From contig JANXUR010000043.1 in assembly GCA_025356095.1 (NCBI GenBank), positions 1-64,000 of the forward strand: 64,000 bases of DNA. The letters are read 5' to 3'. Below the pieces are notes generated by a model. The model saw only the letters and a program-made list of their open reading frames with translations, had not been told where the DNA came from and made no database searches. How positions within the stretch are numbered: position 1 is the stretch's first letter; the number at the start of each line of letters is the position of its first letter. The stretch is from Acidobacteriaceae bacterium. GTDB taxonomy: Bacteria > Acidobacteriota > Terriglobia > Terriglobales > Acidobacteriaceae. A program made the translations under genes and the position numbers. This document shows positions 1 through 64,000 of this stretch, one piece after another.

Positions 1-2
1 CG

Positions 3-2744
3 ACGTACGTCCCCAACGACGCGGTGCAGGAATTCTCGATTCTGCAGAACCAGTTCAGCCCTGAATTTGGTCACTCCACGGGCGGCCAGTTCAACGTCGC
101 AGTCAAGAGCGGCACCAACGCATTCCACGGTCTGGCCTATGAGTACTTCCAGAACCGCAACTTGGATGGTGTCAACAACGCTTTGACGTTGGCTGGAACC
201 ACCAAGAATCCCCGTTTCGACAGCAACCGCTTCGGCGGCCAGTTGGGCGGACCGATCTTTAAGAACAAGCTATTCTTCTTTGTAAACTACGAGTACAACC
301 CCATCGGCCAGTCAGCCGCCTCAAACGCTGCCTGCGTTCCGACCGCTGCTGGCTATGCCACACTGGCTGGGCAGGGTGGCAACCTGAACCAGACCACGGT
401 GTCGCAGTTGCAGAAGTACGTGACCGCCTCGGCAACCGACGTAGCTACTTGCTTTAACACGGTTACTGACCCGATCACGGGACAGCTAGTTACCGTCCCG
501 GATACTTTTGTGACCGGCGCGGATGGTGTTGCCCAGATCCCGGTTGAATTTGGTCCGTTCGCAATCGTCGCACCCGCGTTCACCAACAACAAGGCGTGGG
601 TAGCTTCAGCCGATTACAACATCTCCGACAAAGACCAACTGCGCGCCCGCTGGATTTATAACCAGAGCGCCGCTCAGGACACTGCCGGATTTCCGCAGGT
701 GTTCTTCACCCCCATCACCGTGCCGTTCTACACCTTTACGGCGAGTGAGTTCCACACCTTCAACCCGAACGTGACCAACGAACTGCGCGTGGGCTTCCAT
801 CGCACTGGCTTCAGCTTAACCACGCCAAACATCTCCTACCCTGGTCTGGATGCATTCCCGAACTTGACCGTATTTGGCGATGCAAATCTCGGCCTCGGGC
901 CGGATGGCAGCGCACCGCAGTTTGGCTTCCAGAATTACTACAGCGCCACCGATAACGTGAGCGTTACCCATGGCCACCACACCCTGAAGTTCGGTATTGA
1001 AGGCCGCAAGTACATCTCCCCGCAGAAATTTATTCAGCGTTCGCGCGGTGATTACCAGTGGAATAGCTACGACGCCTTATTCCATGACACGACTCCCGAC
1101 TCGTTTGCCGAGCGCAGCTTTGGCACCGCTGGCTACAGCGGCGATCAAAAGGCCCTTTACTGGTTCGTGAATGACAACTGGCGGGTAACCTCCAATCTGA
1201 GTGTGAATCTTGGCATCCGTTACGAGTACACCGGAACGCCATTCGGCTGGACGCAGCAGACGCTTAACTCCGTGGCTGACGCACCGGGCGTAATCACTTT
1301 CGGTTCGCCGAAGGCTCCCCGTAAGAACTTCGCACCCCGTATCGGTTTCGCCTACTCGCCCGGTACCAAGGGTGACTGGTCAATCCGTGGCGGCTTTGGC
1401 CTTGGCTATGACGTGCTGTATGACAACATTGGCGTACTTTCGCGTCCGCCGCAAATCGGTTCCACGACGGATTGCCCGGGCGGTTTGGGTTGCCCGGCTG
1501 ATGGTGCCGGCTTCCTTGCCAGCGGCGGTATCGTAAACACTGGTCAGAACGGCATCACCGTTCTAAATCAAGCCGATGCGCGTGCCAATACGTCCAGCTA
1601 CCTGCCTAACAACGTGAGGTATCCCGAGGCGTACAACTGGAACCTCGGTGTTCAGCACACCGTGGGGCCGTACACCATGGAAGTTCGCTATGTAGGAACG
1701 CGCGGTGTGCACCTCAACGTGCAGAACCGCATCAACGTAACCGACACGGTGACACCGACCAACAACATTCCGACCTACCTGACTGCTCCTTCGCAGGCAG
1801 TGTTGGATAGTCTGCCGATCACGGAGAACGGTCCTGGCGGTCTGGTTGATCAATTCAACAACGGCGCATTCTTTGATCCGGCCTACCTGAACGCGGGCTT
1901 CTTCAGCGAAATCGTCTCCTTCCAGCCTTGGGGTTCTTCCACCTATCACGGCTTGACGGGGCAGGTTAGCCGCCGCTTGTCGCATGGTCTCTCGGGACTG
2001 ATGGCGTACACCTATAGCCACAACATTGACAACAGCACGGCCGATTTCTTCTCGACCGTTATCGCCCCGCGCCGTCCGCAGGACTTCCGTAACCTGCAGG
2101 CCGAGCGTGGTAACTCCGCGCTGGATCACCGTCAACGTTTGACCATTGCCGGTATCTACGACCTGCCCTTCTTCAAGAACGGCAACTGGTTCGCAAAGAA
2201 CATTCTGGGTAACTGGGAACTTTCGCCCAGCTACACCTACGAAACTGGCGGCTACGCTACCGTGGAAAGCGCACGTGACGTCAACCTGAACACTGACAGC
2301 GCAGGCGACCGCGTGTTTGTGAACAAGGCTGGCGCTGCGGGAACCGGTACCGATACCACGTACCTGAAGAACTCGGATGGTTTCCGCGTCGCACTACTGG
2401 CCAATGACCCAACCGCACGGTTTGTACGTCTCCGCGCGGGTGGTTTGGCTAACTCAAGCCGCGGTAACCTGCAAACCGATCCCATCAACAATCTGGATAT
2501 GGCCGCGTACAAGCGCATCAACATCACCGAACGCTTCAAGTTTGAGTTCGGCGCGCAGTTCCTGAACGCGATCAACCACTCGCAGTACATTCCGGGCTCG
2601 CCGAACGACATTCTGTCGGTTGGCAACACCGGCGCCGTCGCCAAGGCTTACTTGACGCCGGGTTCTGCGAACTTCAACAATCCTCGGTTGACCTTTGGCA
2701 ACAGTTCCCGCACGGGCCAACTGTCTCTGAAGGTTATCTTCTAA
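3..2744 (+). CDS. TonB-dependent receptor, Oar-like (5' truncated by window edge)
   Basis: The reading frame is open from base 3, so the N-terminus and any regulatory-like domain lie outside the window. What is left starts inside the plug domain (VQEFSILQNQFSPEFG, then GGQFNVAVKSGTN), a typical Oar-type plug-to-barrel junction. A long Asn/Thr/Tyr-rich beta-barrel follows, with repeated aromatic-ended strands, ending in the outer-membrane signature C-terminal Phe (LSLKVIF). A first in-frame GTG at 24 is not a plausible start because conserved plug sequence precedes it. The expected place is the outer membrane, importing an unknown substrate. A strong terminator follows directly. Confidence 0.93.
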   Translation, partial: TYVPNDAVQEFSILQNQFSPEFGHSTGGQFNVAVKSGTNAFHGLAYEYFQNRNLDGVNNALTLAGTTKNPRFDSNRFGGQLGGPIFKNKLFFFVNYEYNPIGQSAASNAACVPTAAGYATLAGQGGNLNQTTVSQLQKYVTASATDVATCFNTVTDPITGQLVTVPDTFVTGADGVAQIPVEFGPFAIVAPAFTNNKAWVASADYNISDKDQLRARWIYNQSAAQDTAGFPQVFFTPITVPFYTFTASEFHTFNPNVTNELRVGFHRTGFSLTTPNISYPGLDAFPNLTVFGDANLGLGPDGSAPQFGFQNYYSATDNVSVTHGHHTLKFGIEGRKYISPQKFIQRSRGDYQWNSYDALFHDTTPDSFAERSFGTAGYSGDQKALYWFVNDNWRVTSNLSVNLGIRYEYTGTPFGWTQQTLNSVADAPGVITFGSPKAPRKNFAPRIGFAYSPGTKGDWSIRGGFGLGYDVLYDNIGVLSRPPQIGSTTDCPGGLGCPADGAGFLASGGIVNTGQNGITVLNQADARANTSSYLPNNVRYPEAYNWNLGVQHTVGPYTMEVRYVGTRGVHLNVQNRINVTDTVTPTNNIPTYLTAPSQAVLDSLPITENGPGGLVDQFNNGAFFDPAYLNAGFFSEIVSFQPWGSSTYHGLTGQVSRRLSHGLSGLMAYTYSHNIDNSTADFFSTVIAPRRPQDFRNLQAERGNSALDHRQRLTIAGIYDLPFFKNGNWFAKNILGNWELSPSYTYETGGYATVESARDVNLNTDSAGDRVFVNKAGAAGTGTDTTYLKNSDGFRVALLANDPTARFVRLRAGGLANSSRGNLQTDPINNLDMAAYKRINITERFKFEFGAQFLNAINHSQYIPGSPNDILSVGNTGAVAKAYLTPGSANFNNPRLTFGNSSRTGQLSLKVIF

Positions 2745-2765
2745 CCACGCCTGCAGTATGGCAAA

Positions 2766-2797
2766 GCGGGAGGGCCTCACGGCCCTCCCGCTTTTTT
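2766..2797 (+). terminator. Rho-independent terminator after the first receptor
   Basis: An 11-bp perfect GC-rich stem (2766-2776 with 2781-2791) has a TCAC loop and is followed by six T at 2792-2797. It lies 21 bases after the receptor stop codon. Confidence 0.93.
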
Positions 2798-2875
2798 GTG
2801 CCTAAACGTAACTTGCGGGCTCCTCAGGTGGGTGCACTACGGCCCAGTTGGTTGTGGTACCGTCAAAGAACGCGT

Positions 2876-3265
2876 ATGCGACGGCTTCTCGCCATCTTCG
2901 TGCTGTGTGTGCTGGCGTGGCCGTTTGCGGCTCCATTGGCACTAGGGGCGACGGGCGCGAACGTGCCATCCTGTTGCCGCACCAGCGGCAAGCATCACTG
3001 CATGTCAGCCATGCCGGGCATGCTGAGCATGGCTGGCACTCGCGTTGCCAGCAGCAGCCTGCCGCCATCGGTTCGCACCAGTTCTTGTTGCCCGCTGCGC
3101 TCGCCCATGGTGGCACCGGCAGGGGCGGCACAGCAAACAGGGCTGCCGACTTCGGCGTTGCCCTACTATCAAGCAAGGCTCGTTGCTGCACCCCACTCTG
3201 CGGTACTGGCTCTACTCGCTGCTGACGGCAATCCCCAGCGCGGTCCTCCTTCCTACTTCGCCTAG
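2876..3265 (+). CDS. Small secreted Cys/His/Met-rich protein, possible metal binder
   Basis: This 129-residue protein starts at ATG 2876, chosen because it begins a clean signal peptide (MRRLLAIFVLC... to about residue 25). The longer in-frame ORF adds 26 residues that would bury it. The mature part has a Cys/His/Met motif (SCCRTSGKHHCMSAMPGM, residues 32-49) and a second CCPL at 71-74; the rest is low-complexity Ser/Pro/Ala. Such thiol, imidazole and thioether side chains suit copper or another soft metal, but that is inference. It lies 119 bp upstream of a TonB-dependent receptor on the same strand, so the two may work together. I do not recognise a named family. Confidence 0.7.
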   Translation: MRRLLAIFVLCVLAWPFAAPLALGATGANVPSCCRTSGKHHCMSAMPGMLSMAGTRVASSSLPPSVRTSSCCPLRSPMVAPAGAAQQTGLPTSALPYYQARLVAAPHSAVLALLAADGNPQRGPPSYFA

Positions 3266-3384
3266 CTTGTTTCCACCACAATTCATGCCAGAAGCGTTGG
3301 GCTATCCGGCAAAGAATTGCCTAGCAGGCAGCTTGTGACCTTGGTGCGTCAGCTTGCGCGCGGAACAGACATTTAGGAGAAGGC

Positions 3385-5664
3385 ATGAAGCGAAGGGCTG
3401 CAATACTTCTGGCAGTTGCAATATTGCTGCCTACTGCCATATTTGCGACCATTTTTGGGTCGGTGCGCGGCATTGTTCATGATCCGCAGCATCGCCCGGT
3501 GCAGAGCGCGGTGGTTGTGATCAAGGCCAAGGCCTCGGAGTGGAACAAGACTACAAACACCGATGCGAATGGAGAATTCTGGTTTCAGGCTGTGCCGCTG
3601 GGCGAGTACGACGTGAGTGTGCAAAGCGCCGGGTTTGGAGACGCGGCGCAGCATCTGCTGGTGAATTCGGGCACCGAACCCATTGTGCATCTTCAGTTGA
3701 CAGTCGCTAGCACGAAAGAGTCGGTGACGGTTTCTGGCGAGCCGCCGGTGGTGCCGACCGATACCGCGTCGCCAACCACGCTGGTGAGCCGGGCGGATAT
3801 TGAGCGCACGCCGGGGGCATCGCGCACCAACAGCATGGCGATGATTACCAACTTTGTGCCGGGTGCATATGTAACGCACGATCAACTGCACATACGAGGC
3901 GGACATCAAACCAGTTGGCTGATTGACGGGGTGCCGGTGCCGAATACGAACATCGCATCCAACATCGGGCCGCAGTTTGACCCGAAGGATGTGGATTATC
4001 TGGAGGCGAACCGAGGCAGCTACAGCGCCGAGTTTGGCGACCGAACTTATGGCGTTTTCAACGTGGTGCCGCGCACCGGTTTTGAGCGCAACAATCAGGG
4101 TGAACTGGTGCTAAGCGCGGGCAACTTCTACCAGACCAATGACCAGTTAAATTTCGGCAGTCACACCGAGCGCTTCGCGTACTATGCAAGCGTCAACGCG
4201 AATCGCAGCAATCTGGGGATTCAGACTCCCGTGCCGCAAGTGGTGCACGATGCTGCGAATGGCTACGGCGGTTTTAGTTCGTTGATTTTCAACGTGAATC
4301 CGACGAATCAACTACGGCTGATTACTTCGCTGCGCCGGGACTACTACCAAATTCCCTACGATCCTTTTCCGAACGATATTGAAAATGCGCCGACAGAGGC
4401 GAACGGGTTTCAGGCTCAGTATCCCAGCATCGGCCTGCGGGATGGTGACCACGAAGCGGACGCGATAGTGAACTTTTCGTGGGTGCATACGTTCAGTCCC
4501 AAGACGCTGCTGACGGTGTCGCCGTTCTTCCACTACAACAGCGCGAACTACGTGAGTTCTGCGAACGACGTGCCGGTAGCGACGACGCAGAATCGGGGTT
4601 CGACGTATGGCGGAGGGCAGGCGAGCCTGAGCGGCAGCTTGGCGCGGAACAATTTTCAAGTGGGCGTGTACAGCTTCTATCAGCACGACGGTGAGGCATT
4701 TGGGGCGCTTTTCAACGATGGCAGTGGCAATCTGGCTTTTCGCGATGAGGAGCACCGGTCGGGAAATCTAGTGGCATTTTTCGTGGATGACCGGTTCAAG
4801 GTAACGGAGTGGCTGACTCTGATGTTCGGGATGCGGCCGACGCGGTTCTCCGGAGCAGTGACCGAAACGGCGATCAGTCCACGCGTGGGGGCGTCGCTGG
4901 TGGTGCCGCATTTGGGTTGGGTGGTGCGGGGATTCTATGGCCACTACTATCAGGCACCGCCGCTCATTACGGCGTCAGGCCCATTGTTGCAGTTTGCGCA
5001 AGCCAACAATCTCGGCTTCATTCCGCTGAAAGGTGAGCGGGATGAAGAACACCAGTTCGGTGTGACCATTCCTTACAAAGGATGGGTGCTGGATGCAGAT
5101 ACATTTCGGACTCGCGTGAACAATTTTTTTGACCATAGCAATATCGGCGAGTCGAATCTGTTCTTTCCGGTGACGATTGATCGGGCGCTGATTCGAGGAT
5201 GGGAGTTGACGCTCCGGTCGCCGCGCATCGCGCATCGCGGGCAGTTGCATCTGGCGTATTCCAACCAGATTGCAGAGGCTGGGGGAGCCATTAGCGGAGG
5301 GCTTACAGATTTTTCGCTGCCTCAGGGGCTATCTCCAGTGGACCATGACCAACGCCATACGCTGAATGTGGGCGGCGACGTCTCATTGCCCTGGCACAGC
5401 TACGCATCCACGAATGTTTATTACGGCTCTGGTTTTGTGAATGCATTTCCGGGCCAGCCATATCCCGGAGCTTATCTGCCGCAGCACACAACGTTCGACG
5501 TCACGCTGGGCAAGGATTTTCGCGAGAACTTTTCGACTTCGGTGACGGTGTTGAACGTGGCAAACCGGCGCGTGCAGTATGACAACAGTGTGACCTTCGG
5601 CGGCTTCCACTGGAATACGCCGCGGGAGATTTTCGGCGAAGTCCGCTACCGGTTCCATTTCTAA
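3385..5664 (+). CDS. TonB-dependent receptor with carboxypeptidase-regulatory-like N-terminus
   Basis: The protein has 759 residues and starts at ATG 3385 behind AGGAG at 3375-3379. It has a signal peptide (residues 1-22), a carboxypeptidase-regulatory-like beta-sandwich (about 23-110), a plug domain (about 120-220, with HIRGGHQTSWLIDGVPVPN) and a 22-strand-type barrel ending in the aromatic strand YRFHF. It should sit in the outer membrane and depend on TonB for uptake. The substrate is not visible. It is shorter than the sugar/peptide Oar-type receptors (around 1,000 residues), and its pairing with the preceding Cys/His/Met-rich protein hints at a metal or metal complex. Confidence 0.92.
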   Translation: MKRRAAILLAVAILLPTAIFATIFGSVRGIVHDPQHRPVQSAVVVIKAKASEWNKTTNTDANGEFWFQAVPLGEYDVSVQSAGFGDAAQHLLVNSGTEPIVHLQLTVASTKESVTVSGEPPVVPTDTASPTTLVSRADIERTPGASRTNSMAMITNFVPGAYVTHDQLHIRGGHQTSWLIDGVPVPNTNIASNIGPQFDPKDVDYLEANRGSYSAEFGDRTYGVFNVVPRTGFERNNQGELVLSAGNFYQTNDQLNFGSHTERFAYYASVNANRSNLGIQTPVPQVVHDAANGYGGFSSLIFNVNPTNQLRLITSLRRDYYQIPYDPFPNDIENAPTEANGFQAQYPSIGLRDGDHEADAIVNFSWVHTFSPKTLLTVSPFFHYNSANYVSSANDVPVATTQNRGSTYGGGQASLSGSLARNNFQVGVYSFYQHDGEAFGALFNDGSGNLAFRDEEHRSGNLVAFFVDDRFKVTEWLTLMFGMRPTRFSGAVTETAISPRVGASLVVPHLGWVVRGFYGHYYQAPPLITASGPLLQFAQANNLGFIPLKGERDEEHQFGVTIPYKGWVLDADTFRTRVNNFFDHSNIGESNLFFPVTIDRALIRGWELTLRSPRIAHRGQLHLAYSNQIAEAGGAISGGLTDFSLPQGLSPVDHDQRHTLNVGGDVSLPWHSYASTNVYYGSGFVNAFPGQPYPGAYLPQHTTFDVTLGKDFRENFSTSVTVLNVANRRVQYDNSVTFGGFHWNTPREIFGEVRYRFHF

Positions 5665-5744
5665 CGAAAATGCACCGGCGGGCGGTATCTAGGCCGCGCA
5701 GCCGGGGCGTAGGAATTGCGAGCGATTCGCGACGAACTACGAGC

Positions 5745-5774
5745 GGCGAAGCACTAGCGCCGAAGCACTAGCGG
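5745..5774. repeat. Short tandem repeat at the end of a convergent gene pair
   Basis: Two adjacent near-copies of a 14-15 base unit (CGAAGCACTAGCG) lie at about 5747-5759 and 5761-5773. They overlap the stop codon of the minus-strand gene, so the slippage may have moved its C-terminus by a few residues. Confidence 0.5.
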
Positions 5775-6391
5775 CGAACCAGTTGAAAGGCGAAGTCGCG
5801 GCCCAGTCCGCCTTGGATGGCGAGCCAAATCCACGTCATCGCCCAAGCTTCCAGCAGATGGGCGTGCGAGAGCGAGCCAAGATCCACGGCTTCAAATCCT
5901 AGATCGGTGGCGAGTTGCGCGGCGGTCTGCTTGGCTGCCGCGTCGTCGCCGCAATACGGCATAAACGCGGGCTTACCGCCGTAGGCCGGGTCTGCCATAT
6001 TGTTGAAGCCGGTGGTGTTGAATACCTTCACCACAGTTGCGCCCGCAGCCCAGTCTGCCACTCGTTCGCCGCCTGAGGTACCGGGTTCGAGACCGGAAAA
6101 ATCTGGCAGCAGGGGATTGGTGCAATCCAGCACTACCTTGCCGTGCAGGTCGAGTGACTGTACTACGGACTGCGTGGCTGGCCACGGCAGTGCCACAACC
6201 ACTACGTCTGCGAATTGCACGGCATTGGCGACCGACTCTGCCTTTGCCGTGGAGCCCGCGCGCGCCAGTAGAGCCTGCATCTCCGCAGTTTGCGGATCTC
6301 GCGAGCCGAAAAAAACGTGGTGACCTGCCTTGGCAAAGCCTACGCCGAGAGTTCCTCCGACCTGACCGGCACCTACAATTCCGATTTTCAC
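5768..6391 (-). CDS. NADPH-dependent F420 reductase-like oxidoreductase
   Basis: The protein has 207 residues with a GTG start at 6391, chosen for the strong AGGAGG eight bases upstream and because residue 1 begins the Rossmann strand. The NAD(P)-binding motif GAGQVG is at residues 7-12, followed by the GSRDP turn typical of the F420-dependent NADP oxidoreductase family (PF03807). The conserved KVFNTTGFNNM segment is in the second half. Bacterial members often act on NADPH with unknown partners, so F420 use is not implied. It is divergent from the DinB gene and stands alone. Confidence 0.85.
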   Translation of the reverse strand: MKIGIVGAGQVGGTLGVGFAKAGHHVFFGSRDPQTAEMQALLARAGSTAKAESVANAVQFADVVVVALPWPATQSVVQSLDLHGKVVLDCTNPLLPDFSGLEPGTSGGERVADWAAGATVVKVFNTTGFNNMADPAYGGKPAFMPYCGDDAAAKQTAAQLATDLGFEAVDLGSLSHAHLLEAWAMTWIWLAIQGGLGRDFAFQLVRR

Positions 6392-6568
6392 GCGTGTTGC
6401 CTCCTGCCGATTAGATTCACGAAATGGTCTGCGGATGCGCGAAGTCTATTCGGCCAATTTCAACTCGCGGTGGATTGCGCGGAAGGGGGTCGGTGGGCTA
6501 GATTTATGAGGGTGCATCTCAGCTGCTAGAGTTGTGCGCGCCGACCTTCTTGTGGAGAAAACCGCCCT

Positions 6569-7066
6569 ATGAGCATCACGGATTCGTTTATTGCTGAAAT
6601 GCAGATGGAAGCCGCAACCACGCGGCGCTTGCTGGAGTGTGTGCCTGACGGCAAGATGGATTGGCAGCCGCATCCCCGGGCCATGTCGCTCGGCAGACTA
6701 GTGCACCATGTCGCTGAGGTTCCGGGGATGGCCGTGATGTTTGAGGCCGACACCTTCGATACGGCGAATTTTCCTGCGCCGCAATCTGCCGCAAGCGCGG
6801 CGGCTGCGATTGCCACGATGGAAGAAGCAGTCGCAGCTGGTGTCGCCGCCCTGGGCCGTGTGGATGATGCCAAGGCAATGGGCAATTTCACACTGACCAA
6901 CGGTGATAGGGCCTTGATGACCATGCCCCGCGTCGCCCTGTACCGCGCCATTATGCTGAACCACTGGTACCACCATCGTGGACAGCTTTCTACCTACTTG
7001 CGGATCCTAGACGTAAAGTTGCCCTCGATTTACGGACCGAGTGCTGACGTGAATCCGTTCGCGTAA
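6569..7066 (+). CDS. DinB-family putative metal-dependent hydrolase
   Basis: This 165-residue protein is a four-helix-bundle DinB/DUF664-type protein. The metal-site histidines of the fold are visible: H46-H47 in RLVHHVAE, and H132, H135, H136 in NHWYHHRGQL, the family hallmark. DinB proteins are damage- or stress-associated thiol transferases or hydrolases, and the reaction here is unknown. GGAGA lies 11 bases before the ATG. A strong terminator closes the gene, which appears monocistronic. Confidence 0.85.
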   Translation: MSITDSFIAEMQMEAATTRRLLECVPDGKMDWQPHPRAMSLGRLVHHVAEVPGMAVMFEADTFDTANFPAPQSAASAAAAIATMEEAVAAGVAALGRVDDAKAMGNFTLTNGDRALMTMPRVALYRAIMLNHWYHHRGQLSTYLRILDVKLPSIYGPSADVNPFA

Positions 7067-7082
7067 ATTATGGTCATTGTAG

Positions 7083-7114
7083 GACAGGAGCCTCCCGTGG
7101 GCTCCTGTCTTTTT
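7083..7114 (+). terminator. Rho-independent terminator after the DinB gene
   Basis: A perfect 10-bp stem (7083-7092 with 7100-7109) is followed by a T-rich tail starting at 7110. Confidence 0.92.
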
Positions 7115-7268
7115 GTTTTTGTGCTGTATTTGCATTTCAGGGCAATCCAATTGGCAGGGCAGCCGCGTAGCTCCAGTACAGAGGTCGCGGTTGGTTTCAG
7201 GTGGAGGCTCTCCCGCCAACTCCTGGTCGGCGCGCCCTCTGATTCTCAGACCACCTAGGAATCAAGCC

Positions 7269-8789
7269 ATGAAGCAACTTAAGTCTCTCGCGGCATCCGT
7301 TCTGGTGCTTGTGATGGCAATGCCAGCCAATGTATTTGCTGCGAGCCATCGCGAAGCCCCCATTACGTCGCTGGACCGCACGGCTGACATCACGGACTGG
7401 TATTCGTTTGTCAGTTATGACAAACCGGATACCGTGACCATGATCTTGAACGTTGACCCGCTGCTCGAGCCGGCCAACGGACCCAACTACTTTCCATTTG
7501 ACCCCAATGTGCTGTACCAGATGAATGTTGACAACAACAACGACGGCATCGCAAACGACATTGTGTTTCAGTTCCAATTCCAGACCATTGACAACACGGC
7601 GAGCATTTCCAGCGGTTTGTTCACCTCGGCCGTGGGCGGAATTGCAGGCATTCCGCAAATCACGTCGTTGAGTGGTCCGGGCGCGGCGGGCCAAGCCATC
7701 AGCCAGACGTACACGGTGACGATGGTAAAAGGTGGCGTTTCCACGGTTCTTGGCTCCGGATTGTATACCGTGCCTTCGAACGTGGGTCCTCGCACCATGC
7801 CTAACTACTCTAACGCTGACCCCAACAATCCGGGGCTGTTCCAGCAGGGCATCCACACGCTCGGCAAAGTTACGGTTTTTGCCGGGACGGTGGATGACCC
7901 CTTCTTTATTGATCTGGGCGGGGCCTTCGATTCCATCAACTGGCGCGCCGTTACTGGAGGCGACATTCTAAAGCCCGGGATTGATGCCGACGACAAGCAC
8001 AACTACGCTGCGGACACGGTCGGTGGTTTCAACGTGAACACGATCGTTCTGCAGGTTCCTATCACCATGCTGACGGTGGACGGAAAGAAGCATTCCTCGA
8101 CCGACAAGCAGGCGGTGATCGGAACCTACGGCTCCACCTTGCGGCCCATGACGACCGTCCGTCAGTCGCCCAACCCGATTACCTACAGCGGAAGTTTCCA
8201 GCAAGTGCAGCGGATGGGTAACCCCCTGATCAACGAACTAATCATTGGCAACGGTTCCAAGGATCGTTTCAGCATGGATGATCCTGAAAACGACGGCCAG
8301 TTTGCCAGCTTTGTGCTGGATCCGTTCTTAGCGGTTGCGTTCGGTGCGCTTGGCGTGCCAGTACCTCCCGCACCGCGCACGGATTTGCTCAATCTGGTTC
8401 AGTACCAAGCTCCGATCTGCCCGGGCTGTGGCCCCGGCGACGCGGGGGCGGTAGCTGACCTGCTGCGCCTGAACACCGGCATTGGCCCGACGGCACCCGG
8501 CGCGCAGAAGCGACTCGGCTTCCTGTACGGCGACAGTGCTGGATTCCCCAACGGTCGCCGCCCCGTGGATGATGTCACCGACATCGCCGCTCGCGTGGTT
8601 GCTGGCATTCTGGTAGATCCAGTGAAGTACGGAACGCCGTTAGGCGATGGCGTCAACATCAATCCCGAGGGCGTTCGCAATACGTTCCCCTTCGAACAAC
8701 CTGCGAACAGCGGTCGCAACTCGCATCACATTGGCCCGGGCCAGCAAGGCTGCACCGGCTTGGCCAGTGGTCAATGTCCAACACTCTAA
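7269..8789 (+). CDS. Secreted DUF4331 family protein
   Basis: The protein has 506 residues from ATG 7269. This start is preferred over a longer ORF because it gives a signal peptide (residues 1-25) ending just before the family motif SHREAP (26-31). DUF4331 proteins are exported and carry an N-terminal SHREAP plus several Asp/Asn-rich loops (VDNNNDGIAND here); their biochemical role is unknown. The downstream neighbours on the same strand are an exported TPR protein and a TonB-dependent receptor, forming a likely three-gene operon. A cell-surface role together with the receptor is inference from that layout. Confidence 0.9.
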   Translation: MKQLKSLAASVLVLVMAMPANVFAASHREAPITSLDRTADITDWYSFVSYDKPDTVTMILNVDPLLEPANGPNYFPFDPNVLYQMNVDNNNDGIANDIVFQFQFQTIDNTASISSGLFTSAVGGIAGIPQITSLSGPGAAGQAISQTYTVTMVKGGVSTVLGSGLYTVPSNVGPRTMPNYSNADPNNPGLFQQGIHTLGKVTVFAGTVDDPFFIDLGGAFDSINWRAVTGGDILKPGIDADDKHNYAADTVGGFNVNTIVLQVPITMLTVDGKKHSSTDKQAVIGTYGSTLRPMTTVRQSPNPITYSGSFQQVQRMGNPLINELIIGNGSKDRFSMDDPENDGQFASFVLDPFLAVAFGALGVPVPPAPRTDLLNLVQYQAPICPGCGPGDAGAVADLLRLNTGIGPTAPGAQKRLGFLYGDSAGFPNGRRPVDDVTDIAARVVAGILVDPVKYGTPLGDGVNINPEGVRNTFPFEQPANSGRNSHHIGPGQQGCTGLASGQCPTL

Positions 8790-8877
8790 TTGCACGAATC
8801 CTGCTGTCCTGGCTGAGGCTGGGGCAGCAGGCTCATGATTTGGCGTAAATGATTTTGAGACCTAGGAGCGAGCCGAA

Positions 8878-10092
8878 ATGAAACCGTCAAGTGCATTGCT
8901 TTCCGTATTGATTCTGGCCTCAGGGGTGGCGATGGCGCAAAGCGCCTCCGGCACGGCGGTGGTGGCGGCTGCGAGCGCAACAACCCCCGCGCAACAAGCG
9001 ATGGTGCGTGCACAAGCCGCAGTGGTCGCCAACCCCAAAAGCGCAGAAGAGCTTGCGCGCCTAGCGCTGGCCCAGTTGCGCCGAGCACGCGAGACTGGTG
9101 ATGATGCTTTCGTGGTGCGCGCCGACGAGACGGTGAAGCAAGCCCGGACGCTTTCGCCAAACGATTTTGGTACCCAGAAAGCGGGCGTTGCGGTGTCGCT
9201 GACGCGGCATCAATACGAGGACGCACTCACGCTGGCAAAAGTTTTGAACCGCCATGCTCCCGACGATATTTCGGTTTACGGTTATCTGGTTCAGGCCGAG
9301 TCTGCTTTGGGCAACTACGATGAGGCCGAGAAGGCGGCGAACTGGATGTTTCGTCTGCGACCGGGTAACACCCAAGCAATGATTTGCGGTGCAGAATTGC
9401 GGGAGACGTTCGGGTTGTTGTCCGGCGCAACAGATTTGTTTACGACCGCGCTGCAAGCCACTCCGTTGGCCGAAACCGAGGAGCGGGCATGGTTGCTGAC
9501 GCAACTGGCTCGCCTTGACCGGCTGCAGGGCAAGCTGCCAGAGGCCAGCCAGCTTGCGGAAGCTGGGCTGCGATCTTTTCCGGACTACCACCTAGCATTG
9601 GCGGAGCTAGCGCAAGTGCGCATGCAGCAAGGCAACGCGGAAGCCGCAGTCATGTTGCTGCGTCAATTGAATCGGCAAGCGCCAAATGCGGGGAATTTAT
9701 ACTCACTGGCCACCATGTTGGCTGCTGCAGGACAAAAAGTAGAAAGCCAGAAATTGTTTGCCGAATTCGAGCAGGAGGCGGTAAGCGTTGCGCACGAGCC
9801 GCTAAACTACAACTGCCAGTTGGCGCTCTACTATGCAGATGTCGCCGGACGTCCGGTTGATGCGCTGGCGGTAGCGGAGCGCGAGGTGGCGGCCCGGCGC
9901 GATGTAGTGACGCTGGATGCCTACGCTTGGGTTTTGTTCCGCAACGGCCGCACGGAAGAGGCCAGAAAGTTCGCCGACTTGGCGCAGAAAATCGGCAGCA
10001 AAGATGTGGCGCTGTTGCAACATGCGGAAAAAATCGGCCAGCCACCCATGGGTGCAGCCTCCAGACTGACGACACGGACCCCTGGGAACTAG
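8878..10092 (+). CDS. Exported tetratricopeptide-repeat protein
   Basis: This 404-residue protein has a signal peptide (residues 1-20, cleavage near AMA-QSA) followed by helical TPR-like units through most of its length, e.g. the repeated A.YGYL/EAL..YDEAEKAA..FRL pattern. TAGGAG lies before the ATG. TPR proteins act as protein-docking scaffolds; here the expected place is periplasmic. It sits 88 bp after the DUF4331 gene and 91 bp before a TonB-dependent receptor, and DUF4331 and TPR genes often occur side by side. No enzyme motif is visible. Confidence 0.88.
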   Translation: MKPSSALLSVLILASGVAMAQSASGTAVVAAASATTPAQQAMVRAQAAVVANPKSAEELARLALAQLRRARETGDDAFVVRADETVKQARTLSPNDFGTQKAGVAVSLTRHQYEDALTLAKVLNRHAPDDISVYGYLVQAESALGNYDEAEKAANWMFRLRPGNTQAMICGAELRETFGLLSGATDLFTTALQATPLAETEERAWLLTQLARLDRLQGKLPEASQLAEAGLRSFPDYHLALAELAQVRMQQGNAEAAVMLLRQLNRQAPNAGNLYSLATMLAAAGQKVESQKLFAEFEQEAVSVAHEPLNYNCQLALYYADVAGRPVDALAVAEREVAARRDVVTLDAYAWVLFRNGRTEEARKFADLAQKIGSKDVALLQHAEKIGQPPMGAASRLTTRTPGN

Positions 10093-10183
10093 ACTCGGAT
10101 TCGGTGCACGATTCATACGGGGCCGATAGCGCCGCGCGGCCCGGCCACCGCCTAGAATTAAGACTAGAGGAATTGTAAGAGGA

Positions 10184-12472
10184 ATGAGTAGTATGTTCGC
10201 AAGAAACAGGCCGTTAGCGAGCACGGGCGCAAGCGGCAAGAAGTCGCGGCGCGGGTTGACTGCGATGTTGCTGACGATGGTGCTGGTGTGCGGGGCGATT
10301 CCATTGTGGGCGGCGTCAGGACTCGCCGGGGTGGTGACCGATCCACAGGGAGCGATAGTAGCGGGGGCAACGGTCAGCCTGCTACGCCGCGCGGATAGCT
10401 CTCGTCGGCAAACCACTTCAGACGCCGCAGGTGCTTACGGCTTCACTGCGCTTGTGCCGGGCGAGTATCGCTTAGTAGCAGAGGCGAGCGGCTTCGCCAT
10501 GCTGATCCGAACCGTAGTAGTGTCCGATGACGCTCAGCAATCCCAGCCCTTGCAGTTTGCGGGTGTGACGGCACAAGCGCAGTCCGTGGATGTGTCTGCC
10601 TCGGTGAATGACGTAGGCATTTTCGACCCTGATCCGGCGCAGCGGGTAATGATTCGCGATGAAACGCTCGACGCCAACCCCGGGCGTCCGGGAATGCCGA
10701 TTTCCATTCCGGGGATGCCGGTGGAATCGCCGGCTGGGGGCGTGAAGCCTCCCCAATATTTTGCGCCGGGCGTTGCGGGCGATCATGGCGAGCCCATCGC
10801 CATGTTTTTTCAGGTTGGCGGATATTTATTTCCTAACAATTTGCCCGCCAATGCGCACGGCAACGGCTATGCGGATCCGAACGTGATTATCCCGATTGCG
10901 ATTGAGAGTGTGCAGACCGATGGCGCGGCGTTCAATGTGCGGGAAGGTAACAACTCCGTGAATCAGTCCATCACCTTCGGGTTGCGCGACCGAATCGAGC
11001 CGCAATTGCGCCTGACGGCAGACTCTCGCGACGTCAACTTGGTGGGCGGGTGGAGTCCGACAAATGCGACCAACAAGTCGTGGATAGGTGCCGAGGTTTC
11101 CTTTGGCAACGGCTACCTGCAGCGACTGGAGCATCGCAAGCAGTACAAGGGGAACGTTTCCAAGGTATTTGACTTTGGCAGGCACGAACTCTCGGTCTAC
11201 GGTATCGGTTACTATGGCACCGCGTTCCAGCCAGGATTGATTCCGATTGACCGCCCGGTGCCGTACGACACCATTGATGCCCGTCAGCATGAAGCGACAT
11301 CAAACGGCGCGGTGATTGCCAACGACATTTGGCGGCTGAGCGATCGCCAGCAATTTCAATTCTCGGGCTTCTACCGTTATTACACACTGGATGTGCGTCC
11401 GAACTTTGGCGACGGATTGATTCGCCAGAGTGAGCATCGCAACGTGAATTCCGGCGATGTGCTTTATACCAACCGTTGGAGCAGTGCGCTAACTGTGTTG
11501 GCGGGCATGGACATGCGCCGCGAAGCGCCGCGCGCGCTCAATCTAGATAAGGCGGATGAGGCGGGTCTATTCCAGCCGGTCACGTCGAACAACCTGACCA
11601 TCAACTTCTATAGTCCCTTTGCGGCGCTGGATGGCACGCTGGCCCACGCGGTTCACTACAACCTCGGCTACCGCTTTGATGAGGTGCATGTGGACAACCA
11701 AGATTTGCTGCGGTCGAACGATTCGTTTCAGCGGAGTGCGGGGATTAGTTCACCGAAGGCGACCTTGACGTTTCTGCCGCCGCAACGCGTAGCCTTTCTG
11801 CCGAATGTTTCGTTGAGCTATGGGCAGGCCTTTCACGTAAACGATCCGCGCATTGGTACTACGGCGATTCAGGGCGGAACCATTGTGAGCAAGGCGAGGT
11901 CGTATCAACTGGTGGCGACCAAGACACTGCTGAAAACGGAACTGCGGTTGACCTTGGCGCACGTGACCACCGACCAGCAACTGGCACGCATTTCTAACGA
12001 CACTGGCCTGCAACTAGATGAAGGGCCGGGTCTGGTGAAGTCGCTGACGTTTACGGCTCGCCGCAACTTTCACTTCGGCTTTGTGCAAGGATTGATTTCC
12101 AAAGCCGATGCACGCGACCGCATCACCGGCGAGCCCACGCCCGAGGCACCGCGGTTGATTTGGAATGTGCTGGCCACAGTGGACCGGCTGCCATGGCATC
12201 TGGCAGTACGCGGACAATATGAAGAGGTAGGACGCAAGCCACTCGGCGACGGATTTGTTGCAGTTCCGGTGCGGGAGTTTCGCGGAGCTGTGGTGCGGCC
12301 ATTCAGTAGCTTTGATTTGGGGCTGAATGTGTTTGCGGTGAGCGGCTACGGCGGCCAAACTCTGGAGGCGCTGGCGCTGCCCGGCGAAGCAGCGCCGTTT
12401 GAACGCGTTACGGGTTTCCCCCTCAAGTCGTATGTGAGCGCATCGGTGACCTATCACTTCCGCAAACGCTAG
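10184..12472 (+). CDS. TonB-dependent receptor ending the DUF4331-TPR operon
   Basis: The ORF encodes 762 residues from ATG 10184; ATG 10193 is an equally good start, since AGAGG ending at 10182 fits it better. An unusual basic leader (residues 1-25) precedes a hydrophobic signal segment. Then come a carboxypeptidase-regulatory-like domain (about 45-135, GLAGVVTDPQGAIVAGATVS), a plug region rich in Gly/Pro (about 150-260) and an outer-membrane barrel ending VTYHFRKR. The last residues are basic rather than the usual aromatic terminus, though FRKR still contains the Phe. The substrate is unknown. Two genes upstream (DUF4331, TPR) probably belong to the same transcription unit. Confidence 0.9.
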   Translation: MSSMFARNRPLASTGASGKKSRRGLTAMLLTMVLVCGAIPLWAASGLAGVVTDPQGAIVAGATVSLLRRADSSRRQTTSDAAGAYGFTALVPGEYRLVAEASGFAMLIRTVVVSDDAQQSQPLQFAGVTAQAQSVDVSASVNDVGIFDPDPAQRVMIRDETLDANPGRPGMPISIPGMPVESPAGGVKPPQYFAPGVAGDHGEPIAMFFQVGGYLFPNNLPANAHGNGYADPNVIIPIAIESVQTDGAAFNVREGNNSVNQSITFGLRDRIEPQLRLTADSRDVNLVGGWSPTNATNKSWIGAEVSFGNGYLQRLEHRKQYKGNVSKVFDFGRHELSVYGIGYYGTAFQPGLIPIDRPVPYDTIDARQHEATSNGAVIANDIWRLSDRQQFQFSGFYRYYTLDVRPNFGDGLIRQSEHRNVNSGDVLYTNRWSSALTVLAGMDMRREAPRALNLDKADEAGLFQPVTSNNLTINFYSPFAALDGTLAHAVHYNLGYRFDEVHVDNQDLLRSNDSFQRSAGISSPKATLTFLPPQRVAFLPNVSLSYGQAFHVNDPRIGTTAIQGGTIVSKARSYQLVATKTLLKTELRLTLAHVTTDQQLARISNDTGLQLDEGPGLVKSLTFTARRNFHFGFVQGLISKADARDRITGEPTPEAPRLIWNVLATVDRLPWHLAVRGQYEEVGRKPLGDGFVAVPVREFRGAVVRPFSSFDLGLNVFAVSGYGGQTLEALALPGEAAPFERVTGFPLKSYVSASVTYHFRKR

Positions 12473-12502
12473 CAGGCTTGACTGTTTTCACTGGATTCAG
12501 CA

Positions 12503-13621
12503 CTAGCGCAAGGCTTGCAGCAAGTCTTCGATCAAATCGTCAGGATGTTCTAGCCCGACCGAGAGCCGCAGTAGATTTTTCGGGGTGATGGAGTCTTTGC
12601 CTTCGCTGGATGCGCGATGCTCAATCAGGCTCTCGGGTCCGCCCAGACTGGTGGCGTTAAGGAAGAGCTTGACGCGTGCGGCGACGTTCACCGCCTCGTC
12701 CCAGCCACCCTTCACGCGAAATGACATCATGCCCCCGAAAGCCTTCATTTGCTTGGCAGCGATGGTGTGACCAGGATGGTTCGCGAGGCCGGGATAATGA
12801 ACGGCTTCTACGCGCGCGCATGGCAGGATGGCGTTCGCTACTGCGAACGCGTTGGCGGAGTGCCTTTCCACGCGGCAGGCGAGCGAGCGCAATCCGCGCA
12901 GCACCAGCCATGAGTTAAACGGAGAAGCCGCCGCGCCCATGACCTTGCGGGTGTGCTGGACAGATTCCGCAAACCCGTTATTGCAGCGGAAGACGAGCGC
13001 GCCCCCTTGCACATCGCTGTGGCCGCCACAATATTTTGTCGTCGAGTGCAACACAATATCGCCGCCGAGTTCGAGCGGACGTTGCAGAATGGGCGTGGCA
13101 AAGGTGTTGTCTGTGAGCACGAGCGCGCCAACGTCGTGTGCAAGCGCCGCGACCGCGCACAGGTCGGTAATCTTAATCAACGGATTCGAAGGCGTTTCCG
13201 TCCAAATCAATTTGGTATTGGGCTGCAAGGCTGACTTCAGCGCCGCAAGGTTGCTCATATCCACTACAGTGGAGTCAATCCCCCACCTGGGCAGGAATTC
13301 CGCGCGAATGGTACGGAAGTCCACATAAACGTCGTCAGGCAAAATAACGTGTGAGCCCGGCGTAAGCGCCTGTAGCACCGCGGTGCCTGCGCCCATGCCG
13401 GATGCAAAGGCCAACGCCAATTCGCCGCCTTCAAGCTGGGCGAGTGCATCTTCCAGCCGCGACTGTGTGGGGTTGCTTTCCCGAATGTAGAGATGCCCGT
13501 GGCTGGGCTGGCTAGCAGGACCGTGTTCGAAGGTTGTGGAAAGATGGATCGGCGGCGCGACCGCTCCGGTGGCCGGGTCCACCTCCGCGCCTGCGTGTAC
13601 CGCGATGGTTTCAATGTGCAT
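12503..13621 (-). CDS. Cys/Met metabolism PLP-dependent trans-sulfuration enzyme
   Basis: This 372-residue protein belongs to the cystathionine gamma-synthase/gamma-lyase fold-type-I family. It has YIR (Y45, R47; phosphate contact from the neighbouring subunit), the SGMG cofactor loop (74-77), D171 in the TDNTF motif (pairs with the pyridine nitrogen) and K196 in STTKYCGGHSD, the Schiff-base lysine. Whether it is a gamma-synthase (methionine route), gamma-lyase or O-acylhomoserine sulfhydrylase cannot be settled by eye. It is the last gene of a minus-strand run, 33 bp after the dehydrogenase. Confidence 0.9.
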   Translation of the reverse strand: MHIETIAVHAGAEVDPATGAVAPPIHLSTTFEHGPASQPSHGHLYIRESNPTQSRLEDALAQLEGGELALAFASGMGAGTAVLQALTPGSHVILPDDVYVDFRTIRAEFLPRWGIDSTVVDMSNLAALKSALQPNTKLIWTETPSNPLIKITDLCAVAALAHDVGALVLTDNTFATPILQRPLELGGDIVLHSTTKYCGGHSDVQGGALVFRCNNGFAESVQHTRKVMGAAASPFNSWLVLRGLRSLACRVERHSANAFAVANAILPCARVEAVHYPGLANHPGHTIAAKQMKAFGGMMSFRVKGGWDEAVNVAARVKLFLNATSLGGPESLIEHRASSEGKDSITPKNLLRLSVGLEHPDDLIEDLLQALR

Positions 13622-13654
13622 TCTTTCCGTCTCTTTCGTCGCGCATCCCGCGCC

Positions 13655-14764
13655 CTACGCTCCCCACTCCACCACCACCTTAATCTCATCCGCCGCGTGT
13701 TCGGTGAGCGCGGCTTGAAAATCGGTGTAAGGATGATGCTGGGTGATCAGCTTGGCGATATGGTTGGCGCCCCACTTGTTCTGCGCGCGGCCAAGGTCGT
13801 CCACACCAATGCGGAAGTGTCCGGGTGCTGCATTTACGCTGCCAACAATCGCCTGGTTCTTCAACACCAACTGCCGCATCAGGTCAGCCCCCGCAATCTC
13901 GATTGGGCGGTCTCCACCGGGGATACCGGTGAGCACGTACACGCCGTTCACGGCGAGCGCGTCAATCAGGTTGAATTCAACGGATGCCACGCCAGTCGCC
14001 TCAAAAATCAAATCAAACTCACCCACGGTGTCGTCAATGTCGGTGGTCTTCACTTGCATGCCGTTGATGTATTCGCCGCCAATGGTCTTGAGCCACTGCG
14101 GACGAGTGGAGGCCTCTTCCACTACGTCAAGTCCCCACACATCCGCGCCGCGCAGCCGCAGCGCAATCGCGGCGAGCAAGCCGATAGGGCCAAGTCCGGC
14201 GACGAGACAACGGCGACCACTGAGCCAATCAGGATCAGCCGCAGCGTCGGGCAGGCGGCCGCGCTGCGTGCCGAGAGCCGCGTCAATCGCCTTCTGCGAA
14301 ACCGACATCGGTTCAGCCAACACACCGACGTCCGCGAGTTCTGCGGGCACTGGAATTAAATACCGCTCCTGATCCACTGCGAACTCGGATTGATAGCCGT
14401 CGAGGCCCCAAATGCCGCGTTCGTGGTAGTTGCCAGTCGTGCACATGTCATTGCGGTGCATGCCGCATGGAATGCACGTTGGGCAGCCGCGACGCACGGT
14501 GAAAACCGCGTAGTCACCGGGTTTGACGCGCGTCACGGCCTTGCCTACTTCCACCACTTGCCCAAACATCTCGTGGCCAAGCACCAGCGTCTCAATGCCG
14601 TCAGGAGCCTTAGCGCGTCCACCTGCTGCTTCTTCGCGATCTGTGCCGCAGATGCCTACGCGCAGCACCTTCATCTTTACCTGATCGTCAGCGGTGAGCG
14701 AAGGTTCAGGCCGGTCAATCAGTGCAAGAGTGTTGCTGCCGGGGATGATTGCGATTGCCTTCAT
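13655..14764 (-). CDS. Zinc-dependent glucose 1-dehydrogenase-type MDR enzyme
   Basis: This 369-residue medium-chain dehydrogenase has catalytic zinc ligands C39 (GICGTDRE) and H64-E65 (GHE). The structural zinc cysteines are C94, C97, C100 and C108. The Rossmann motif GLGPIG is at 190-195. The combination of GICGTDRE and the C-terminal FDLIFEATG stretch matches the archaeal-type glucose 1-dehydrogenase subfamily, which oxidises aldoses with NAD(P) to aldonolactones. Substrate range is not provable here. GGAGGAG precedes the ATG, which lies 8 bases after the stop of the upstream BNR gene, so the two are probably cotranscribed. Confidence 0.88.
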   Translation of the reverse strand: MKAIAIIPGSNTLALIDRPEPSLTADDQVKMKVLRVGICGTDREEAAGGRAKAPDGIETLVLGHEMFGQVVEVGKAVTRVKPGDYAVFTVRRGCPTCIPCGMHRNDMCTTGNYHERGIWGLDGYQSEFAVDQERYLIPVPAELADVGVLAEPMSVSQKAIDAALGTQRGRLPDAAADPDWLSGRRCLVAGLGPIGLLAAIALRLRGADVWGLDVVEEASTRPQWLKTIGGEYINGMQVKTTDIDDTVGEFDLIFEATGVASVEFNLIDALAVNGVYVLTGIPGGDRPIEIAGADLMRQLVLKNQAIVGSVNAAPGHFRIGVDDLGRAQNKWGANHIAKLITQHHPYTDFQAALTEHAADEIKVVVEWGA

Positions 14765-14772
14765 GCTGATTT

Positions 14773-17700
14773 CTACTCCTCCGCCTTCTCGGCGGCTTGC
14801 GTGGATTCCACCACCGGGAAAGCACTGCGATCAAGGCTACCCGTATCGGAGGAGGCAATCTGTTTGCCTCCCGCCTTCACCACTTGCTCGTTTACTTCTT
14901 TTAGAGTGGCCCGCAGAGGTTCGATCTGCGCGATTTGCTCGGCGGAGACTTTCTCCAATTGTTTCAGCATCGCCGTCGCCTGTGTGGTTGGAGCCGCGTC
15001 GGCGCTGCCGAGCGTGCCGTAAACCTGGTTCAGCCAACCGTGCATAGCTGCCATGCCTTTGGCGGCGAGAATGCCGGGATCATGCGTACCATTTCCTTTT
15101 TCAATCCTCTCCAGCTTATCGGCTAAGTCGCGACTCTTTTCACGGACAGGCTCGGGCATACCAGCGAGGTCGCGCAACTGCTTTTTCAGACTGCGAACTT
15201 CGCTGAGTGCTGCCTCGTGCTTGGTGATAGCTGCGACTGCTTCTTGCTGCGCGTCGAGCATCGCCTTCAGGTCGGTGGGGGTCGCGACTACGCGGGGATC
15301 CATCCGCATTTTCAGCGGTCGCAGCAGAACGGTGTGGTCGGCAATAAGGCGGACGGTGTAGCCTCCGGGCAGGGCGCTGGGGCCCAGCGGCTCGGCGGGC
15401 GTGTCATGCGGAATGGCGCTGATGGGATACTCAGTGTCCACGCCCTTAGGCCGCGCGTAACTCAGATCCCACAACCAACGATGCATTCCCGGGGTTGCTG
15501 GCAGGGGCTTTTCGTAGCGCACCCAGTATGTGGGCACGTTGAGTTCCTTTTCGTTCACTGGCGCGGGCACGTCGTTGCTGGAATAATGCCGCACGATGTT
15601 CCCAGCAGAATCAAGAATCTCCAGCGTCACCTCTTTTGCTGCATCTTTTAGAACATAGTCAATCACCGCGCCGTCAGGCGGGTTCTGCCCCATAGGTGTT
15701 TCGGGTGGCAACGGCGTATCAGGATAGGTGCTGCGGCGGATGCGCGTAGCTAACTGCGGCGCGAAGAGCCTCATCGTGCTTACGTCACTCTCTTTGATTT
15801 GGCGTAGCGGCGTGATGTCGTCAAGAATCCAGAACGAGCGACCGTGTGTACCCACAACAATGTCGTCGCCATGAATCACGAAGTCGCGCATGGCGGTGTA
15901 AGGCAAGTTGAGTTGCAACGAGTGCCAGTGGTCGCCGTCGTCGAAGCTGACCCACATGGCGCGCTCGGTGCCGGCAAACAGAAGGCCGGGCCTTTCGGGG
16001 TCTTCACGCACCGCATCCACGGCGGCATCATCACTCATGCCATTTGTAATTTTCTGCCAGGTTTTGCCGCCATCATGGGTGCGGTAAATGTAGGCATGCA
16101 GATCGTCGAGACGGAAGCGGCTCACCGAGATGTAGCAGGTGTTGGCGTCGAAATGGCCTGCATCCATCTGCGTGACCTTGCTCCACGCCGTCATCTCGGG
16201 CGGCGTTACGTTGTCCCACTTCTTGCCGCCATCACGGGTCACGTGGACCAGGCCATCGTCAGTACCTGCCCAAATCAAGTTCACCTCTTTTGGCGAAGGC
16301 GCAACGGAATAGATGACGCCGTGATGCACGCCTTTCAGGGGATCGTTGTCCACAAATTCTGCACGTACGTTGGGTGGCGTCATCGGCTTGGGCTGCGAGA
16401 GGTCGGGTGAAATCTCTTTCCAACTGTGGCCGCCGTCACGCGTCTCAAACAGCACCTGCGAGGCGAAGTACAGAATGTGTGGATCTACTTTGTTGAAGAT
16501 GACGGGCTGGGAGCGGTTGAGCCGGTACTTGCCCGTACGAATCACCCACGGACTGACGTCCTGCACTTGCCCGGTACGACGGTCGAACTTGGTGAACTTG
16601 CCTCCGTAAAGAATGTCGGGATGCAGTGGGTCAGGTGCAACATAGCCGTACTCTTCAATTCCAATGGGGTGCCAGTCGCGGAAGCTGATGCCGCCATAGT
16701 CGCTGCGGCTCGTGGTGCCGACCGAGCCGCTATCCTGCTGCGAGCCGAAGACCCAGTAGGGGAATTCATTATCGGTGGCGACGTGGTAGATCTGTGCAGT
16801 CGGTTGGTTGTACCAACTGCTCCAGGTCTTGCCGCCGTTTACGGTGACGACTGCGCCCTGATCCACCGTCAGCAACATGATTTCGGCATGCAGTGGGTTG
16901 ATCCATGTGGCGTGATAGTCGTCGCCGCCGGGCGCGCCTTTGATGGCGGTTACGGTCTTGCCACCATCTGTTGATTTGTAGGTGGACGTGTTGCTGATAA
17001 AGATCGTGTCTTTGTCGAGAGGGTGCACGCGAATCCATGCGAAGTCCGAGTTGCGCCCGACCACCCGCTCTTCGCTGTTCACCAGACTCCAGCTCTCGCC
17101 CGCATCATCAGAGCGGAAGATGCCGCCGCCCTCATCGTTTACGTCCACCGTGGCATACATACGGTCAGGTGCAGAAGCCGCAATGGTGACGCTGATGCGA
17201 TTGTGCTTTTCCGGAAAGCCTTTCTTCAGCTCGCGCCAATTGTCGCCGCCGTCGTCCGACTTCCACAGGCTGCTGCCGGGGCCTTCCAGATTATTACCCC
17301 ACCACCATGGCGTCCGCATGGAGGCCCACAGCGAGGCGTAGAGTTTGTTGCTGTCACGTGGGTCGAACGTCAGGTCAATGCCGCCGAGTATGTCGCCCTT
17401 ATACAAAACTTTGGTGAAGGTCTTGCCGCCATCGAGCGAGCGGAAGATGCCGCGCTCGGGGTTTGGCCCGTAAGGATGCCCGAGTACTGCGACGAAAAGC
17501 CGGTCGGGATTCTTGGGATCCACAAGGATCGAGCCGATTTGCTGGCCATCGCGGAGTCCGAGGTGTGTCCAACTCTTGCCCGCATCGGTGGACTTGTAGA
17601 TGCCATCGCCGATGGAAAGATCCGGTCGGCGCAGACCCTCGCCACTCCCTGCGTAGATAACGTCAGGGTTCGACGGCGCAATCGCCAGCGCACCCATGGA

Positions 17701-18012
17701 TTGTGTGTTGCCCTCGAACACTGAATTCCAAGTATTGCCGCAGTCGTCGGTCTTCCACACGCCACCATTGTTGGGGCCGATGTAGAACACGCAGGGCTGG
17801 GTGGGGATGCCAACACCTGCCACAGTGCGCCCGCCACGAAATGGCCCAATCATGCGCCATCGCATATCGCTGTAAAGCGATGTGACATCTTGGGCGGCGA
17901 CCGGCGTGGGTAGCAAGCAAACGCACGTCAGCGCGAGGAAGGGCATGACGAAGAGAACGGCGAAGATCATGGCGATGGCGCGATAGGATCCGCGCGAGTT
18001 GGGCAGGGTCAT
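14773..18012 (-). CDS. Large secreted BNR/VPS10-like beta-propeller protein
   Basis: The protein has 1,079 residues from ATG 18012, chosen because GGAGG lies 11 bases upstream and a signal peptide follows (hydrophobic residues about 11-38, AAQD junction). The longer ORF adds 38 residues without merit. Many sialidase-type BNR repeats (S-x-DGG-K-x-W pattern, e.g. KSTDAGKSW, KSDDGGDNW, THDGGKTW) cover about residues 60-770 and predict two propellers as in sortilin-like proteins. A beta-domain and a helical, charged tail follow. Relatives are called glycosyl hydrolases, but I see no catalytic sialidase residues, so a binding role is equally likely. Confidence 0.88.
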   Translation of the reverse strand: MTLPNSRGSYRAIAMIFAVLFVMPFLALTCVCLLPTPVAAQDVTSLYSDMRWRMIGPFRGGRTVAGVGIPTQPCVFYIGPNNGGVWKTDDCGNTWNSVFEGNTQSMGALAIAPSNPDVIYAGSGEGLRRPDLSIGDGIYKSTDAGKSWTHLGLRDGQQIGSILVDPKNPDRLFVAVLGHPYGPNPERGIFRSLDGGKTFTKVLYKGDILGGIDLTFDPRDSNKLYASLWASMRTPWWWGNNLEGPGSSLWKSDDGGDNWRELKKGFPEKHNRISVTIAASAPDRMYATVDVNDEGGGIFRSDDAGESWSLVNSEERVVGRNSDFAWIRVHPLDKDTIFISNTSTYKSTDGGKTVTAIKGAPGGDDYHATWINPLHAEIMLLTVDQGAVVTVNGGKTWSSWYNQPTAQIYHVATDNEFPYWVFGSQQDSGSVGTTSRSDYGGISFRDWHPIGIEEYGYVAPDPLHPDILYGGKFTKFDRRTGQVQDVSPWVIRTGKYRLNRSQPVIFNKVDPHILYFASQVLFETRDGGHSWKEISPDLSQPKPMTPPNVRAEFVDNDPLKGVHHGVIYSVAPSPKEVNLIWAGTDDGLVHVTRDGGKKWDNVTPPEMTAWSKVTQMDAGHFDANTCYISVSRFRLDDLHAYIYRTHDGGKTWQKITNGMSDDAAVDAVREDPERPGLLFAGTERAMWVSFDDGDHWHSLQLNLPYTAMRDFVIHGDDIVVGTHGRSFWILDDITPLRQIKESDVSTMRLFAPQLATRIRRSTYPDTPLPPETPMGQNPPDGAVIDYVLKDAAKEVTLEILDSAGNIVRHYSSNDVPAPVNEKELNVPTYWVRYEKPLPATPGMHRWLWDLSYARPKGVDTEYPISAIPHDTPAEPLGPSALPGGYTVRLIADHTVLLRPLKMRMDPRVVATPTDLKAMLDAQQEAVAAITKHEAALSEVRSLKKQLRDLAGMPEPVREKSRDLADKLERIEKGNGTHDPGILAAKGMAAMHGWLNQVYGTLGSADAAPTTQATAMLKQLEKVSAEQIAQIEPLRATLKEVNEQVVKAGGKQIASSDTGSLDRSAFPVVESTQAAEKAEE

Positions 18013-18188
18013 AAAAAAGACATCCTCCAGTGAACACTTGAGGATATCGCATGAGCAATGGACTCTGCGATAGCCCGCCCTCTTTGGCCGGGAAAGGCTA
18101 GGCCCACCACCTAGCCGCATAGGCACCGGTTGGAGTCAGCCAGATTCCCACTGAGGAGCAAAAGCATTTCTCCGTGAGCCTCTCTGAC

Positions 18189-19442
18189 TCAGCGTCTCGG
18201 CGGCAGGTTTTGTGTTCTTGTGCGCCGCAGTAGCATTTTCAGCGGTTTCAACGCGAGTCGCAACCAGCGCAGCGGATAGTACAGAACGTACAGTGAGTCG
18301 GGCAGGGCGAGAGCATTCCACTCGCCGGTTTCCGGGGTGGCCAGCAGGCGCCACGCAAAGCTTAGCCGGTCGCTCCAACGTTCGCGGAGGCGCGGCATCA
18401 TCCAGAAAAAGCGCCATGAGTCAGCCGTGTAGCGAGCAGGAGCAGATTGCAGACTGCGCCAGAAGAGTGCCGCGAGGCGATTCGCGGCCGTGTTTTCATG
18501 AACGAATCCAGAAGCCCGATGCGGTCTGGCCTCCCTCTCGATTTCTGCCATGGCGGTGGCGACGCCTTCCGGATTTAATGTTGCTGCCAGCTTGAGCGCG
18601 ACCAGCAGAATCCGCACAATACCCAAACGCTGGGCCTCAACCGCAACCACATCCCAATTCAGGCTGCGAACGCGCAGCAGATCGGCAATGTCCGCAACCC
18701 AGCATAGCCTCGACCAGCCATGCTTACTGCCGTGCACGGCCAGCGCGAGTAGCATGTCTTCTGGCGAGAGCGTGCGCACAGCCATTCCGGCCAGTGGGAA
18801 CTCCACTGCACGCGTGATTAGCGCATTCATGCGAAAGTCAACGCTGAAGTAGTGGGGCACAATGCCCCACTCCAATTCCAGCCAGTTCCGTGAGCCCCAG
18901 CCATCGAATGCCATCTCGTTGTTCGAGCGGACGTAGGCTGCTTCTTGCGCGGGAGTGAACTGCTGGTTCGGTGCGAGGCCCAGTGCAATCATGCACTGCT
19001 TGGCGCGCGGCCAATCGTGTGGCTGAATCAGAACGTCCACGTCATGGAATTCGCGGAGTGGGTGCGAGCCGTAAAGCATCTCCGCCAGTACGGGTCCTTT
19101 GTAGGCCAAAGCCGGAACGCCCACCTCCTTCAGTGCGGCAAGCACACGCAACAACCGTTGGGTGAATTCCAGATTGCGGCGGGCGTTGGCTCTGGATTCG
19201 CGGGCAAGCGCCGCCAGCAATTCGGCGGGCGCGGCTGTCGGCTGCCTCTGCAGCATGGCGCCGAGCCGCGCCGATAGCCCGTGCGCATCTGCCAAATCTG
19301 CTACCCATTGCCAGTCAAACCCGTCGTCCGCACCCAGTTCTGGTATGGAGGCAGCGGCCAGTGTACCGCCCGCTGCCTGCACCAGCAGAGCGAACTCCGG
19401 CGACTGCGTGACGAGCGATTCCATTTTGGAATCAGGATTCAT
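18189..19442 (-). CDS. PF14907-type nucleotidyltransferase next to peptide-modification genes
   Basis: This 417-residue protein starts at ATG 19442 (AAGGAAG close upstream). The longer ORF to 19589 would run through the divergent promoter. The nucleotidyltransferase core is visible as YGSHPLREFHDVDVLI (about 124-139), with metal-binding D134 and D136 and a conserved K115. Members of this uncharacterised family are common in lasso-peptide and PqqD/HPrK-associated loci, where they are thought to modify the peptide or a carrier. Here the gene is divergent from the ABC exporter of the RiPP-like locus, sharing a 109-bp control region. Its role in that pathway is inferred from position and family. 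Confidence 0.8.
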   Translation of the reverse strand: MNPDSKMESLVTQSPEFALLVQAAGGTLAAASIPELGADDGFDWQWVADLADAHGLSARLGAMLQRQPTAAPAELLAALARESRANARRNLEFTQRLLRVLAALKEVGVPALAYKGPVLAEMLYGSHPLREFHDVDVLIQPHDWPRAKQCMIALGLAPNQQFTPAQEAAYVRSNNEMAFDGWGSRNWLELEWGIVPHYFSVDFRMNALITRAVEFPLAGMAVRTLSPEDMLLALAVHGSKHGWSRLCWVADIADLLRVRSLNWDVVAVEAQRLGIVRILLVALKLAATLNPEGVATAMAEIEREARPHRASGFVHENTAANRLAALFWRSLQSAPARYTADSWRFFWMMPRLRERWSDRLSFAWRLLATPETGEWNALALPDSLYVLYYPLRWLRLALKPLKMLLRRTRTQNLPPRR

Positions 19443-19470
19443 GCTTCCTTCTGGAGAATGTAACTTCTGG

Positions 19471-19482
19471 CCGTTGCAACGG
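19471..19482. promoter_or_regulatory. Perfect 12-bp palindrome, candidate operator of the RiPP-like locus
   Basis: CCGTTGCAACGG is a perfect palindrome in the 109-bp space between the divergent nucleotidyltransferase and ABC transporter genes. It lies where a -35 element would be for the TATAAT box at 19494-19499. Position and symmetry suit a dimeric regulator; no regulator gene is encoded beside it. Confidence 0.45.
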
Positions 19483-19493
19483 TGAATGAAACC

Positions 19494-19499
19494 TATAAT
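19494..19499 (+). promoter_or_regulatory. Consensus -10 box ahead of the ABC exporter genes
   Basis: TATAAT matches the vegetative -10 consensus and lies 52 bases before the ABC ATPase start. No good -35 at 16-18 bp spacing is seen; the palindrome occupies that place, which suggests activator dependence or repression. Confidence 0.5.
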
Positions 19500-19551
19500 A
19501 GGGTGTTTGCGGGCGGCAATGCTCGCAGCGTAGCAACAGCACACAGTACTT

Positions 19552-20403
19552 ATGGCATTCGAAGCGGTCATTCTCGATGGAGTTAGCAAGCGCTATCCGC
19601 GCGGTGGCGGCTGGTGGCAGCGCTGGCGCGGGGCTACTACTTCGCAGCCCGAATGGGCCGTGCACCAGCTATCGTTGCGGGTGGCGCCGGGGCGTGTTCT
19701 CGCCCTGCTCGGGCCCAACGGCAGCGGGAAGACGACCACGCTTAAGCTGGTCTCCACAATTCTTTTTCCGGAGCAAGGATCTGTTTTGGTAGCGGGCCAC
19801 GACACTGTGCGAGACGATGACGCCGTGCGGCGACATGTGGGCTTTGTGCTGGTGCACGAGCGGTCGTTTTTCCCCCGGCTTACCGCCAAAGAAAATCTCA
19901 ATTTCTACGCCGCGCTGGAAGAAATCCCCCGGGCCGAGCGCGCACGTCGTGTGGCGCAGGCGCTGGAACTGGCGGGGCTCGACCATGCCACCGGCAAGCT
20001 GGTGATGAAGTTTTCCAGTGGTATGACCCAACGTTTGGGGCTGGCGCGGGCGCTACTGAAGCGACCGCCCATTCTGCTGCTGGATGAGCCTACCCGAAGT
20101 CTGGATCCGGGCACAGCCGAGCAGTTCTGGCAACTGTTGCGCGGGCTGGGGCGGGAAGGTACGACGATTTTGCTGGCGACGCATAGTTTCACGGAAGCGA
20201 CCGCTGTGGCCGACGAAATCGCGATTCTGCAGCAGGGCCGGCTAATCCACCTCGATGATCGCCCGGTGCGCCAAGACGCAGCGGCTTTGCGCCAGCTCTA
20301 TTTTCAGGTGTGCGGACGCAATACGGGTGATTCGTTGGCCGCACCCGAATCCGTTCTTGTCCCCGGATCCGGTACGGATGACGCGATGCGGGGTTCCCAG
20401 TGA
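19552..20403 (+). CDS. ABC transporter ATP-binding protein of the RiPP-like locus
   Basis: This 283-residue ABC ATPase is of the ABC-2 (drug/peptide export) class. Walker A GPNGSGKTTT is at residues 54-63, the signature SSGMTQRLG at 155-163, Walker B ILLLDEPT at 174-181, and the switch His is H211 in LATHS. The signature has MTQ instead of the usual GQ. Its stop codon overlaps the permease ATG by one base (TGATG), so the two are translationally coupled. It probably powers export of the peptide encoded by the 56-codon gene downstream. Confidence 0.93.
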   Translation: MAFEAVILDGVSKRYPRGGGWWQRWRGATTSQPEWAVHQLSLRVAPGRVLALLGPNGSGKTTTLKLVSTILFPEQGSVLVAGHDTVRDDDAVRRHVGFVLVHERSFFPRLTAKENLNFYAALEEIPRAERARRVAQALELAGLDHATGKLVMKFSSGMTQRLGLARALLKRPPILLLDEPTRSLDPGTAEQFWQLLRGLGREGTTILLATHSFTEATAVADEIAILQQGRLIHLDDRPVRQDAAALRQLYFQVCGRNTGDSLAAPESVLVPGSGTDDAMRGSQ

Positions 20404-21224
20404 TGGCGCGCTGGATGCAGGCGGTGGGGCTTCTGGCTGATAAGGCCTGGGCGGTGCTGGTTCGCGAGATGATCACCGCTCTGCGTTATCGCGCTGGCTT
20501 CGTGTTAGCGGCACTCAGCCACTTAGGTGAACTGGCGGCCTTCTTCTTTCTGGCCCGTTCCATTGGCCCCAGCTACCGCCCCGAGGGTCACGAATATTTC
20601 CTGTTCCTGCTGGTGGGCACGGGCTTTTACAGCTTCCTGCTGAACGGCATCAGCTCGTTTCTGACCATGATTCAAGAGGCGCAGACCACCGGCACACTGG
20701 AAGTCCTGATGACGACCTCGACTTCACCTACAGTGCTGGTCCTGCTCAGTGCCATTTCATCGTTTCTGCGCAGCGCTGCGGGGATGTTCCTCTACCTCCT
20801 CGGCGGCGTGATTCTGTTCGGAGCATCGCTGAGCGCAGCAAATCCCCTCAGCGTGTTGCTGGTGCTTTGCTTTTCGCTACTCATCGTGGTGGGGTTTGGG
20901 CTCTTTGCCGCCGCAGTACAGTTGGCGATTCAGCGGGGCAGCGCCATCCTTTGGGTAATCGGCACTACCACGTGGATGGTGACCGGGACACTGTTTCCGG
21001 TCAGTGCGCTGCCGGATCCGATGCAATGGTGGGCGCGGGCGTTCCCCCTAACACAAGCACTGACTGCGATGCGGGCCGCACTGCTTTCAGGCACCACTCC
21101 GGCGCAACTGTTTCCCGAATTGGTACATCTTGCCGCTGGCAGCTTGCTGCTGCCTCTGGGGTGGCTCGCATTTGCCTTGGCGTTGCGCACCGCCCGCCGC
21201 CGCGGATCACTCGCTTACTACTAG
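20403..21224 (+). CDS. ABC-2 type permease of the RiPP-like locus
   Basis: This 273-residue integral membrane protein has about six hydrophobic segments. It is of the ABC-2 permease type (conserved VLMTTSTSPT cytoplasmic loop, GTLFPVSALPDPMQW near the C-terminal third, the usual FP...LP motif). ATG 20403 overlaps the ATPase stop; a GTG three bases earlier is also in frame. Together with the ATPase it forms a complete half-transporter pair. A 197-bp gap with its own -10 box follows before the precursor gene. Confidence 0.92.
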   Translation: MARWMQAVGLLADKAWAVLVREMITALRYRAGFVLAALSHLGELAAFFFLARSIGPSYRPEGHEYFLFLLVGTGFYSFLLNGISSFLTMIQEAQTTGTLEVLMTTSTSPTVLVLLSAISSFLRSAAGMFLYLLGGVILFGASLSAANPLSVLLVLCFSLLIVVGFGLFAAAVQLAIQRGSAILWVIGTTTWMVTGTLFPVSALPDPMQWWARAFPLTQALTAMRAALLSGTTPAQLFPELVHLAAGSLLLPLGWLAFALALRTARRRGSLAYY

Positions 21225-21355
21225 ATACTACTGGGTTTCGCTCCGCTTGCGCCGTCTCGGAATCGTTTCTGCTGGTTTCGCACCGCGATTCTCCCGGTTG
21301 TGGTTTGTTTTCCACAATGGTGCAAAAAGTGCTAGGTAGTCTTTCCCAAAATAGA

Positions 21356-21361
21356 TATAAT
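21356..21361 (+). promoter_or_regulatory. Consensus -10 box ahead of the precursor peptide gene
   Basis: TATAAT lies 61 bases upstream of the precursor ATG, in the only sizeable gap of the locus. No clear -35 hexamer is seen 16-18 bp upstream. A separate promoter would allow the precursor to be made in excess over the exporter. Confidence 0.5.
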
Positions 21362-21421
21362 CAGTTCCAAATTAGGCTTCGTTAAGCACGTATGCGCCTA
21401 TTTCCTTAAGGAGCTTTATTC

Positions 21422-21592
21422 ATGGAAAAGCAAAAAGCTGTTGCCGGAATCGTACCTGCCACTTCGGGTGCCCGCAAGCCGTACACCAAGCCGGAGTATC
21501 GCTACGAAGAAGTGTTCGAAACCATGGCGTTGGCCTGCGGAAAAACGCCAGCAGGCGGATCGCAGTGCAACTTCAACCGCAAGAACTCGTAG
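21422..21592 (+). CDS. 56-residue candidate RiPP precursor peptide
   Basis: ATG 21422 has an excellent ribosome site (AAGGAG at 21408-21413, spacing 8). The first half is leader-like and contains YTKPEY (residues 21-26), the YxxP-type motif bound by PqqD-like recognition domains in lasso and related peptides. The second half is short, small-residue-rich and holds two Cys (C39, C49) in CGKTPAGGSQCNFNRKNS. The residues just before C39 are ALA, resembling a signal-peptidase site. The last residue is Ser56, as in precursors phosphorylated by HPr-kinase-like enzymes. The gene overlaps the next one by 28 bp and is followed by a peptidase, a kinase-like protein, PqqD and a radical SAM enzyme. No known family is claimed. 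Confidence 0.8.
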   Translation: MEKQKAVAGIVPATSGARKPYTKPEYRYEEVFETMALACGKTPAGGSQCNFNRKNS

Positions 21593-22113
21593 TTCCCGCG
21601 TTGGGCGAAGAACGTGAAGCCAGCCGCTGCTTCTTGGCGGCCGAGACGATCCGCAGATTTGGCCAGTTGCAGTTTCGTGCCCATGGTACCAGTATGCTGC
21701 CGGCGATATGGCCCGGCGACGTGTTACAGATTGAACGCGTACCGCTGGAGCAGCCGGCGGTGGGCCAAATCTGGTTGGCATTGCGGAGCGGGCGGCTCGT
21801 AGCGCACCGCGTAGTACGAGTTCAATCGGTGGACGGCGATTTCGTGGTCTGGTTGCGCGGTGATTTTCTGGACGCCGATGACCCTGAGACGTTGGCATCG
21901 GATCTTTTGGGCCGGGTCACCGCCGTGGTTCGCTACCGGCAGACCCGAACCGCCGAGGTTCAAACGACAACTGTTTGTTGGTGGGGCAGGGTGTTGCGCG
22001 AGTACCACGCGCTCCGAGCGATTGCTCTGCGTGTGCATGGGTGGCGGGAGAAGCGAACGCGGATGTTGCCGGTATGTGCACAGGTACCGATAGAAACTCG
22101 GGCTCAAATTTAG
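21565..22113 (+). CDS. S26-like signal peptidase homologue, candidate leader peptidase
   Basis: The ORF encodes 182 residues. The GTG start at 21565 lies inside the precursor gene; a TTG at 21601 is an alternative. It has the S24/S26 nucleophile motif GTSMLPAIWPGD with S43 at residues 41-52. The general-base position reads RLVAHRVV, with H81 where bacterial type I peptidases have Lys, as in the ER/SipW type. A later GDFLDADDPE segment (99-108) also fits that type. No clear membrane helix is seen, so it may be cytoplasmic. It is probably the protease that removes the leader from the adjacent precursor. Confidence 0.82.
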   Translation: MQLQPQELVVPALGEEREASRCFLAAETIRRFGQLQFRAHGTSMLPAIWPGDVLQIERVPLEQPAVGQIWLALRSGRLVAHRVVRVQSVDGDFVVWLRGDFLDADDPETLASDLLGRVTAVVRYRQTRTAEVQTTTVCWWGRVLREYHALRAIALRVHGWREKRTRMLPVCAQVPIETRAQI

Positions 22114-22172
22114 TTTGGTGAATGGTAAGTTGCGCTGGCAGCGCCAGCGACGGGGAGCACGTGGGCACGATC

Positions 22173-22970
22173 ATGGCAGCCGCTGAAGTCGTGGTTGAAA
22201 TCGGAGGCATTGCCGTGCTGCTGCGTGCTGCTGACGAACGGCTTATGCCGTTGTTGCAGTCGCGCTTTGGCACTTTTGCGGGCAGCGGCCGCAGCCCCGA
22301 CTTTTTTTTCGACATTGAAGTGATTGACGGCTCGGCCCTCTCCGATCCGGACGCGGATGTGAGTGTGACCGCATCTGGCAGTCGCTGGCTGATGGAGCGC
22401 GGCGACTTTCGGGCAGAGTGGGATTCGCAGTCACGCGAAGGCCGTATCCGGCAGACTCTTACGCCCTACGCGATTGATTCCGTGCTGCGCATCGTGCACT
22501 CGCTGGCTTTGGCGCAAGAGGGTGGGTTTCTTCTGCATGCGGCCAGCGCGGTCCGCAACGGCAAGGCGTTTCTATTTTCCGGCGTTTCCACAGCGGGTAA
22601 AACGACGATCTCTCAACTCGCTCCGCCCGATGTTTCGTTGCTCACCGATGAAGCCTCCTATGTGCGGAAGAGCGGCGAGGCCTACGTGGCTTACGGCACT
22701 CCGTTTGCAGGCGAAATGGGTACACCGGGGGTAAACACCTCCGGCCCGATCGAGGCTCTGTACTTTCTCGGCAAGGGTGAGTCGAACCACTTTGAGGAAA
22801 TTCCCCGGCCTGAGGCGTTGCGCATGCTGATGCGCAATATCTTGTTTTTTGCTAAAGACGAGGAATTGGTCAACCGGGTGTTTGAAGGTGCCTGCGCGTT
22901 TCTGGATCGGGTTCCGGCGCGGCGGCTGGTGTTTTATCCCGATCAGCGGGCTTGGGACTTGATTCGATAG
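22173..22970 (+). CDS. HPr kinase-like protein of the RiPP-like locus
   Basis: The protein has 265 residues from ATG 22173 (GGGGAG 15 bases upstream); an in-frame ATG at 22122 and a GTG at 22161 are also possible. The P-loop GVSTAGKTT is at residues 137-145, followed by LLTDEAS (D159, E160), the HprK-type catalytic acid region. It is shorter than true HPr kinase/phosphatase (about 310) and lacks its N-terminal domain. Relatives in lasso-peptide clusters phosphorylate the precursor's C-terminal Ser; the neighbouring 56-residue precursor ends in Ser. That substrate is inference. Confidence 0.82.
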   Translation: MAAAEVVVEIGGIAVLLRAADERLMPLLQSRFGTFAGSGRSPDFFFDIEVIDGSALSDPDADVSVTASGSRWLMERGDFRAEWDSQSREGRIRQTLTPYAIDSVLRIVHSLALAQEGGFLLHAASAVRNGKAFLFSGVSTAGKTTISQLAPPDVSLLTDEASYVRKSGEAYVAYGTPFAGEMGTPGVNTSGPIEALYFLGKGESNHFEEIPRPEALRMLMRNILFFAKDEELVNRVFEGACAFLDRVPARRLVFYPDQRAWDLIR

Positions 22971-23046
22971 GTTATTGCCCCACCTTTGTGGGCCGAAATA
23001 GCTCAATTGTGCTCTGTGCGGGAGAGCATGTTGCCACTAGGATTGA

Positions 23047-23364
23047 ATGAGTATGGAGAGGAAATACATCGCGCGTAGTGCCCGCATCGCCGCCCGCCAG
23101 TTGGGCGACGAAATGATGATTATGTCGGCCGTGGACTCCAAGTTTTTTACTCTGAACCCGGTCGCTGCAACGGTTTGGCTGGCGGCAGATGGCCAGACGC
23201 CGCTGGGTGAAATTGTCACGCAGCGGGTGTGCCAGGAATTTGAGGTATCTGCGGAAGAAGCGTTACGGGATGCGGAAACCTTTGTGAACGACCTTTCGCA
23301 GCACGGCATTTTACTGGTGTCGGATCAGCCTATCGCGACCAACGCGGCAGGATACGTGGAGTAA
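23047..23364 (+). CDS. PqqD-family peptide recognition protein
   Basis: This 105-residue protein starts at ATG 23047; a second ATG at 23053 has better spacing to AGGA. It shows the PqqD/RRE fold signature: an initial basic strand, then DSKFFTLNPVAATVW (about residues 30-44) and a C-terminal helical part with the FVNDLSQHGIL pattern. These winged-helix domains bind leader peptides and present them to a radical SAM or other maturase. It sits 8 bp before the radical SAM gene, as usual for the family, and probably binds the YTKPEY motif of the 56-residue peptide. Confidence 0.9.
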   Translation: MSMERKYIARSARIAARQLGDEMMIMSAVDSKFFTLNPVAATVWLAADGQTPLGEIVTQRVCQEFEVSAEEALRDAETFVNDLSQHGILLVSDQPIATNAAGYVE

Positions 23365-23372
23365 GTGAAGTT

Positions 23373-24509
23373 ATGGGTCAACTGATCGGCGAAATGTCGC
23401 AACGAGCTCTTGAATTTGGCGTGCCTATCAACGTCCACTTAGACGTGACCTACCGCTGCAACGAACGCTGCGTGCACTGTTATCTCGACCACGATGACCA
23501 TGGTGAGATGACCACCGACGAGATTAAGGCGCTGCTGGATCAGCTCGCTTCAGCGGGAACCTTCTTTCTTACCTTCAGTGGGGGCGAAGTATTTCTGCGT
23601 AAGGACTTTCTGGAACTGGTCGCCTACGCGCGCAAGCTACTGTTTAACGTCAAGGTTAAGACGAATGCGGTCTTGATTAAAGAGAAGGAAGCGCGGCAAC
23701 TGCGCGAGCTTGGCGTAGAGCAGATCAACATCAGCGTGTACTCGCATCGCGCGGAAGTGCATGACGCGATCACACTGGTGCCGGGATCGTTCGTTCGTAC
23801 GGTTAAAGCAATTCGGTTTTTGAAGGAACAAGGCCTGAAGGTCACCATTGCCAACGTGTTGATGACGCACAATGCAGATGACTATCTGGGTGCCAAGCGC
23901 TTGGCTGAGGAGTTGGGTGTAGGGTACCAGCTTGACCCGACGATTACTCCCAAGATGGATGGCGACCGCTCTCTGCTGGCGTTGCGGGCCTCTGGCGAGC
24001 AGTTGCACAAAGTGTTTCGCGATGACGAAGTGGTGGGGAACTCTACCGAGTTCTGTGCTCCGCCTCCGGCGCCGGGGGACGACGTCCTCGATGGCATTCC
24101 GTGTAGCGCGGGCCACTCGGCTTGCTATGTTTCGCCTTATGGTGACGTATATCCTTGCGTGCAGTTTCCGTTGCCCAGTGGCAACGTGCGGCAGCAGAAA
24201 TTTTTGGATATCTGGCAGCATTCGGCGGAGTTGAACGAGGTGCGTGGCATTCGGGCGCGTGATCTAACTACATGCTCAGGTTGTTCGCACGTAGGAACTT
24301 GTACCCGCTGTCCGGGGTTGGCCTACATGGAAGGCAATATGCGAGGGCCTTCGGTGGCGGATTGTGAAAAGTCCTATCAGCGAACTTCGATTCCTTCGGC
24401 AAACATGCTTCGCTTGCAATCTCTAGGAGTTACTGGTGCAGTTTCGGCGCCGCTAATACAAATACATATCCCTGTCGTGCCGGCGGCGGAGTCCGGCGTA
24501 TGTCTGTAG
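23373..24509 (+). CDS. Radical SAM/SPASM peptide maturase
   Basis: This 378-residue radical SAM enzyme binds its SAM cluster through C29, C33 and C36 in CNERCVHC. The SAM-contacting GGE is at 70-72. A C-terminal SPASM domain for auxiliary clusters has cysteines C228, C244, C251, C262, C301, C304, C310, C313 and C331. Family members install C-C, thioether or similar crosslinks or epimerise residues in ribosomal peptides. GGAG lies inside the preceding PqqD gene, showing tight coupling. The likely substrate is the 56-residue peptide upstream. Confidence 0.93.
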   Translation: MGQLIGEMSQRALEFGVPINVHLDVTYRCNERCVHCYLDHDDHGEMTTDEIKALLDQLASAGTFFLTFSGGEVFLRKDFLELVAYARKLLFNVKVKTNAVLIKEKEARQLRELGVEQINISVYSHRAEVHDAITLVPGSFVRTVKAIRFLKEQGLKVTIANVLMTHNADDYLGAKRLAEELGVGYQLDPTITPKMDGDRSLLALRASGEQLHKVFRDDEVVGNSTEFCAPPPAPGDDVLDGIPCSAGHSACYVSPYGDVYPCVQFPLPSGNVRQQKFLDIWQHSAELNEVRGIRARDLTTCSGCSHVGTCTRCPGLAYMEGNMRGPSVADCEKSYQRTSIPSANMLRLQSLGVTGAVSAPLIQIHIPVVPAAESGVCL

Positions 24510-24512
24510 GAA

Positions 24513-24535
24513 CTCTCAATTACTTGGGTTGAGAG
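24513..24535 (+). other. Small hairpin between radical SAM and secreted-protein genes
   Basis: A 7-bp stem (24513-24519 with 24529-24535) is not followed by a T-run. It may stabilise or tune the downstream message, but is too weak to call a terminator. Confidence 0.3.
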
Positions 24536-24600
24536 AAATAAGAATCAGGTTACTGATCGAATTACCGATGGATCGCAAAAATCCTGTGGAGGAAAAAGCA

Positions 24601-26358
24601 ATGCTAAACCCCCGAAAAGCACTTCTATTCGCTGGCTGTCTTCTGATTTTGAGTCTCTCGTTTGTATCGGCACAGTCCACGTCTCAGTCACCCAGCGTGG
24701 TGCAGACCTGGAGCAGTAACAAGGTTCTGGTTTCCGGGTCGGGTCACGATGTGGTTGAGGCTGCCAAGACTAATCCGCGCGTCCAACAGGCACTGGCGCT
24801 TCGTGAAGCGGCGCGCACCGCAACCCCTCGCGGCATCACGCCTCCATCCGGCACTCCGGTGGAGTGGGCGGTCTCCCTGGGCTCGAACACCACTAGTCGC
24901 GGCGTGGCAGAAGCTGAATTCCCGGCCAAATATACCTCGAGTCTCACCCCGGTGTTCCCGGCCAGTTGCACTAACGACTTTGTCGTCTACACGATTTCCA
25001 CACCGAACGGCGTGGCCGCTGCGGCGGGCACGCAAGCGAATGTGGTTGGATTCAACAACTTGTACACCGGTGCCAGCGGCTCTTCTTGTCCCAATGGCCC
25101 CGGCGCTGCGGGCAACGCGACTACGCCCAGCTTTTTGTTCTCGTACGCGGCGGACGATGGCGGTATCTTTCTCTCCCCTGAATTGTCTCTAGACGGGAAG
25201 AAAGTTGCCTTCGTCGTCTCTTCGGTAAGCCGGCATCGTGCAATTTTCGAGGTTCTGACCTGGACCGCAGGGCAGGGCACCAACGCCACCACTGGCGCAG
25301 TGGCCCCTTCTGCAGGTTCACTGGTTTCGCTGGACTTCACCAATGCACGGGTTCCGGGCTGCAAAGGTCTGCTTACCGCCGATGACTTCGGATCTTCCCC
25401 TTACATTGACTACACCAGCGATGGTGCTTTCGTGGGCGCGAATAATGGCCGCTTGTACCACGTAACCGGCGTGTTCAACGGTACGCCCACGGTGGATTGG
25501 TGCACGATTGTGACCACAAACTCGCAGCTGACTTCGCCGGTGTATGACGCCCAGCACGGCAAGCTCTACATTTCCGACGGCGCCAAGGTGTTCTCATATA
25601 CCTTCAGCAGCGGCAGCGGTTTTGCCCTGTCGTCCTCCATCTCGGTGGGTGCCAACAAGGGCTACACCAATCCTTCGATTGTGGATTCGGTTTCAGTAGA
25701 TCCGTTTAACGGTTGGGTATACATTGCGGCGTCAGCAAACCTGGCCAACACGGCCCCAATTATTTCGCAGATGCCACTGGATCTGAGTTCACATGCGGAT
25801 CTGCCTCTGGGCAATGCTGCGGCAACCAGCTATGTGCTGGGCGCGAACTTTGACAACGCTTACCTGACCACTGGGCCCTCGGCGGGAAAACTATATGCCT
25901 GCGGCGTTTCCCCGACCAACCCGGCGGTGCCAGCGCTGTACGCCACTGGCTTCAGCAGCACAGGCGTGATGTCCACCACGGCGACTCTTGCCGGAAACAC
26001 CAACCTGAATGCGGCGAGTCAACCATCCGGGCATTGTTCCCCCATCGTTACGGTCTACGATGGCACCAACGACCGCTTGTATGTTGGAACGGGGACGGGC
26101 ACCAATACCAACGGGTCTAACCTGTTGACGATGTGGTCCATAAACACACCCATTACCTCTAGCGCGACGGCCTGGACGGCTGAGGCCACTAATATGCTTG
26201 GCGGCACCAGCTCATTCGTGCTGGACTACCTGCAGCACTCTTCGGGCAATCCCGGCACTAACGGTATTTACTTCGGGACGCGTGCACAAAGTGCAGCAGC
26301 GCAGTGCGGCTCGAAGAACTACTGCGCGATTAAATTGACCGCCGACGCGCTACAGTAA
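24601..26358 (+). CDS. Secreted protein of unknown function closing the RiPP-like locus
   Basis: The protein has 585 residues from ATG 24601, chosen for GGAGG at 24588-24592 (spacing 8) and the signal peptide right after it (residues about 1-26). The longer ORF to 24529 lacks a good site. The mature protein is rich in Gly, Ser, Thr and Asn, with repeating SLDGKKVAFV, DAQHGKLYISDG and GTNDRLYVGTGTG segments that look like beta-propeller blades, and four or more Cys. I do not recognise a family. It lies 91 bp after the radical SAM gene and is followed by a hairpin, so it may be the last gene of that operon. Confidence 0.8.
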   Translation: MLNPRKALLFAGCLLILSLSFVSAQSTSQSPSVVQTWSSNKVLVSGSGHDVVEAAKTNPRVQQALALREAARTATPRGITPPSGTPVEWAVSLGSNTTSRGVAEAEFPAKYTSSLTPVFPASCTNDFVVYTISTPNGVAAAAGTQANVVGFNNLYTGASGSSCPNGPGAAGNATTPSFLFSYAADDGGIFLSPELSLDGKKVAFVVSSVSRHRAIFEVLTWTAGQGTNATTGAVAPSAGSLVSLDFTNARVPGCKGLLTADDFGSSPYIDYTSDGAFVGANNGRLYHVTGVFNGTPTVDWCTIVTTNSQLTSPVYDAQHGKLYISDGAKVFSYTFSSGSGFALSSSISVGANKGYTNPSIVDSVSVDPFNGWVYIAASANLANTAPIISQMPLDLSSHADLPLGNAAATSYVLGANFDNAYLTTGPSAGKLYACGVSPTNPAVPALYATGFSSTGVMSTTATLAGNTNLNAASQPSGHCSPIVTVYDGTNDRLYVGTGTGTNTNGSNLLTMWSINTPITSSATAWTAEATNMLGGTSSFVLDYLQHSSGNPGTNGIYFGTRAQSAAAQCGSKNYCAIKLTADALQ

Positions 26359-26381
26359 ACACGTAGCAGTTGAATGAAGCG

Positions 26382-26413
26382 ACGGCCCTTGAGGAGACTT
26401 CCTCAAGGGCCGT
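26382..26413 (+). terminator. Hairpin after the secreted protein, end of the RiPP-like locus
   Basis: A perfect 14-bp stem (26382-26395 with 26400-26413) has a GACT loop and is followed by a short TTCTCTGTT tail. The stem is strong, though the T-run is poor. Confidence 0.75.
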
Positions 26414-26521
26414 TCTCTGTTCAACGGGCAAGCCACGGTGCTCCGCCCCCTGCGTTTTTGGGCCAGTGCCTGTTGATAAAAGGCAGGGATTGCTGCAAGT
26501 AAGGCTATTAAAAACAATAAC

Positions 26522-26550
26522 TTACAAAATTCTGCAAAAAATGTTATAAA
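26522..26550 (+). promoter_or_regulatory. Promoter of the MarR-family regulator gene
   Basis: TTACAA at 26522-26527 and TATAAA at 26545-26550 are separated by 17 bp, in an AT-rich stretch just upstream of the marR-like gene. Confidence 0.65.
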
Positions 26551-26565
26551 CTTGCATCGAAATAC

Positions 26566-26577
26566 ATGACCGGTCAT
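26566..26577. promoter_or_regulatory. Palindromic operator candidate between promoter and MarR start
   Basis: ATGACCGGTCAT is a perfect 12-bp palindrome; two more base pairs match one position further out on each side. It lies 15 bp after the -10 box, at or just after the expected transcription start, where a MarR dimer would repress its own gene. Confidence 0.6.
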
Positions 26578-26587
26578 CTATTGCAAT

Positions 26588-27142
26588 ATGCAGCAAGGCG
26601 AAATCAACTTGGCGAAGCATGGAGAACAAACGAGCACACTTGAGAGGCCGGACATTATTTCGCGAATCCGCGCTAAATTCCGGTCGCAGCAGCATGAGGC
26701 AATCGTTAACTTGCTGCGTAGTGCAAGTGACTTGCGCGATCACCTTGGTCGCACGCTGGGCCCGTATGGATTGACGCTTGAGCAGTACAGCATCTTGCGC
26801 ATCATGCGGGGTGCTGGCGACCCAGGGATTTCGGTACACCAGATCCGCGACCGCATGATCACCAGGGTGCCAGCCATAACGCGCCTTTTGGACAAGATGG
26901 AGGCCAAGGGGCTGTTGTTTCGCGAGCGGGAGGTCCTAGACCGGAGGCAGGTGAATTGTTCGCTCTCTGACTACGGTCGGCAGACACTGGCCGAACTGGA
27001 TGCGCAGGTAGATGCTGCGGATGTAGCTGCAATGGCAGGACTTACCGAAAGTGAAATGAAACAACTGATCGCCCTGCTGACCAAAGTAAGGGGCGTGTGC
27101 GGCGTGCGGGATGTGGCTGTGCCCGCGATTCGGAATTTGTAG
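26588..27142 (+). CDS. MarR-family transcriptional regulator
   Basis: This 184-residue protein has the winged-helix MarR fold: a helical dimerisation N-terminus (about 1-60), the recognition region VHQIRDRMITRVPAITRLLDKMEAKGL split over helices at about 85-115, and the wing with REREVLDRRQVNCSLSDYG. The family binds palindromes as dimers and responds to small ligands or oxidants. Its promoter contains a perfect palindrome, suggesting autoregulation. The yceI gene 85 bp downstream on the same strand is a common partner and may share its control. Confidence 0.92.
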   Translation: MQQGEINLAKHGEQTSTLERPDIISRIRAKFRSQQHEAIVNLLRSASDLRDHLGRTLGPYGLTLEQYSILRIMRGAGDPGISVHQIRDRMITRVPAITRLLDKMEAKGLLFREREVLDRRQVNCSLSDYGRQTLAELDAQVDAADVAAMAGLTESEMKQLIALLTKVRGVCGVRDVAVPAIRNL

Positions 27143-27227
27143 AATTTCAGGGGGCTGAAGCGCTCTTCAGTCCACAACAACAACGATTCAGCCTCGACTA
27201 CACCCACGGTTATCAAGGAGAAACACC

Positions 27228-27797
27228 ATGAAATTGAAGATTGCTGCACTGCTGCTTCTGGTCCCCAGCATGGCGCTGGCGGCGGACTACAAGATTGATT
27301 CAGCCCACTCGGCCGCGAGCTTTACTGTGCGCCACTTGCTCATCTCCAACGTGCGGGGCGAGTTCAAGAACGTGAATGGCACCATCAGCTATGACGCGAA
27401 CAATCTGGCGGCCAGCAAGGTGGAAGCGACCATTGACATTGCCACCGTGAACACCGGCGAGGCGGGCCGCGACGGTGATCTGAAGTCGCCCAACTATTTC
27501 GACGTGGCCAAGTATCCGACCATGACCTTCAAGAGCAAGCAGTTCTACAAGGACGCGGGCGTACTTAAGGTGAAGGGCGACTTGACCCTTCATGGAACCA
27601 CCAAAGAGGTGGTGCTCACGCTCGAGGGACCAAGTGGAGAAGTGAAGGACCCGTGGGGCAACACCCGCATCGGCGCTTCGGCGACGACCAAGCTCAACCG
27701 CCAAGACTTTGGCGTGAGCGGTGGCGTACCCGCAGTGGGTGACGAAATCTCGGTGACCATTGATCTGGAAGCGTTGAAGCCAGCACCGGGGAAATAG
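27228..27797 (+). CDS. YceI-family periplasmic lipid-binding protein
   Basis: This 189-residue protein has a signal peptide (residues 1-18, ALAA junction) and the complete YceI lipocalin-like barrel: YKIDSAHS near the start, SFTVRHL, then LKSPNYFDVAKYPTMTFKS, the family's best-known stretch, and GDLTLHGTTKEV. YceI proteins bind long-chain isoprenoids or fatty acids in the periplasm and are often stress-induced. AAGGAG precedes the ATG. The MarR gene upstream is the likely regulator, and a terminator ends the unit. Confidence 0.95.
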   Translation: MKLKIAALLLLVPSMALAADYKIDSAHSAASFTVRHLLISNVRGEFKNVNGTISYDANNLAASKVEATIDIATVNTGEAGRDGDLKSPNYFDVAKYPTMTFKSKQFYKDAGVLKVKGDLTLHGTTKEVVLTLEGPSGEVKDPWGNTRIGASATTKLNRQDFGVSGGVPAVGDEISVTIDLEALKPAPGK

Positions 27798-27827
27798 CTG
27801 CACCTGTTCTTGTGCGAAGTAGAGCGA

Positions 27828-27856
27828 AAAGCCGGCCCGTTACGTGGGCCGGCTTT
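27828..27856 (+). terminator. Terminator after yceI
   Basis: A perfect 11-bp stem (27828-27838 with 27846-27856) begins with AAA and ends with TTT; the tail CTTGTGTTT is T-rich. Confidence 0.85.
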
Positions 27857-28050
27857 CTTGTGTTTGAACGACAAAGGCGCCGCCAGCATACGGAGGCTGG
27901 CAGCCCGACGACGGCAAGGTTGGTTGGGGGTAGGGGTCGCCTGGCTTGCCTAGTTCTAGCTAACCTAGCCCGCCCGAACGCAGCGGCCCTTCCAGTTGCA
28001 TTGTGCCAGAGCGTCGCAGGGAAGCACGCTTGCCAAGGGGCCAGACACAC

Positions 28051-28089
28051 AAAAAAGGAGGGGCGGCATCGTGAGATGCCGCCCCTCCT
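28051..28089 (-). terminator. Terminator of the FG-GAP protein gene
   Basis: A perfect 15-bp stem (28056-28070 with 28075-28089) and, read on the minus strand, a run of T from 28056 to 28051. It lies 29 bases after the stop codon of the minus-strand FG-GAP gene. Confidence 0.92.
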
Positions 28090-28117
28090 CTACTACAGCG
28101 GGTTGTGGCGAAGCTGG

Positions 28118-30463
28118 TTACTGGCCAACGCCGGTCAGGGTGAATGACTGGGGTGATCCGGGGTCAGCGTCGTTCAACTTCAAGGTTGCCGTCCGCGTAC
28201 CGGTGCCCAGCGGTTGGAAGGTCAGGGTAACGGTACAGGTGCCGAACCCGGCAAGCGTTCCGATGCAGTTGTTGGTTTGCCCGTAATCGGCCGCGTTGGT
28301 GCCAGACTTGGAAACGCCGCTGAAGGTGATGGGCGAGGAGCTGACGTTGGTCACTACCAGAGGCAGGGCAGCCGAACCGCCTAGCGCTACGGTGCCGAAG
28401 TTCAAAGAGCTCGCGGAGAAGGAAAGAGCTGTTCCAACGCCGTTCAGTAAAGATCCCTGAACTGCCAAGGTAAAGCTGCCAGTGTAGATAAGCGTAACCG
28501 TGCGGTTGCCCGTCGCGGACGGAGTAAACGTGACGTTGACGTGGCAGGTGGTGAATGCGCCCAGTGTCGCTGGTGCCAGCGGGCAATCGGTAGTGTAGGC
28601 GAAATCCGACTGGTTGATGCCGCTCAACACAATGCTGCTGAAGGTGATGGGCACGCCGCTATTGTTGGTGAAGTTAAAGACGCTAGGAGCGCTGGTCGCG
28701 CCAAGAGCGGTGGTGGCAAAGGTCAGGGTACGGGGTGTAAGGACAATCGGAATGTTGCCCGTGCCCTTGATAAAGGCTCCGACCGTCTGGCCATTCGTGC
28801 CCAAGCCAATATTGACCGCGCCCACAAAGTTGCCAGAAAGGGTGGGCGAGAAGGTGGCATTGATTGTGCAGGAAGCGCCCGCCGCCAGAGTTGCCGGGCA
28901 ACTGGAAGTCGCCGTCCACTGGTTGGAGTTGGGGCCGCTGATGCTGACCGTGCCCAGCGTGGCGGTGGTGGTACCGGTGTTCTTGATGGTGACCGCCTTC
29001 GGGGTGCCGCTGGTTCCGGCGGTGATTGTGCCGAAGGAGACGACTGAAGGCGAAACCGTGACGGCGGTGCCGGTGAGCACTGATACCGTGTTGGTGCTGG
29101 AGTTTGCGGTAACTAGATCGAGCTTGCCGTCGTTGTTTACGTCGCCCGTGCCAATCCAATCGGGGTTCAAGCCGACCGGGATGGCAATGCGCGTGGCGAA
29201 GGTTCCGTCCGCGTTGCCAGTCAGGATAGACAAAGTGTTGTCGCTGAAGTCAGCCGTTACCATGTCCAGCTTGCCGTCGTCGTTGAAGTCACCGAGGTTG
29301 ATGATCTGGCTATTGGCACCAGTGGCATTATTGGTGAAGGTGCCGAAAGCACCGTTGCCGTTACCGAGAAGAATGGATGCAAAGCTAGCGACAGTGGAAA
29401 CTACTAAGTCGAGCTTGCCGTCTTTGTTGTAGTCGCCCGTGACAACATAGGTTGGGCCAGCGGCTGTGGCGTAGTCCACTTTCGTTTGGAAGGTGCCGTC
29501 GCCGTTGCCGAGCAGGATCGAGACATTGTCTGAGCCGTTGTTGGCGGTGGCCAAGTCGAGCTTGCCATCCCTATTGAAGTCGCCGATGGTGACAGCCTGA
29601 GGCGAAAGGTTGGTGCCGTAAGTGGCCTGAGTTTGGAAGGTGCCGTCGCCGTTACCCAGCAGGATTGAAACGTTGTTGCTGCCGCGGTTGGCGATGACCA
29701 GATCAAGGTTGCCGTCACCGTTGAAGTCAGCGAAGACCGCAGAGTAAGGGCTGGAGCCAACCGAGTATTCCACATGGGTCTGGAAGGTGCCGTCGCCATT
29801 GCCGAGCAGCACCGAGATGGCATTCAAGCGCTGATCCACAATGACAATATCCATCTTGCCGTCGTGGTTGAAGTCGGCGCAGGTAAGCGCTACCGGGAAG
29901 CCTGGGACGGGATAGTTCACGCCAGCTTGGAAGGTACCGTCTCCATTGCCTTGCAGGTAGGTCATGGTGTTGTCTGGAGAGTTCAGGACAACCAGATCCA
30001 TTTTGCCGTCACCGTTAAAGTCGCCCGGAGAAGAGGCCTCGGGGCCGCTGCCAGTTACGATGTCGAGCCTCGCCATGTTGGGCGGTGCCTGGGTACCAAT
30101 CTGAAAGAATACGGCGTTGGAGTTGCCGCCGCCGGGTGCCGGGTTCTGCACTACTACCGAAGCCGTGCTGGCAGTGGCCAAGTCCGCCTTGGAGATTGCA
30201 GCGGTTACCTGACTCGAGGTGACAAATGTGGTGGTACGTGCGCTGCCATTCCACAAGACCGTGGCGCCGCTTACAAAGCCGGTACCGTTGATGGTGAGGG
30301 TGACGCCCAGAGCCACGCCAGCTTTGGACTGCGCGGGCGAAAGCGGCCAGTTAACGGTGGGGGTGGGGTTCGCGGCAAAGGCAGACGCGGCAAACAGTGC
30401 GCTACACACCAAGGCCAAAGCCGTCGCGCGAGCCACGGAAACACTACGATTGATCTGATTCAT
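28118..30463 (-). CDS. Secreted FG-GAP/VCBS repeat and choice-of-anchor-D protein
   Basis: The protein has 781 residues from ATG 30463, chosen for AGGAG close upstream and the signal peptide following (to about residue 30); the longer ORF is not needed. In order: an IPT/TIG-like domain (about 31-125), seven FG-GAP blades each with a calcium-loop type DFNGDGKMD motif and GNGDGTF end (about 130-470), then three choice-of-anchor-D (ASPM/SPD-2/Hydin-like) beta domains with one Cys pair each. It resembles adhesive or scaffold surface proteins. No sorting tag is visible at the C-terminus (FTLTGVGQ). Confidence 0.9.
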   Translation of the reverse strand: MNQINRSVSVARATALALVCSALFAASAFAANPTPTVNWPLSPAQSKAGVALGVTLTINGTGFVSGATVLWNGSARTTTFVTSSQVTAAISKADLATASTASVVVQNPAPGGGNSNAVFFQIGTQAPPNMARLDIVTGSGPEASSPGDFNGDGKMDLVVLNSPDNTMTYLQGNGDGTFQAGVNYPVPGFPVALTCADFNHDGKMDIVIVDQRLNAISVLLGNGDGTFQTHVEYSVGSSPYSAVFADFNGDGNLDLVIANRGSNNVSILLGNGDGTFQTQATYGTNLSPQAVTIGDFNRDGKLDLATANNGSDNVSILLGNGDGTFQTKVDYATAAGPTYVVTGDYNKDGKLDLVVSTVASFASILLGNGNGAFGTFTNNATGANSQIINLGDFNDDGKLDMVTADFSDNTLSILTGNADGTFATRIAIPVGLNPDWIGTGDVNNDGKLDLVTANSSTNTVSVLTGTAVTVSPSVVSFGTITAGTSGTPKAVTIKNTGTTTATLGTVSISGPNSNQWTATSSCPATLAAGASCTINATFSPTLSGNFVGAVNIGLGTNGQTVGAFIKGTGNIPIVLTPRTLTFATTALGATSAPSVFNFTNNSGVPITFSSIVLSGINQSDFAYTTDCPLAPATLGAFTTCHVNVTFTPSATGNRTVTLIYTGSFTLAVQGSLLNGVGTALSFSASSLNFGTVALGGSAALPLVVTNVSSSPITFSGVSKSGTNAADYGQTNNCIGTLAGFGTCTVTLTFQPLGTGTRTATLKLNDADPGSPQSFTLTGVGQ

Positions 30464-30850
30464 AATCTTGCTCCTGTATGTGACCCTAAAGCTGGGGTGG
30501 CCCGAATGCGAATGGCGAAGGTAACGGCAAATAACCAGTAACTTAATTCTGCCGCCCTTTGCCGGGGGTGTCAAGGAGGTTCAGGCTTCCTGCATCCAAA
30601 ATATTTCCCCGTAACTCCTTGATACCCTTACTCTTACACAACTGTTACAGTATGCCTGTTAGAGATAGCCAGCCCCGCTACGGATGACACTCCGCCCTTG
30701 CTTTGCGAGCCTGCTTGTACCGCGCTTGTACTGCAACGATTCCATGACTGCTGCTATTCTGCCGGAGCCAGCGGCACACCGCCATACCACGTCAGTGCGA
30801 AAGTGGTGCACGACCGGAGGCTTAGTATGTGACCTTTGGGGGATACGAGG
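30464..30850. other. 387-bp intergenic stretch before the FG-GAP gene
   Basis: Apart from the promoter at 30546-30574 I see no gene, strong hairpin or repeat here. The AT-rich part around 30600-30670 may hold upstream elements. Confidence 0.6.
30546..30574 (-). promoter_or_regulatory. Candidate promoter of the FG-GAP protein gene
   Basis: On the minus strand a perfect TTGACA (30574-30569) is followed after 17 bp by CAGAAT (30551-30546), about 83 bases before the start codon. Confidence 0.5.
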
Positions 30851-31978
30851 CTATTGCTTGGAAAACAGATAATGAGAGACCAGCCATTCATCGCCGCAAC
30901 CGAACCCCCAAAGCTCTGCGCAGGCCATAAAAAAGACGCGCCAGCGCACGCGCCAGCGCTCACTTTCTAGTTCGATGCGGTCGGCGGTCAGCGGGTTTCC
31001 AGCGCCATCTACTCCGTAGGTTTGCCTGAAAAGCTCACTGATTTCGGGAGTGTGAGCGTCCATGTTGGCGAGCCACGCCTCTGAGGTGCGCTGGTAGTGG
31101 GTTCCACTCAGCGCCCAATGTTCGACAATACGCACATCTTGCTGAAAATAAAGCAACAAGTCGTGAGAGGGCATGATGCCGCCGGTGAAAAAGTGCTCGG
31201 CCATCCAGTCAGAAGCGCTGCGGACTTCGTAAGGATAAGTGTGGCGACGATGGGTGAAAATATGCACAAATAACAGTGCATTCGGGTGCATCCACGATGC
31301 TACTTTGGCGAGCAGCAGCTCGTAATTGCGCATGTGCTCGAACATTTCCACAGAAACCACCCGGTCGAACAGGCCGGGAGCCTGAAATTCCGTCATGTTG
31401 GCGGTGATGATCTGGAGGTTGGCGAGCCCGCGTTGGGCGGCGCGAGCCAGAATGAACTCGCGTTGTGGGGCGGAGTTAGAGACGCCGACAATTTGACTGT
31501 TTGGAAATCGTCGCGCCATTTCCAGAGTCAGAGACCCCCAGCCGCAACCGAGCTCCAAAATGCGCTGGCCGTCGGCAAGGCGGGCACGCTCAATCGTAAG
31601 GTGTAGCATGGCCTGCTCAGAAGCCCCAAGTGATTCAACACCTTGCGGCCAATATCCCGATGAATACTTGAGGTGTGGCCCGAGGCAAATCTGGAAAAAG
31701 CGGGGAGGCAGTTCATAGTGCTGGCGGTTCGCGGCATCGGTCGCAATGGCGATGGGGCTGGCCTTGAGTTCGGCCACGCGCTGCATCACATATGCCTGCT
31801 GTGCCTCAGGCGAGCCCTTGTCTTGCTCACGCAGGGTCTGGGAAAGCAGTCTTCGGATGCCAGCGCGGATGATCCAGTCTGGCAGCAGATCGCGCTCCAT
31901 CAGGTCGGTGGTCCAGTGCGTGGTGGTGCAGGGGGTGGTGGTTGTGGACATCTGCATATGCCTTTTATTGCGAGTCAT
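30851..31978 (-). CDS. Cyclopropane-fatty-acid-synthase-like SAM methyltransferase
   Basis: This 375-residue protein is a class I SAM methyltransferase of the CFA-synthase superfamily: HYELPPRFFQICLGPHLKYSSGYW (interrupted here at residue 20 limits) is the characteristic lipid-side region, ILELGCGWGSLTLEMA the SAM-binding loop, and SVEMFEHMRNYE the post-motif region. True Cfa has HYDxxNxFY; here it is HYELPPRFF, so this is a divergent paralogue and may not make cyclopropanes. It starts at ATG 31978; ATG 31957 or 31951 are possible. It lies in the lipid-modification region upstream of DUF1295 on the same strand. Confidence 0.85.
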   Translation of the reverse strand: MTRNKRHMQMSTTTTPCTTTHWTTDLMERDLLPDWIIRAGIRRLLSQTLREQDKGSPEAQQAYVMQRVAELKASPIAIATDAANRQHYELPPRFFQICLGPHLKYSSGYWPQGVESLGASEQAMLHLTIERARLADGQRILELGCGWGSLTLEMARRFPNSQIVGVSNSAPQREFILARAAQRGLANLQIITANMTEFQAPGLFDRVVSVEMFEHMRNYELLLAKVASWMHPNALLFVHIFTHRRHTYPYEVRSASDWMAEHFFTGGIMPSHDLLLYFQQDVRIVEHWALSGTHYQRTSEAWLANMDAHTPEISELFRQTYGVDGAGNPLTADRIELESERWRVRWRVFFMACAELWGFGCGDEWLVSHYLFSKQ

Positions 31979-32084
31979 GGGTGCTGCGGTGTTGTAATGG
32001 TTAGAGCAATTGTTAAAGCTATTGTTATGAATAGTTTACAGCACAAAGCTAAAATTCGACTTTGGTGACATGCGTTAGGCGAAA

Positions 32085-32897
32085 TCAGTGGATTTCGCTT
32101 TGATTCTTCTTTGGCCATGGCACAAAGGCGCTGGTGGTGCGTTGGTATTCGCGGTAGGCGTCGCCGCGCGAGCGCAGTGACTGTTCTTCCGTTGCGGGGA
32201 TGCCCGTCACCTTGAACAAAAAGTACAGCATAAGGGCAGGGCAGAGGATGCTGACCCATCCCCAAGGGGAAGCGAGTGCGAAGGCACACCACGCTACCCA
32301 CACCAGCCACTCAAAAAAGTAGTTGGGATGCCGCGAATAGCTCCACAAGCCGAGTTGGCAGACCTTACCCTTGTTAGCAGGATTGGCCTTGAAGGCGTTG
32401 AGTTGGGCGTCGGCAACGGATTCGCCGAGTACGGCGATGACCCAGAGTGCGACCCCAGCCACTTCCAGCCAATGGAGCGTCGGCACAGGGTTGAGGCAGG
32501 CGACCAGGAATGGGATGGAGAGGATGATGTCGAGTACGGCCTGAGCCTCGAAGAAGACAAGGAACTTGAGCTCGATATTCGCACCCCAGGTGTTGCGCAT
32601 GTGCTGGTAGCGGCCTTCTTCGGGCTCGCCCCAGATGCGGCGGACGAGGTGGAGTCCGAGGCGCAGCCCCCAGAACGCGGCCATGGCGGCGACGAGGGTT
32701 CGGCGCAATACAAAGCCGGGGCCCAATGCGGCGTAGAGGCAGCCCAGCAGCGCGAGGCCGAAGGCCCAGCCGGGGTCCACCACGCTGGCGTTCTTCAGCG
32801 TGAGGTGCAGTAGCCAAAGGGCAAACATCATGGCGATGACGCTGGCAGCGCCGACGCTAAGTAGGTGCAATGCGGTGGTGAGGGTGTAGGAGTCCAT
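32085..32897 (-). CDS. DUF1295 family membrane protein (steroid-reductase-like)
   Basis: This 270-residue protein has about six to seven membrane segments. The C-terminal part has the DUF1295/steroid 5-alpha-reductase signature: LGLWSYSRHPNYFFEW and a later TGIPATEEQSLRSRGDAYREYQ segment. The family is predicted to bind NADPH and reduce or process lipids, and is repeatedly found beside CFA-synthase-like genes. Here it lies 106 bp upstream of the CFA-like methyltransferase, on the same strand. The substrate is unknown. Confidence 0.9.
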   Translation of the reverse strand: MDSYTLTTALHLLSVGAASVIAMMFALWLLHLTLKNASVVDPGWAFGLALLGCLYAALGPGFVLRRTLVAAMAAFWGLRLGLHLVRRIWGEPEEGRYQHMRNTWGANIELKFLVFFEAQAVLDIILSIPFLVACLNPVPTLHWLEVAGVALWVIAVLGESVADAQLNAFKANPANKGKVCQLGLWSYSRHPNYFFEWLVWVAWCAFALASPWGWVSILCPALMLYFLFKVTGIPATEEQSLRSRGDAYREYQRTTSAFVPWPKKNQSEIH

Positions 32898-32925
32898 AGG
32901 TTCAGGTTCAGGAGCAAGAGCAGGT

Positions 32926-33435
32926 TCAGGTTTCGGGCTGCGGATTTGGCGTTGTTGGCGTCGCCTTTTTATTCATCTGACTGGCAGCATACCGCAGCAC
33001 AGGCACTGTGACCAGATAGAAGGCGGCAATGAAGAACGGTGCGGCCAGCAGCCAAGCGGAGACGGCGAGCATGGTGCTGTGCCACAGCAGGGTGATGGCG
33101 TGCCAGGCGTCGGTGCGAACCATGGCCAAAATTTGGGATAGCGAAAGCGGCAGTCTGGGGGCGTTCCACAGCCACTCGCCAAAGCGGATGAAGGGAATGA
33201 GCAAGGCGATTTGCACCGGATACATTAAATAGTTGACCAGTTGCAAAGCGGGCAGGTTCAGGCGCAGCGGGACGGCGATCAGGGTGCAGAGTAGGGTGGT
33301 GGTGCCGAGCATGGGGAAGACGCCGAAGGCGATGCCCAAGGCGAGGCTCAGGGCGATCTTCTCTGGCGTGATGCCTTGGGTGAGGAGGTCGAGGATGGGC
33401 TGAGTTATGCGGCGTAACAGTGGTGGCAAGGGCAT
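32926..33435 (-). CDS. DUF2062 family membrane protein
   Basis: This 169-residue protein matches DUF2062: an amphipathic start, GITPEKIALSLALGIAFGVF and a Pro/Gly-rich hairpin with LQLVNYLMYPVQIALL, and three to four membrane segments. Function is unknown; members often neighbour glycosyl- or lipid-transferase genes. It lies 28 bp before the DUF1295 gene and likely starts the minus-strand lipid operon DUF2062-DUF1295-methyltransferase. The IS1-like element has landed 276 bp upstream of its start. Confidence 0.88.
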   Translation of the reverse strand: MPLPPLLRRITQPILDLLTQGITPEKIALSLALGIAFGVFPMLGTTTLLCTLIAVPLRLNLPALQLVNYLMYPVQIALLIPFIRFGEWLWNAPRLPLSLSQILAMVRTDAWHAITLLWHSTMLAVSAWLLAAPFFIAAFYLVTVPVLRYAASQMNKKATPTTPNPQPET

Positions 33436-33703
33436 GTTGGTACCGTGGGTACGATTGTAGCGGGGGAAACGGATGGCGGGTGTGGGTGAAGCGCAGGAAA
33501 CGAAAAATGGAATCGCGTAGTGAAATAAAAGTATGCGAAGTATATTACTATAGTAAGGATTGATTCAGTACCGCATTCAATCTTGGTGAAGCCGCGCTCA
33601 GCAGACTTGGTGAATTCCGACGCTGGTTAGGAAACGGAAATCCAGGGCAGCACCTTCGCGGATGGAAGCCGCACGACCCAAAAGCGGTGCCGTACAGCGA
33701 GGG

Positions 33704-33711
33704 GGAACCCT
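33704..33711. repeat. Left copy of the 8-bp target-site duplication
   Basis: GGAACCCT directly abuts the left end of the IS1-like element and is repeated exactly at 34802-34809, directly after its right end. Confidence 0.88.
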
Positions 33712-33728
33712 GGTAGTGGGTCAGCTTG
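33712..33728 (+). repeat. Left terminal inverted repeat of the IS1-like element
   Basis: GGTAGTGGGTCAGCTTG pairs with the reverse complement of 34785-34801, with one C/T difference at position 13. Confidence 0.88.
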
Positions 33729-33739
33729 AAATCACGGGA

Positions 33740-33994
33740 TTAGTGGCAGTTCTTTAGGAGGACCAGAAACTCCTCTTTGATGATTTCTAATTTTCGCAGA
33801 TATTCCCGTACACTGCCGTGACGCAATGGCTCCCTGTGTGGTTCATGGAACGTCACTACGGTGGGCTTTCTGAGAGCGTGGGGAAAACTCCGAGCCGATC
33901 CCGATCCAGATGGCATTTGAGCGTATCCGAGATGCTTGATAACGCAGACAAAGACGCTCCACTTTAGCTGCCTAGGAAGTTTGTCTTGACTCAT
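33740..33994 (-). CDS. HicA-like toxin candidate with altered active-site motif
   Basis: This 84-residue protein has the HicA-like double-stranded-RNA-binding-type layout: a helix ending in LGYAQM, a SGSGSARSF strand in place of the usual GSHH segment, VVTFHEPH, then GSVREYLRKLEI and a helical EEFLVLL end. Classical HicA mRNA interferases use the His of GSH; here it is Ala-Arg. It starts 6 bp after the HicB-like stop codon, so the two are coupled. The gene ends 12 bp from the element's left inverted repeat. Activity is unproven; it could be inactive or use the HEPH histidines. Confidence 0.6.
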   Translation of the reverse strand: MSQDKLPRQLKWSVFVCVIKHLGYAQMPSGSGSARSFPHALRKPTVVTFHEPHREPLRHGSVREYLRKLEIIKEEFLVLLKNCH

Positions 33995-34000
33995 TCGCTC

Positions 34001-34321
34001 CTAAAAGGAAAGACACGCTTCTTGATTTTCCTTAATCGGCACATCCGTGCGCACAAATGCCTCATTGGAGGCGAAATTGGAAAATTCAAACCTCGTCCGC
34101 GATTCAGACCCGCGCAATGCGACAATTACCTGCTTAAGCTGACCTGCTTGCTGCAGGGCAACAAAATGACACGCAATTGCTTCATCGAGGTTCTTGCGCG
34201 CATCTTCAAAGGAAGAACCGCACGCAGCGACGGCAAGACCCTCGGCGGAGGCGATCCACTCGCCGTCCTCTTCCCACAATTTGCACAACACTGGAACGGA
34301 ATGCGCGTCAGTCCGCATCAT
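34001..34321 (-). CDS. HicB-like antitoxin candidate
   Basis: The protein has 106 residues from ATG 34321 (an adjacent ATG is at 34318). The HicB/UPF0150 pattern is clear in the first half: SVPVLCKLWEEDGEWIASAE, then GSSFEDARKNLDEAIACHF. The C-terminal half (about 65-106) is not recognised and has no obvious DNA-binding fold. An open frame continues upstream to 34816, but that part is transposase debris, so the long 271-residue reading is rejected. AGGA stands very close to the start codon, so translation may be weak. It is probably the antidote to the gene 6 bp downstream. Confidence 0.65.
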   Translation of the reverse strand: MMRTDAHSVPVLCKLWEEDGEWIASAEGLAVAACGSSFEDARKNLDEAIACHFVALQQAGQLKQVIVALRGSESRTRFEFSNFASNEAFVRTDVPIKENQEACLSF

Positions 34322-34576
34322 TCCTAAGTGATTCTTTTTATTAGACTCTTTGGAACTCCGATTTCCCCTAAGACTGTCGCGTGAGCGGCCAAACGAGCGC
34401 GAAAGCATCCTCTTTAAGCTGAACATATGCCAGACTCCCCCCGAGTAGGGGCAAAAGAGTTTCGAAACGAAGCCTACTCGAGCTTTTGGTGCCATGTCAA
34501 TAATTTTGATGCACAAATCGGCCAAATAGACCCTGAATGGTTCCATGTCGGCCCTTAATGAGGACAAATCGGACGA

Positions 34577-34784
34577 CTGAAGGAGTTTGATTAGCTCTCT
34601 AAGAGTCCAAATGTGATCAGCAAGTCCGGCTCTCCATTGCAGGAGTAACAGGCAACGGAGAATCCACCCGGCAGAAGTTGTAATAGCCTTCGTATCGGCG
34701 TCAACCGCCGTCCATGTCCGAACGTCAACCCATCCCTTTGCCTTCTCATTGGGGTAATGAGGGTAATGTTGTTTTGCCTGAAAA
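34577..34784 (-). pseudogene. Transposase remnant (IS1-like), deleted and frameshifted
   Basis: Two conserved pieces of an IS1-like transposase lie next to each other without the catalytic middle. The first, near the right end, reads VDVRTWTAVDADTK, the strand with the first catalytic Asp. Directly after it comes the C-terminal piece, NFCRVDSPLPVTPAMES in one frame (34629-34683) and ADHIWTLRELIKLL in the next frame. Roughly 100 residues and the N-terminus are missing, so it cannot encode an active enzyme. Confidence 0.65.
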
Positions 34785-34801
34785 CAAACTGACCCACTAC
34801 C
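34785..34801 (-). repeat. Right terminal inverted repeat of the IS1-like element
   Basis: CAAACTGACCCACTACC, reverse complement of the left end with one mismatch. Confidence 0.88.
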
Positions 34802-34809
34802 GGAACCCT
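34802..34809. repeat. Right copy of the 8-bp target-site duplication
   Basis: GGAACCCT, identical to 33704-33711, directly abuts the right inverted repeat. Confidence 0.88.
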
Positions 34810-34890
34810 GTTTCACCCAGTGAGTACCCTAGGTGCACCTTTGCCTTCGGTCCAAAAGGCGTTGAAACGGACTGACAGGTGCGGAGGCTG

Positions 34891-35226
34891 TTACGTCGTC
34901 CGCCAGATCGCCGCGACCGGTTCGTCCTTTTTCAGGCGGAAGAGCTGAATCAACATGTAGCCAGAGATGGCGATATTGCCGAGGGTCATAATGAGCACGA
35001 ACCAAAGGGCGCGACCGGCCGCGGTGCGTTGCTTGAAGCAGACCCAGACCCAGAAAGCGATGAAGCCGAAGTAGGCGTGAAACAGGGTGGCGATGGCCCA
35101 CGGCGAACGGACCCAATCGAATTCACCCCCGGCCAACGTAATAGATTTGTGGCCTTGAATGATCACCGTCATCGTGATCATGTAAGTGAAGATGGCGAGG
35201 AAGAGCAACTTGAGCAGCAGTTTCAT
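34891..35226 (-). CDS. DUF1475-like small membrane protein
   Basis: The protein has 111 residues from ATG 35226; GGAG lies nine bases upstream, and the longer ORF adds an uncharacteristic 21 residues. Three to four hydrophobic helices fill it: residues about 4-24, 43-63 (ATLFHAYFGFIAFWVWVCF) and 70-92. The stretch SPWAIATLFHAYFGFIAFW and the closing YMLIQLFRLKKDEP resemble DUF1475 proteins, of unknown role. It is divergent from the desaturase gene, sharing a 236-bp control region. Confidence 0.78.
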   Translation of the reverse strand: MKLLLKLLFLAIFTYMITMTVIIQGHKSITLAGGEFDWVRSPWAIATLFHAYFGFIAFWVWVCFKQRTAAGRALWFVLIMTLGNIAISGYMLIQLFRLKKDEPVAAIWRTT

Positions 35227-35462
35227 GGGCCAGACTCCGTCTTTTTGAGCATCCCGCGCTTGCGAGGGGGAAATCGCGGCTGGCAGCATTTTACGGGAGA
35301 TTTCATGAGATGCAAGAAAAGAGTTGCGATGTGTAGCCAGAAGAGCACTCTGGGGCGCTTACAGAACTATTACTGCGGAGCCTGCGGACGCGGTGATATG
35401 GTGAAATTGGAAGTGTGGGCCGGGGTGCTAGTGTCAGGCCACAGCGGCAAGGAGAAGATTCA

Positions 35463-36395
35463 GTGCAAGCCCTTATAGATCAGGAAGTGATTCCGCACGA
35501 TTCGGTGACGCAGGAAGATGTGATGGCCGCTGGAGAAAGCGGGGAGTTGAAGGTGCACAGCTCCGTCTCCAGAATTCCTTTTTTTATTATTCACGCCTTG
35601 TGTCTGGTGGCGTTGTTTCTGCCCTTCCACTGGTATTGGGTGGGCCTGGCGGTGACGTTCTATTACATACGGATGTTTGGGGTGACGGCGGGATATCACC
35701 GTTATTTTTCGCATCGCTCGTACAAGCTGCATCGGGTGACCCAGTTTTTGATGGCATTTTTAGCGGAGAGTTCCGCCCAAAAGGGCGTGTTGTGGTGGGC
35801 GTCGCATCACCGGGTGCATCATGCCACGTCTGATACGCCAGAAGACATCCATTCGCCCATGCAAAAAGGTTTTTGGTGGGCGCATGTGGGCTGGGTGCTG
35901 AGTGGCAGGTATGACAAATACGACGAAAACTTGATTCGCGACTTTGCCAAGTTCCCTGAATTGCGCTGGATCAGCAAGCATTTTTTGGTGCCGCCGGTGG
36001 CGCTGGGTGTGGCGATGTTTGCAGGCGGATTTTTGTTTGGCGGATGGACTGCGGCATGGAGCGCGCTGATTTGGGGCTTCTTCATTTCAACCGTGGCTTG
36101 CTGGCACGGCACGTACACGATCAACTCGCTTTCACACGTGTGGGGCGGGCGGCGTTTTGAGACTACCGACGACAGCCGCAACAACTTTGTGCTGGCGCTC
36201 ATCACGATGGGCGAAGGCTGGCACAACAATCATCACTACCGGATGTACAGCACCCGGCAAGGGCTGCGCTGGTATGAGATTGACATGACCTACTACTTGC
36301 TGAAGATGATGAGCTGGGTGGGTTTGGCATGGGACTTGCGCGAACCGCGCGAGGAGCGTCCACAAGCGGGCAAGCAGCAGGGCATCGCCGCTTGA
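35463..36395 (+). CDS. Acyl-CoA/acyl-lipid delta-9-type fatty acid desaturase
   Basis: The protein has 310 residues from GTG 35463, chosen for AAGGAG at 35449-35454 (spacing 8). It is a membrane di-iron desaturase with the three His boxes HRYFSH, HHRVHH and HNNHH, and four membrane segments around them. The family introduces a cis double bond into acyl chains, giving the alkene substrate that CFA-type methyltransferases act on. It is the first gene of a plus-strand run: its TGA overlaps the TTG start of the flavin amine oxidase, followed by DUF1365 and a CFA synthase. Confidence 0.93.
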   Translation: MQALIDQEVIPHDSVTQEDVMAAGESGELKVHSSVSRIPFFIIHALCLVALFLPFHWYWVGLAVTFYYIRMFGVTAGYHRYFSHRSYKLHRVTQFLMAFLAESSAQKGVLWWASHHRVHHATSDTPEDIHSPMQKGFWWAHVGWVLSGRYDKYDENLIRDFAKFPELRWISKHFLVPPVALGVAMFAGGFLFGGWTAAWSALIWGFFISTVACWHGTYTINSLSHVWGGRRFETTDDSRNNFVLALITMGEGWHNNHHYRMYSTRQGLRWYEIDMTYYLLKMMSWVGLAWDLREPREERPQAGKQQGIAA

Positions 36396-37690
36396 GTCGT
36401 ATTGCGGTTATTGGATCGGGCATTGCGGGCATGGCTGCGGCTTACCTCTTGAGCAAGGATGTAAGCCGCCGCCACGAAGTTTGGCTTTACGAAAAAGATG
36501 ACCGCATCGGCGGCCATACTCACACTCATCCGATTGAAACCAGTCGCGGCGTCCTGCCGATTGATTCTGGATTTATTGTCCACAATGACAGAACCTACCC
36601 CCATTTGATTCGCCTGTTTGCGGAGTTGGGCGTGGAGCGCGAAAAAAGTGACATGAGCTTCGCGGTGACCGACCGCGCAACGGGCTTTGAGTATTCCAGC
36701 CACGGATTGGCAGGATTTTTCGCGACCAAGTTGTCGCTGGTGCGGCCGTCGCACTATCGCTTTCTGCTGGACACGCTGCGCTTTTATCGGGAGGCGGCGA
36801 AGTTGCTGAAGGACCCGGCAAATGTGCGGCTGACTTTGGGCGACTATCTGCGGGGAGCCAAGTTCGGGCCGGAGTTTGCGCGGTATTATCTGTATCCGAT
36901 GACGGCTTCTGTTTGGTCCACTTCGCTGGATGAGGTGGAGCAGTTTCCGGCGTTCACGCTGATTAAGTTCTTCGAGAATCACGGCTGGCTGGGGCGGAAT
37001 ACGAATCCGCAGTGGTACGTGCTGAAGGGCGGCAGTAGCAGTTACATCCCGAAAATTACTGCGCCCTATGCGGAGCGGATTGTGCGAAATGCAACGATAC
37101 GGGCGGTGCGGCGGAATCTGGCAGCGGGGCAAGCTCGGGGCGGGCAATCCGAAGGTGGGGTGACGCTCGTACATGAGGAAAGAGCGCCAGAGGTGTTTGA
37201 CGAAGTGGTGCTGGCCTGCCATGCGCCGCAGGCATTGGCGCTGCTGGAAGAGCCAACGGAGGCCGAGCGGGCGGTGTTGGGCGGCTTCCGCACCAGCCAC
37301 AATCAGGCGGTGATGCATACGGATGCGAGCATTCTGCCTCGGCGCAAGATTGCGCGGGCAAGTTGGAATTATTCGCTGGGCACGGGCATTCGAGCGGCGA
37401 CGTTGACCTATTCAATGAACCGCTTGCAGAACTTGCCGGTGCCTGACGGGGAAGAGTATTGTGTGACGCTGAACCAAAGCGGGCTGATTGACCCGGGCAA
37501 AGTGCTGCATACCATGGACTATGCGCATCCGCTGTACACACTGGAGGCGGTACGCTCACAGGAGCGTTGGGCGGAAGTGAGCGGGCAGCGACACACGCAC
37601 TTCTGCGGAGCCTACTGGTTTTACGGCTTCCACGAAGATGGCATGAAGTCCGCAGTGCGGGTAGCGAAGTCGCTGGGCGTGGAGTGGTAG
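36392..37690 (+). CDS. FAD-dependent amine-oxidase-type enzyme of the lipid cluster
   Basis: The protein has 432 residues from TTG 36392, which overlaps the desaturase stop (TTGA) and begins right at the FAD-binding strand IAVIGSGIAGMAAAYLL with GSGIAG. The second FAD element KDDRIGGHTHTH follows at about residue 37. This subfamily (PF01593-like, often labelled amine oxidase or dehydrosqualene-desaturase-like) regularly neighbours DUF1365 and CFA synthase. In alphaproteobacteria similar sets are linked to singlet-oxygen response and furan fatty acid formation. Its own reaction here is unknown; lipid oxidation is likely. Confidence 0.88.
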   Translation: MSRIAVIGSGIAGMAAAYLLSKDVSRRHEVWLYEKDDRIGGHTHTHPIETSRGVLPIDSGFIVHNDRTYPHLIRLFAELGVEREKSDMSFAVTDRATGFEYSSHGLAGFFATKLSLVRPSHYRFLLDTLRFYREAAKLLKDPANVRLTLGDYLRGAKFGPEFARYYLYPMTASVWSTSLDEVEQFPAFTLIKFFENHGWLGRNTNPQWYVLKGGSSSYIPKITAPYAERIVRNATIRAVRRNLAAGQARGGQSEGGVTLVHEERAPEVFDEVVLACHAPQALALLEEPTEAERAVLGGFRTSHNQAVMHTDASILPRRKIARASWNYSLGTGIRAATLTYSMNRLQNLPVPDGEEYCVTLNQSGLIDPGKVLHTMDYAHPLYTLEAVRSQERWAEVSGQRHTHFCGAYWFYGFHEDGMKSAVRVAKSLGVEW

Positions 37691-37733
37691 TGGCGACAGT
37701 TGTGCGGGAGAGCATGGGCGTGGAGCGTTGAAG

Positions 37734-38534
37734 ATGGAATCGGCGATTTATACCGGAACACTGCGGCACCGGCGCTTCCGTCCTAAAGCGCATGAGTTCG
37801 GATATCCAATATTTATGGCGTTTTTGGATGTGGATCGGTTGCCAGAGCTGATGCAGGTTTCGCGATTTACAGGCTACAATCGCTGGAATTGGGCGAGCTA
37901 TTGCGAACGCGACCACTTTGGCGATGCGGAGTTGCCGCTGCGAGAGCGTCTGCGAAACGACGCCGAAAGCCATGCCGTCACGATGCCGGAGGGGCCGATT
38001 TTCTTGCTCACGCATTTGCGATATCTGGGTTACAACTTTAATCCAGTAAGTTTCTTTTACTGTTATGACAATTCTGGAGCTTTAGCGTGCGTTATGGCGG
38101 AGGTGAACAATACCTTTGCTGAGACCCACAACTACTGGCTGACATCCAACGAGTGCGTGCAGCGTGGGCCAGAGAGCTTGCGCTACGAGTTTGACAAGGC
38201 GTTTCATGTGTCGCCGTTTATGGGCTTGCAGCAGCGGTATCAGTGGACGTTTACGGATCCGGACGAGACGCTAGTAGTGCAGTCGAATTCCAGCGAAGCT
38301 GGCGAAGCGATTTTTGATTCAACACTCAAGCTGGAACGCCGCGTCTGGACGGCGGAGAACCTGCGGGAGGAGCTGTTAAGGTTTCCGTGGATGACCGCTA
38401 AGGTTGTGTTTGATATCCACTGGCAGGCGCTGCGGTTGATTGGTAAGCGGGTTCCGGTGGTGCATCATCCCGGGCCGGGCAGATTTGCGGAAGCACCTAC
38501 GCGGAATTTTGCGGCGAGGTGGAGCAATAAGTAG
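37734..38534 (+). CDS. DUF1365 family protein of the lipid cluster
   Basis: The protein has 266 residues from ATG 37734 (GGAG at 37722-37725, spacing 8; a TTG two codons earlier is less likely). The family start SAIYTGTLRHRRFRPKAHEF and the central RYLGYNFNPVSFFYCYD are diagnostic of DUF1365. The function is unknown, but the gene nearly always stands between a flavin amine oxidase and a CFA-synthase-like gene, exactly as here, so it likely helps lipid tail modification. No membrane segment is evident. Confidence 0.93.
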   Translation: MESAIYTGTLRHRRFRPKAHEFGYPIFMAFLDVDRLPELMQVSRFTGYNRWNWASYCERDHFGDAELPLRERLRNDAESHAVTMPEGPIFLLTHLRYLGYNFNPVSFFYCYDNSGALACVMAEVNNTFAETHNYWLTSNECVQRGPESLRYEFDKAFHVSPFMGLQQRYQWTFTDPDETLVVQSNSSEAGEAIFDSTLKLERRVWTAENLREELLRFPWMTAKVVFDIHWQALRLIGKRVPVVHHPGPGRFAEAPTRNFAARWSNK

Positions 38535-38579
38535 GCAGTAGCGGTAGGCTTGCGCTAGTGGGCACGGGGGCAGAGACGA

Positions 38580-39901
38580 GTGAGTACGCAGGCAACACGA
38601 CCGGGAGACAATTCGTTAGTGCATGAATCAGAGGTGGGGCTGGAAGCTCCATCTAGCCCTGGTGTGCGGGTTGGACTAATGCAGCACGTGGCCAAGCGTC
38701 TGGTGCTAAAGGCGCTGGCGCGGACCAGTAACGGGCTACTGGAAGTAGTATCGGCGGGCGAGACTTATCGCTTTGGCAATCCGGCGGCGGAGTTGCGAGC
38801 GCAAATACGGGTAAGGGATGAATCCTTCTTTCAACGGATTGCCGTGAGTGGTGATATTGGTCTGGCGAGAGCTACATGGAAGGCTTGTGGTCTACCCCAG
38901 ACTTAGTAAGTGTGATTCGAGTTTTTGTGCGCAACTTAGAAGCGATGGAGTCCGAACACGCGGTTTTTTCGTGGCTTGGCCGCAAGGTAGACTATCTGCG
39001 GCACCGACTGCGGAGTAATACGGTAGAAGGTTCGCGCAAGAATATCGCTCACCACTACGACTTAGGGAACGAGTTTTATAAACTCTTTTTGGATGAGCGG
39101 CTGGCCTACTCATGCGGCATCCATTACACTGCCGCGGATACGCTGGAGCAGGCGCAGGTGCAAAAGTTTGACCGCATCTGCCAGAAGCTGCAATTGACTC
39201 CGCAGGATCATCTGCTGGAGGTTGGCACAGGCTGGGGCGGCTTTGCGGCACATGCGGCACGCGAGTACGGCTGCCGGGTTACGACTACTACGATTAGCCG
39301 CGAGCAGCATGATTTTGCGCAAAGGCACTTTGAGGGGATGGGCGAAGCGGGCAAGCGGATTGAGTTGCTGTTCTGCGACTATCGGCACCTGCCGGAAGTG
39401 ACGGCTACTCGTTTTGACAAGTTAGTGAGTATTGAGATGTTCGAGGCGGTGGGCCGCGAGCACTATGACAAATACTTTGGCGTTTGCGACCGAATGTTGA
39501 AGCGAGAAGGTGTGGGGTTGATCCAAACCATCACCATTAAAGAGCAGGTATGGGACGCCTACCGCTGGCAGAGCGACTGGATCAAGAAGCATATCTTCCC
39601 CGGTTCGGAACTAGCTTCTCTGGCGGAAATCAGCAAGTCTCTGGGGAGAAGTACGTCACTGCAGGTGTTCAATCTGGAAGATATCGGCGAGCACTATGTG
39701 CTAACTTTGCGGGAGTGGCGCAGCCGCTTTCTGGCGCAGTTGGATCAAGTTAGATTGCTAGGGTTTGATCAGACCTTTATCCGCACATGGGACTACTATC
39801 TAGCATACTGCGAGGGCGCATTCCACGAGCGCTACATCAGTGACGTGCAGTTGATGATGACCAAGATCGGGAACGGGCAGCGTCTGTGGGGCGAGCCGTA
39901 A
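38580..39901 (+). pseudogene. Cyclopropane-fatty-acyl-phospholipid synthase, single-base frameshift
   Basis: Two overlapping reading frames together make one complete CFA synthase. The first (38580-38906, GTG start) gives the N-terminal lipid-side part to SGDIGL, then leaves the family. The second frame takes over with GESYMEGLWSTPDL and runs to 39901 with HHYDLGNEFYKLFLD, LLEVGTGWGGFA (SAM loop) and SIEMFEAVG. Restoring one G in CTGG at about 38862-38865 would join them. It is either a true inactivating mutation, a sequence error, or less likely programmed slippage. An intact gene would encode about 440 residues and methylenate cis-unsaturated phospholipid chains. Confidence 0.88.
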
Positions 39902-39966
39902 GGCAGGGACAACCGTTGCCGGTTCGTGCATTGGATGGATGATAGCTTCAGGAATCTGAAAAATCG

Positions 39967-41283
39967 CTACGGCAAGTCGGCGAGTACTGCTTCAGCAGCG
40001 CGGCGGCCGCTCAGCAGAGCTCCGTTAATGGAGGCGGTGTCGCAGTAGTCTCCGCAAATGTAAAGTCCCTTGGCCAGCCGCGGATCGCGCGCAGCTACTC
40101 CTCCCGCTTCGGGACTTTGGTCGGGTAAGCAAAAGGGGATGACGTAGCTCCTCAAGTACCGCCAGTCCCGGACGCCTTCACCGAACCATCCGCATAGCTC
40201 TTCTAGCACTGTGGCGGCCAGAGCGGCTTCGTCCTGCGCGGATACTCCTACCAAACTTACTGAGATTAAGTGCTGTCCTGCTGGCGAGTAAGTAGGCTGA
40301 ATCTGGCTGACCACGCACATATTGTTGACCAAGCCCGTGCCGCTGCCGTTGAGGACTAACATGCGGTCCAGTAGAGGTGCCTGGCTTGTAGCGAAATACA
40401 AGCAGGTGGTGGCGCGTTGCAACTGGCCCGTTGGGCCTCCATAGTGTGCCGCGTCGCCCAGCAGGCGGGCGGCGTGGGGCTGATCGGCGGCAACGATGAC
40501 GGAGGGTGCGGTGAGAATGGTGCCGTCAGCGAGGCGAACCCCAGATGGCTCGACGTGTTGGACTGGCGTATTGAGGTGAATTGCTCCCGGCGCGATCTGC
40601 GCTGCGAGCTGGCTGGCCATGGCTCCCGTGCCGCGCGCGGGCAGGGCCGCGTCGCCTTCGGAAAACATTTTGAAGACGAATTCAAGCATGCGGCTGGAGG
40701 TGGCGAGTTCGCGCTCTAAAAAAATGCCGCGATAGAACGGGCCAAAAAATTGCTGGATTGCGGCAGGCGAAAAGCCGAGTGTGGCCAGGCGTTCGGCGGT
40801 AGTGTGCTCGGGTGCAGCCAGAATCTCTTCGACGTTGGTAGCTTGCAGGCGTTCGCGCAGGGTGCGGATGCGGAGCTTGTCGCCCATGGGCAGTGCGGAG
40901 GAGAAGGCGATTTCTGCCATACGATCCTTCATGCGCCACGGGTCGGCCAGCAGGTGGAGCTTGGCAGGGCTACTGGTTCGGCTGGTGGCGCTGCTGGCAA
41001 CCTTTTCGAGAAAAACCAGTGAGCCGGGATCGAAAGTTCTCAGTTCCAGTGTGGCAAAGTCGAGCACACGGCGGGCTTCAGGATATGCGGTGAGGAGCAC
41101 TTGAAAGCCGCGGTCGAGCAGAAAGCCATCCACCACGTCAGTGCGGGCGCGGCCGCCGATGCCGTCGGAGGCTTCGAGGACGAGACATGTCTGGCCGTGG
41201 GCGGCGAGTTCACGCGCGGCGGCAAGGCCAGCTAGGCCGGCGCCAACTATGATGGCTGCGGGTGCGTCAGAGGAAGAGGGCAT
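39967..41283 (-). CDS. NAD(P)/FAD-dependent oxidoreductase (phytoene-desaturase-like)
   Basis: This 438-residue flavoprotein has the dinucleotide motif IIVGAGLAGLAAARELA near residue 11-27 and the second motif ASDGIGGRARTD just after. The C-terminal FAD-closing segment is LYICGDYCDTASINGALLSG. It belongs to the broad amine-oxidase/protoporphyrinogen-oxidase/phytoene-desaturase group. The substrate is not visible. It neighbours ferrochelatase, but I see no specific features of the haem pathway oxidases, so that role stays speculative. It is convergent with the CFA synthase gene. Confidence 0.85.
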   Translation of the reverse strand: MPSSSDAPAAIIVGAGLAGLAAARELAAHGQTCLVLEASDGIGGRARTDVVDGFLLDRGFQVLLTAYPEARRVLDFATLELRTFDPGSLVFLEKVASSATSRTSSPAKLHLLADPWRMKDRMAEIAFSSALPMGDKLRIRTLRERLQATNVEEILAAPEHTTAERLATLGFSPAAIQQFFGPFYRGIFLERELATSSRMLEFVFKMFSEGDAALPARGTGAMASQLAAQIAPGAIHLNTPVQHVEPSGVRLADGTILTAPSVIVAADQPHAARLLGDAAHYGGPTGQLQRATTCLYFATSQAPLLDRMLVLNGSGTGLVNNMCVVSQIQPTYSPAGQHLISVSLVGVSAQDEAALAATVLEELCGWFGEGVRDWRYLRSYVIPFCLPDQSPEAGGVAARDPRLAKGLYICGDYCDTASINGALLSGRRAAEAVLADLP

Positions 41284-41490
41284 GCCTTGATTTTAACGGA
41301 AGGAGGCAAGTGGCAAATTGCTGGGCGAAGTAGGAGAAGCTGCTCCAGAAATGGGGACACCGACCTGAGCGTGGAAGCCGAGACGGTAAGCTTGGGGTTC
41401 GGCTGAGCTTGTCGGTGGCGTCTAGAGCACCGAAATGTGCAAGCAATTGCAAGGACGTGTCGTGATGGTAACTGCAACTTGAGTAGGCAT

Positions 41491-42567
41491 TTACGCCCCC
41501 GGCCGTGCCGTTGGCCGTGCTGGTGGCGGGGTACAGCAGACTTCGGCACACAGGGTTCTGGTCCCTTCGGCACCAATGGCTAGGCGGGGAGTGCGGTCTT
41601 CTATGCGCTCAACGATTAATTCGCGGATCATGTGGATGAAGCGCGGGTGGACGCCCACCGCCCCGGCGCGAACCATGTTCAGTCCAATCTCATGGGCGAG
41701 TTCCTGCGCTTGGGTGTCGAGGTCAAAGAGCACTTCCATGTGGTCGGAGATAAAGCCGAGTGGCATAACCACCACGTCTTGATGTTTTCCTTCTGCCTTC
41801 ACTTGCTTTAGATAGTCGAGAATATCGGGTTCGAGCCAGGGCTGGGTGGGCGGGCCGCTGCGGCTTTGATATACCAGCCGCCAGGAGTCTTCGGAACTGT
41901 CGTCGCGTCCCAGGGCCTTAGCAACGATTCCGCCAGCCATCTTGAGTTGTGCTTCATAGTCGCAGCCCGAAGCCATGCTCATGGGGATGGCGTGGGCGGT
42001 GAAAATTAAGTGTGCGGCATCGCGGCGACCTGCTTCTTCAGGAATCTGGGCGAGGGCGTCGCGAACGCGGTCGGCCACGCAAGCCAGAAAGTCGGGATGG
42101 TTCCAGAAGACGCGGAGCTTATCTATTTCTAAAGCAGGGGATCCCACGTTGGCTTCGGCAGCAATTTCCACCAGTGACTGCCGGGCGCGGGCGAGGTCTT
42201 CCAGATACTGACGGCAGCCAGAGTAGGAAGAAAACGCAGAGGTCACGTAAGCGAGGGCGCGCTTCACGCCGTCGGCCTGCATTTGCTTCAGGGTATCGGC
42301 TAGCATGGGATGCCAGTTGCGGTTGCCCCAATAAATTGGCAGTTTAGGGCCGTTGGCTTCAAGTTCCACTTTAAGCGCAGCGATAAGCTGCTGGTTTTGG
42401 CCGTTGATGGGGCTTTTGCCGCCAAAATGGTAGTAGTGCTCGGCGACTTCGAGCATGCGTTCGCGGGGTACGTTCTTCCCGCGCAACACGTTTTCAAGAA
42501 ACGGCATGACGTCATCGGGCTTATCTGGCCCGCCGAAGGAGACTACGAGTAGGGCGTCATAATTCAT
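41491..42567 (-). CDS. hemH: Ferrochelatase
   Basis: The protein has 358 residues from ATG 42567, which begins the conserved NYDALLVVSFGGPDKPDD and has GGAG nine bases upstream; the longer ORF adds 104 unrelated residues. The active-site His is in FTAHAIPMSM and the acidic partner in ISDHMEVLFDLD. It inserts iron into (copro)porphyrin to form haem; which porphyrin cannot be told by eye. The C-terminal tail has three Cys (TLCAEVCC) before a Pro-rich end, possibly an iron-sulfur cluster site as in some other ferrochelatases. Confidence 0.93.
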   Translation of the reverse strand: MNYDALLVVSFGGPDKPDDVMPFLENVLRGKNVPRERMLEVAEHYYHFGGKSPINGQNQQLIAALKVELEANGPKLPIYWGNRNWHPMLADTLKQMQADGVKRALAYVTSAFSSYSGCRQYLEDLARARQSLVEIAAEANVGSPALEIDKLRVFWNHPDFLACVADRVRDALAQIPEEAGRRDAAHLIFTAHAIPMSMASGCDYEAQLKMAGGIVAKALGRDDSSEDSWRLVYQSRSGPPTQPWLEPDILDYLKQVKAEGKHQDVVVMPLGFISDHMEVLFDLDTQAQELAHEIGLNMVRAGAVGVHPRFIHMIRELIVERIEDRTPRLAIGAEGTRTLCAEVCCTPPPARPTARPGA

Positions 42568-42934
42568 GGCGAATGGCTCCATGCTATCAGAGCCGGGGCG
42601 GGGAATTTGGTGCGCTGGAACACATGATTTGAGGCGGGAGAAAAACCTACGGGGCAGTCCTGGCCGGACTGCCCCATTAAAATACGCGCGATTAATTCGA
42701 CGGTTGCCAGAGGAGACTTGCGCCGAACGGACCGGGACGAAATGGCTCGCTACGGTGCGCGTTGTAAAGGTTAACGACAGGTTAACTGGAAAAATATGAT
42801 TGTGGAATGGCACAAGAGAACGGGCCACCCCCCACGAAGGTGCTATAAGTTGGCGGTGGAGCTGGATAGAGCTGTGCAAAAAAGGGACTTACAGACGAAC
42901 GAGCGAACCGTGCTCCGCTGCTGGTGATGTGGGT
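42568..42934. other. 367-bp gap between hemH and the amidohydrolase gene
   Basis: It holds a 10-bp GC stem (42651-42660 with 42666-42675; read on the minus strand a T-rich stretch follows a few bases later) and the GGTTAAC repeat. I see no gene. The stem could end transcription of the amidohydrolase gene or lie in the hemH leader. Confidence 0.45.
42769..42786. promoter_or_regulatory. Direct repeat GGTTAAC upstream of hemH, possible regulator site
   Basis: GGTTAAC occurs at 42769-42775 and again at 42780-42786, 11 bp apart, about one helix turn. The core GTTAAC is itself a palindrome. It lies about 200 bp before the hemH start in a gene-free gap. Confidence 0.35.
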
Positions 42935-44596
42935 TTACGATTCGTACACCCAGCGACCCCCGGCCATGGTGCGCTCGATGGGGATGTTGACTATGTTGAG
43001 CGGGTCCTCCTTGAAGACGTCGCGGCCTAAGACTACAAGGTCAGCGAACTTGCCAGCTTCAATCGAGCCTTTCTGATCTTCTTCGAACGAGGCGTAGGCA
43101 CCATTCCTAGTGCCGACACGAATGGCTTCTTCTAGTGTGATGCGCTGCTTTGGCCCCCAGACGGTGCCATGCATATCGGCGCGGGTCACTTCGGATTGTA
43201 GAGCCATCATCGGCTCAAAGGGGCCGGGCGGGTAGTCGGAGGCTTGGGTGGCGCGAATGCCTGCGTCGAGAAAGCTGCGTAGGGCAAACATATGGTCTAC
43301 GCGCTCGGCACCGTACTCCTTCATTTTTTCGCCGTGGTAGTAGGCATAAGTGGAAAATGGGGTGGGGATGGCACCCAGATTCTTGATGCGTTGCACCAAT
43401 GAGTCGTTAATCAGAGTGCAGTGCTCCAAGCGGAAGCGCGGGTCTTTGCGGGGAAATTCCTTCTGCAGGCGTTCGTACACTCGCAGTGTTTGGTCAATGG
43501 CAACGTCGCCATTGGCGTGGGTGCCGAGTTGCCATCCAGCCAGGTGCGCACGCTTGGCCTGCTCGTAGTGCTCGGCTTCGGGGGTAACGAGAATGCCAAA
43601 GTCGTCGGGGCGGCCGACGTAGGGCTGGGAGAGTCGGGCGGTGCGCTCGGAGATAGAGCCGTCGCAGATCATCTTCTGGCCTCCGACCTTCACCCACTCG
43701 TCGCCGAGGCCGGTGCGGACACCCGCTTCGATCAACTTGGGTACAAACTCGTAATAGATCATGCAGTATATGCGGAGGCTGAGGTCGCCGGATTCGCGTG
43801 CGTCCTGATAGGCGCGGAGGTAGTCTGGGGTGCCTTCGGCGTCGGTGACGCTGGTGACGCCGGAACGTGACATCATGCGCGCAATGAGCTTGACGCCCTC
43901 GCGATGGTCGTCGCGGGAAAAGGTTTGCGGGTTGGCAGCTTCAATGATCGCGCGCGCGTTTTCTCTCACATGGCCGGTGAGCTTACCGGTGGCGGGGTCG
44001 CGGTCGAAGCGGCCGCCGGGAGGGTCGGGAGTCTTGTCATCTACCTTGGCTACTTGCAGCGCGAGGGCATTGGTCCAGCCGGTGTGACCGCCGCGATGCA
44101 CTACGAGGACGGGGTGGTTGGGCGCGACGGCGGTGAGTTCTTCCAAAGTAAGCGGCCGGCCTTCTACCGTTTTGGTGTCGTCGTACTTGAAGCCCAGAAC
44201 CCATTGGCCCTTGGGTGTCTTGGCGGCGCGTTGGCGCAGGGCTTCCAAAATAGCCGCAATGGAGCGCAGGTCACAATCCACCATGCGAAGGTGACTGAGG
44301 CCCGCTTCTGCAGGATGGGAGTGGGCGTCTATAAAGCCGGGCAGTACGCGCTTACCGCCGAGATCTATCTTCTTCGTGCGTCCAGTAGACAGGGCTAGGA
44401 TCTCGTCATTTGAGCCTACGGCAAAAAACCTGCCGTCGGAGATAGCGACGGCTTGCGCGTGGGGTTGCCGAGGATTCACCGTCCAGAAGTCGCCGTGATG
44501 CAAGATGAGGTCGGGCTCGGTGCGGTCGAGGGCGAAGAGAGAGCTGGCAGCGAGAGCGCTGATTCCGGTGAGAAAAGTGCGGCGCGTCGGGTACAT
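42935..44596 (-). CDS. Tat-exported amidohydrolase (YtcJ-like, amidohydrolase 3)
   Basis: The protein has 553 residues from ATG 44596, chosen for GGAGG just upstream and the export signal YPTRRTFLTGISALAASS, with twin Arg typical of Tat. The metal site HSHP (HxH) follows GKRVLPGFIDA, with further motifs VLVVHRGGHTGW, QLGTHANGD and ASDYPPG. It fits the amidohydrolase-3 family, which hydrolyses N-acyl, carbamoyl or cyclic amide bonds; substrate unknown. Downstream hemH is about 370 bp away, so it is probably separate. Confidence 0.9.
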   Translation of the reverse strand: MYPTRRTFLTGISALAASSLFALDRTEPDLILHHGDFWTVNPRQPHAQAVAISDGRFFAVGSNDEILALSTGRTKKIDLGGKRVLPGFIDAHSHPAEAGLSHLRMVDCDLRSIAAILEALRQRAAKTPKGQWVLGFKYDDTKTVEGRPLTLEELTAVAPNHPVLVVHRGGHTGWTNALALQVAKVDDKTPDPPGGRFDRDPATGKLTGHVRENARAIIEAANPQTFSRDDHREGVKLIARMMSRSGVTSVTDAEGTPDYLRAYQDARESGDLSLRIYCMIYYEFVPKLIEAGVRTGLGDEWVKVGGQKMICDGSISERTARLSQPYVGRPDDFGILVTPEAEHYEQAKRAHLAGWQLGTHANGDVAIDQTLRVYERLQKEFPRKDPRFRLEHCTLINDSLVQRIKNLGAIPTPFSTYAYYHGEKMKEYGAERVDHMFALRSFLDAGIRATQASDYPPGPFEPMMALQSEVTRADMHGTVWGPKQRITLEEAIRVGTRNGAYASFEEDQKGSIEAGKFADLVVLGRDVFKEDPLNIVNIPIERTMAGGRWVYES

Positions 44597-44709
44597 GAAG
44601 CCTCCGGGAGGATTGGCAGGAGTGTAACAGAAAGTAGGAATAAGAATCCCCGTCCAAGCGACGCTTGGACGGGGCAACCGTTTCGTGCTGCGCTTTAGGC
44701 TGGACTTGC

Positions 44710-45276
44710 TTACCGGCTGGCCGGGGGGATGATGCTGTTCATCCGAAGGTATTCGACGATCTGGCCGTAGTGGTCGAAGCCATGCCAAGTGAGGCCCATT
44801 GCCATGCTGAGGCGAGTGGTTTCACCTTCTCCAAATGGACTCTTAATAGCACCCAGTTGGTTTTCTTTGTTAACCGTAGCGATTGCCTTGTGGGCGTAGG
44901 CAATGGAATCTTTCAAGTACTGTACGACCTGAGCTTTGGTTTTCATGGAGTCAGGGCCGTTTTCGCCACCGAGTTCGAGGGGCGGTTTTTCGCCGAGAAT
45001 AGCGCTGGCCATCATGTAATTCACGCTGGCAATATGTTTGACTTGCAGCGCAAAGGTGCGGACGCCTTTGAACTCGCCCGCGGTCGGCGCGAAGTTGTAT
45101 TTATCCTCGGGCATGGCCTCGGCGGCGGGAACCAGTTCGCCTTCCAGACCGGAGAAGTTGCTGTTCAGCACTGACGTGACGGTGGGAGCTTCTTTTTTGG
45201 CGGGGGCACTTTGTGCCAAGGCCGGGAAACTGAGCAGGATTGCGAGTGCGAAGGTTTTGAGAACAGTGGTCGTCAT
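44710..45276 (-). CDS. Exported DinB-family protein
   Basis: The protein has 188 residues from ATG 45276 with AAGGAGG seven bases upstream. A signal peptide (residues 1-22, LAQS junction) precedes the DinB helical bundle: FALQVKHIASVNYMM with its first metal His and WHGFDHYGQIVEYLRM with the later ones. Export to the periplasm is unusual for a DinB fold, but exported members are frequent in Acidobacteriota. Function unknown. Confidence 0.85.
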   Translation of the reverse strand: MTTTVLKTFALAILLSFPALAQSAPAKKEAPTVTSVLNSNFSGLEGELVPAAEAMPEDKYNFAPTAGEFKGVRTFALQVKHIASVNYMMASAILGEKPPLELGGENGPDSMKTKAQVVQYLKDSIAYAHKAIATVNKENQLGAIKSPFGEGETTRLSMAMGLTWHGFDHYGQIVEYLRMNSIIPPASR

Positions 45277-45324
45277 ATGGAGCCTCCTTGAAAGTGCGTG
45301 GAATGAAGATGCCGGCATAAACGG

Positions 45325-46884
45325 TCATGCCCATGTTGCAAGAATCTGTTTTGCAGCGCGGGCGCCGGTTTCGGCTCCGCCTTCCATATAGCCGGGAAAG
45401 TTGACCGAAGTGTGCTCGCCCGCGAAGTGGATGTTGCCTTGCGCTACCTGTTCGTAGCCGAAGAAGGCAGTATATTGGCCGAGAGTCCGTCCGCTGTAGC
45501 TGCCCTTGATGTTCGGGTCGCCGGTAGGAAAGCTTAGCGTGGCTAAGCCTTGGTAGTGGGGGCTGATGCCGGGGAAGATCACTTCCAGTTGCGTGAGCAG
45601 TTCTTCGGCGTAACGCACCGTCTTGGTGGAAGACAGGCTGGTGGAAAACGGTTGATCGGGATGGAAGGCCGCACCGACTGCGCCTCCGGTGTAATTGGTA
45701 TGTAGTCCGAAGGAGCCGGGTTCAGCGCGGCTGGAATCCCAGCCGCCTTGGATGGGAAGGTCGGTACCAACAAAGCCATCCCCTTGACCGGGCCAGGGGC
45801 CAGTGCCATTCCAGTAGCGGGAATCGAACTGCAGAGAAAGCTTTGAGTTGGTGCCATAGCCTAGTTGTTGAATCGCGGTGGTTTTAAGCGCATCGAACCC
45901 TGCCTGGCTGAAATCAACCTGACGCAGAGTGGTGAAGGGCAGGGCGAGGACGATTGCATCGAAGGTCTCCTGCATCGCTCCGGCTGAGGTTTGAAAGGTA
46001 AGAGTGACGGTGGCGTCGCTATTGGTGACAATCGCAGTAAGGCGGTGGCCCTGCCGGATTGAGCCTTGCGGCAGCGCCCGAGCGATTGCCTGTGGAATCT
46101 GCTGGTTACCGTTGAGAGTGTGGAAGCGCTCATCAGAATTGACTGGCAGAATGACTGCCAGAGAGCTGACCTGTGGGGTATCAATTCCACAGAGCGCGAC
46201 GATGCCCCGGTCTATATAGCTGCCAAGGCGCGAACCATGAGCGCCGGGGACGTAGGTCTCAATCCAGTCATAGACACTCATCTGGTCAAAGAAGTACGCG
46301 GCGGGTGTGTAGTTGTTGTAGAGGACTGTGGGCCCTACCGCAGCAGCCTGCTGATTCAAGATGGGCACGATTGCCTTCATGTCGTGGTACAGCTCATTGT
46401 CGGTGTAATAGCCGTTGCGAAAGAAATTTGTGTCGAGCGAGCCGGGCGGGATGGCAGCGTTCACGTCCACCAAGGTAAGGCCGAAGCGGGTAGCCAAGCC
46501 CTGCAGCACAATGTGACCGGTGTCAATAAACTCACCGCACCACTCGCTGGTCTGGCCCTGCTGCCAAAAGCCGTGATTGGAGTGCATGCGCCCTCCAATG
46601 CGGTGTGAGGAATCAAAGACCGTAGAGACGATGCCCTGGTCGTGCAAGGTGAGGGCAGCGGTGAGGCCAGCGATGCCTGCCCCGACGATGGCGATACGCG
46701 GGGAGGTGCGTGGGGAACGAGACCAAGCGAGGCGCGGCATGGCGAGCGCGGCCACGGCGGCAGAGCCTAGCTGCAGCGCGCTGCGCCGGGTGATGAGCCA
46801 AGGCTGGTCGGACTGGTGCGAACCTGAGGGAGCGTGCTGGGCGGCAACGCGGCGGATGTGATTGAGAATGCGATTGCGGGACAT
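45325..46884 (-). CDS. Tat-exported flavin monoamine oxidase
   Basis: This 519-residue flavoprotein has a twin-arginine leader (ITRRSALQLGSAAVAALAM, about residues 31-49) followed by the FAD motif RIAIVGAGIAGLTAALTL and RIGGRMHS. The flavin-closing GNIHFAGEHTSVNFPGYMEG is at the C-terminus, where amine oxidases have the Trp/Tyr-lined cage. The likely reaction is oxidative deamination of an amine in the periplasm, releasing hydrogen peroxide. It is followed on the same strand by the exported DinB gene after about 50 bp. Confidence 0.9.
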   Translation of the reverse strand: MSRNRILNHIRRVAAQHAPSGSHQSDQPWLITRRSALQLGSAAVAALAMPRLAWSRSPRTSPRIAIVGAGIAGLTAALTLHDQGIVSTVFDSSHRIGGRMHSNHGFWQQGQTSEWCGEFIDTGHIVLQGLATRFGLTLVDVNAAIPPGSLDTNFFRNGYYTDNELYHDMKAIVPILNQQAAAVGPTVLYNNYTPAAYFFDQMSVYDWIETYVPGAHGSRLGSYIDRGIVALCGIDTPQVSSLAVILPVNSDERFHTLNGNQQIPQAIARALPQGSIRQGHRLTAIVTNSDATVTLTFQTSAGAMQETFDAIVLALPFTTLRQVDFSQAGFDALKTTAIQQLGYGTNSKLSLQFDSRYWNGTGPWPGQGDGFVGTDLPIQGGWDSSRAEPGSFGLHTNYTGGAVGAAFHPDQPFSTSLSSTKTVRYAEELLTQLEVIFPGISPHYQGLATLSFPTGDPNIKGSYSGRTLGQYTAFFGYEQVAQGNIHFAGEHTSVNFPGYMEGGAETGARAAKQILATWA

Positions 46885-47002
46885 GGAGGCCTCAGTGAAA
46901 CAATGCGTGGCAGCCAGATTTTACGGCGAAGCGAGCGGGCAGGCAAGCGCAGGGGTTCAGCCCGGTGGCTGTTCCCGGGCTTTTACCGGGCTGTTCCTTT
47001 GG

Positions 47003-48301
47003 TTAGTCCGCCGGCATCGTTCCTGGGGTTAGCGTGGAATCAGCGACGAGCCGATGACGGGGCACAAGAGCGAGCCCGAGGACAAGCGCGAGCGCAGCGG
47101 CGAGCAGTGCCGTCGAAATACCGATGCGAGAAGCAATGGCTCCCCAGACTGTCGCTCCAAGTGCCATGCCGCCTTGCAGGACGAGCAGGTAAAGAGAAAT
47201 GGCGCGGGCGCGCATGGCAGGTGGGCACATGGTTTGGGCCGTGACGTTGAGGCTGGCTAGGATGACAATCCAGGCCATGCCTGCAAGAAAGGTAACTGCA
47301 CCCAGCGCCGCGAAATTGGGAGCGCGTCCGAGCGCAGCCGTCATCAAGGCAAACAGGCCAATGGCAGCGGCCACGACGGTATCAATGGAAAAGTGCTTGC
47401 GCAGGTGAGATAAAGCCACCGCGCCGCTGAGTGCGCCGATACCAAAAAATGCCCACAGCAAGCCGAAGCCGGTGGCCTTGTAGGGTTGACACACGAGCGG
47501 CAGCAGGGACAAGTAAGCCACTCCACAACTGCTGAATGCCACACTGCGAATCAGCACACTCTTGACGTGGCGGGAGCTGGAGGCGTGGCGAATGCCAGCG
47601 GCGATCGAACTCATCATATCGCCAGGAAGATTGACCGAAACTGCCCGCGGCATCCGGGGCCGCTTCCAGCGGTAAAGAAAAAGTATGACGCCGAAAAAAG
47701 AAGCGGCATTGATAAGAAAGGCGGCACCGCTGCCGCTGGTGGCGACCACGACGCCGGCGAATGCGGGCCCGACCGCGCGTGCGACATTGAAGGCGGCGGA
47801 GTTGAGTGCGACGGCGGCGGCGTGCTGCTCGGGGCGCGCGACTTCTGGCGTGACGGCCTGCCAAGCGGGGTCGTTGAGCACCGCGCCGATGCCGAGCAAG
47901 AAGGTGAAGAAAATCAGTAACCACGGCGTGGTGAGGTGCATGACGGTAAGAATGCCGAGGCCGAGAGCCGCGAAGACCATCCACCATTGGGTGTAGAGCA
48001 GCAGCTTGCGGCGATCCATCATGTCGGCCAGCGCGCCGGCGGGGAGCATGAAAAGGAAAGCAGGCAAGCCCGCCGAGCCTTGCACGAGGCCGACGAGCAG
48101 TGGGGAGGTGGTGAGCTGCGTCATCAGCCAAGCGGCGCCGATGCGCTGCATCCATGTGCCGATGTAGGAGATGACGGCGGCGATCCACAAAATGCGGAAG
48201 AGGGGCTCGCGCAGTGGTGCGAAGGCAGAGTTGGGCGTGTGCGGGGGCGTGTGCGGTTCGATGGCAGGGGAGACGTGGGGAACCACGGGAGCCTCACTCA
48301 T
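47003..48301 (-). CDS. MFS exporter of the EntS/MFS_3 type
   Basis: The protein has 432 residues from ATG 48301, whose codon overlaps the stop of the APC gene (ATGA). It has twelve membrane segments, the MFS motif AGALADMMDRRKLLL between helices 2 and 3, and a TWMQRIGAAWLMTQLT start typical of the EntS-like group that exports siderophores or drugs. Its coupling to the APC permease gene upstream suggests linked roles, but the substrate is unknown. Confidence 0.9.
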   Translation of the reverse strand: MSEAPVVPHVSPAIEPHTPPHTPNSAFAPLREPLFRILWIAAVISYIGTWMQRIGAAWLMTQLTTSPLLVGLVQGSAGLPAFLFMLPAGALADMMDRRKLLLYTQWWMVFAALGLGILTVMHLTTPWLLIFFTFLLGIGAVLNDPAWQAVTPEVARPEQHAAAVALNSAAFNVARAVGPAFAGVVVATSGSGAAFLINAASFFGVILFLYRWKRPRMPRAVSVNLPGDMMSSIAAGIRHASSSRHVKSVLIRSVAFSSCGVAYLSLLPLVCQPYKATGFGLLWAFFGIGALSGAVALSHLRKHFSIDTVVAAAIGLFALMTAALGRAPNFAALGAVTFLAGMAWIVILASLNVTAQTMCPPAMRARAISLYLLVLQGGMALGATVWGAIASRIGISTALLAAALALVLGLALVPRHRLVADSTLTPGTMPAD

Positions 48302-49761
48302 GCCGGGTCGCTTTCTGCAATCGTCCGTACAAAGGGCCAATCGTGGCTGCGGAAGGCGCGGATGAGATAGACGGTCAGTCCGGCGACCAGAATGACCAAT
48401 GCCAGCTTAAGCTCTCGCTGAAAATTCTGGCGACCAAAGAGGATGAAGATGAATCCGGCGATGGCGGCGAGCGCGGGGATGGGATAAAGCCACATACGAA
48501 AGGGGCGAGCGAAGTCGGGGCGGCGATAGCGCAGCCACAGCAAACCAATGCCCTGCACCAAGAATTGTAAAAGAATGCGAATGACGACCAGGGCCTTAAT
48601 GATGTCTGCGAGGCGCAGAAAGCAGCAAAGCGCGGCAACCGTAGCCAGCATGAGTAGCGAGATGTGCGGAAAGCGATGCTCGGGGTGGATTCGCGCCAGA
48701 GCGGAGAAATAGTTGCCATCCAGGGCGGCAGCGTAGGGAACGCGCGAATAGCCGAGGAGCAGAGAATACACCGAGGCGAAGGCCGTCCACATAATCAGGA
48801 TGGCGACAAGTTGGCCAGCCCAGTTACCGTAGATTCGCTGCATGAAGTTGGCGACGATGGCGAAGGGAGCGCCGCCGGGATTCGGGGCAGCGGCCTCGCG
48901 CCACGGGACGACCCCCAAAATACTAATATTCATCACTACATATAGACACGCGACGATGACAATGGAAAGCAAGAGCGCGCGAGGAATCGTACGCGTGGGG
49001 TCTTTGACTTCGCCACCAAGGAAACACACGTTGTAGTAACCCCAATAGTCGTAAGCGGCGATGAGCATGGATGCCCCCAAGCCCTGCCAGAACGCAGGCG
49101 TCAGCGAAAAGGCCCCGGCGGGGAAGTCGAAGGCCATGGCCGGGTTGAAGTGGGTGAGACCAGAAACGAGTATCCATGCAATGGTGGCCATTACGCCAAG
49201 CCATAAAAAGCCGGACGAGCGACCGATGGCACCGATGCGACGATAGAGCAGAAAGACAGTGAAGGCAAGCAGCGCCAATGCCACGAAAGTGCCGTTGGTC
49301 GCGACAGTGCGCAGTTCGAGTATGCCAACGAAGGGCAACGACAGCGTCAAACTTCGGGAGAAAATTTCGCGCGACAGCGTCGGGAAAATGTAGGACGCAT
49401 ATTGCGAAAGACCGATGCACCCCGAAGCGATGGAGAGCGGTGCCGAGAAGGATAGTTGCCAGATGAAAAGGAACGAGAGCAGGCGCCCGAGCTTGCGTGC
49501 CCCGTAGATTTCGCGGATGTAGTGGTAAGAACCGCCGGCCTGCGGCATCGCCGAGCCGAGTTCGGCCCAGATGAGGCCGTCACAAATGGCGAGGATTGCG
49601 CCCAGAATCCAACCCAGCATGGCTTGCGGGCCGCCCGCGGCGCTCAGCATCAGCGGAATGGTGAGGAACGGGCCCACGCCGATCATGTCAATCATGTTGA
49701 GCGAGGTCGCCTGACGGAGGTTGAGGTCTCGGACGAGCGCGGGCTGATGGGTGGTAGGCAT
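48298..49761 (-). CDS. APC-family amino acid permease
   Basis: The protein has 487 residues from ATG 49761 (a start at 49818 is possible; neither has a strong ribosome site). It has about twelve membrane helices. The substrate-binding GVGPFLTIPLML segment in helix 1 and the AMPQAGGSYHYIREIYG loop are typical of APC amino acid/polyamine carriers. The stop codon overlaps the MFS start by four bases, so the two are translated together. Confidence 0.9.
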   Translation of the reverse strand: MPTTHQPALVRDLNLRQATSLNMIDMIGVGPFLTIPLMLSAAGGPQAMLGWILGAILAICDGLIWAELGSAMPQAGGSYHYIREIYGARKLGRLLSFLFIWQLSFSAPLSIASGCIGLSQYASYIFPTLSREIFSRSLTLSLPFVGILELRTVATNGTFVALALLAFTVFLLYRRIGAIGRSSGFLWLGVMATIAWILVSGLTHFNPAMAFDFPAGAFSLTPAFWQGLGASMLIAAYDYWGYYNVCFLGGEVKDPTRTIPRALLLSIVIVACLYVVMNISILGVVPWREAAAPNPGGAPFAIVANFMQRIYGNWAGQLVAILIMWTAFASVYSLLLGYSRVPYAAALDGNYFSALARIHPEHRFPHISLLMLATVAALCCFLRLADIIKALVVIRILLQFLVQGIGLLWLRYRRPDFARPFRMWLYPIPALAAIAGFIFILFGRQNFQRELKLALVILVAGLTVYLIRAFRSHDWPFVRTIAESDPA

Positions 49762-49844
49762 AGGAAAGCAAAAATCCAACACAGAAGCACAAAAGTACAG
49801 CGAAAGCTTTTGCTTCATTACTTCTTACAGGTCTTGATGCTACT

Positions 49845-52733
49845 TTACTGGCCTTGGGTTAGTAAGTTAATGTACAGCCGTACCGCGCCGGGCACACCCG
49901 CTGGAATCTGCCGGAAGAAGGCGTAGCCGGTATAAATGTAAAGGCCCTTGCCATACTTGGCACGCAGCAGGCCGCCGGACTGCGGTTTTTCGCCAGGATC
50001 GTTGCTGCGCAGCAGCGGCTCGAAGGCTTTGTCCCAATCGCTGGCGAAGTAGAGGCCGCGCTCTTGCACCCAGCCATCGAAGTCGGACGGTTGGATAGGG
50101 TTGGGGGAATGGAAAAGCGAATCCGCCGGAATAAGCATTTCGACTGGAGCTTCCTCTACACTTACGCGCACGCGGCTTAAAGTAAGTGGAAAGGGCGTGA
50201 CCTTTGCTTTATTGAAGTTATCGGTATCGGCATTGTACTGTACGATGAGCGTACCGCCCTGCTGCACCCAGTCGAGTAACTTGGGGTTCGATGTCGGCAA
50301 ATCCTTGCTCACGTCATAGGCGCGAATGCCGAGGACGATGGTCTGGAAGCGCGCAAGGTTGGCGGTGGCAAGGTCTTCGGGGGTTAGGGAAGTCACATCC
50401 ATACCAAGCTGCTTCAGCGCGGTAGGGATATTGTCGCCCGCGCCAGCTACATAACCGATGGCGAGATGCGCGGGCAGCTTCACGTTGACGACCCGGACAC
50501 GTTGTAGGGCGGGCTGGTAGTAATAGAAGGAGTCGAGGTCAGCGCGGGTAACCAGCGAATAGCCGAGGTCGTAGAGCGCGCCCTTGGCAAGTAGATTCGC
50601 AGATATCTGGGCGCGGCCTTCCGCCGTGCGGGCTGGATGCACAAGGAAGTCAACGTGCTTCTCGTCGCCTGACCGTGAAAATGAGACAAGCGCGGACTCT
50701 GGTTCACTTGCCCAACCGTTGGGAAGGGCAAGAGCAAGCTGGCCTTGAGAAGCTAATGGCTGGCTGCTGCGAACAGTAACGCCGACGCGAATCGGCTTAG
50801 TGGAGCCAGCCGTGAGCACCTGTGTGGGTGAATCGAGTAGCAGAGAATAGGCTGGGCCTATGGCGAGGGGGCGAGTCTGGCGAGTGCCGCTATGGTCGGT
50901 AAAGGGGACTACGACCGGTGCGGTGACTTCCGCAGACGCGGTTTGCCTACCCTTGCCGAAAGTAAGTGGGTGGGTGGCAAAGTTAAGCTTGTGCGGTTCG
51001 TGATCTAATCCGACGACGGCGTAGGTTGCATGCGCGCGAAACGGCGGTGGCGGAAAGGGTAGTGATTGGAATCTCTTATCGTCAACCGTGTTGAGCGACG
51101 ATGTCTCTGGGTCTTCGCGATGCCAGTACTGGCGGGTAAAGGCGGCGTTGGCTGGAATACGAATGCGGAAGTTTGCGTAGAAATCCTGGCCGGGTTCGAC
51201 TAAGCGGTCCGGACTCACGTAGCTCTTCTCAATGAAAGAATCGCCAGAGATAGGTTTGCCGGAAGTATCGGCAGGGCCGTCTAGAGTAACTTCTTCTACT
51301 CGTACCTTCCAGTGTGAGCCGTTGTGGAAGTGAATGACTAGGTTCACCGCTTGACCCGGCGCGGCTATGGTGGGAGCCTGCGCCTCAGGCGGGGGAGGTG
51401 ACCCGGCATTCTGCGACTGAGATACCTCGGCGTCGAAGGTTACTCCTGACGCTAGAAGAATCGCATCATTGAGCTGACCTTGCTTTTCGGTGAGGCGGTC
51501 GAGTTGATCAGCGCGGGCCAAGGGACTAAGGCCGGAAGTGGCGAGCATGGGCAAAATAGTATGCAGAGTTTCTGCGGCCTCCAGTAGCGGCGCGACCGCT
51601 TTCGAGGGATCGGAGTCAGCCTCTTTGGCAGCTTTCGCGATGGCGCGTTGCATGTCTTCCAGAGCCGGTCGTAAGTAAGGAACGTTACTCTCTTCATCGG
51701 CAAGTCGGGATGCGAGGCCGGGTAGGGTTACATCCATGCCATCGAAAAAGTCACCTTCGTGGGCACCGGGGGCGACCGAGTACGTCGGAGGCATGGCTGC
51801 ATCGTGCAGAATGTACTTCGAGTAGCGATCCTCGTCGCCAAGGCTCCAACTGCCGGCGCCTTGCGAAAGCTGGTGACGCAACCCTTCCAGCCCAAAAGCG
51901 GCATAAGTTGTGCTCAGCGCTACATCTTTGGTGGTGGTTTTGTAGGAGAGTGTGTACTCCGCCTTGTCGAGCCAGGGCAGCACCCCGTTGTAGAACTTGC
52001 GTGGCTGCCACGGCAGCAGGCCCTGCGCAATCTGCTCGGGAAAGCGCTTGGGGTCGGCGGCAGCGCGGAAGGCTTCTTTGGTGAGCAGGGCGCTCGCTTG
52101 ATGATGTCCGTGGCCGTCGCCTTCGGTGCCGGAAAAGCGCGCGGTCAGTACGTCGGGACGAAAGGTACGGATGACGCGGACAATATCTTCTAATGCCACG
52201 CCGCCGGGAGTGCCGTCGGTGCTCTGCCACTTGGCGAGCGACTCGGCGGCGGTTTTGGAATAGCCGAAGTCCGCGACGCGACTGAAGCGCTGTTGCGCGC
52301 CATAGGTCTTGCTAGAGGCAGTGAGTTCGGCGGTGCGAAGAATACCGAGTGCATCAAAAAGGTTGCCGCCGGTCTTGTTCTGGCCACCCTCGCCGCGGGT
52401 CAGGGTCATTAGCAGGACGCTGGTGCCACGACCGCGCGCTTGCAGCGTCAACATGCCGCCATCCTCGTCGTCGGGATGCGCGGTTACCTGCATCAGCCTC
52501 CCAGTGTTCTGGAGCTGGCGCAACATTTGGGTGAGCGCGGCCCGGCCGGTGTCTTGTGCCAGCGGGAAGGTGGGAGGAAGCTTGTCTCCGCTAAGCGGAA
52601 CCGATGCGCCAGGGGTTTGGGCGGCAACGGGAGGGATGGCCGGAGCGAGGGTCAGCGCGAGGCAAAGGCTGAGCGAAATCAGGCGGGCGAGGCCGTAGCG
52701 TGGGCCCGACGCGAAAAGGGATGGCTTCTGCAT
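49845..52733 (-). CDS. Large secreted PIG-L (LmbE-like) deacetylase with GATase-like tail
   Basis: This 962-residue protein has a signal peptide (residues 1-38). The PIG-L domain (about 70-330) has the zinc motif AHPDDEDGG and the later GHGHH histidine pair. A long beta-rich middle follows, then a C-terminal segment NLARFQTIVLGIRAYD...LLDWVQQGGTLIVQYN resembling a class I glutamine-amidotransferase-like fold. PIG-L enzymes remove N-acetyl groups from sugars such as GlcNAc derivatives. The extracellular location suggests cell-wall or polysaccharide substrates. It is common in this phylum. Confidence 0.88.
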   Translation of the reverse strand: MQKPSLFASGPRYGLARLISLSLCLALTLAPAIPPVAAQTPGASVPLSGDKLPPTFPLAQDTGRAALTQMLRQLQNTGRLMQVTAHPDDEDGGMLTLQARGRGTSVLLMTLTRGEGGQNKTGGNLFDALGILRTAELTASSKTYGAQQRFSRVADFGYSKTAAESLAKWQSTDGTPGGVALEDIVRVIRTFRPDVLTARFSGTEGDGHGHHQASALLTKEAFRAAADPKRFPEQIAQGLLPWQPRKFYNGVLPWLDKAEYTLSYKTTTKDVALSTTYAAFGLEGLRHQLSQGAGSWSLGDEDRYSKYILHDAAMPPTYSVAPGAHEGDFFDGMDVTLPGLASRLADEESNVPYLRPALEDMQRAIAKAAKEADSDPSKAVAPLLEAAETLHTILPMLATSGLSPLARADQLDRLTEKQGQLNDAILLASGVTFDAEVSQSQNAGSPPPPEAQAPTIAAPGQAVNLVIHFHNGSHWKVRVEEVTLDGPADTSGKPISGDSFIEKSYVSPDRLVEPGQDFYANFRIRIPANAAFTRQYWHREDPETSSLNTVDDKRFQSLPFPPPPFRAHATYAVVGLDHEPHKLNFATHPLTFGKGRQTASAEVTAPVVVPFTDHSGTRQTRPLAIGPAYSLLLDSPTQVLTAGSTKPIRVGVTVRSSQPLASQGQLALALPNGWASEPESALVSFSRSGDEKHVDFLVHPARTAEGRAQISANLLAKGALYDLGYSLVTRADLDSFYYYQPALQRVRVVNVKLPAHLAIGYVAGAGDNIPTALKQLGMDVTSLTPEDLATANLARFQTIVLGIRAYDVSKDLPTSNPKLLDWVQQGGTLIVQYNADTDNFNKAKVTPFPLTLSRVRVSVEEAPVEMLIPADSLFHSPNPIQPSDFDGWVQERGLYFASDWDKAFEPLLRSNDPGEKPQSGGLLRAKYGKGLYIYTGYAFFRQIPAGVPGAVRLYINLLTQGQ

Positions 52734-52849
52734 ATCTCTTGGATTCTACGCGAGGTGAAAAGGAAGCAAGAAGCCCCTGGACGGCTCCGCCAACAGAAAG
52801 CCCGCCCAAGCTGGCGCCTGGACGGGTGTTCAACGTCGAGCGGTGCTCA

Positions 52850-53203
52850 TCAGCGGCTAAGGAGTTTGCCAAAACCGTCGCGTTGCAGGTAAGTGAGCAG
52901 CAGGCTGACCGCGAGGACCACGATGGCAGGAGTTGGATCAAGGCCGATTAGGAAAAGGTGGGTGCAGACGGCACCGGCCATCACGCATGCCAGTAGGGCG
53001 GAGCCAGCTACCGAGAAGCGGGGAATAATGACCCACAGAGCGCCGAGAACCTCCAGCACACCGGTAAGGTAGCGGAACCACTGGCCAAAGCCAATCTTGC
53101 CAAACATCTCAACGGCCATGGGGTTGCCGATAAGCTTCATCATGCCTGAGCCCAGAAATGCGACGCACAGAACGATGCGGAGAATCCAGATCACAATTTT
53201 CAT
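52850..53203 (-). CDS. DoxX-family small membrane protein
   Basis: This 117-residue protein has four membrane helices and the DoxX start WILRIVLCVAFLGSGMMKLIG. The middle YLTGVLEVLGALWVIIP is also typical. Members couple to thiol redox or act as small membrane partners of unknown enzymes. It appears alone, between the PIG-L and S46 genes. Confidence 0.88.
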   Translation of the reverse strand: MKIVIWILRIVLCVAFLGSGMMKLIGNPMAVEMFGKIGFGQWFRYLTGVLEVLGALWVIIPRFSVAGSALLACVMAGAVCTHLFLIGLDPTPAIVVLAVSLLLTYLQRDGFGKLLSR

Positions 53204-53290
53204 GCTTGCTCCTGTGGGGGAAAGTGGTGACTCGTACTATACCGGAGAGCGGAACCGGAGGGGAGAAAATCGCGGAGGTGGAATTCCAGA

Positions 53291-53336
53291 GTCGGAGGGC
53301 AATCTCCGCGAGAGCACTGCGAGATTGCCCTCCGAC
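53291..53336. terminator. Long hairpin after the S46 peptidase gene
   Basis: A perfect 16-bp stem (53291-53306 with 53321-53336) with a 14-base loop lies about 15 bases after the minus-strand stop codon at 53351. It lacks a T-run, so it is probably a processing or weak termination signal. Confidence 0.6.
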
Positions 53337-53350
53337 TGCTTTCAGTGGAA

Positions 53351-55441
53351 CTACTTGGATTTGCTCTTCCCTTCAAGTTCATCCGCGAGCGTTTCGGCGT
53401 GATAAATCTTCCGCATGGCCTCGAGGATGGCGCGCGAATCTACGCTCACCGCACGGCCCACCTTGTCTTCATACGCAAAGTCCCAGGGTAGCGACTGGAT
53501 GTTGCCATCGAAGATGATGCCGACCACTTCGCCGTTGCGGTTGACGGTCGGCGAACCGGAGTTGCCGCCGATGATGTCTGCCGTGGAGACGAAGTTGAAG
53601 GGCGTCTTCAGATTCAGCTTGGGCTTGGCGTCAACCCAGGTTTTGGGCAGTTCGAATGGATCCTTATTGCCCTTTTCCGCCGCATGGGTAAAGGCTCCTC
53701 CTATCATTGTCATGGCAGGAATGGCTTTGCCGTCCACATTGTAGCCTTTGACTTCGCCATAGCTAAGTCGCAGAGTGAATGTAGCGTCGGGGTAGGTGTC
53801 TGTGCCGAGAACAGCGAAGCGGGCCTTGGCGATCAGGGTCGAGTTCTGGCGGATGACCGAATCTACTTGATCCTCGAACTGCTTGCGAATCGCGCGGGTA
53901 TCCGGGTCAATGGTTCGCGCGATGACGATAAGCGGATCGCTGCTGGCGGCGATGGCATCGGCCCCCCCTGCATAGAGTTGCTTGCGAACCGTGACCTGAT
54001 CAAGCTTTGTGTTGGCAATTGCATCCTTGGCGATGGCGGCAGGTGTGCGCCCTTGCAGGATTTTCTGCAGCACAGCATTGTCGTTGCCGAGTCTGGTTTG
54101 TGCCATTTCCAGCCAGCTTTTCAGTGAAGCCTCTTCGAGTGTCTTGTAGATCGGTGCCTCTGAAAGCAGAACTTGCTCAAATGAGGGAAGTCGGGCATCG
54201 CCGTATTCCCGGAGACGTTTGGCGCTAGGCTTCTGCTTTTCAGCCGCGACGCGGACCAGAGCCTTGGCCTTGCCCATCAGGTCGCCGCCAAAGCCGCCGG
54301 AGCCGCGATCGAGCCAGAAGTCCAAGGGGAAGACGCTTAGGTCGGTTTCCACTGCCTTGCCAGTAGCTTCCCACGCACCGGCGTATGCGCCCTTGAGCTT
54401 GGGGTCGGCGTCCACTGCCCTGCGTAGCTGGTCCTCCGCTGCCTGCTTGCCAGCCATCAGTTCTTTGTCCTTCAGTCCAAGGTCGCGGCCAAGGTAAGCC
54501 TTCAGTGAATTCTCGATGCCGAACAAGTCGTCGCTGGAAACGCGCGCGTTTTCCGCCGAGGTGTTGGCGAACTCATGGAGCATTTTGGCGCGATTGCTCA
54601 GGTAGTAGAGCAAAGTGGGGGTCTGCACATCTTTCAGGAAGTTGAGTTCAGCCATGGTAAGCAGGCGTTCTGTGCGGCCGGGGTGGCCGGAGACGAAGAT
54701 CAAGTCGCCATCTTTTACACCTTGTTTGGCCCATTCCAGATAGTGCTCAAGGTGCACTGGCTTGTCATTCTCATAGACTCGGAAGTAGCAGATGTCGAGG
54801 TCGTAGCGCGGGTACTCGAAGTTGTCGGGGTCGCCGCCGAAGAAGGCCATGGCAGCCTCTGGCGCGAAGACGACGCGGACGTCAGTGTATTTCTTGTACT
54901 GATAGAGATGGTAAGCGCCGCCCGCGTATAACGTGACGACGTCGCAGCGCAGGCCGGTCTTTTTATTACAGGAGCTTTCGATCTCGGCTTGCATGGAGCG
55001 GATTGCCTGTCCCGCGTCGGCATCGCTCATGCCGGGCTTGGCCGCCCCTTGCACCTGTGCCGTTACGTCTTCAATTTTTTGCAGGACGTTCAGCTCGAGG
55101 TCGGGGCACTTGCCCTCGGCGGCTTGGGTCTTGGCGTAAAAGCCATCCTTAATGTAGTCCTTGGTGGCGGTGGAAAGCTGCTGCAAGCACACGCGGCCGA
55201 CGTGATGATTGGTGAAGGCTAAGCCGTCCGGGGAAACAAACGAGCCAGAGCCCCCATTGTTGAAGCGCACCGAGCCGAGTTGCAGCTTTTCGAGGAATGC
55301 GGGCGTCACGTCAAAGTGGTATTTCGCTTTGATGCGCGCGGTGGGGGGAGCGTTGAGCAGCCACATGCCTTCATCGGCGAGGGCGAGGCTGCTGAGGGCG
55401 AGACTGAAGAGGGCACAGAAAAGGATGCGGGCGAATTTCAT
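53351..55441 (-). CDS. S46-family dipeptidyl-peptidase
   Basis: The protein has 696 residues from ATG 55441 (AGGAG upstream), with a signal peptide to about residue 22 followed by DEGMWLLNAPP, the typical S46 N-terminus. The catalytic His is in AFTNHHVG and the nucleophile in GGNSGSPTVN near the C-terminus. S46 enzymes (DPP7/DPP11) act in the periplasm, releasing dipeptides from protein fragments for uptake. Its neighbours do not form a clear operon. Confidence 0.94.
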   Translation of the reverse strand: MKFARILFCALFSLALSSLALADEGMWLLNAPPTARIKAKYHFDVTPAFLEKLQLGSVRFNNGGSGSFVSPDGLAFTNHHVGRVCLQQLSTATKDYIKDGFYAKTQAAEGKCPDLELNVLQKIEDVTAQVQGAAKPGMSDADAGQAIRSMQAEIESSCNKKTGLRCDVVTLYAGGAYHLYQYKKYTDVRVVFAPEAAMAFFGGDPDNFEYPRYDLDICYFRVYENDKPVHLEHYLEWAKQGVKDGDLIFVSGHPGRTERLLTMAELNFLKDVQTPTLLYYLSNRAKMLHEFANTSAENARVSSDDLFGIENSLKAYLGRDLGLKDKELMAGKQAAEDQLRRAVDADPKLKGAYAGAWEATGKAVETDLSVFPLDFWLDRGSGGFGGDLMGKAKALVRVAAEKQKPSAKRLREYGDARLPSFEQVLLSEAPIYKTLEEASLKSWLEMAQTRLGNDNAVLQKILQGRTPAAIAKDAIANTKLDQVTVRKQLYAGGADAIAASSDPLIVIARTIDPDTRAIRKQFEDQVDSVIRQNSTLIAKARFAVLGTDTYPDATFTLRLSYGEVKGYNVDGKAIPAMTMIGGAFTHAAEKGNKDPFELPKTWVDAKPKLNLKTPFNFVSTADIIGGNSGSPTVNRNGEVVGIIFDGNIQSLPWDFAYEDKVGRAVSVDSRAILEAMRKIYHAETLADELEGKSKSK

Positions 55442-55570
55442 GATGGCTCCTGCCAAACGGTCACGATGAGACAGCCAGAGCTGTGCTTATCGTTTTGCCT
55501 ACTTAGGATAGCCCTGCGATCGGTGAATTGGCGAGTGGGCGGAAGTGCGCCGCCTCCCTCGCCCAATTCT

Positions 55571-56161
55571 CTACCTGCCGCTGCCGCTCACACTCACGCG
55601 GAATGGCGCTGCCTGCACCGTGGAAGAGATGTTCAGCGCTGCGCTGCGCGATCCCTTGGCCTGGGGAGTGAAAGTTACGGTGACAGTGCAGTGGGCACCA
55701 GTTGCTAGGACGCTGCCCGTGCAGTTGTTGGACTGGGTAAAGTCGCTGGGATTCGATCCCGTTATCGTGAGTGACGACAAGGAAAGGCTGGCGACTCCCG
55801 AACTGTAAATAGTGACCGTGGCCGAGTGGCCGGTTCCCACTGGAACGGAACCGAAGGCCAGTGGATTCGGAGTCAACGCGATTACAGGCGTGTTTCGCAG
55901 GATGGAGGAGCCCTGAGTTCCGGTATTGGCCACATCGAGCGCCGCCGCGCTGCTAAGGTCGGCCACTACGGCCTGCACCGTGCTGGGTCGGGGGGAGGGC
56001 CGAACTGGGATGCAGGCAGTCAAATGACCCAAGGCTACCCACTGCTGCATAAGTTCCATTGAAGCGTACACCCGGACCGCTGGGGCCGCAAGAGTTTTCG
56101 ATGGAGTCCAAGGGCCGCAGGTTCGAGGACTTTGAAGAGCCCACCCGGCTGTAGCCCCCAT
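55571..56161 (-). pseudogene. Choice-of-anchor-D domain remnant, probably a broken gene
   Basis: The frame holds one good ASPM/SPD-2/Hydin-like domain at its C-terminal half (ALTPNPLAFGSVPVGTGHS..., with the Cys pair NNCTG and AHCTVTVTF). The first 75 residues have no start, ribosome site or secretion signal. Another frame above it (55953-56198) carries SNLRPLDSIENSCGPSG, which looks like the upstream part of a larger secreted protein. I read it as a decayed gene or a frameshifted tail. Confidence 0.5.
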
Positions 56162-56173
56162 CGCTGTACCCCC

Positions 56174-57085
56174 CTAGTAGAGCACCAGGCTCACCCAAAG
56201 CACTCCCGCAGACTTGCCGCCGGGGACTGACGCGCAGACTCCTACGGAGTACCTACTCACCGTGGGGTCGAGCGCTGGCCTGATTGCTCCGTCTGGTAAC
56301 TGCTCGGGTTGGAACGTAGTGCTGGTGACCAAGTAGCGGAAGAATTCTAAACCTGCTGGCTGATTGGTATTGACGCGGTCGGCTGTGGCCATTTGGCAAG
56401 CGTGGTCACGCAGGATTGTGTGCGCATCCACCCGCGAGAGCGCCTTCAGGCGGTTGGCTTGCCGCAGTTGATTCAGCCCTTCTGCAACCTTTTCTTCCGC
56501 TTCGTCCGCAGAAAGGTTGCCAAAACGCCTGACGAAATCCTGCGTCACGTAGATGCGTCCATGGAGGCGGATGACGGCCATGCCCGCTGCGTTGTATTTC
56601 GGGTTAAGCAGATTCTCGCGGTGGTGTGGTGAGTGCATCACTGCGTCATGGGCTTCTGCGGCAGAATCGTTCAGGGCGATGTTTTCTGCTGCGGCGTCCA
56701 TACGCAGGCCTTGCGCGCCGATACGCTCCAGCAGGTCGGGTTCGCCCGCATACAGGTGTGAGATGGCTCCGTGGGCAGCCATGAGGCGCGAATGGAGACG
56801 TGCGGCCTCGGTCACTTGCGAATCGAATTGTAGCGGGGCAATTCCCAGTTTCAGGCGTTCGATATTGGCCAGGCGCAGGAGTTCGGCCTCGGCTTGCAGG
56901 TCCACTGTAGCTTCACGAGGGGTGTCGGCGGCGGCAAACTGGCCTTGCAGAATGCGCGGCGCTCCCAGCGCGATGGTGACCAGCACAGTTGCTATCCATT
57001 TCCATCGAGAGAGAGGAGGGCGATGGTGCCTGAAGCCCTGTCGGCAACCGTGTTGTCCATTGTGTCGAAAAACCACGAACGTCAT
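56174..57085 (-). CDS. Exported CAP-domain (SCP-like) protein
   Basis: The protein has about 303 residues from ATG 57085 (an upstream ATG at 57202 would overlap the next gene and is less likely). A hydrophobic anchor or signal (about residues 25-46) is followed by the CAP domain: LLRLANIERLKLGIAPLQ, ARLHSRLMAAHGAISH and AAENIALND...HSPHHRENLLNPKYNAAG, the family metal/His site and HREN loop. The C-terminal part is unclear. Function unknown; CAP proteins are secreted. It lies 86 bp after the ATP-grasp-like gene. Confidence 0.85.
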   Translation of the reverse strand: MTFVVFRHNGQHGCRQGFRHHRPPLSRWKWIATVLVTIALGAPRILQGQFAAADTPREATVDLQAEAELLRLANIERLKLGIAPLQFDSQVTEAARLHSRLMAAHGAISHLYAGEPDLLERIGAQGLRMDAAAENIALNDSAAEAHDAVMHSPHHRENLLNPKYNAAGMAVIRLHGRIYVTQDFVRRFGNLSADEAEEKVAEGLNQLRQANRLKALSRVDAHTILRDHACQMATADRVNTNQPAGLEFFRYLVTSTTFQPEQLPDGAIRPALDPTVSRYSVGVCASVPGGKSAGVLWVSLVLY

Positions 57086-57170
57086 CTTCCACCAGTCCAG
57101 CGTGTGCGACTCTGCATGCAAGTTTAGATGCGCCGGAAGCGAAGTTCGCAGGTAGTACGTGCTCCGCGAT

Positions 57171-58394
57171 CTACTCCCTTGGGTGGAGGGCAGCGGAGGC
57201 ACCGACCCATTCCATGTTCTTGTTGAAGTCCACGCCCATCTGCAGGCCTCGGCCTGTGCGCACGATGATGCAAGTGCAAATGGGTTCCGGCGTGCGGTCC
57301 CAGACGAACATCATGCGCAGTTCGGCCTTGGTGGGGCCGTGCGGAGTCTCGATGACTGGGACAAAATTCAACCGATCCTGCAGGATGTAGTCCTTGCGTT
57401 TGTCTTCGGGAATCGCGGTAATATCTGCGGTGGTTGGGCCGACGACGACGCCGAGTCCGGCAAAGGAAAACAGCGGCTTCAGCACAAAGCTCTGCAGGGC
57501 TGCATTGTCGGGGATGCCGCCGAGTTCCACTTCGACCTGATCGAGAAAGATGGTGCGGGGCGCGGCGGGATGTTTGAGGTAAGGCGTGGAAAACTTGCTC
57601 ATGCGGAAGAACCAGTTGGGGTGTCCGGCCCATTCCACGTCAAGGTCGCTAGTCATGTTGAATTGCAGGGGCACCTGCTTGCGTTGCAACTCATCCACAA
57701 TCGCGCGGTTGTAAATCCGATGGATGGGAATGCGGCGGGTACCCGCTTCGTAGTAAAGCTGACGACCCGACTGCTTGACCTCGCGAATGTTGACGACCGG
57801 GATGCCGAGCATCTGGCGGGTGAGGATGAAATCGCAAAGAGTTTTCTGCTGCAGGGGGTCAATTTCCAGCAGCACTACATTTTCCGGGTTGTGTCCGGCG
57901 ACGATGGCATTCCGCAAAATGCTGACGTACTGGTCGAAGTTCAGCCCGCTCATGAGGTATTCCAGATTGCGGTCTAGATTGTAGGTTTCAATGTATTGCT
58001 GAGCCAGAAACGGCTGGAAGGCATAGAGGGAAGGGAAGGCCTGCATCTCCACCAGTTTTGGATTCAGTTGCGGCGCGCCATCAGCATCTTGACCTTGCAC
58101 AATGCCGAAATCCACTTGGCAGAACATGGGGATGGGCGACTCGTTGGGCACATTAAATTCGGGCGGAATTGTAGAACTGGAAAGCGCATGGTACTCGGGC
58201 GTCATCAGCTGCAGGATGAGTTCTTTGGCTGCCTGCGCGAAGCGATTGGTCAACGAGTGCGGCAAAAAAATGGGCGACTCGGAGAGGCGGAACTCGACAG
58301 GCACACCCGAGGTGGTACCGATGGAGTGCAGGAAGTGGGCATACTTGGCGGGCGTCCAATCAGCGTTGAAGGCGGCGCGATAGTGGGGAATCAT
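57171..58394 (-). CDS. ATP-grasp-like protein, possible peptide or amide ligase
   Basis: This 407-residue protein's C-terminal half has a layout like circularly permuted ATP-grasp: SFVLKPLFSFAGLGVVVG with a nucleotide-binding Lys, ILQDRLNFVPVIET and AELRMMFVW with acidic metal contacts near the end. The N-terminal part (about 1-200) is not recognised. It lacks a signal peptide. It is the only upstream neighbour of the CAP gene. A relation to the ATP-grasp/GCS2 cassette at 60-63 kb is possible but not shown. Confidence 0.6.
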   Translation of the reverse strand: MIPHYRAAFNADWTPAKYAHFLHSIGTTSGVPVEFRLSESPIFLPHSLTNRFAQAAKELILQLMTPEYHALSSSTIPPEFNVPNESPIPMFCQVDFGIVQGQDADGAPQLNPKLVEMQAFPSLYAFQPFLAQQYIETYNLDRNLEYLMSGLNFDQYVSILRNAIVAGHNPENVVLLEIDPLQQKTLCDFILTRQMLGIPVVNIREVKQSGRQLYYEAGTRRIPIHRIYNRAIVDELQRKQVPLQFNMTSDLDVEWAGHPNWFFRMSKFSTPYLKHPAAPRTIFLDQVEVELGGIPDNAALQSFVLKPLFSFAGLGVVVGPTTADITAIPEDKRKDYILQDRLNFVPVIETPHGPTKAELRMMFVWDRTPEPICTCIIVRTGRGLQMGVDFNKNMEWVGASAALHPRE

Positions 58395-58547
58395 GGCTTC
58401 GATTTAACCACAGCGCGGGGCTCGTGAGACAGGGCTTTAAGCCGAGGGCCCGACCGATTCCAGCGGCTGCCGCTCCTAAATTCAGGTGCTACGTAAGTCC
58501 TGTAAGGGCTTCTTTGCCGTGGTGCGCCCTGAGACACCAAATCTGGG

Positions 58548-59171
58548 TCACGACTGTTGGTCTGGCATCCTGAGACTGAAAAGTTTCCTTAACTCACCGA
58601 TGGCCTCGGCGGCAGCTTTAAGCGAATCGTGACGGTTCAGCCCTTTCTGCTGAAAGTCCAACGCGAGGTTCTGGTGAAAAATGGCTTCCCAAGACTCTGA
58701 GAAACCTGTGTCTCCTACTTCGATCAAGACCTTCGGGCGGCCAAGGTCTTGGGCAAATCGGTCTCCTTTGCGGCCCGCTTGAATATAAAGACCTCTTCCA
58801 CGCAACACCTGATCAATGAGCACACCCTGCTTAACAATCTTGAACTCGACTACAACGGTAGCTTCTAATGGCCTTATGAACTTTAAGAGGAGTGCACATG
58901 CATCTTCGTGGCCCTCAATCCGCACCCATTGGTGGATCACGTCGCCCGGGCCTTTGGATGCATGGTGTACCCGAATTAGCTCCTCTATGTCGGGCCTTTG
59001 CGACGTGTCGAGAATTATAAGCGGAACAAGTCGACCTCCCAGAGCCCCCATTGTTGCGATGGCAGCGTCTGCAACGATTCGGACTGGGCTAGCCTCGTGC
59101 CGCTTGAGAGTAACCTCAATCGTCTTGGGTTTGGCACGTCCAGTCCGTGACAAAAATCGCATCAGTCTCAT
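58548..59171 (-). CDS. Unknown protein, overlaps its upstream neighbour
   Basis: This 207-residue protein is not recognised. It is acidic/basic mixed, with a hydrophobic VRIVADAAIATMGALGGRLVPLIIL stretch (split at about residues 30-55) and a tail of helices (SLKAAAEAIGELRKLF). No signal peptide or metal motif. It overlaps the next gene upstream (59116-59694) by 56 bp. Both have weaker GC bias than their neighbours, which suggests foreign origin; no mobile element borders them that I can see. Confidence 0.55.
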   Translation of the reverse strand: MRLMRFLSRTGRAKPKTIEVTLKRHEASPVRIVADAAIATMGALGGRLVPLIILDTSQRPDIEELIRVHHASKGPGDVIHQWVRIEGHEDACALLLKFIRPLEATVVVEFKIVKQGVLIDQVLRGRGLYIQAGRKGDRFAQDLGRPKVLIEVGDTGFSESWEAIFHQNLALDFQQKGLNRHDSLKAAAEAIGELRKLFSLRMPDQQS

Positions 59172-59694
59172 TGTGGACTCCGTGACTATCTTCCAGAATA
59201 ATCTTTTGTGTATCGATTGTCCGCCCCGCCACGAGGTCGTGATTCAGAGAAAATATAAGCCAGCCTGCTACGGTTTGGTGAGCGTCTACACGTGTGGGAA
59301 GGGAAATTATGTGAGCCAGACCGGCAGCACTCTCGACTGCCTCAGCGAATTCAGGGTTATGCGAGATTCGGCAGGCCGCTTTGATGCCTCCGTCTAAGGC
59401 ATAAGTAATTTGTAGCTCCACCATTGCGATTGAGTTATCGATATCGGTCGGATTGGTGATTGACACAAGAAAGCTAAACACCTGTCTGGTGGCCTCGTAG
59501 CGTCGGAAGCCTTTTGCTCGGTAAATGCCGAGTTGCGGGCGTCGGCGTTCTTCGTGACCTTCGCTGATCGCGAGTGCCCGTTTCGCAGTTTGAACTGATC
59601 TCCAAGATGCCACGCTGGACCATCCTGCTAGTCCGAGTGACGCTAACGAGATCCAGAAAGTGGACTGAGCCCAAAAGGGCGTTAGTTCGGGCAT
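59116..59694 (-). CDS. Unknown membrane-anchored protein
   Basis: This 192-residue protein has one N-terminal membrane helix (about residues 11-33, STFWISLASLGLAGWSSVA) followed by a hydrophilic, beta-rich domain. Its layout (N-terminal anchor, RRPQLGIY strand, FLVSITNPTD) resembles anchored proteins of unknown function in accessory regions. It overlaps the next gene by 56 bp in another frame, implying coupled translation. No family recognised. Confidence 0.55.
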   Translation of the reverse strand: MPELTPFWAQSTFWISLASLGLAGWSSVASWRSVQTAKRALAISEGHEERRRPQLGIYRAKGFRRYEATRQVFSFLVSITNPTDIDNSIAMVELQITYALDGGIKAACRISHNPEFAEAVESAAGLAHIISLPTRVDAHQTVAGWLIFSLNHDLVAGRTIDTQKIILEDSHGVHNETDAIFVTDWTCQTQDD

Positions 59695-59949
59695 GTGATT
59701 TCCGTGTTCTCTATATGCGGATACCGCGCTACTCAGGAGGACAATGATAGCAATCTCGAAGTGTCTGACGATTTTGTGGCGTTGGCGAGCCTCCCAGCAC
59801 GCCTAAGCGGAGCTTGTATGGGGCACCCGGTTCCGAGGCTACTCAGAGTGCGTCGTAGAATTTCGGGGCTTTGCCCCGATTGGAAAGGCGAGGGCTCCGT
59901 CCACACACAAACACGGCAGCTTTGAGCTTACGCCCGGACCGCGGGTTTT

Positions 59950-60993
59950 TTACGCGTCGAACAGGAATTTGCCCTTTTCCATCACCTGCTGGTCGTCGGC
60001 CCAAATGTCAAACTGGCGGCCCACTACGTCAATGTGAGTGGAGGAGTACCACTCGGCTCCGGTATGTTCGCCGTAGGGGTTGCCGAAGGCTATGTGGATG
60101 CCGGGAAACTTTTCATCCTGTAGTATCTCGCCGATGATGTTGGTGAGGCCGATGTTGGTGCCGATGGCAAACTCGCCCACGCGGTCGGAGTTTTCATCGG
60201 TGTGGGTGTACTGCCAAAAGTCTTCTTCTAGTTCTTTGTTGTCGGAGTAAGCTTCCGCGAGCCGGTTGGCCTTCACCGTGATGGTAAGCGGTGAGTCCTT
60301 CAAGTCGCCATATTTTGCACAAAGGTAGTCACCGACGACGCCATCAATCACGAAGGTGCCGTTGACCTCGCCGGGGCTGGTAAAGATTTCACCGCCGGGC
60401 AGGTTACCCCATTTCTCCGGGGAGATGAGGCCGCTGGTCTTGATCCACTTGTAGAGCGGATTCATGTCGGCGATGATGTCAGTACCGGCAGCAGTTCTGG
60501 CTTTGATTTGCTTCGCTTGACGCACAATGGCGATGAGTTTGGCGCTCATGCGGTCAACCTTGGCAAAATCTGCGCGCATGCCTTCGAGCATGATCTGCTT
60601 GTTGATGTTGACCATGTGGCCATGGCGCATGCGCCTGCGGTTGACGATTGCCGTCATTTCCATGCGCGACTTCAGTTCGTTCATTTGGGCCTGAGCGCAG
60701 AAAATGCTTACATGGCTGGTCTCCATGTCTTCGCCGATGATGGTAGGGAAGTGTTTGAGCGGACGACGTTCGACCTCTTCCAGCACCCACGCATTGTAGT
60801 GCGCGCCCATTGCTTCCAACTCCTTTACCAGACTGGCGGCAATCTCGCGACAGGCATCATCGGTAATGATGGTGACCTTTTCGCTCGGTTGTACCCGCAG
60901 ACAGGTATGAATGGCGTTGTGCGCTCCCAGGGAAAGTTCAGGGTCAAAGGGCAACTGCGCAAGCTTGCGATTGGGATGAATTGCAATATCCAT
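59950..60993 (-). CDS. M29-like aminopeptidase of the ligase cassette
   Basis: The protein has 347 residues from ATG 60993, one base after the GCS2 stop (TAATATG), so translation is coupled. The C-terminal half carries the aminopeptidase-M29-like metal site: EFAIGTNIGL, QDEKFPGIHIAFGNPYG and SSTHIDVV with its acidic/His ligands. M29 enzymes cleave N-terminal residues. In this setting it may trim or recycle the amide product of the adjacent ligases. Confidence 0.85.
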   Translation of the reverse strand: MDIAIHPNRKLAQLPFDPELSLGAHNAIHTCLRVQPSEKVTIITDDACREIAASLVKELEAMGAHYNAWVLEEVERRPLKHFPTIIGEDMETSHVSIFCAQAQMNELKSRMEMTAIVNRRRMRHGHMVNINKQIMLEGMRADFAKVDRMSAKLIAIVRQAKQIKARTAAGTDIIADMNPLYKWIKTSGLISPEKWGNLPGGEIFTSPGEVNGTFVIDGVVGDYLCAKYGDLKDSPLTITVKANRLAEAYSDNKELEEDFWQYTHTDENSDRVGEFAIGTNIGLTNIIGEILQDEKFPGIHIAFGNPYGEHTGAEWYSSTHIDVVGRQFDIWADDQQVMEKGKFLFDA

Positions 60994-60994
60994 A

Positions 60995-62131
60995 TTAGGC
61001 CGTTTTGCCGGCAGCAGGCTGTTCGTCGAAGAGGCCTGCTGCGGTTTCCTCCATGATGTAGTCAACGACTTTTTTAAGGTCGCCAGTTTCTTCGTAGACG
61101 CGCAATTGCCGGTCAGCACCGGTGCCGTTTTTAAGGATTTCATGGATGTAGTTGATTTCCTCGCGAGAGCCGAGTTCATCTACTACATCGTCTACAAAAG
61201 CCAGATACTCAAGAATTAGGTCGCGCTCAGGAACTTCGGTTTGCTTGCCAAAGTCAATCAGCTTGCCATTGATGCCATAGCGGGCGGCGCGCCATTTATT
61301 TTCCATCAGCAGCAGGCGGCGATAGAGCCGGAAGCCCTGATTCGCCGAATACAGGCGGTGCAGTTTCACGACGGTGGCTTGAATCAGTGCTGCCAGCGCA
61401 ATAGTCTCATCCAGTCGCATCGGAATGTCGCAGATGCGAAACTCCAGCGTGTTGAAGAATGGATGCGGTCGAATATCCCACCAAATCTTCTTGGCGTTAT
61501 CAATGCAGCCGGTTTTCACCAGCAAATTGACGTAGTTTTCGTACTCGCCGTAGCTGGGGAAATAATCGGGAATATTGGTGCGCGGAAACTTGTCGAATAC
61601 TTTGCAACGATACGATTTCAGGCCGGTGTTCATGCCCATCCAAAAGGGTGAATTGGTAGAAAGCGCTAGCAGGTGCGGCACAAAGTAGCGGGCCGCATTC
61701 ATCATGTGGATGGTGGTTTCGCGGTCGGGCATGCCCACATGCACGTGGAGGCCAAAGATCAGATTGGCGCGGGCGACCATCTTGAGATCTTCCACAATCA
61801 CCTTGTAGCGGTCATCGGGATAGATCTCCTGCTTACGCCAGTCCGCAAAGGGGTGCGTTGCGATGGCGGCCAGCCCCAGATTATTGCGATGCGCCAGTTG
61901 AATCATGTCGCGGCGCAACCCTTTGACTTCGGCTTTGGCTTCTTTGATGTTCTGGCAGACCGAGGTGCCTACTTCCACGACCGATTGGTGCATCTCGGCT
62001 TTGACCCGCTCTTCCAGCAGCAGTTTGCCCTGTTCCAGCATCTCAGAATGAATGTGCGACCGGAGATCACGGGTCTCCAGATCAATGGTTGCGTATTCCT
62101 CTTCGATGCCCAGAGTGAAAACGTGACTCAT
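60995..62131 (-). CDS. Carboxylate-amine ligase, GCS2 family (YbdK-like)
   Basis: The protein has 378 residues from ATG 62131, which begins the family motif FTLGIEEEYATID and has GAGAGG upstream; the longer ORF adds 98 meaningless residues. Other features are GLHVHVGMPDRE and TLEFRICDIPMRLDETIALA. GCS2 enzymes condense glutamate or similar carboxylates with amines using ATP. It sits between an M29-like aminopeptidase (1 bp apart) and an ATP-grasp gene about 90 bp upstream. Confidence 0.93.
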   Translation of the reverse strand: MSHVFTLGIEEEYATIDLETRDLRSHIHSEMLEQGKLLLEERVKAEMHQSVVEVGTSVCQNIKEAKAEVKGLRRDMIQLAHRNNLGLAAIATHPFADWRKQEIYPDDRYKVIVEDLKMVARANLIFGLHVHVGMPDRETTIHMMNAARYFVPHLLALSTNSPFWMGMNTGLKSYRCKVFDKFPRTNIPDYFPSYGEYENYVNLLVKTGCIDNAKKIWWDIRPHPFFNTLEFRICDIPMRLDETIALAALIQATVVKLHRLYSANQGFRLYRRLLLMENKWRAARYGINGKLIDFGKQTEVPERDLILEYLAFVDDVVDELGSREEINYIHEILKNGTGADRQLRVYEETGDLKKVVDYIMEETAAGLFDEQPAAGKTA

Positions 62132-62222
62132 GCGGGGTGTCCTCTCCGGTGCTGCCAGACCGCGCCGAACCTCAAGTATAGACCGGGATCGCGGTGGAAA
62201 GCCTCGCGACTCCGGCAGTGGC

Positions 62223-63188
62223 TTACGAGCGACCGGTGCCGTTAAGGAAGCTGGCCCAGTGGTAGTCCTTGGCGGGGTCTTCCTTGCTGAGCGCCTTTTT
62301 GATGCATAGCTCAGCCATGTTCTCGACAAACCAGACGAAATTTTCGTGCCCGACCGAGGTGTACTCGCCATCGGGTGCCGGGTTGAGGAAGTCAATTGCA
62401 TACGGGATGCCATCTTCGACGGCAAATTCCACCGTATTCATGTCATACCCTAATGCCCTGCAGATTGTCAGTGCGTCCTTTTCCACGCGAGCCAGCAGCG
62501 CCGGGTCGTAGGGGGGCGCGTCTTTTACGTAACGCTCGTGGTGCGGAGCGCGAGGATCGTAGGGCATAATGTGGACTTTTTCCTGGCCCAGCACATAGCA
62601 GCGAAAGTATTCCTTGAAGTTGACGGTGCGCTGCAAGGTCATGCAGAGTTCGCCGGTTTCGTCGTATGCCTTGAACAGTTCTTCCTGATTGTGCACGTGG
62701 TAGACGCTCTTCCATCCGCCGCCGGAGTGGGGCTTAAGGAAGGCGGATCGCTCGGGGAATCCGAGGTAGTCGTAGATTTCATCCCAATTCAGGGGATAGA
62801 TCAGATTACGCATGGAGCGGTCAGTGGTGCCGACGGGGTAATCCTTGTGGGGCAAGAGAACTGTGGGGGGGATGGCGATGCCCAGTTTAGGCATCATTGA
62901 GTAATTGAAGAACTTGTCGTCGGCGCTCCACCAGAAGGGGTTGTTGATGACGATAGTGCCTTTGAGAATCGCATTCTTCAAATAGGCCCGGTAGAAAGGG
63001 ATGTCTTGCGAGATGCGGTCTACGATCACGCGGTAGCCGGACGCTTGGCCGTTGAAGACGCCGCCGGTCTGCACGAACTCAGCCTTCAGGTTCGTGATGC
63101 CGCGCTCTTTTACTACGTCATTGATACGGGCGACGAGTGCGCCGGGGAAGGTACTTTCCATGCCGAACAGAACGCCGATTTTTTCCAC
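62223..63188 (-). CDS. ATP-grasp ligase of the ligase cassette
   Basis: The protein has 321 residues from GTG 63188, chosen for GGAG seven bases upstream. The ATP-grasp lid KPHSGGGWKSVYHV with its Lys and Gly-rich loop lies at mid-protein. The metal-binding C-terminal element is GIPYAIDFLNPAPDGE (Asp, Asn), as in RimK/D-Ala-D-Ala-ligase-type enzymes. Family members join carboxylates to amines via acyl-phosphates. Beside GCS2 it may build a small peptide or modify a protein. Confidence 0.92.
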   Translation of the reverse strand: MEKIGVLFGMESTFPGALVARINDVVKERGITNLKAEFVQTGGVFNGQASGYRVIVDRISQDIPFYRAYLKNAILKGTIVINNPFWWSADDKFFNYSMMPKLGIAIPPTVLLPHKDYPVGTTDRSMRNLIYPLNWDEIYDYLGFPERSAFLKPHSGGGWKSVYHVHNQEELFKAYDETGELCMTLQRTVNFKEYFRCYVLGQEKVHIMPYDPRAPHHERYVKDAPPYDPALLARVEKDALTICRALGYDMNTVEFAVEDGIPYAIDFLNPAPDGEYTSVGHENFVWFVENMAELCIKKALSKEDPAKDYHWASFLNGTGRS

Positions 63189-63390
63189 CTGAAATCTCCG
63201 AAGGCCACTGCGCTTATGGGCAGGGCGGAATGATGCCGGGTTTATGATATCGCGTTCGGCGAAGATTGCGGTATGACCTGATGCGGTCTACGAATTCAGC
63301 GGGCGGAAGGCGGGGTCAACGGGTGCGCTCGCGACGACCCTTGGCTGGAGTCCAGACCCACTCGAGCCAAGGGCTTTTCCGGGAAGAAGT

Positions 63391-64000
63391 TCAGAAATAC
63401 TTTCGCGCCATCTTCTGCCATAGGGGCCAGTCGTGCTTTTCATGCTCGCCCCATACGTCGAGCCAGTGGGGAATGCCGACCGAGCCGAGCATCTTCGCCA
63501 TCTCGTAGTTGTAGCCGAGGCAGATGTCCCAGTCGCCGACGGCAAGGGCGATTTTCACGTGGTCGCGCAGATGGCCGAGGTACCAAGGGTCGCTCATATT
63601 CGGTACATAGTCGGTGGGAATGTTGAAGTAGCAGAGGTCGTCGTAGTAGCCGTCGAGAAACTGTTTCTGATCCCAGCCGCCGCTCATGGCCACACAGTAG
63701 TTGAGCAGGTCGGGATGCCGCAGGGTGAAATTGAGGGCGTGGAAGGCTCCGAAGCTGCATCCTGTGGTGCCGAGCATGGGCTTGGAGTTCGTGGCCCGGA
63801 CCAGGGGGATGACGTCGTTGATGATGTAGTTCTCGTACTGCACGTGGCGTACGATGCGGTCGTGAGGGTGGATGTTCTTGTTGTACCAGGATTCACTATC
63901 CACGGAAGTGGGGCAAAAGAACTGGCACTCGCCATTCTCCAGCTTGTCGGCAACGGCGCGAATCATGCCGCCATCTTCGTATTCAAAATAAGTGCCGCGG
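63391..64000 (-). CDS. Putative esterase, alpha/beta hydrolase (5' truncated by window edge)
   Basis: The frame stays open to the right edge (GTYFEYEDGGMIR before the first ATG at 63966), so the N-terminus lies outside. The nucleophile elbow GCSFGAFHAL and the last His in WGEHEKHDW fit the PF00756 esterase D family (tributyrin/feruloyl type). Expected use: hydrolysis of an ester, possibly in the product of the neighbouring GCS2/ATP-grasp enzymes. A gap of 202 bp separates it from the ATP-grasp gene. Confidence 0.88.
   Translation of the reverse strand, partial: RGTYFEYEDGGMIRAVADKLENGECQFFCPTSVDSESWYNKNIHPHDRIVRHVQYENYIINDVIPLVRATNSKPMLGTTGCSFGAFHALNFTLRHPDLLNYCVAMSGGWDQKQFLDGYYDDLCYFNIPTDYVPNMSDPWYLGHLRDHVKIALAVGDWDICLGYNYEMAKMLGSVGIPHWLDVWGEHEKHDWPLWQKMARKYF

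What the first reader, a model, noticed from the sequence alone, without database searches (positions are those of the whole stretch)
19443..26413. Probable unreported RiPP biosynthetic locus
Seen: divergent nucleotidyltransferase, ABC-2 exporter pair, a 56-codon gene with a perfect ribosome site, S26-like peptidase, HPr-kinase-like P-loop protein, PqqD-like protein, radical SAM/SPASM enzyme and a secreted protein, in one compact run. Known: PqqD plus radical SAM mark peptide maturation, and HPrK-like, PF14907 and S26-like genes recur beside lasso and related peptides. Here there is no lasso cyclase or transglutaminase-type protease, so the combination does not match a lasso cluster and may define another class.
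Basis: partly seen in the sequence, partly recalled or inferred. Interest (0 to 1): 0.92.

Follow-up and report, generated by a model that had tools for sequence, protein, structure and literature searches.

The report
New radical-SAM peptide family with partner proteins
This stretch of an Acidobacteriota genome encodes a short peptide and the enzymes that probably cross-link it, put a phosphate on its last residue and cut it loose; the same cassette recurs across the phylum, regularly beside, or in the same genomes as, one of two kinds of large secreted protein, which suggests the finished peptide works with that protein.

Summary
The operon is real and is a RiPP locus, not a lasso locus. The 56-codon gene at 21422-21592 is the precursor: homologues occur in 30 of 150 genomes of the same family, all 30 among the 33 that carry the radical SAM protein. 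It has a leader motif (KPYxKPxFRxExVFET) and a short core CGKx7Cx6S. Of 93 distinct precursors, 92 have exactly two Cys and 92 end in Ser. The kinase has the His/P-loop/Asp signature of lasso-peptide kinases, which phosphorylate a C-terminal Ser (PMC9266682, PMC10368454). The proposed route is PqqD presentation, radical-SAM cross-linking at Cys, kinase on the last Ser, S26-type cut before the first Cys, and export. Two things go beyond the finding. (1) The secreted protein at 24601-26358 is a beta-propeller that co-occurs with the maturase genome-wide (29 of 33 versus 3 of 117 genomes) and often sits beside otherwise solitary precursors. (2) A homologous precursor family (MKKxYEKPxIIHTEKIEARAVxCAKx...C...S) runs through 51 other Acidobacteriota genomes, usually beside the same enzymes and a gingipain-type C25 peptidase. 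No curated family and no paper in the held open-access library describes it. The chemistry and the role of the partner protein are inferred.

The parts
18189..19442 (-). PF14907 nucleotidyltransferase-like protein, divergent; accessory; may act on the phosphorylated Ser, by analogy with PsmN of pseudomycoidin
   Evidence: Pfam 182.5 bits; linked in the core+ABC loci; PsmN analogy PMC9266682
19552..20403 (+). ABC exporter ATPase
   Evidence: PF00005; recurs in the same order in about 18 of 79 named loci
20400..21224 (+). ABC-2 type permease
   Evidence: PF01061; overlaps the ATPase gene
21422..21592 (+). precursor peptide, 56 aa; leader motif KPYxKPxxRxExVFET at residues 19-34, inferred core CGKTPAGGSQCNFNRKNS at residues 39-56
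   Evidence: homologues in 30/150 family genomes; alignment A1; 93 distinct precursors; codon-position test
21536..21589 (+). inferred core region: first Cys to C-terminal Ser
   Evidence: residue -3 is Ala in 93/93 and residue -1 is small in 88/93 precursors; two Cys and terminal Ser in 92/93
21565..22113 (+). S26-type peptidase of the Ser-His-Asp (archaeal/ER) kind, no evident membrane segment; candidate leader peptidase
   Evidence: TIGR02228 weak hit; Ser43, Met44, His81, Arg82, Gly99, Asp100 and Asp106 100% conserved in 85 homologues
22122..22970 (+). HPrK/PEPCK-fold peptide kinase; alternative start ATG 22173
   Evidence: TIGR04249 38.9 bits; His139-Gly154-Gly159-Lys160-Thr161-Asp176-Glu177 conserved; model pLDDT 90.5, PEPCK Z 15.6 over 237 residues
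23047..23364 (+). PqqD-family protein, stand-alone RiPP recognition element
   Evidence: PF05402 54.8 bits; nearest NCBIfam models are lasso PqqD families below cut-off
23373..24509 (+). radical SAM/SPASM maturase; CxxxCxxC and a full set of SPASM cysteines
   Evidence: PF04055 88.8 bits, PF13186 42.8 bits; closest solved structures SkfB and PqqE
24601..26358 (+). secreted PQQ/BamB-like beta-propeller, partner protein (ORF opens at TTG 24529; likely start ATG 24601)
   Evidence: genome-wide co-occurrence; beta-propeller model, best Z 26.1

Best explanation
This is a biosynthetic locus for an unreported radical-SAM RiPP. SHOWN by sequence: a conserved precursor with a leader motif, two fixed Cys and a nearly invariant terminal Ser, co-inherited with a PqqD-type recognition protein, a radical SAM/SPASM enzyme, an HPrK-like kinase and (in this lineage) an S26-type protease. 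INFERRED: the PqqD protein binds the YxKPxFRxExVFET leader and presents the peptide. The radical SAM enzyme installs one or two cross-links at Cys39 and Cys49, most likely thioethers, with the acceptor unknown (Lys41 is the other strongly conserved core side chain). The kinase phosphorylates the C-terminal Ser56, and the PF14907 protein, where present, decorates that phosphate. The soluble S26 protease cuts Ala-Leu-Ala / Cys to release an 18-residue peptide, which the ABC-2 exporter (here and in about a quarter of the named loci) or another route exports. MORE TENTATIVE: the mature peptide is not a free-standing antibiotic but a ligand, subunit or maturation factor of a secreted partner: a beta-propeller in this lineage, a gingipain-type C25 peptidase in most other Acidobacteriota loci.
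For: Precursor-maturase co-occurrence 30/30 within 33 of 150 genomes; conserved order prec-S26-HPrK-PqqD-rSAM; 92/93 precursors with two Cys and 92/93 ending in Ser, C-x9-C-x7 spacing in 73. Kinase motif H-x14-G-x5-K-[ST]...D-[ED], 97-100% conserved for H, G, K and D, matching the motif shown to be needed in the lasso kinase BsfK, with the earlier known lasso phosphorylations all on C-terminal Ser (PMC10368454; PadeK, ThcoK and SyanK in PMC9266682). Distant loci without a nearby kinase still have kinase homologues in the genome (11/11), while 3 of 4 family genomes without the system have none. S26 catalytic boxes 100% conserved; -3 Ala 93/93 and -1 small 88/93. Propeller co-occurrence 29/33 against 3/117 genomes, and 19 of 21 genera; 22 of 79 named loci are a precursor plus propeller with no maturase nearby. 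The distant family shows the same Y-P-E...C...C...S pattern: 51 distinct, all with two Cys, 48 ending in Ser and 2 in Thr; each model finds the other family.
Against: No product, modification or interaction has been measured. Cross-link type and acceptor cannot be read from sequence. The ABC exporter and NTase are missing from most loci that carry the propeller. Four maturase genomes lack the propeller and three propeller genomes lack a close maturase (one of them 76% complete). Co-occurrence p-values ignore phylogeny. The window kinase has Asp-Glu where characterised lasso kinases have Asp-Asp (distant homologues here do have Asp-Asp). One characterised lasso kinase (BsfK) phosphorylates Ser3, not the terminus. 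In the distant family residue -1 is less constrained, and the S26-bearing L122 precursor has Gln there.
Confidence: 0.62

Rival explanations
1. A conventional secreted bioactive RiPP (antibacterial or signal) of sacti-/ranthipeptide type; the propeller and C25 genes are co-regulated neighbours with unrelated roles, or serve as immunity or extracellular processing.
For: Radical SAM closest to SkfB among solved structures; ABC exporter next to the precursor in about 18 of 79 named loci; solitary extra precursors suggest a small peptide repertoire.
Against: The core is rather uniform (C-x9-C-x7-S, same ends) for a fast-evolving toxin repertoire; the propeller tracks the maturase even when unlinked; many loci have no exporter.
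Confidence: 0.25
2. A peptide-derived redox cofactor pathway (PQQ or mycofactocin logic): the radical SAM enzyme converts core residues to a small cofactor that a PQQ-like propeller uses.
For: PqqD + radical SAM/SPASM + PQQ-like propeller fold; uniform core.
Against: No conserved Tyr, Glu-Tyr or Val-Tyr in the core; variable residues between the two Cys; the partner in much of the phylum is a C25 protease, not an oxidoreductase.
Confidence: 0.06
3. A lasso-peptide offshoot that kept the leader recognition, kinase and nucleotidyltransferase but lost or replaced the cyclase and protease; the radical SAM enzyme is only a tailoring enzyme.
For: YxxP leader motif, stand-alone PqqD nearest to lasso PqqD models, HPrK-like kinase, PF14907, terminal Ser.
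Against: No PF13471 protease in the whole genome, no cyclase in the run, and no conserved Asp/Glu ring acceptor in the core.
Confidence: 0.05

Closest known systems
Phosphorylated lasso-peptide clusters (paeninodin, pseudomycoidin, bsf)
   Same: Stand-alone PqqD, YxxP leader motif, HPrK-like kinase with the His-Lys-Asp motif, nucleotidyltransferase, ABC exporter, conserved C-terminal Ser (not in bsf)
   Different: No lasso cyclase, no transglutaminase-type protease; radical SAM enzyme and S26-type protease instead
SynChlorMet cassette (NCBIfam TIGR04248-TIGR04251, ScmC-ScmF)
   Same: HPrK-related ScmC, PqqD-related ScmD and radical SAM proteins together
   Different: All window proteins score far below the curated cut-offs (ScmC 38.9 vs 125, ScmD 25.8 vs 100, ScmE 90.9 vs 400, ScmF 69.7 vs 400); one radical SAM gene here, not two
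Sactipeptides and ranthipeptides (SkfB and relatives)
   Same: Radical SAM/SPASM maturase acting on a Cys-containing precursor; SkfB is the closest solved structure
   Different: Stand-alone PqqD, kinase, two fixed Cys and a terminal Ser; product unknown
Quinohemoprotein amine dehydrogenase maturation (QhpC/QhpD/QhpE/QhpF, PMC7876137)
   Same: A small peptide cross-linked by a radical SAM enzyme, cut by a dedicated protease, exported by an ABC transporter, and acting as the small subunit of a periplasmic protein (its beta-subunit is a propeller, from memory)
   Different: Core has no conserved Trp and no conserved Asp/Glu; no haem subunit in the run; kinase and PqqD present; different protease

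Membership tests
RiPP with PqqD-type recognition element | PqqD-family protein beside a conserved small precursor and a modifying enzyme | tested here: met
   PF05402 54.8 bits over cut-off 23.4; precursor family A1; linkage
Radical SAM/SPASM peptide maturase | Radical SAM core with CxxxCxxC and SPASM domain over the Pfam cut-offs | tested here: met
   PF04055 88.8 bits, PF13186 42.8 bits; C29, C33, C36 invariant
Sactipeptide / ranthipeptide | Thioether from Cys sulfur to a carbon of another residue | not testable with these tools
   needs mass spectrometry; only the two conserved Cys are shown
Lasso peptide | Transglutaminase-like leader protease (PF13471) | tested here: not met
   no match in the whole genome
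Lasso peptide | Asn-synthetase-like cyclase in the cluster | tested here: not met
   none among the ten proteins of the run
Lasso-type HPrK-like peptide kinase | His - P-loop Lys-Ser/Thr - Asp-Asp motif and conserved C-terminal Ser in the substrate | tested here: met
   H139, G154, K160, T161, D176, E177 (Glu replaces the last Asp here; Asp in distant homologues), 92/93 terminal Ser; motif from PMC10368454
SynChlorMet cassette | Proteins over the curated NCBIfam cut-offs for ScmC, ScmD, ScmE, ScmF | tested here: not met
   all far below cut-off
Quinohemoprotein amine dehydrogenase small subunit | Trp that becomes CTQ, with Asp/Glu thioether acceptors | tested here: not met
   no conserved Trp, Asp or Glu in the core of 93 precursors
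Quinohemoprotein amine dehydrogenase small subunit | QhpD-type radical SAM maturase | tested here: inconclusive
   no such model among the 25 best of 82 NCBIfam matches; the rest were not listed
S26 signal-peptidase-like protease | GxSMxP, His-Arg and GDxxxxxD boxes with catalytic Ser and His | tested here: met
   S43, M44, H81, R82, G99, D100, D106 100% conserved in 85 sequences; curated TIGR02228 cut-off not reached

The most novel reading that the evidence does not exclude
A phylum-wide class of phosphorylated, radical-SAM-cross-linked peptides that are dedicated partners (inhibitor, chaperone, ligand or subunit) of large secreted proteins, gingipain-type C25 peptidases in most Acidobacteriota loci and beta-propellers in Terriglobia, so that RiPP chemistry here matures or controls surface proteins rather than making antibiotics.
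Probability: 0.35. Interest if true: 0.9.

Novelty: new variant of a known kind. Interest (0 to 1): 0.75.

Why it matters
[quoted passage not shown] The pairing of the precursor with secreted peptidases or propellers would widen what RiPPs are for, as in the amine dehydrogenase small subunit. Precursors, enzymes and a named carrier strain (Granulicella mallensis X5P3, L175) are given, so it can be tested directly.

Tried and rejected
Lasso membership: no PF13471 in the genome. Named cassettes: NCBIfam matches far below cut-off; precursors of both families match no NCBIfam model. C25 as a simple Arg-specific leader protease: several C25-linked precursors lack the EARA arginine. Missing local kinase as evidence against the Ser hypothesis: kinases were found elsewhere in all 11 genomes checked. 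Apparent solitary distant precursors: five turned out to lie in one 17-kb cluster with HPrK, PqqD, radical SAM and C25. Viral contigs and plasmids: no relatives. Literature: SynChlorMet, C25 with radical SAM, and Acidobacteria RiPP searches found no description; Haft and Basu 2011 (PubMed 21478363) and the paeninodin JBC paper are not held. QHNDH chains are not in the 50 rows of the VIA list for the propeller, which does not exclude them.

Full report
OBSERVATION. Window 18189-19442 (-) is a PF14907 nucleotidyltransferase-like protein; 19552-20403 and 20400-21224 are an ABC ATPase and ABC-2 permease; 21422-21592 is a 56-codon gene with AAGGAG before its ATG; 21565-22113 is an S26-like peptidase overlapping it; 22122-22970 is a P-loop kinase-like protein; 23047-23364 is PqqD; 23373-24509 is a radical SAM/SPASM protein; 24601-26358 is a secreted protein.

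THE SMALL GENE IS A REAL PRECURSOR. In 150 genomes of the same family the radical SAM protein is found in 33 and the precursor in 30; all 30 are among the 33, at genus level 21 of 79 for each. Of 32 fetched maturase loci, 25 have the precursor beside the maturase; several of the rest have it elsewhere in the genome. A scan of GTDB species genomes gave 79 named loci, most labelled Terriglobia or Acidobacteriaceae, among them Granulicella mallensis X5P3. Substitutions between precursors are concentrated in third codon positions, as expected for a translated gene.

ANATOMY OF THE PRECURSOR. Alignment A1 and 93 distinct sequences show a leader with KxYxKPxFRxExVFET and a tail A-L-x-C-G-K-x7-C-x6-S. 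Exactly two Cys occur in 92 of 93, a terminal Ser in 92 of 93 (the exception, L183, ends in Gln), and the spacing is C-x9-C-x7 in 73. Position -3 before the first Cys is Ala in 93 of 93 and position -1 is Ala, Ser or Thr in 88, the small-residue pattern that signal-peptidase-type enzymes use. The S26-like protein keeps the Ser, His and Asp boxes of the archaeal/ER kind in all 85 homologues. Cleavage before Cys39 is therefore my inference, not a result.

THE KINASE AND THE LAST SERINE. The P-loop protein folds as a small HPrK/PEPCK-type kinase (model pLDDT 90.5; PEPCK Z 15.6 over 237 residues and L. casei HPrK among Foldseek hits). Its conserved His139, Gly154, Gly159, Lys160, Thr161, Asp176 and Glu177 match, in order and nearly in spacing, the residues listed for lasso kinases (H148, G163, G166, G168, K169, S170, D186, D187 of BsfK; PMC10368454). 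PadeK, ThcoK and SyanK phosphorylate a conserved C-terminal Ser of their precursors, and PsmN, an annotated nucleotidyltransferase, is needed for hexose on that phosphate (PMC9266682). The nearly invariant terminal Ser here and the PF14907 gene make the same chemistry likely; BsfK, which acts on Ser3, shows that it is not certain. In distant loci that lack a nearby kinase, homologues exist elsewhere in all 11 genomes tested, while three of four family genomes without the system have none.

THE RADICAL SAM STEP. Closest solved relatives by sequence profile are SkfB and PqqE. Two fixed Cys make thioether formation the first guess. The acceptor is open: Lys41 is the other strongly conserved core side chain besides the terminal Ser.

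THE SECRETED PARTNER. The protein at 24601-26358 has no Pfam domain of its own, with weak PQQ/BamB-type similarity in homologues; its model is a beta-propeller (pLDDT 73, best Z 26.1 to YxaL, then tetrathionate hydrolase and BamB). It is found in 32 of the same 150 genomes, 29 of them among the 33 with the maturase, including genomes where it is unlinked, such as G048 and G068. In the named loci 23 have maturase plus propeller, 18 have maturase plus ABC exporter, and 22 are a precursor plus propeller with no maturase within 6 kb (contig ends make this an upper bound). None of the 79 has both ABC and propeller; the window and L081 do. This is why I do not treat the propeller as a bystander.

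BEYOND THE FAMILY. The precursor model found weak relatives in other Acidobacteriota families: MKKxYEKPxIIHTEKIEARAVxCAKxDxxxCGxGPxxS. A model of these found 56 of 396 phylum genomes, 51 outside the window's family, and also recovered the window precursor (E 3.9e-5). All 51 distinct sequences have two Cys near the end; 48 end in Ser, 2 in Thr, 1 in Phe. Of 45 loci, 27 have a related radical SAM gene and 26 a gingipain-type C25 peptidase within 6 kb. Five of the apparent orphans lie at the end of 17-kb clusters with HPrK, PqqD, radical SAM and C25. L241 and L243 alternate C25-precursor-C25-precursor. No C25 gene was found in the window family's loci.

MECHANISM I COMMIT TO. PqqD-guided radical-SAM cross-linking at Cys, kinase on the terminal Ser, S26 cleavage before the first Cys, export, and action together with a secreted partner protein. 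The first half rests on conserved anatomy and characterised relatives; the partner role rests on co-occurrence and linkage only. The closest working analogy is the amine dehydrogenase small subunit, whose peptide is cross-linked by the radical SAM enzyme QhpD, cut by QhpE and exported through QhpF (PMC7876137), though this is not a member of that family: the core has no conserved Trp and no conserved Asp/Glu.

LIMITS. No product has been seen. Fisher values ignore phylogeny. Most carriers are metagenome-assembled, and four contigs labelled Burkholderiales, Ramlibacter, Nevskia or Pseudomonadota may be misbinned. The literature search covers open-access papers only.

Noticed in passing
L092 (G013:C6:31000-47000): A decaying copy of the locus: NTase split in two ORFs, ABC pair intact, kinase reduced to a fragment, precursor and S26 gene gone, radical SAM gene split by a frameshift.
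   Followed up: no
L241, L243: C25 peptidase and precursor genes alternate twice before the radical SAM, kinase and PqqD genes, as if each peptidase had its own peptide.
   Followed up: no
L264-L268: 17-kb clusters also carry an ECF-sigma-like gene and several further secreted proteins between the C25 gene and the precursor; a secreted protein of about 400 aa ends directly before the precursor in several.
   Followed up: partly
L235: Two radical SAM genes and three HPrK-like genes in one locus with a precursor and a C25 peptidase.
   Followed up: no
L144, L155, L169, L200: Near-family loci on contigs labelled Burkholderiales, Ramlibacter, Nevskia and Pseudomonadota; misbinning or transfer not resolved.
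   Followed up: no
window 28118-30574 (-): Large ORF whose translation shows repeated FG-GAP-like DFNGDGxxD segments, next to the locus; not analysed.
   Followed up: no
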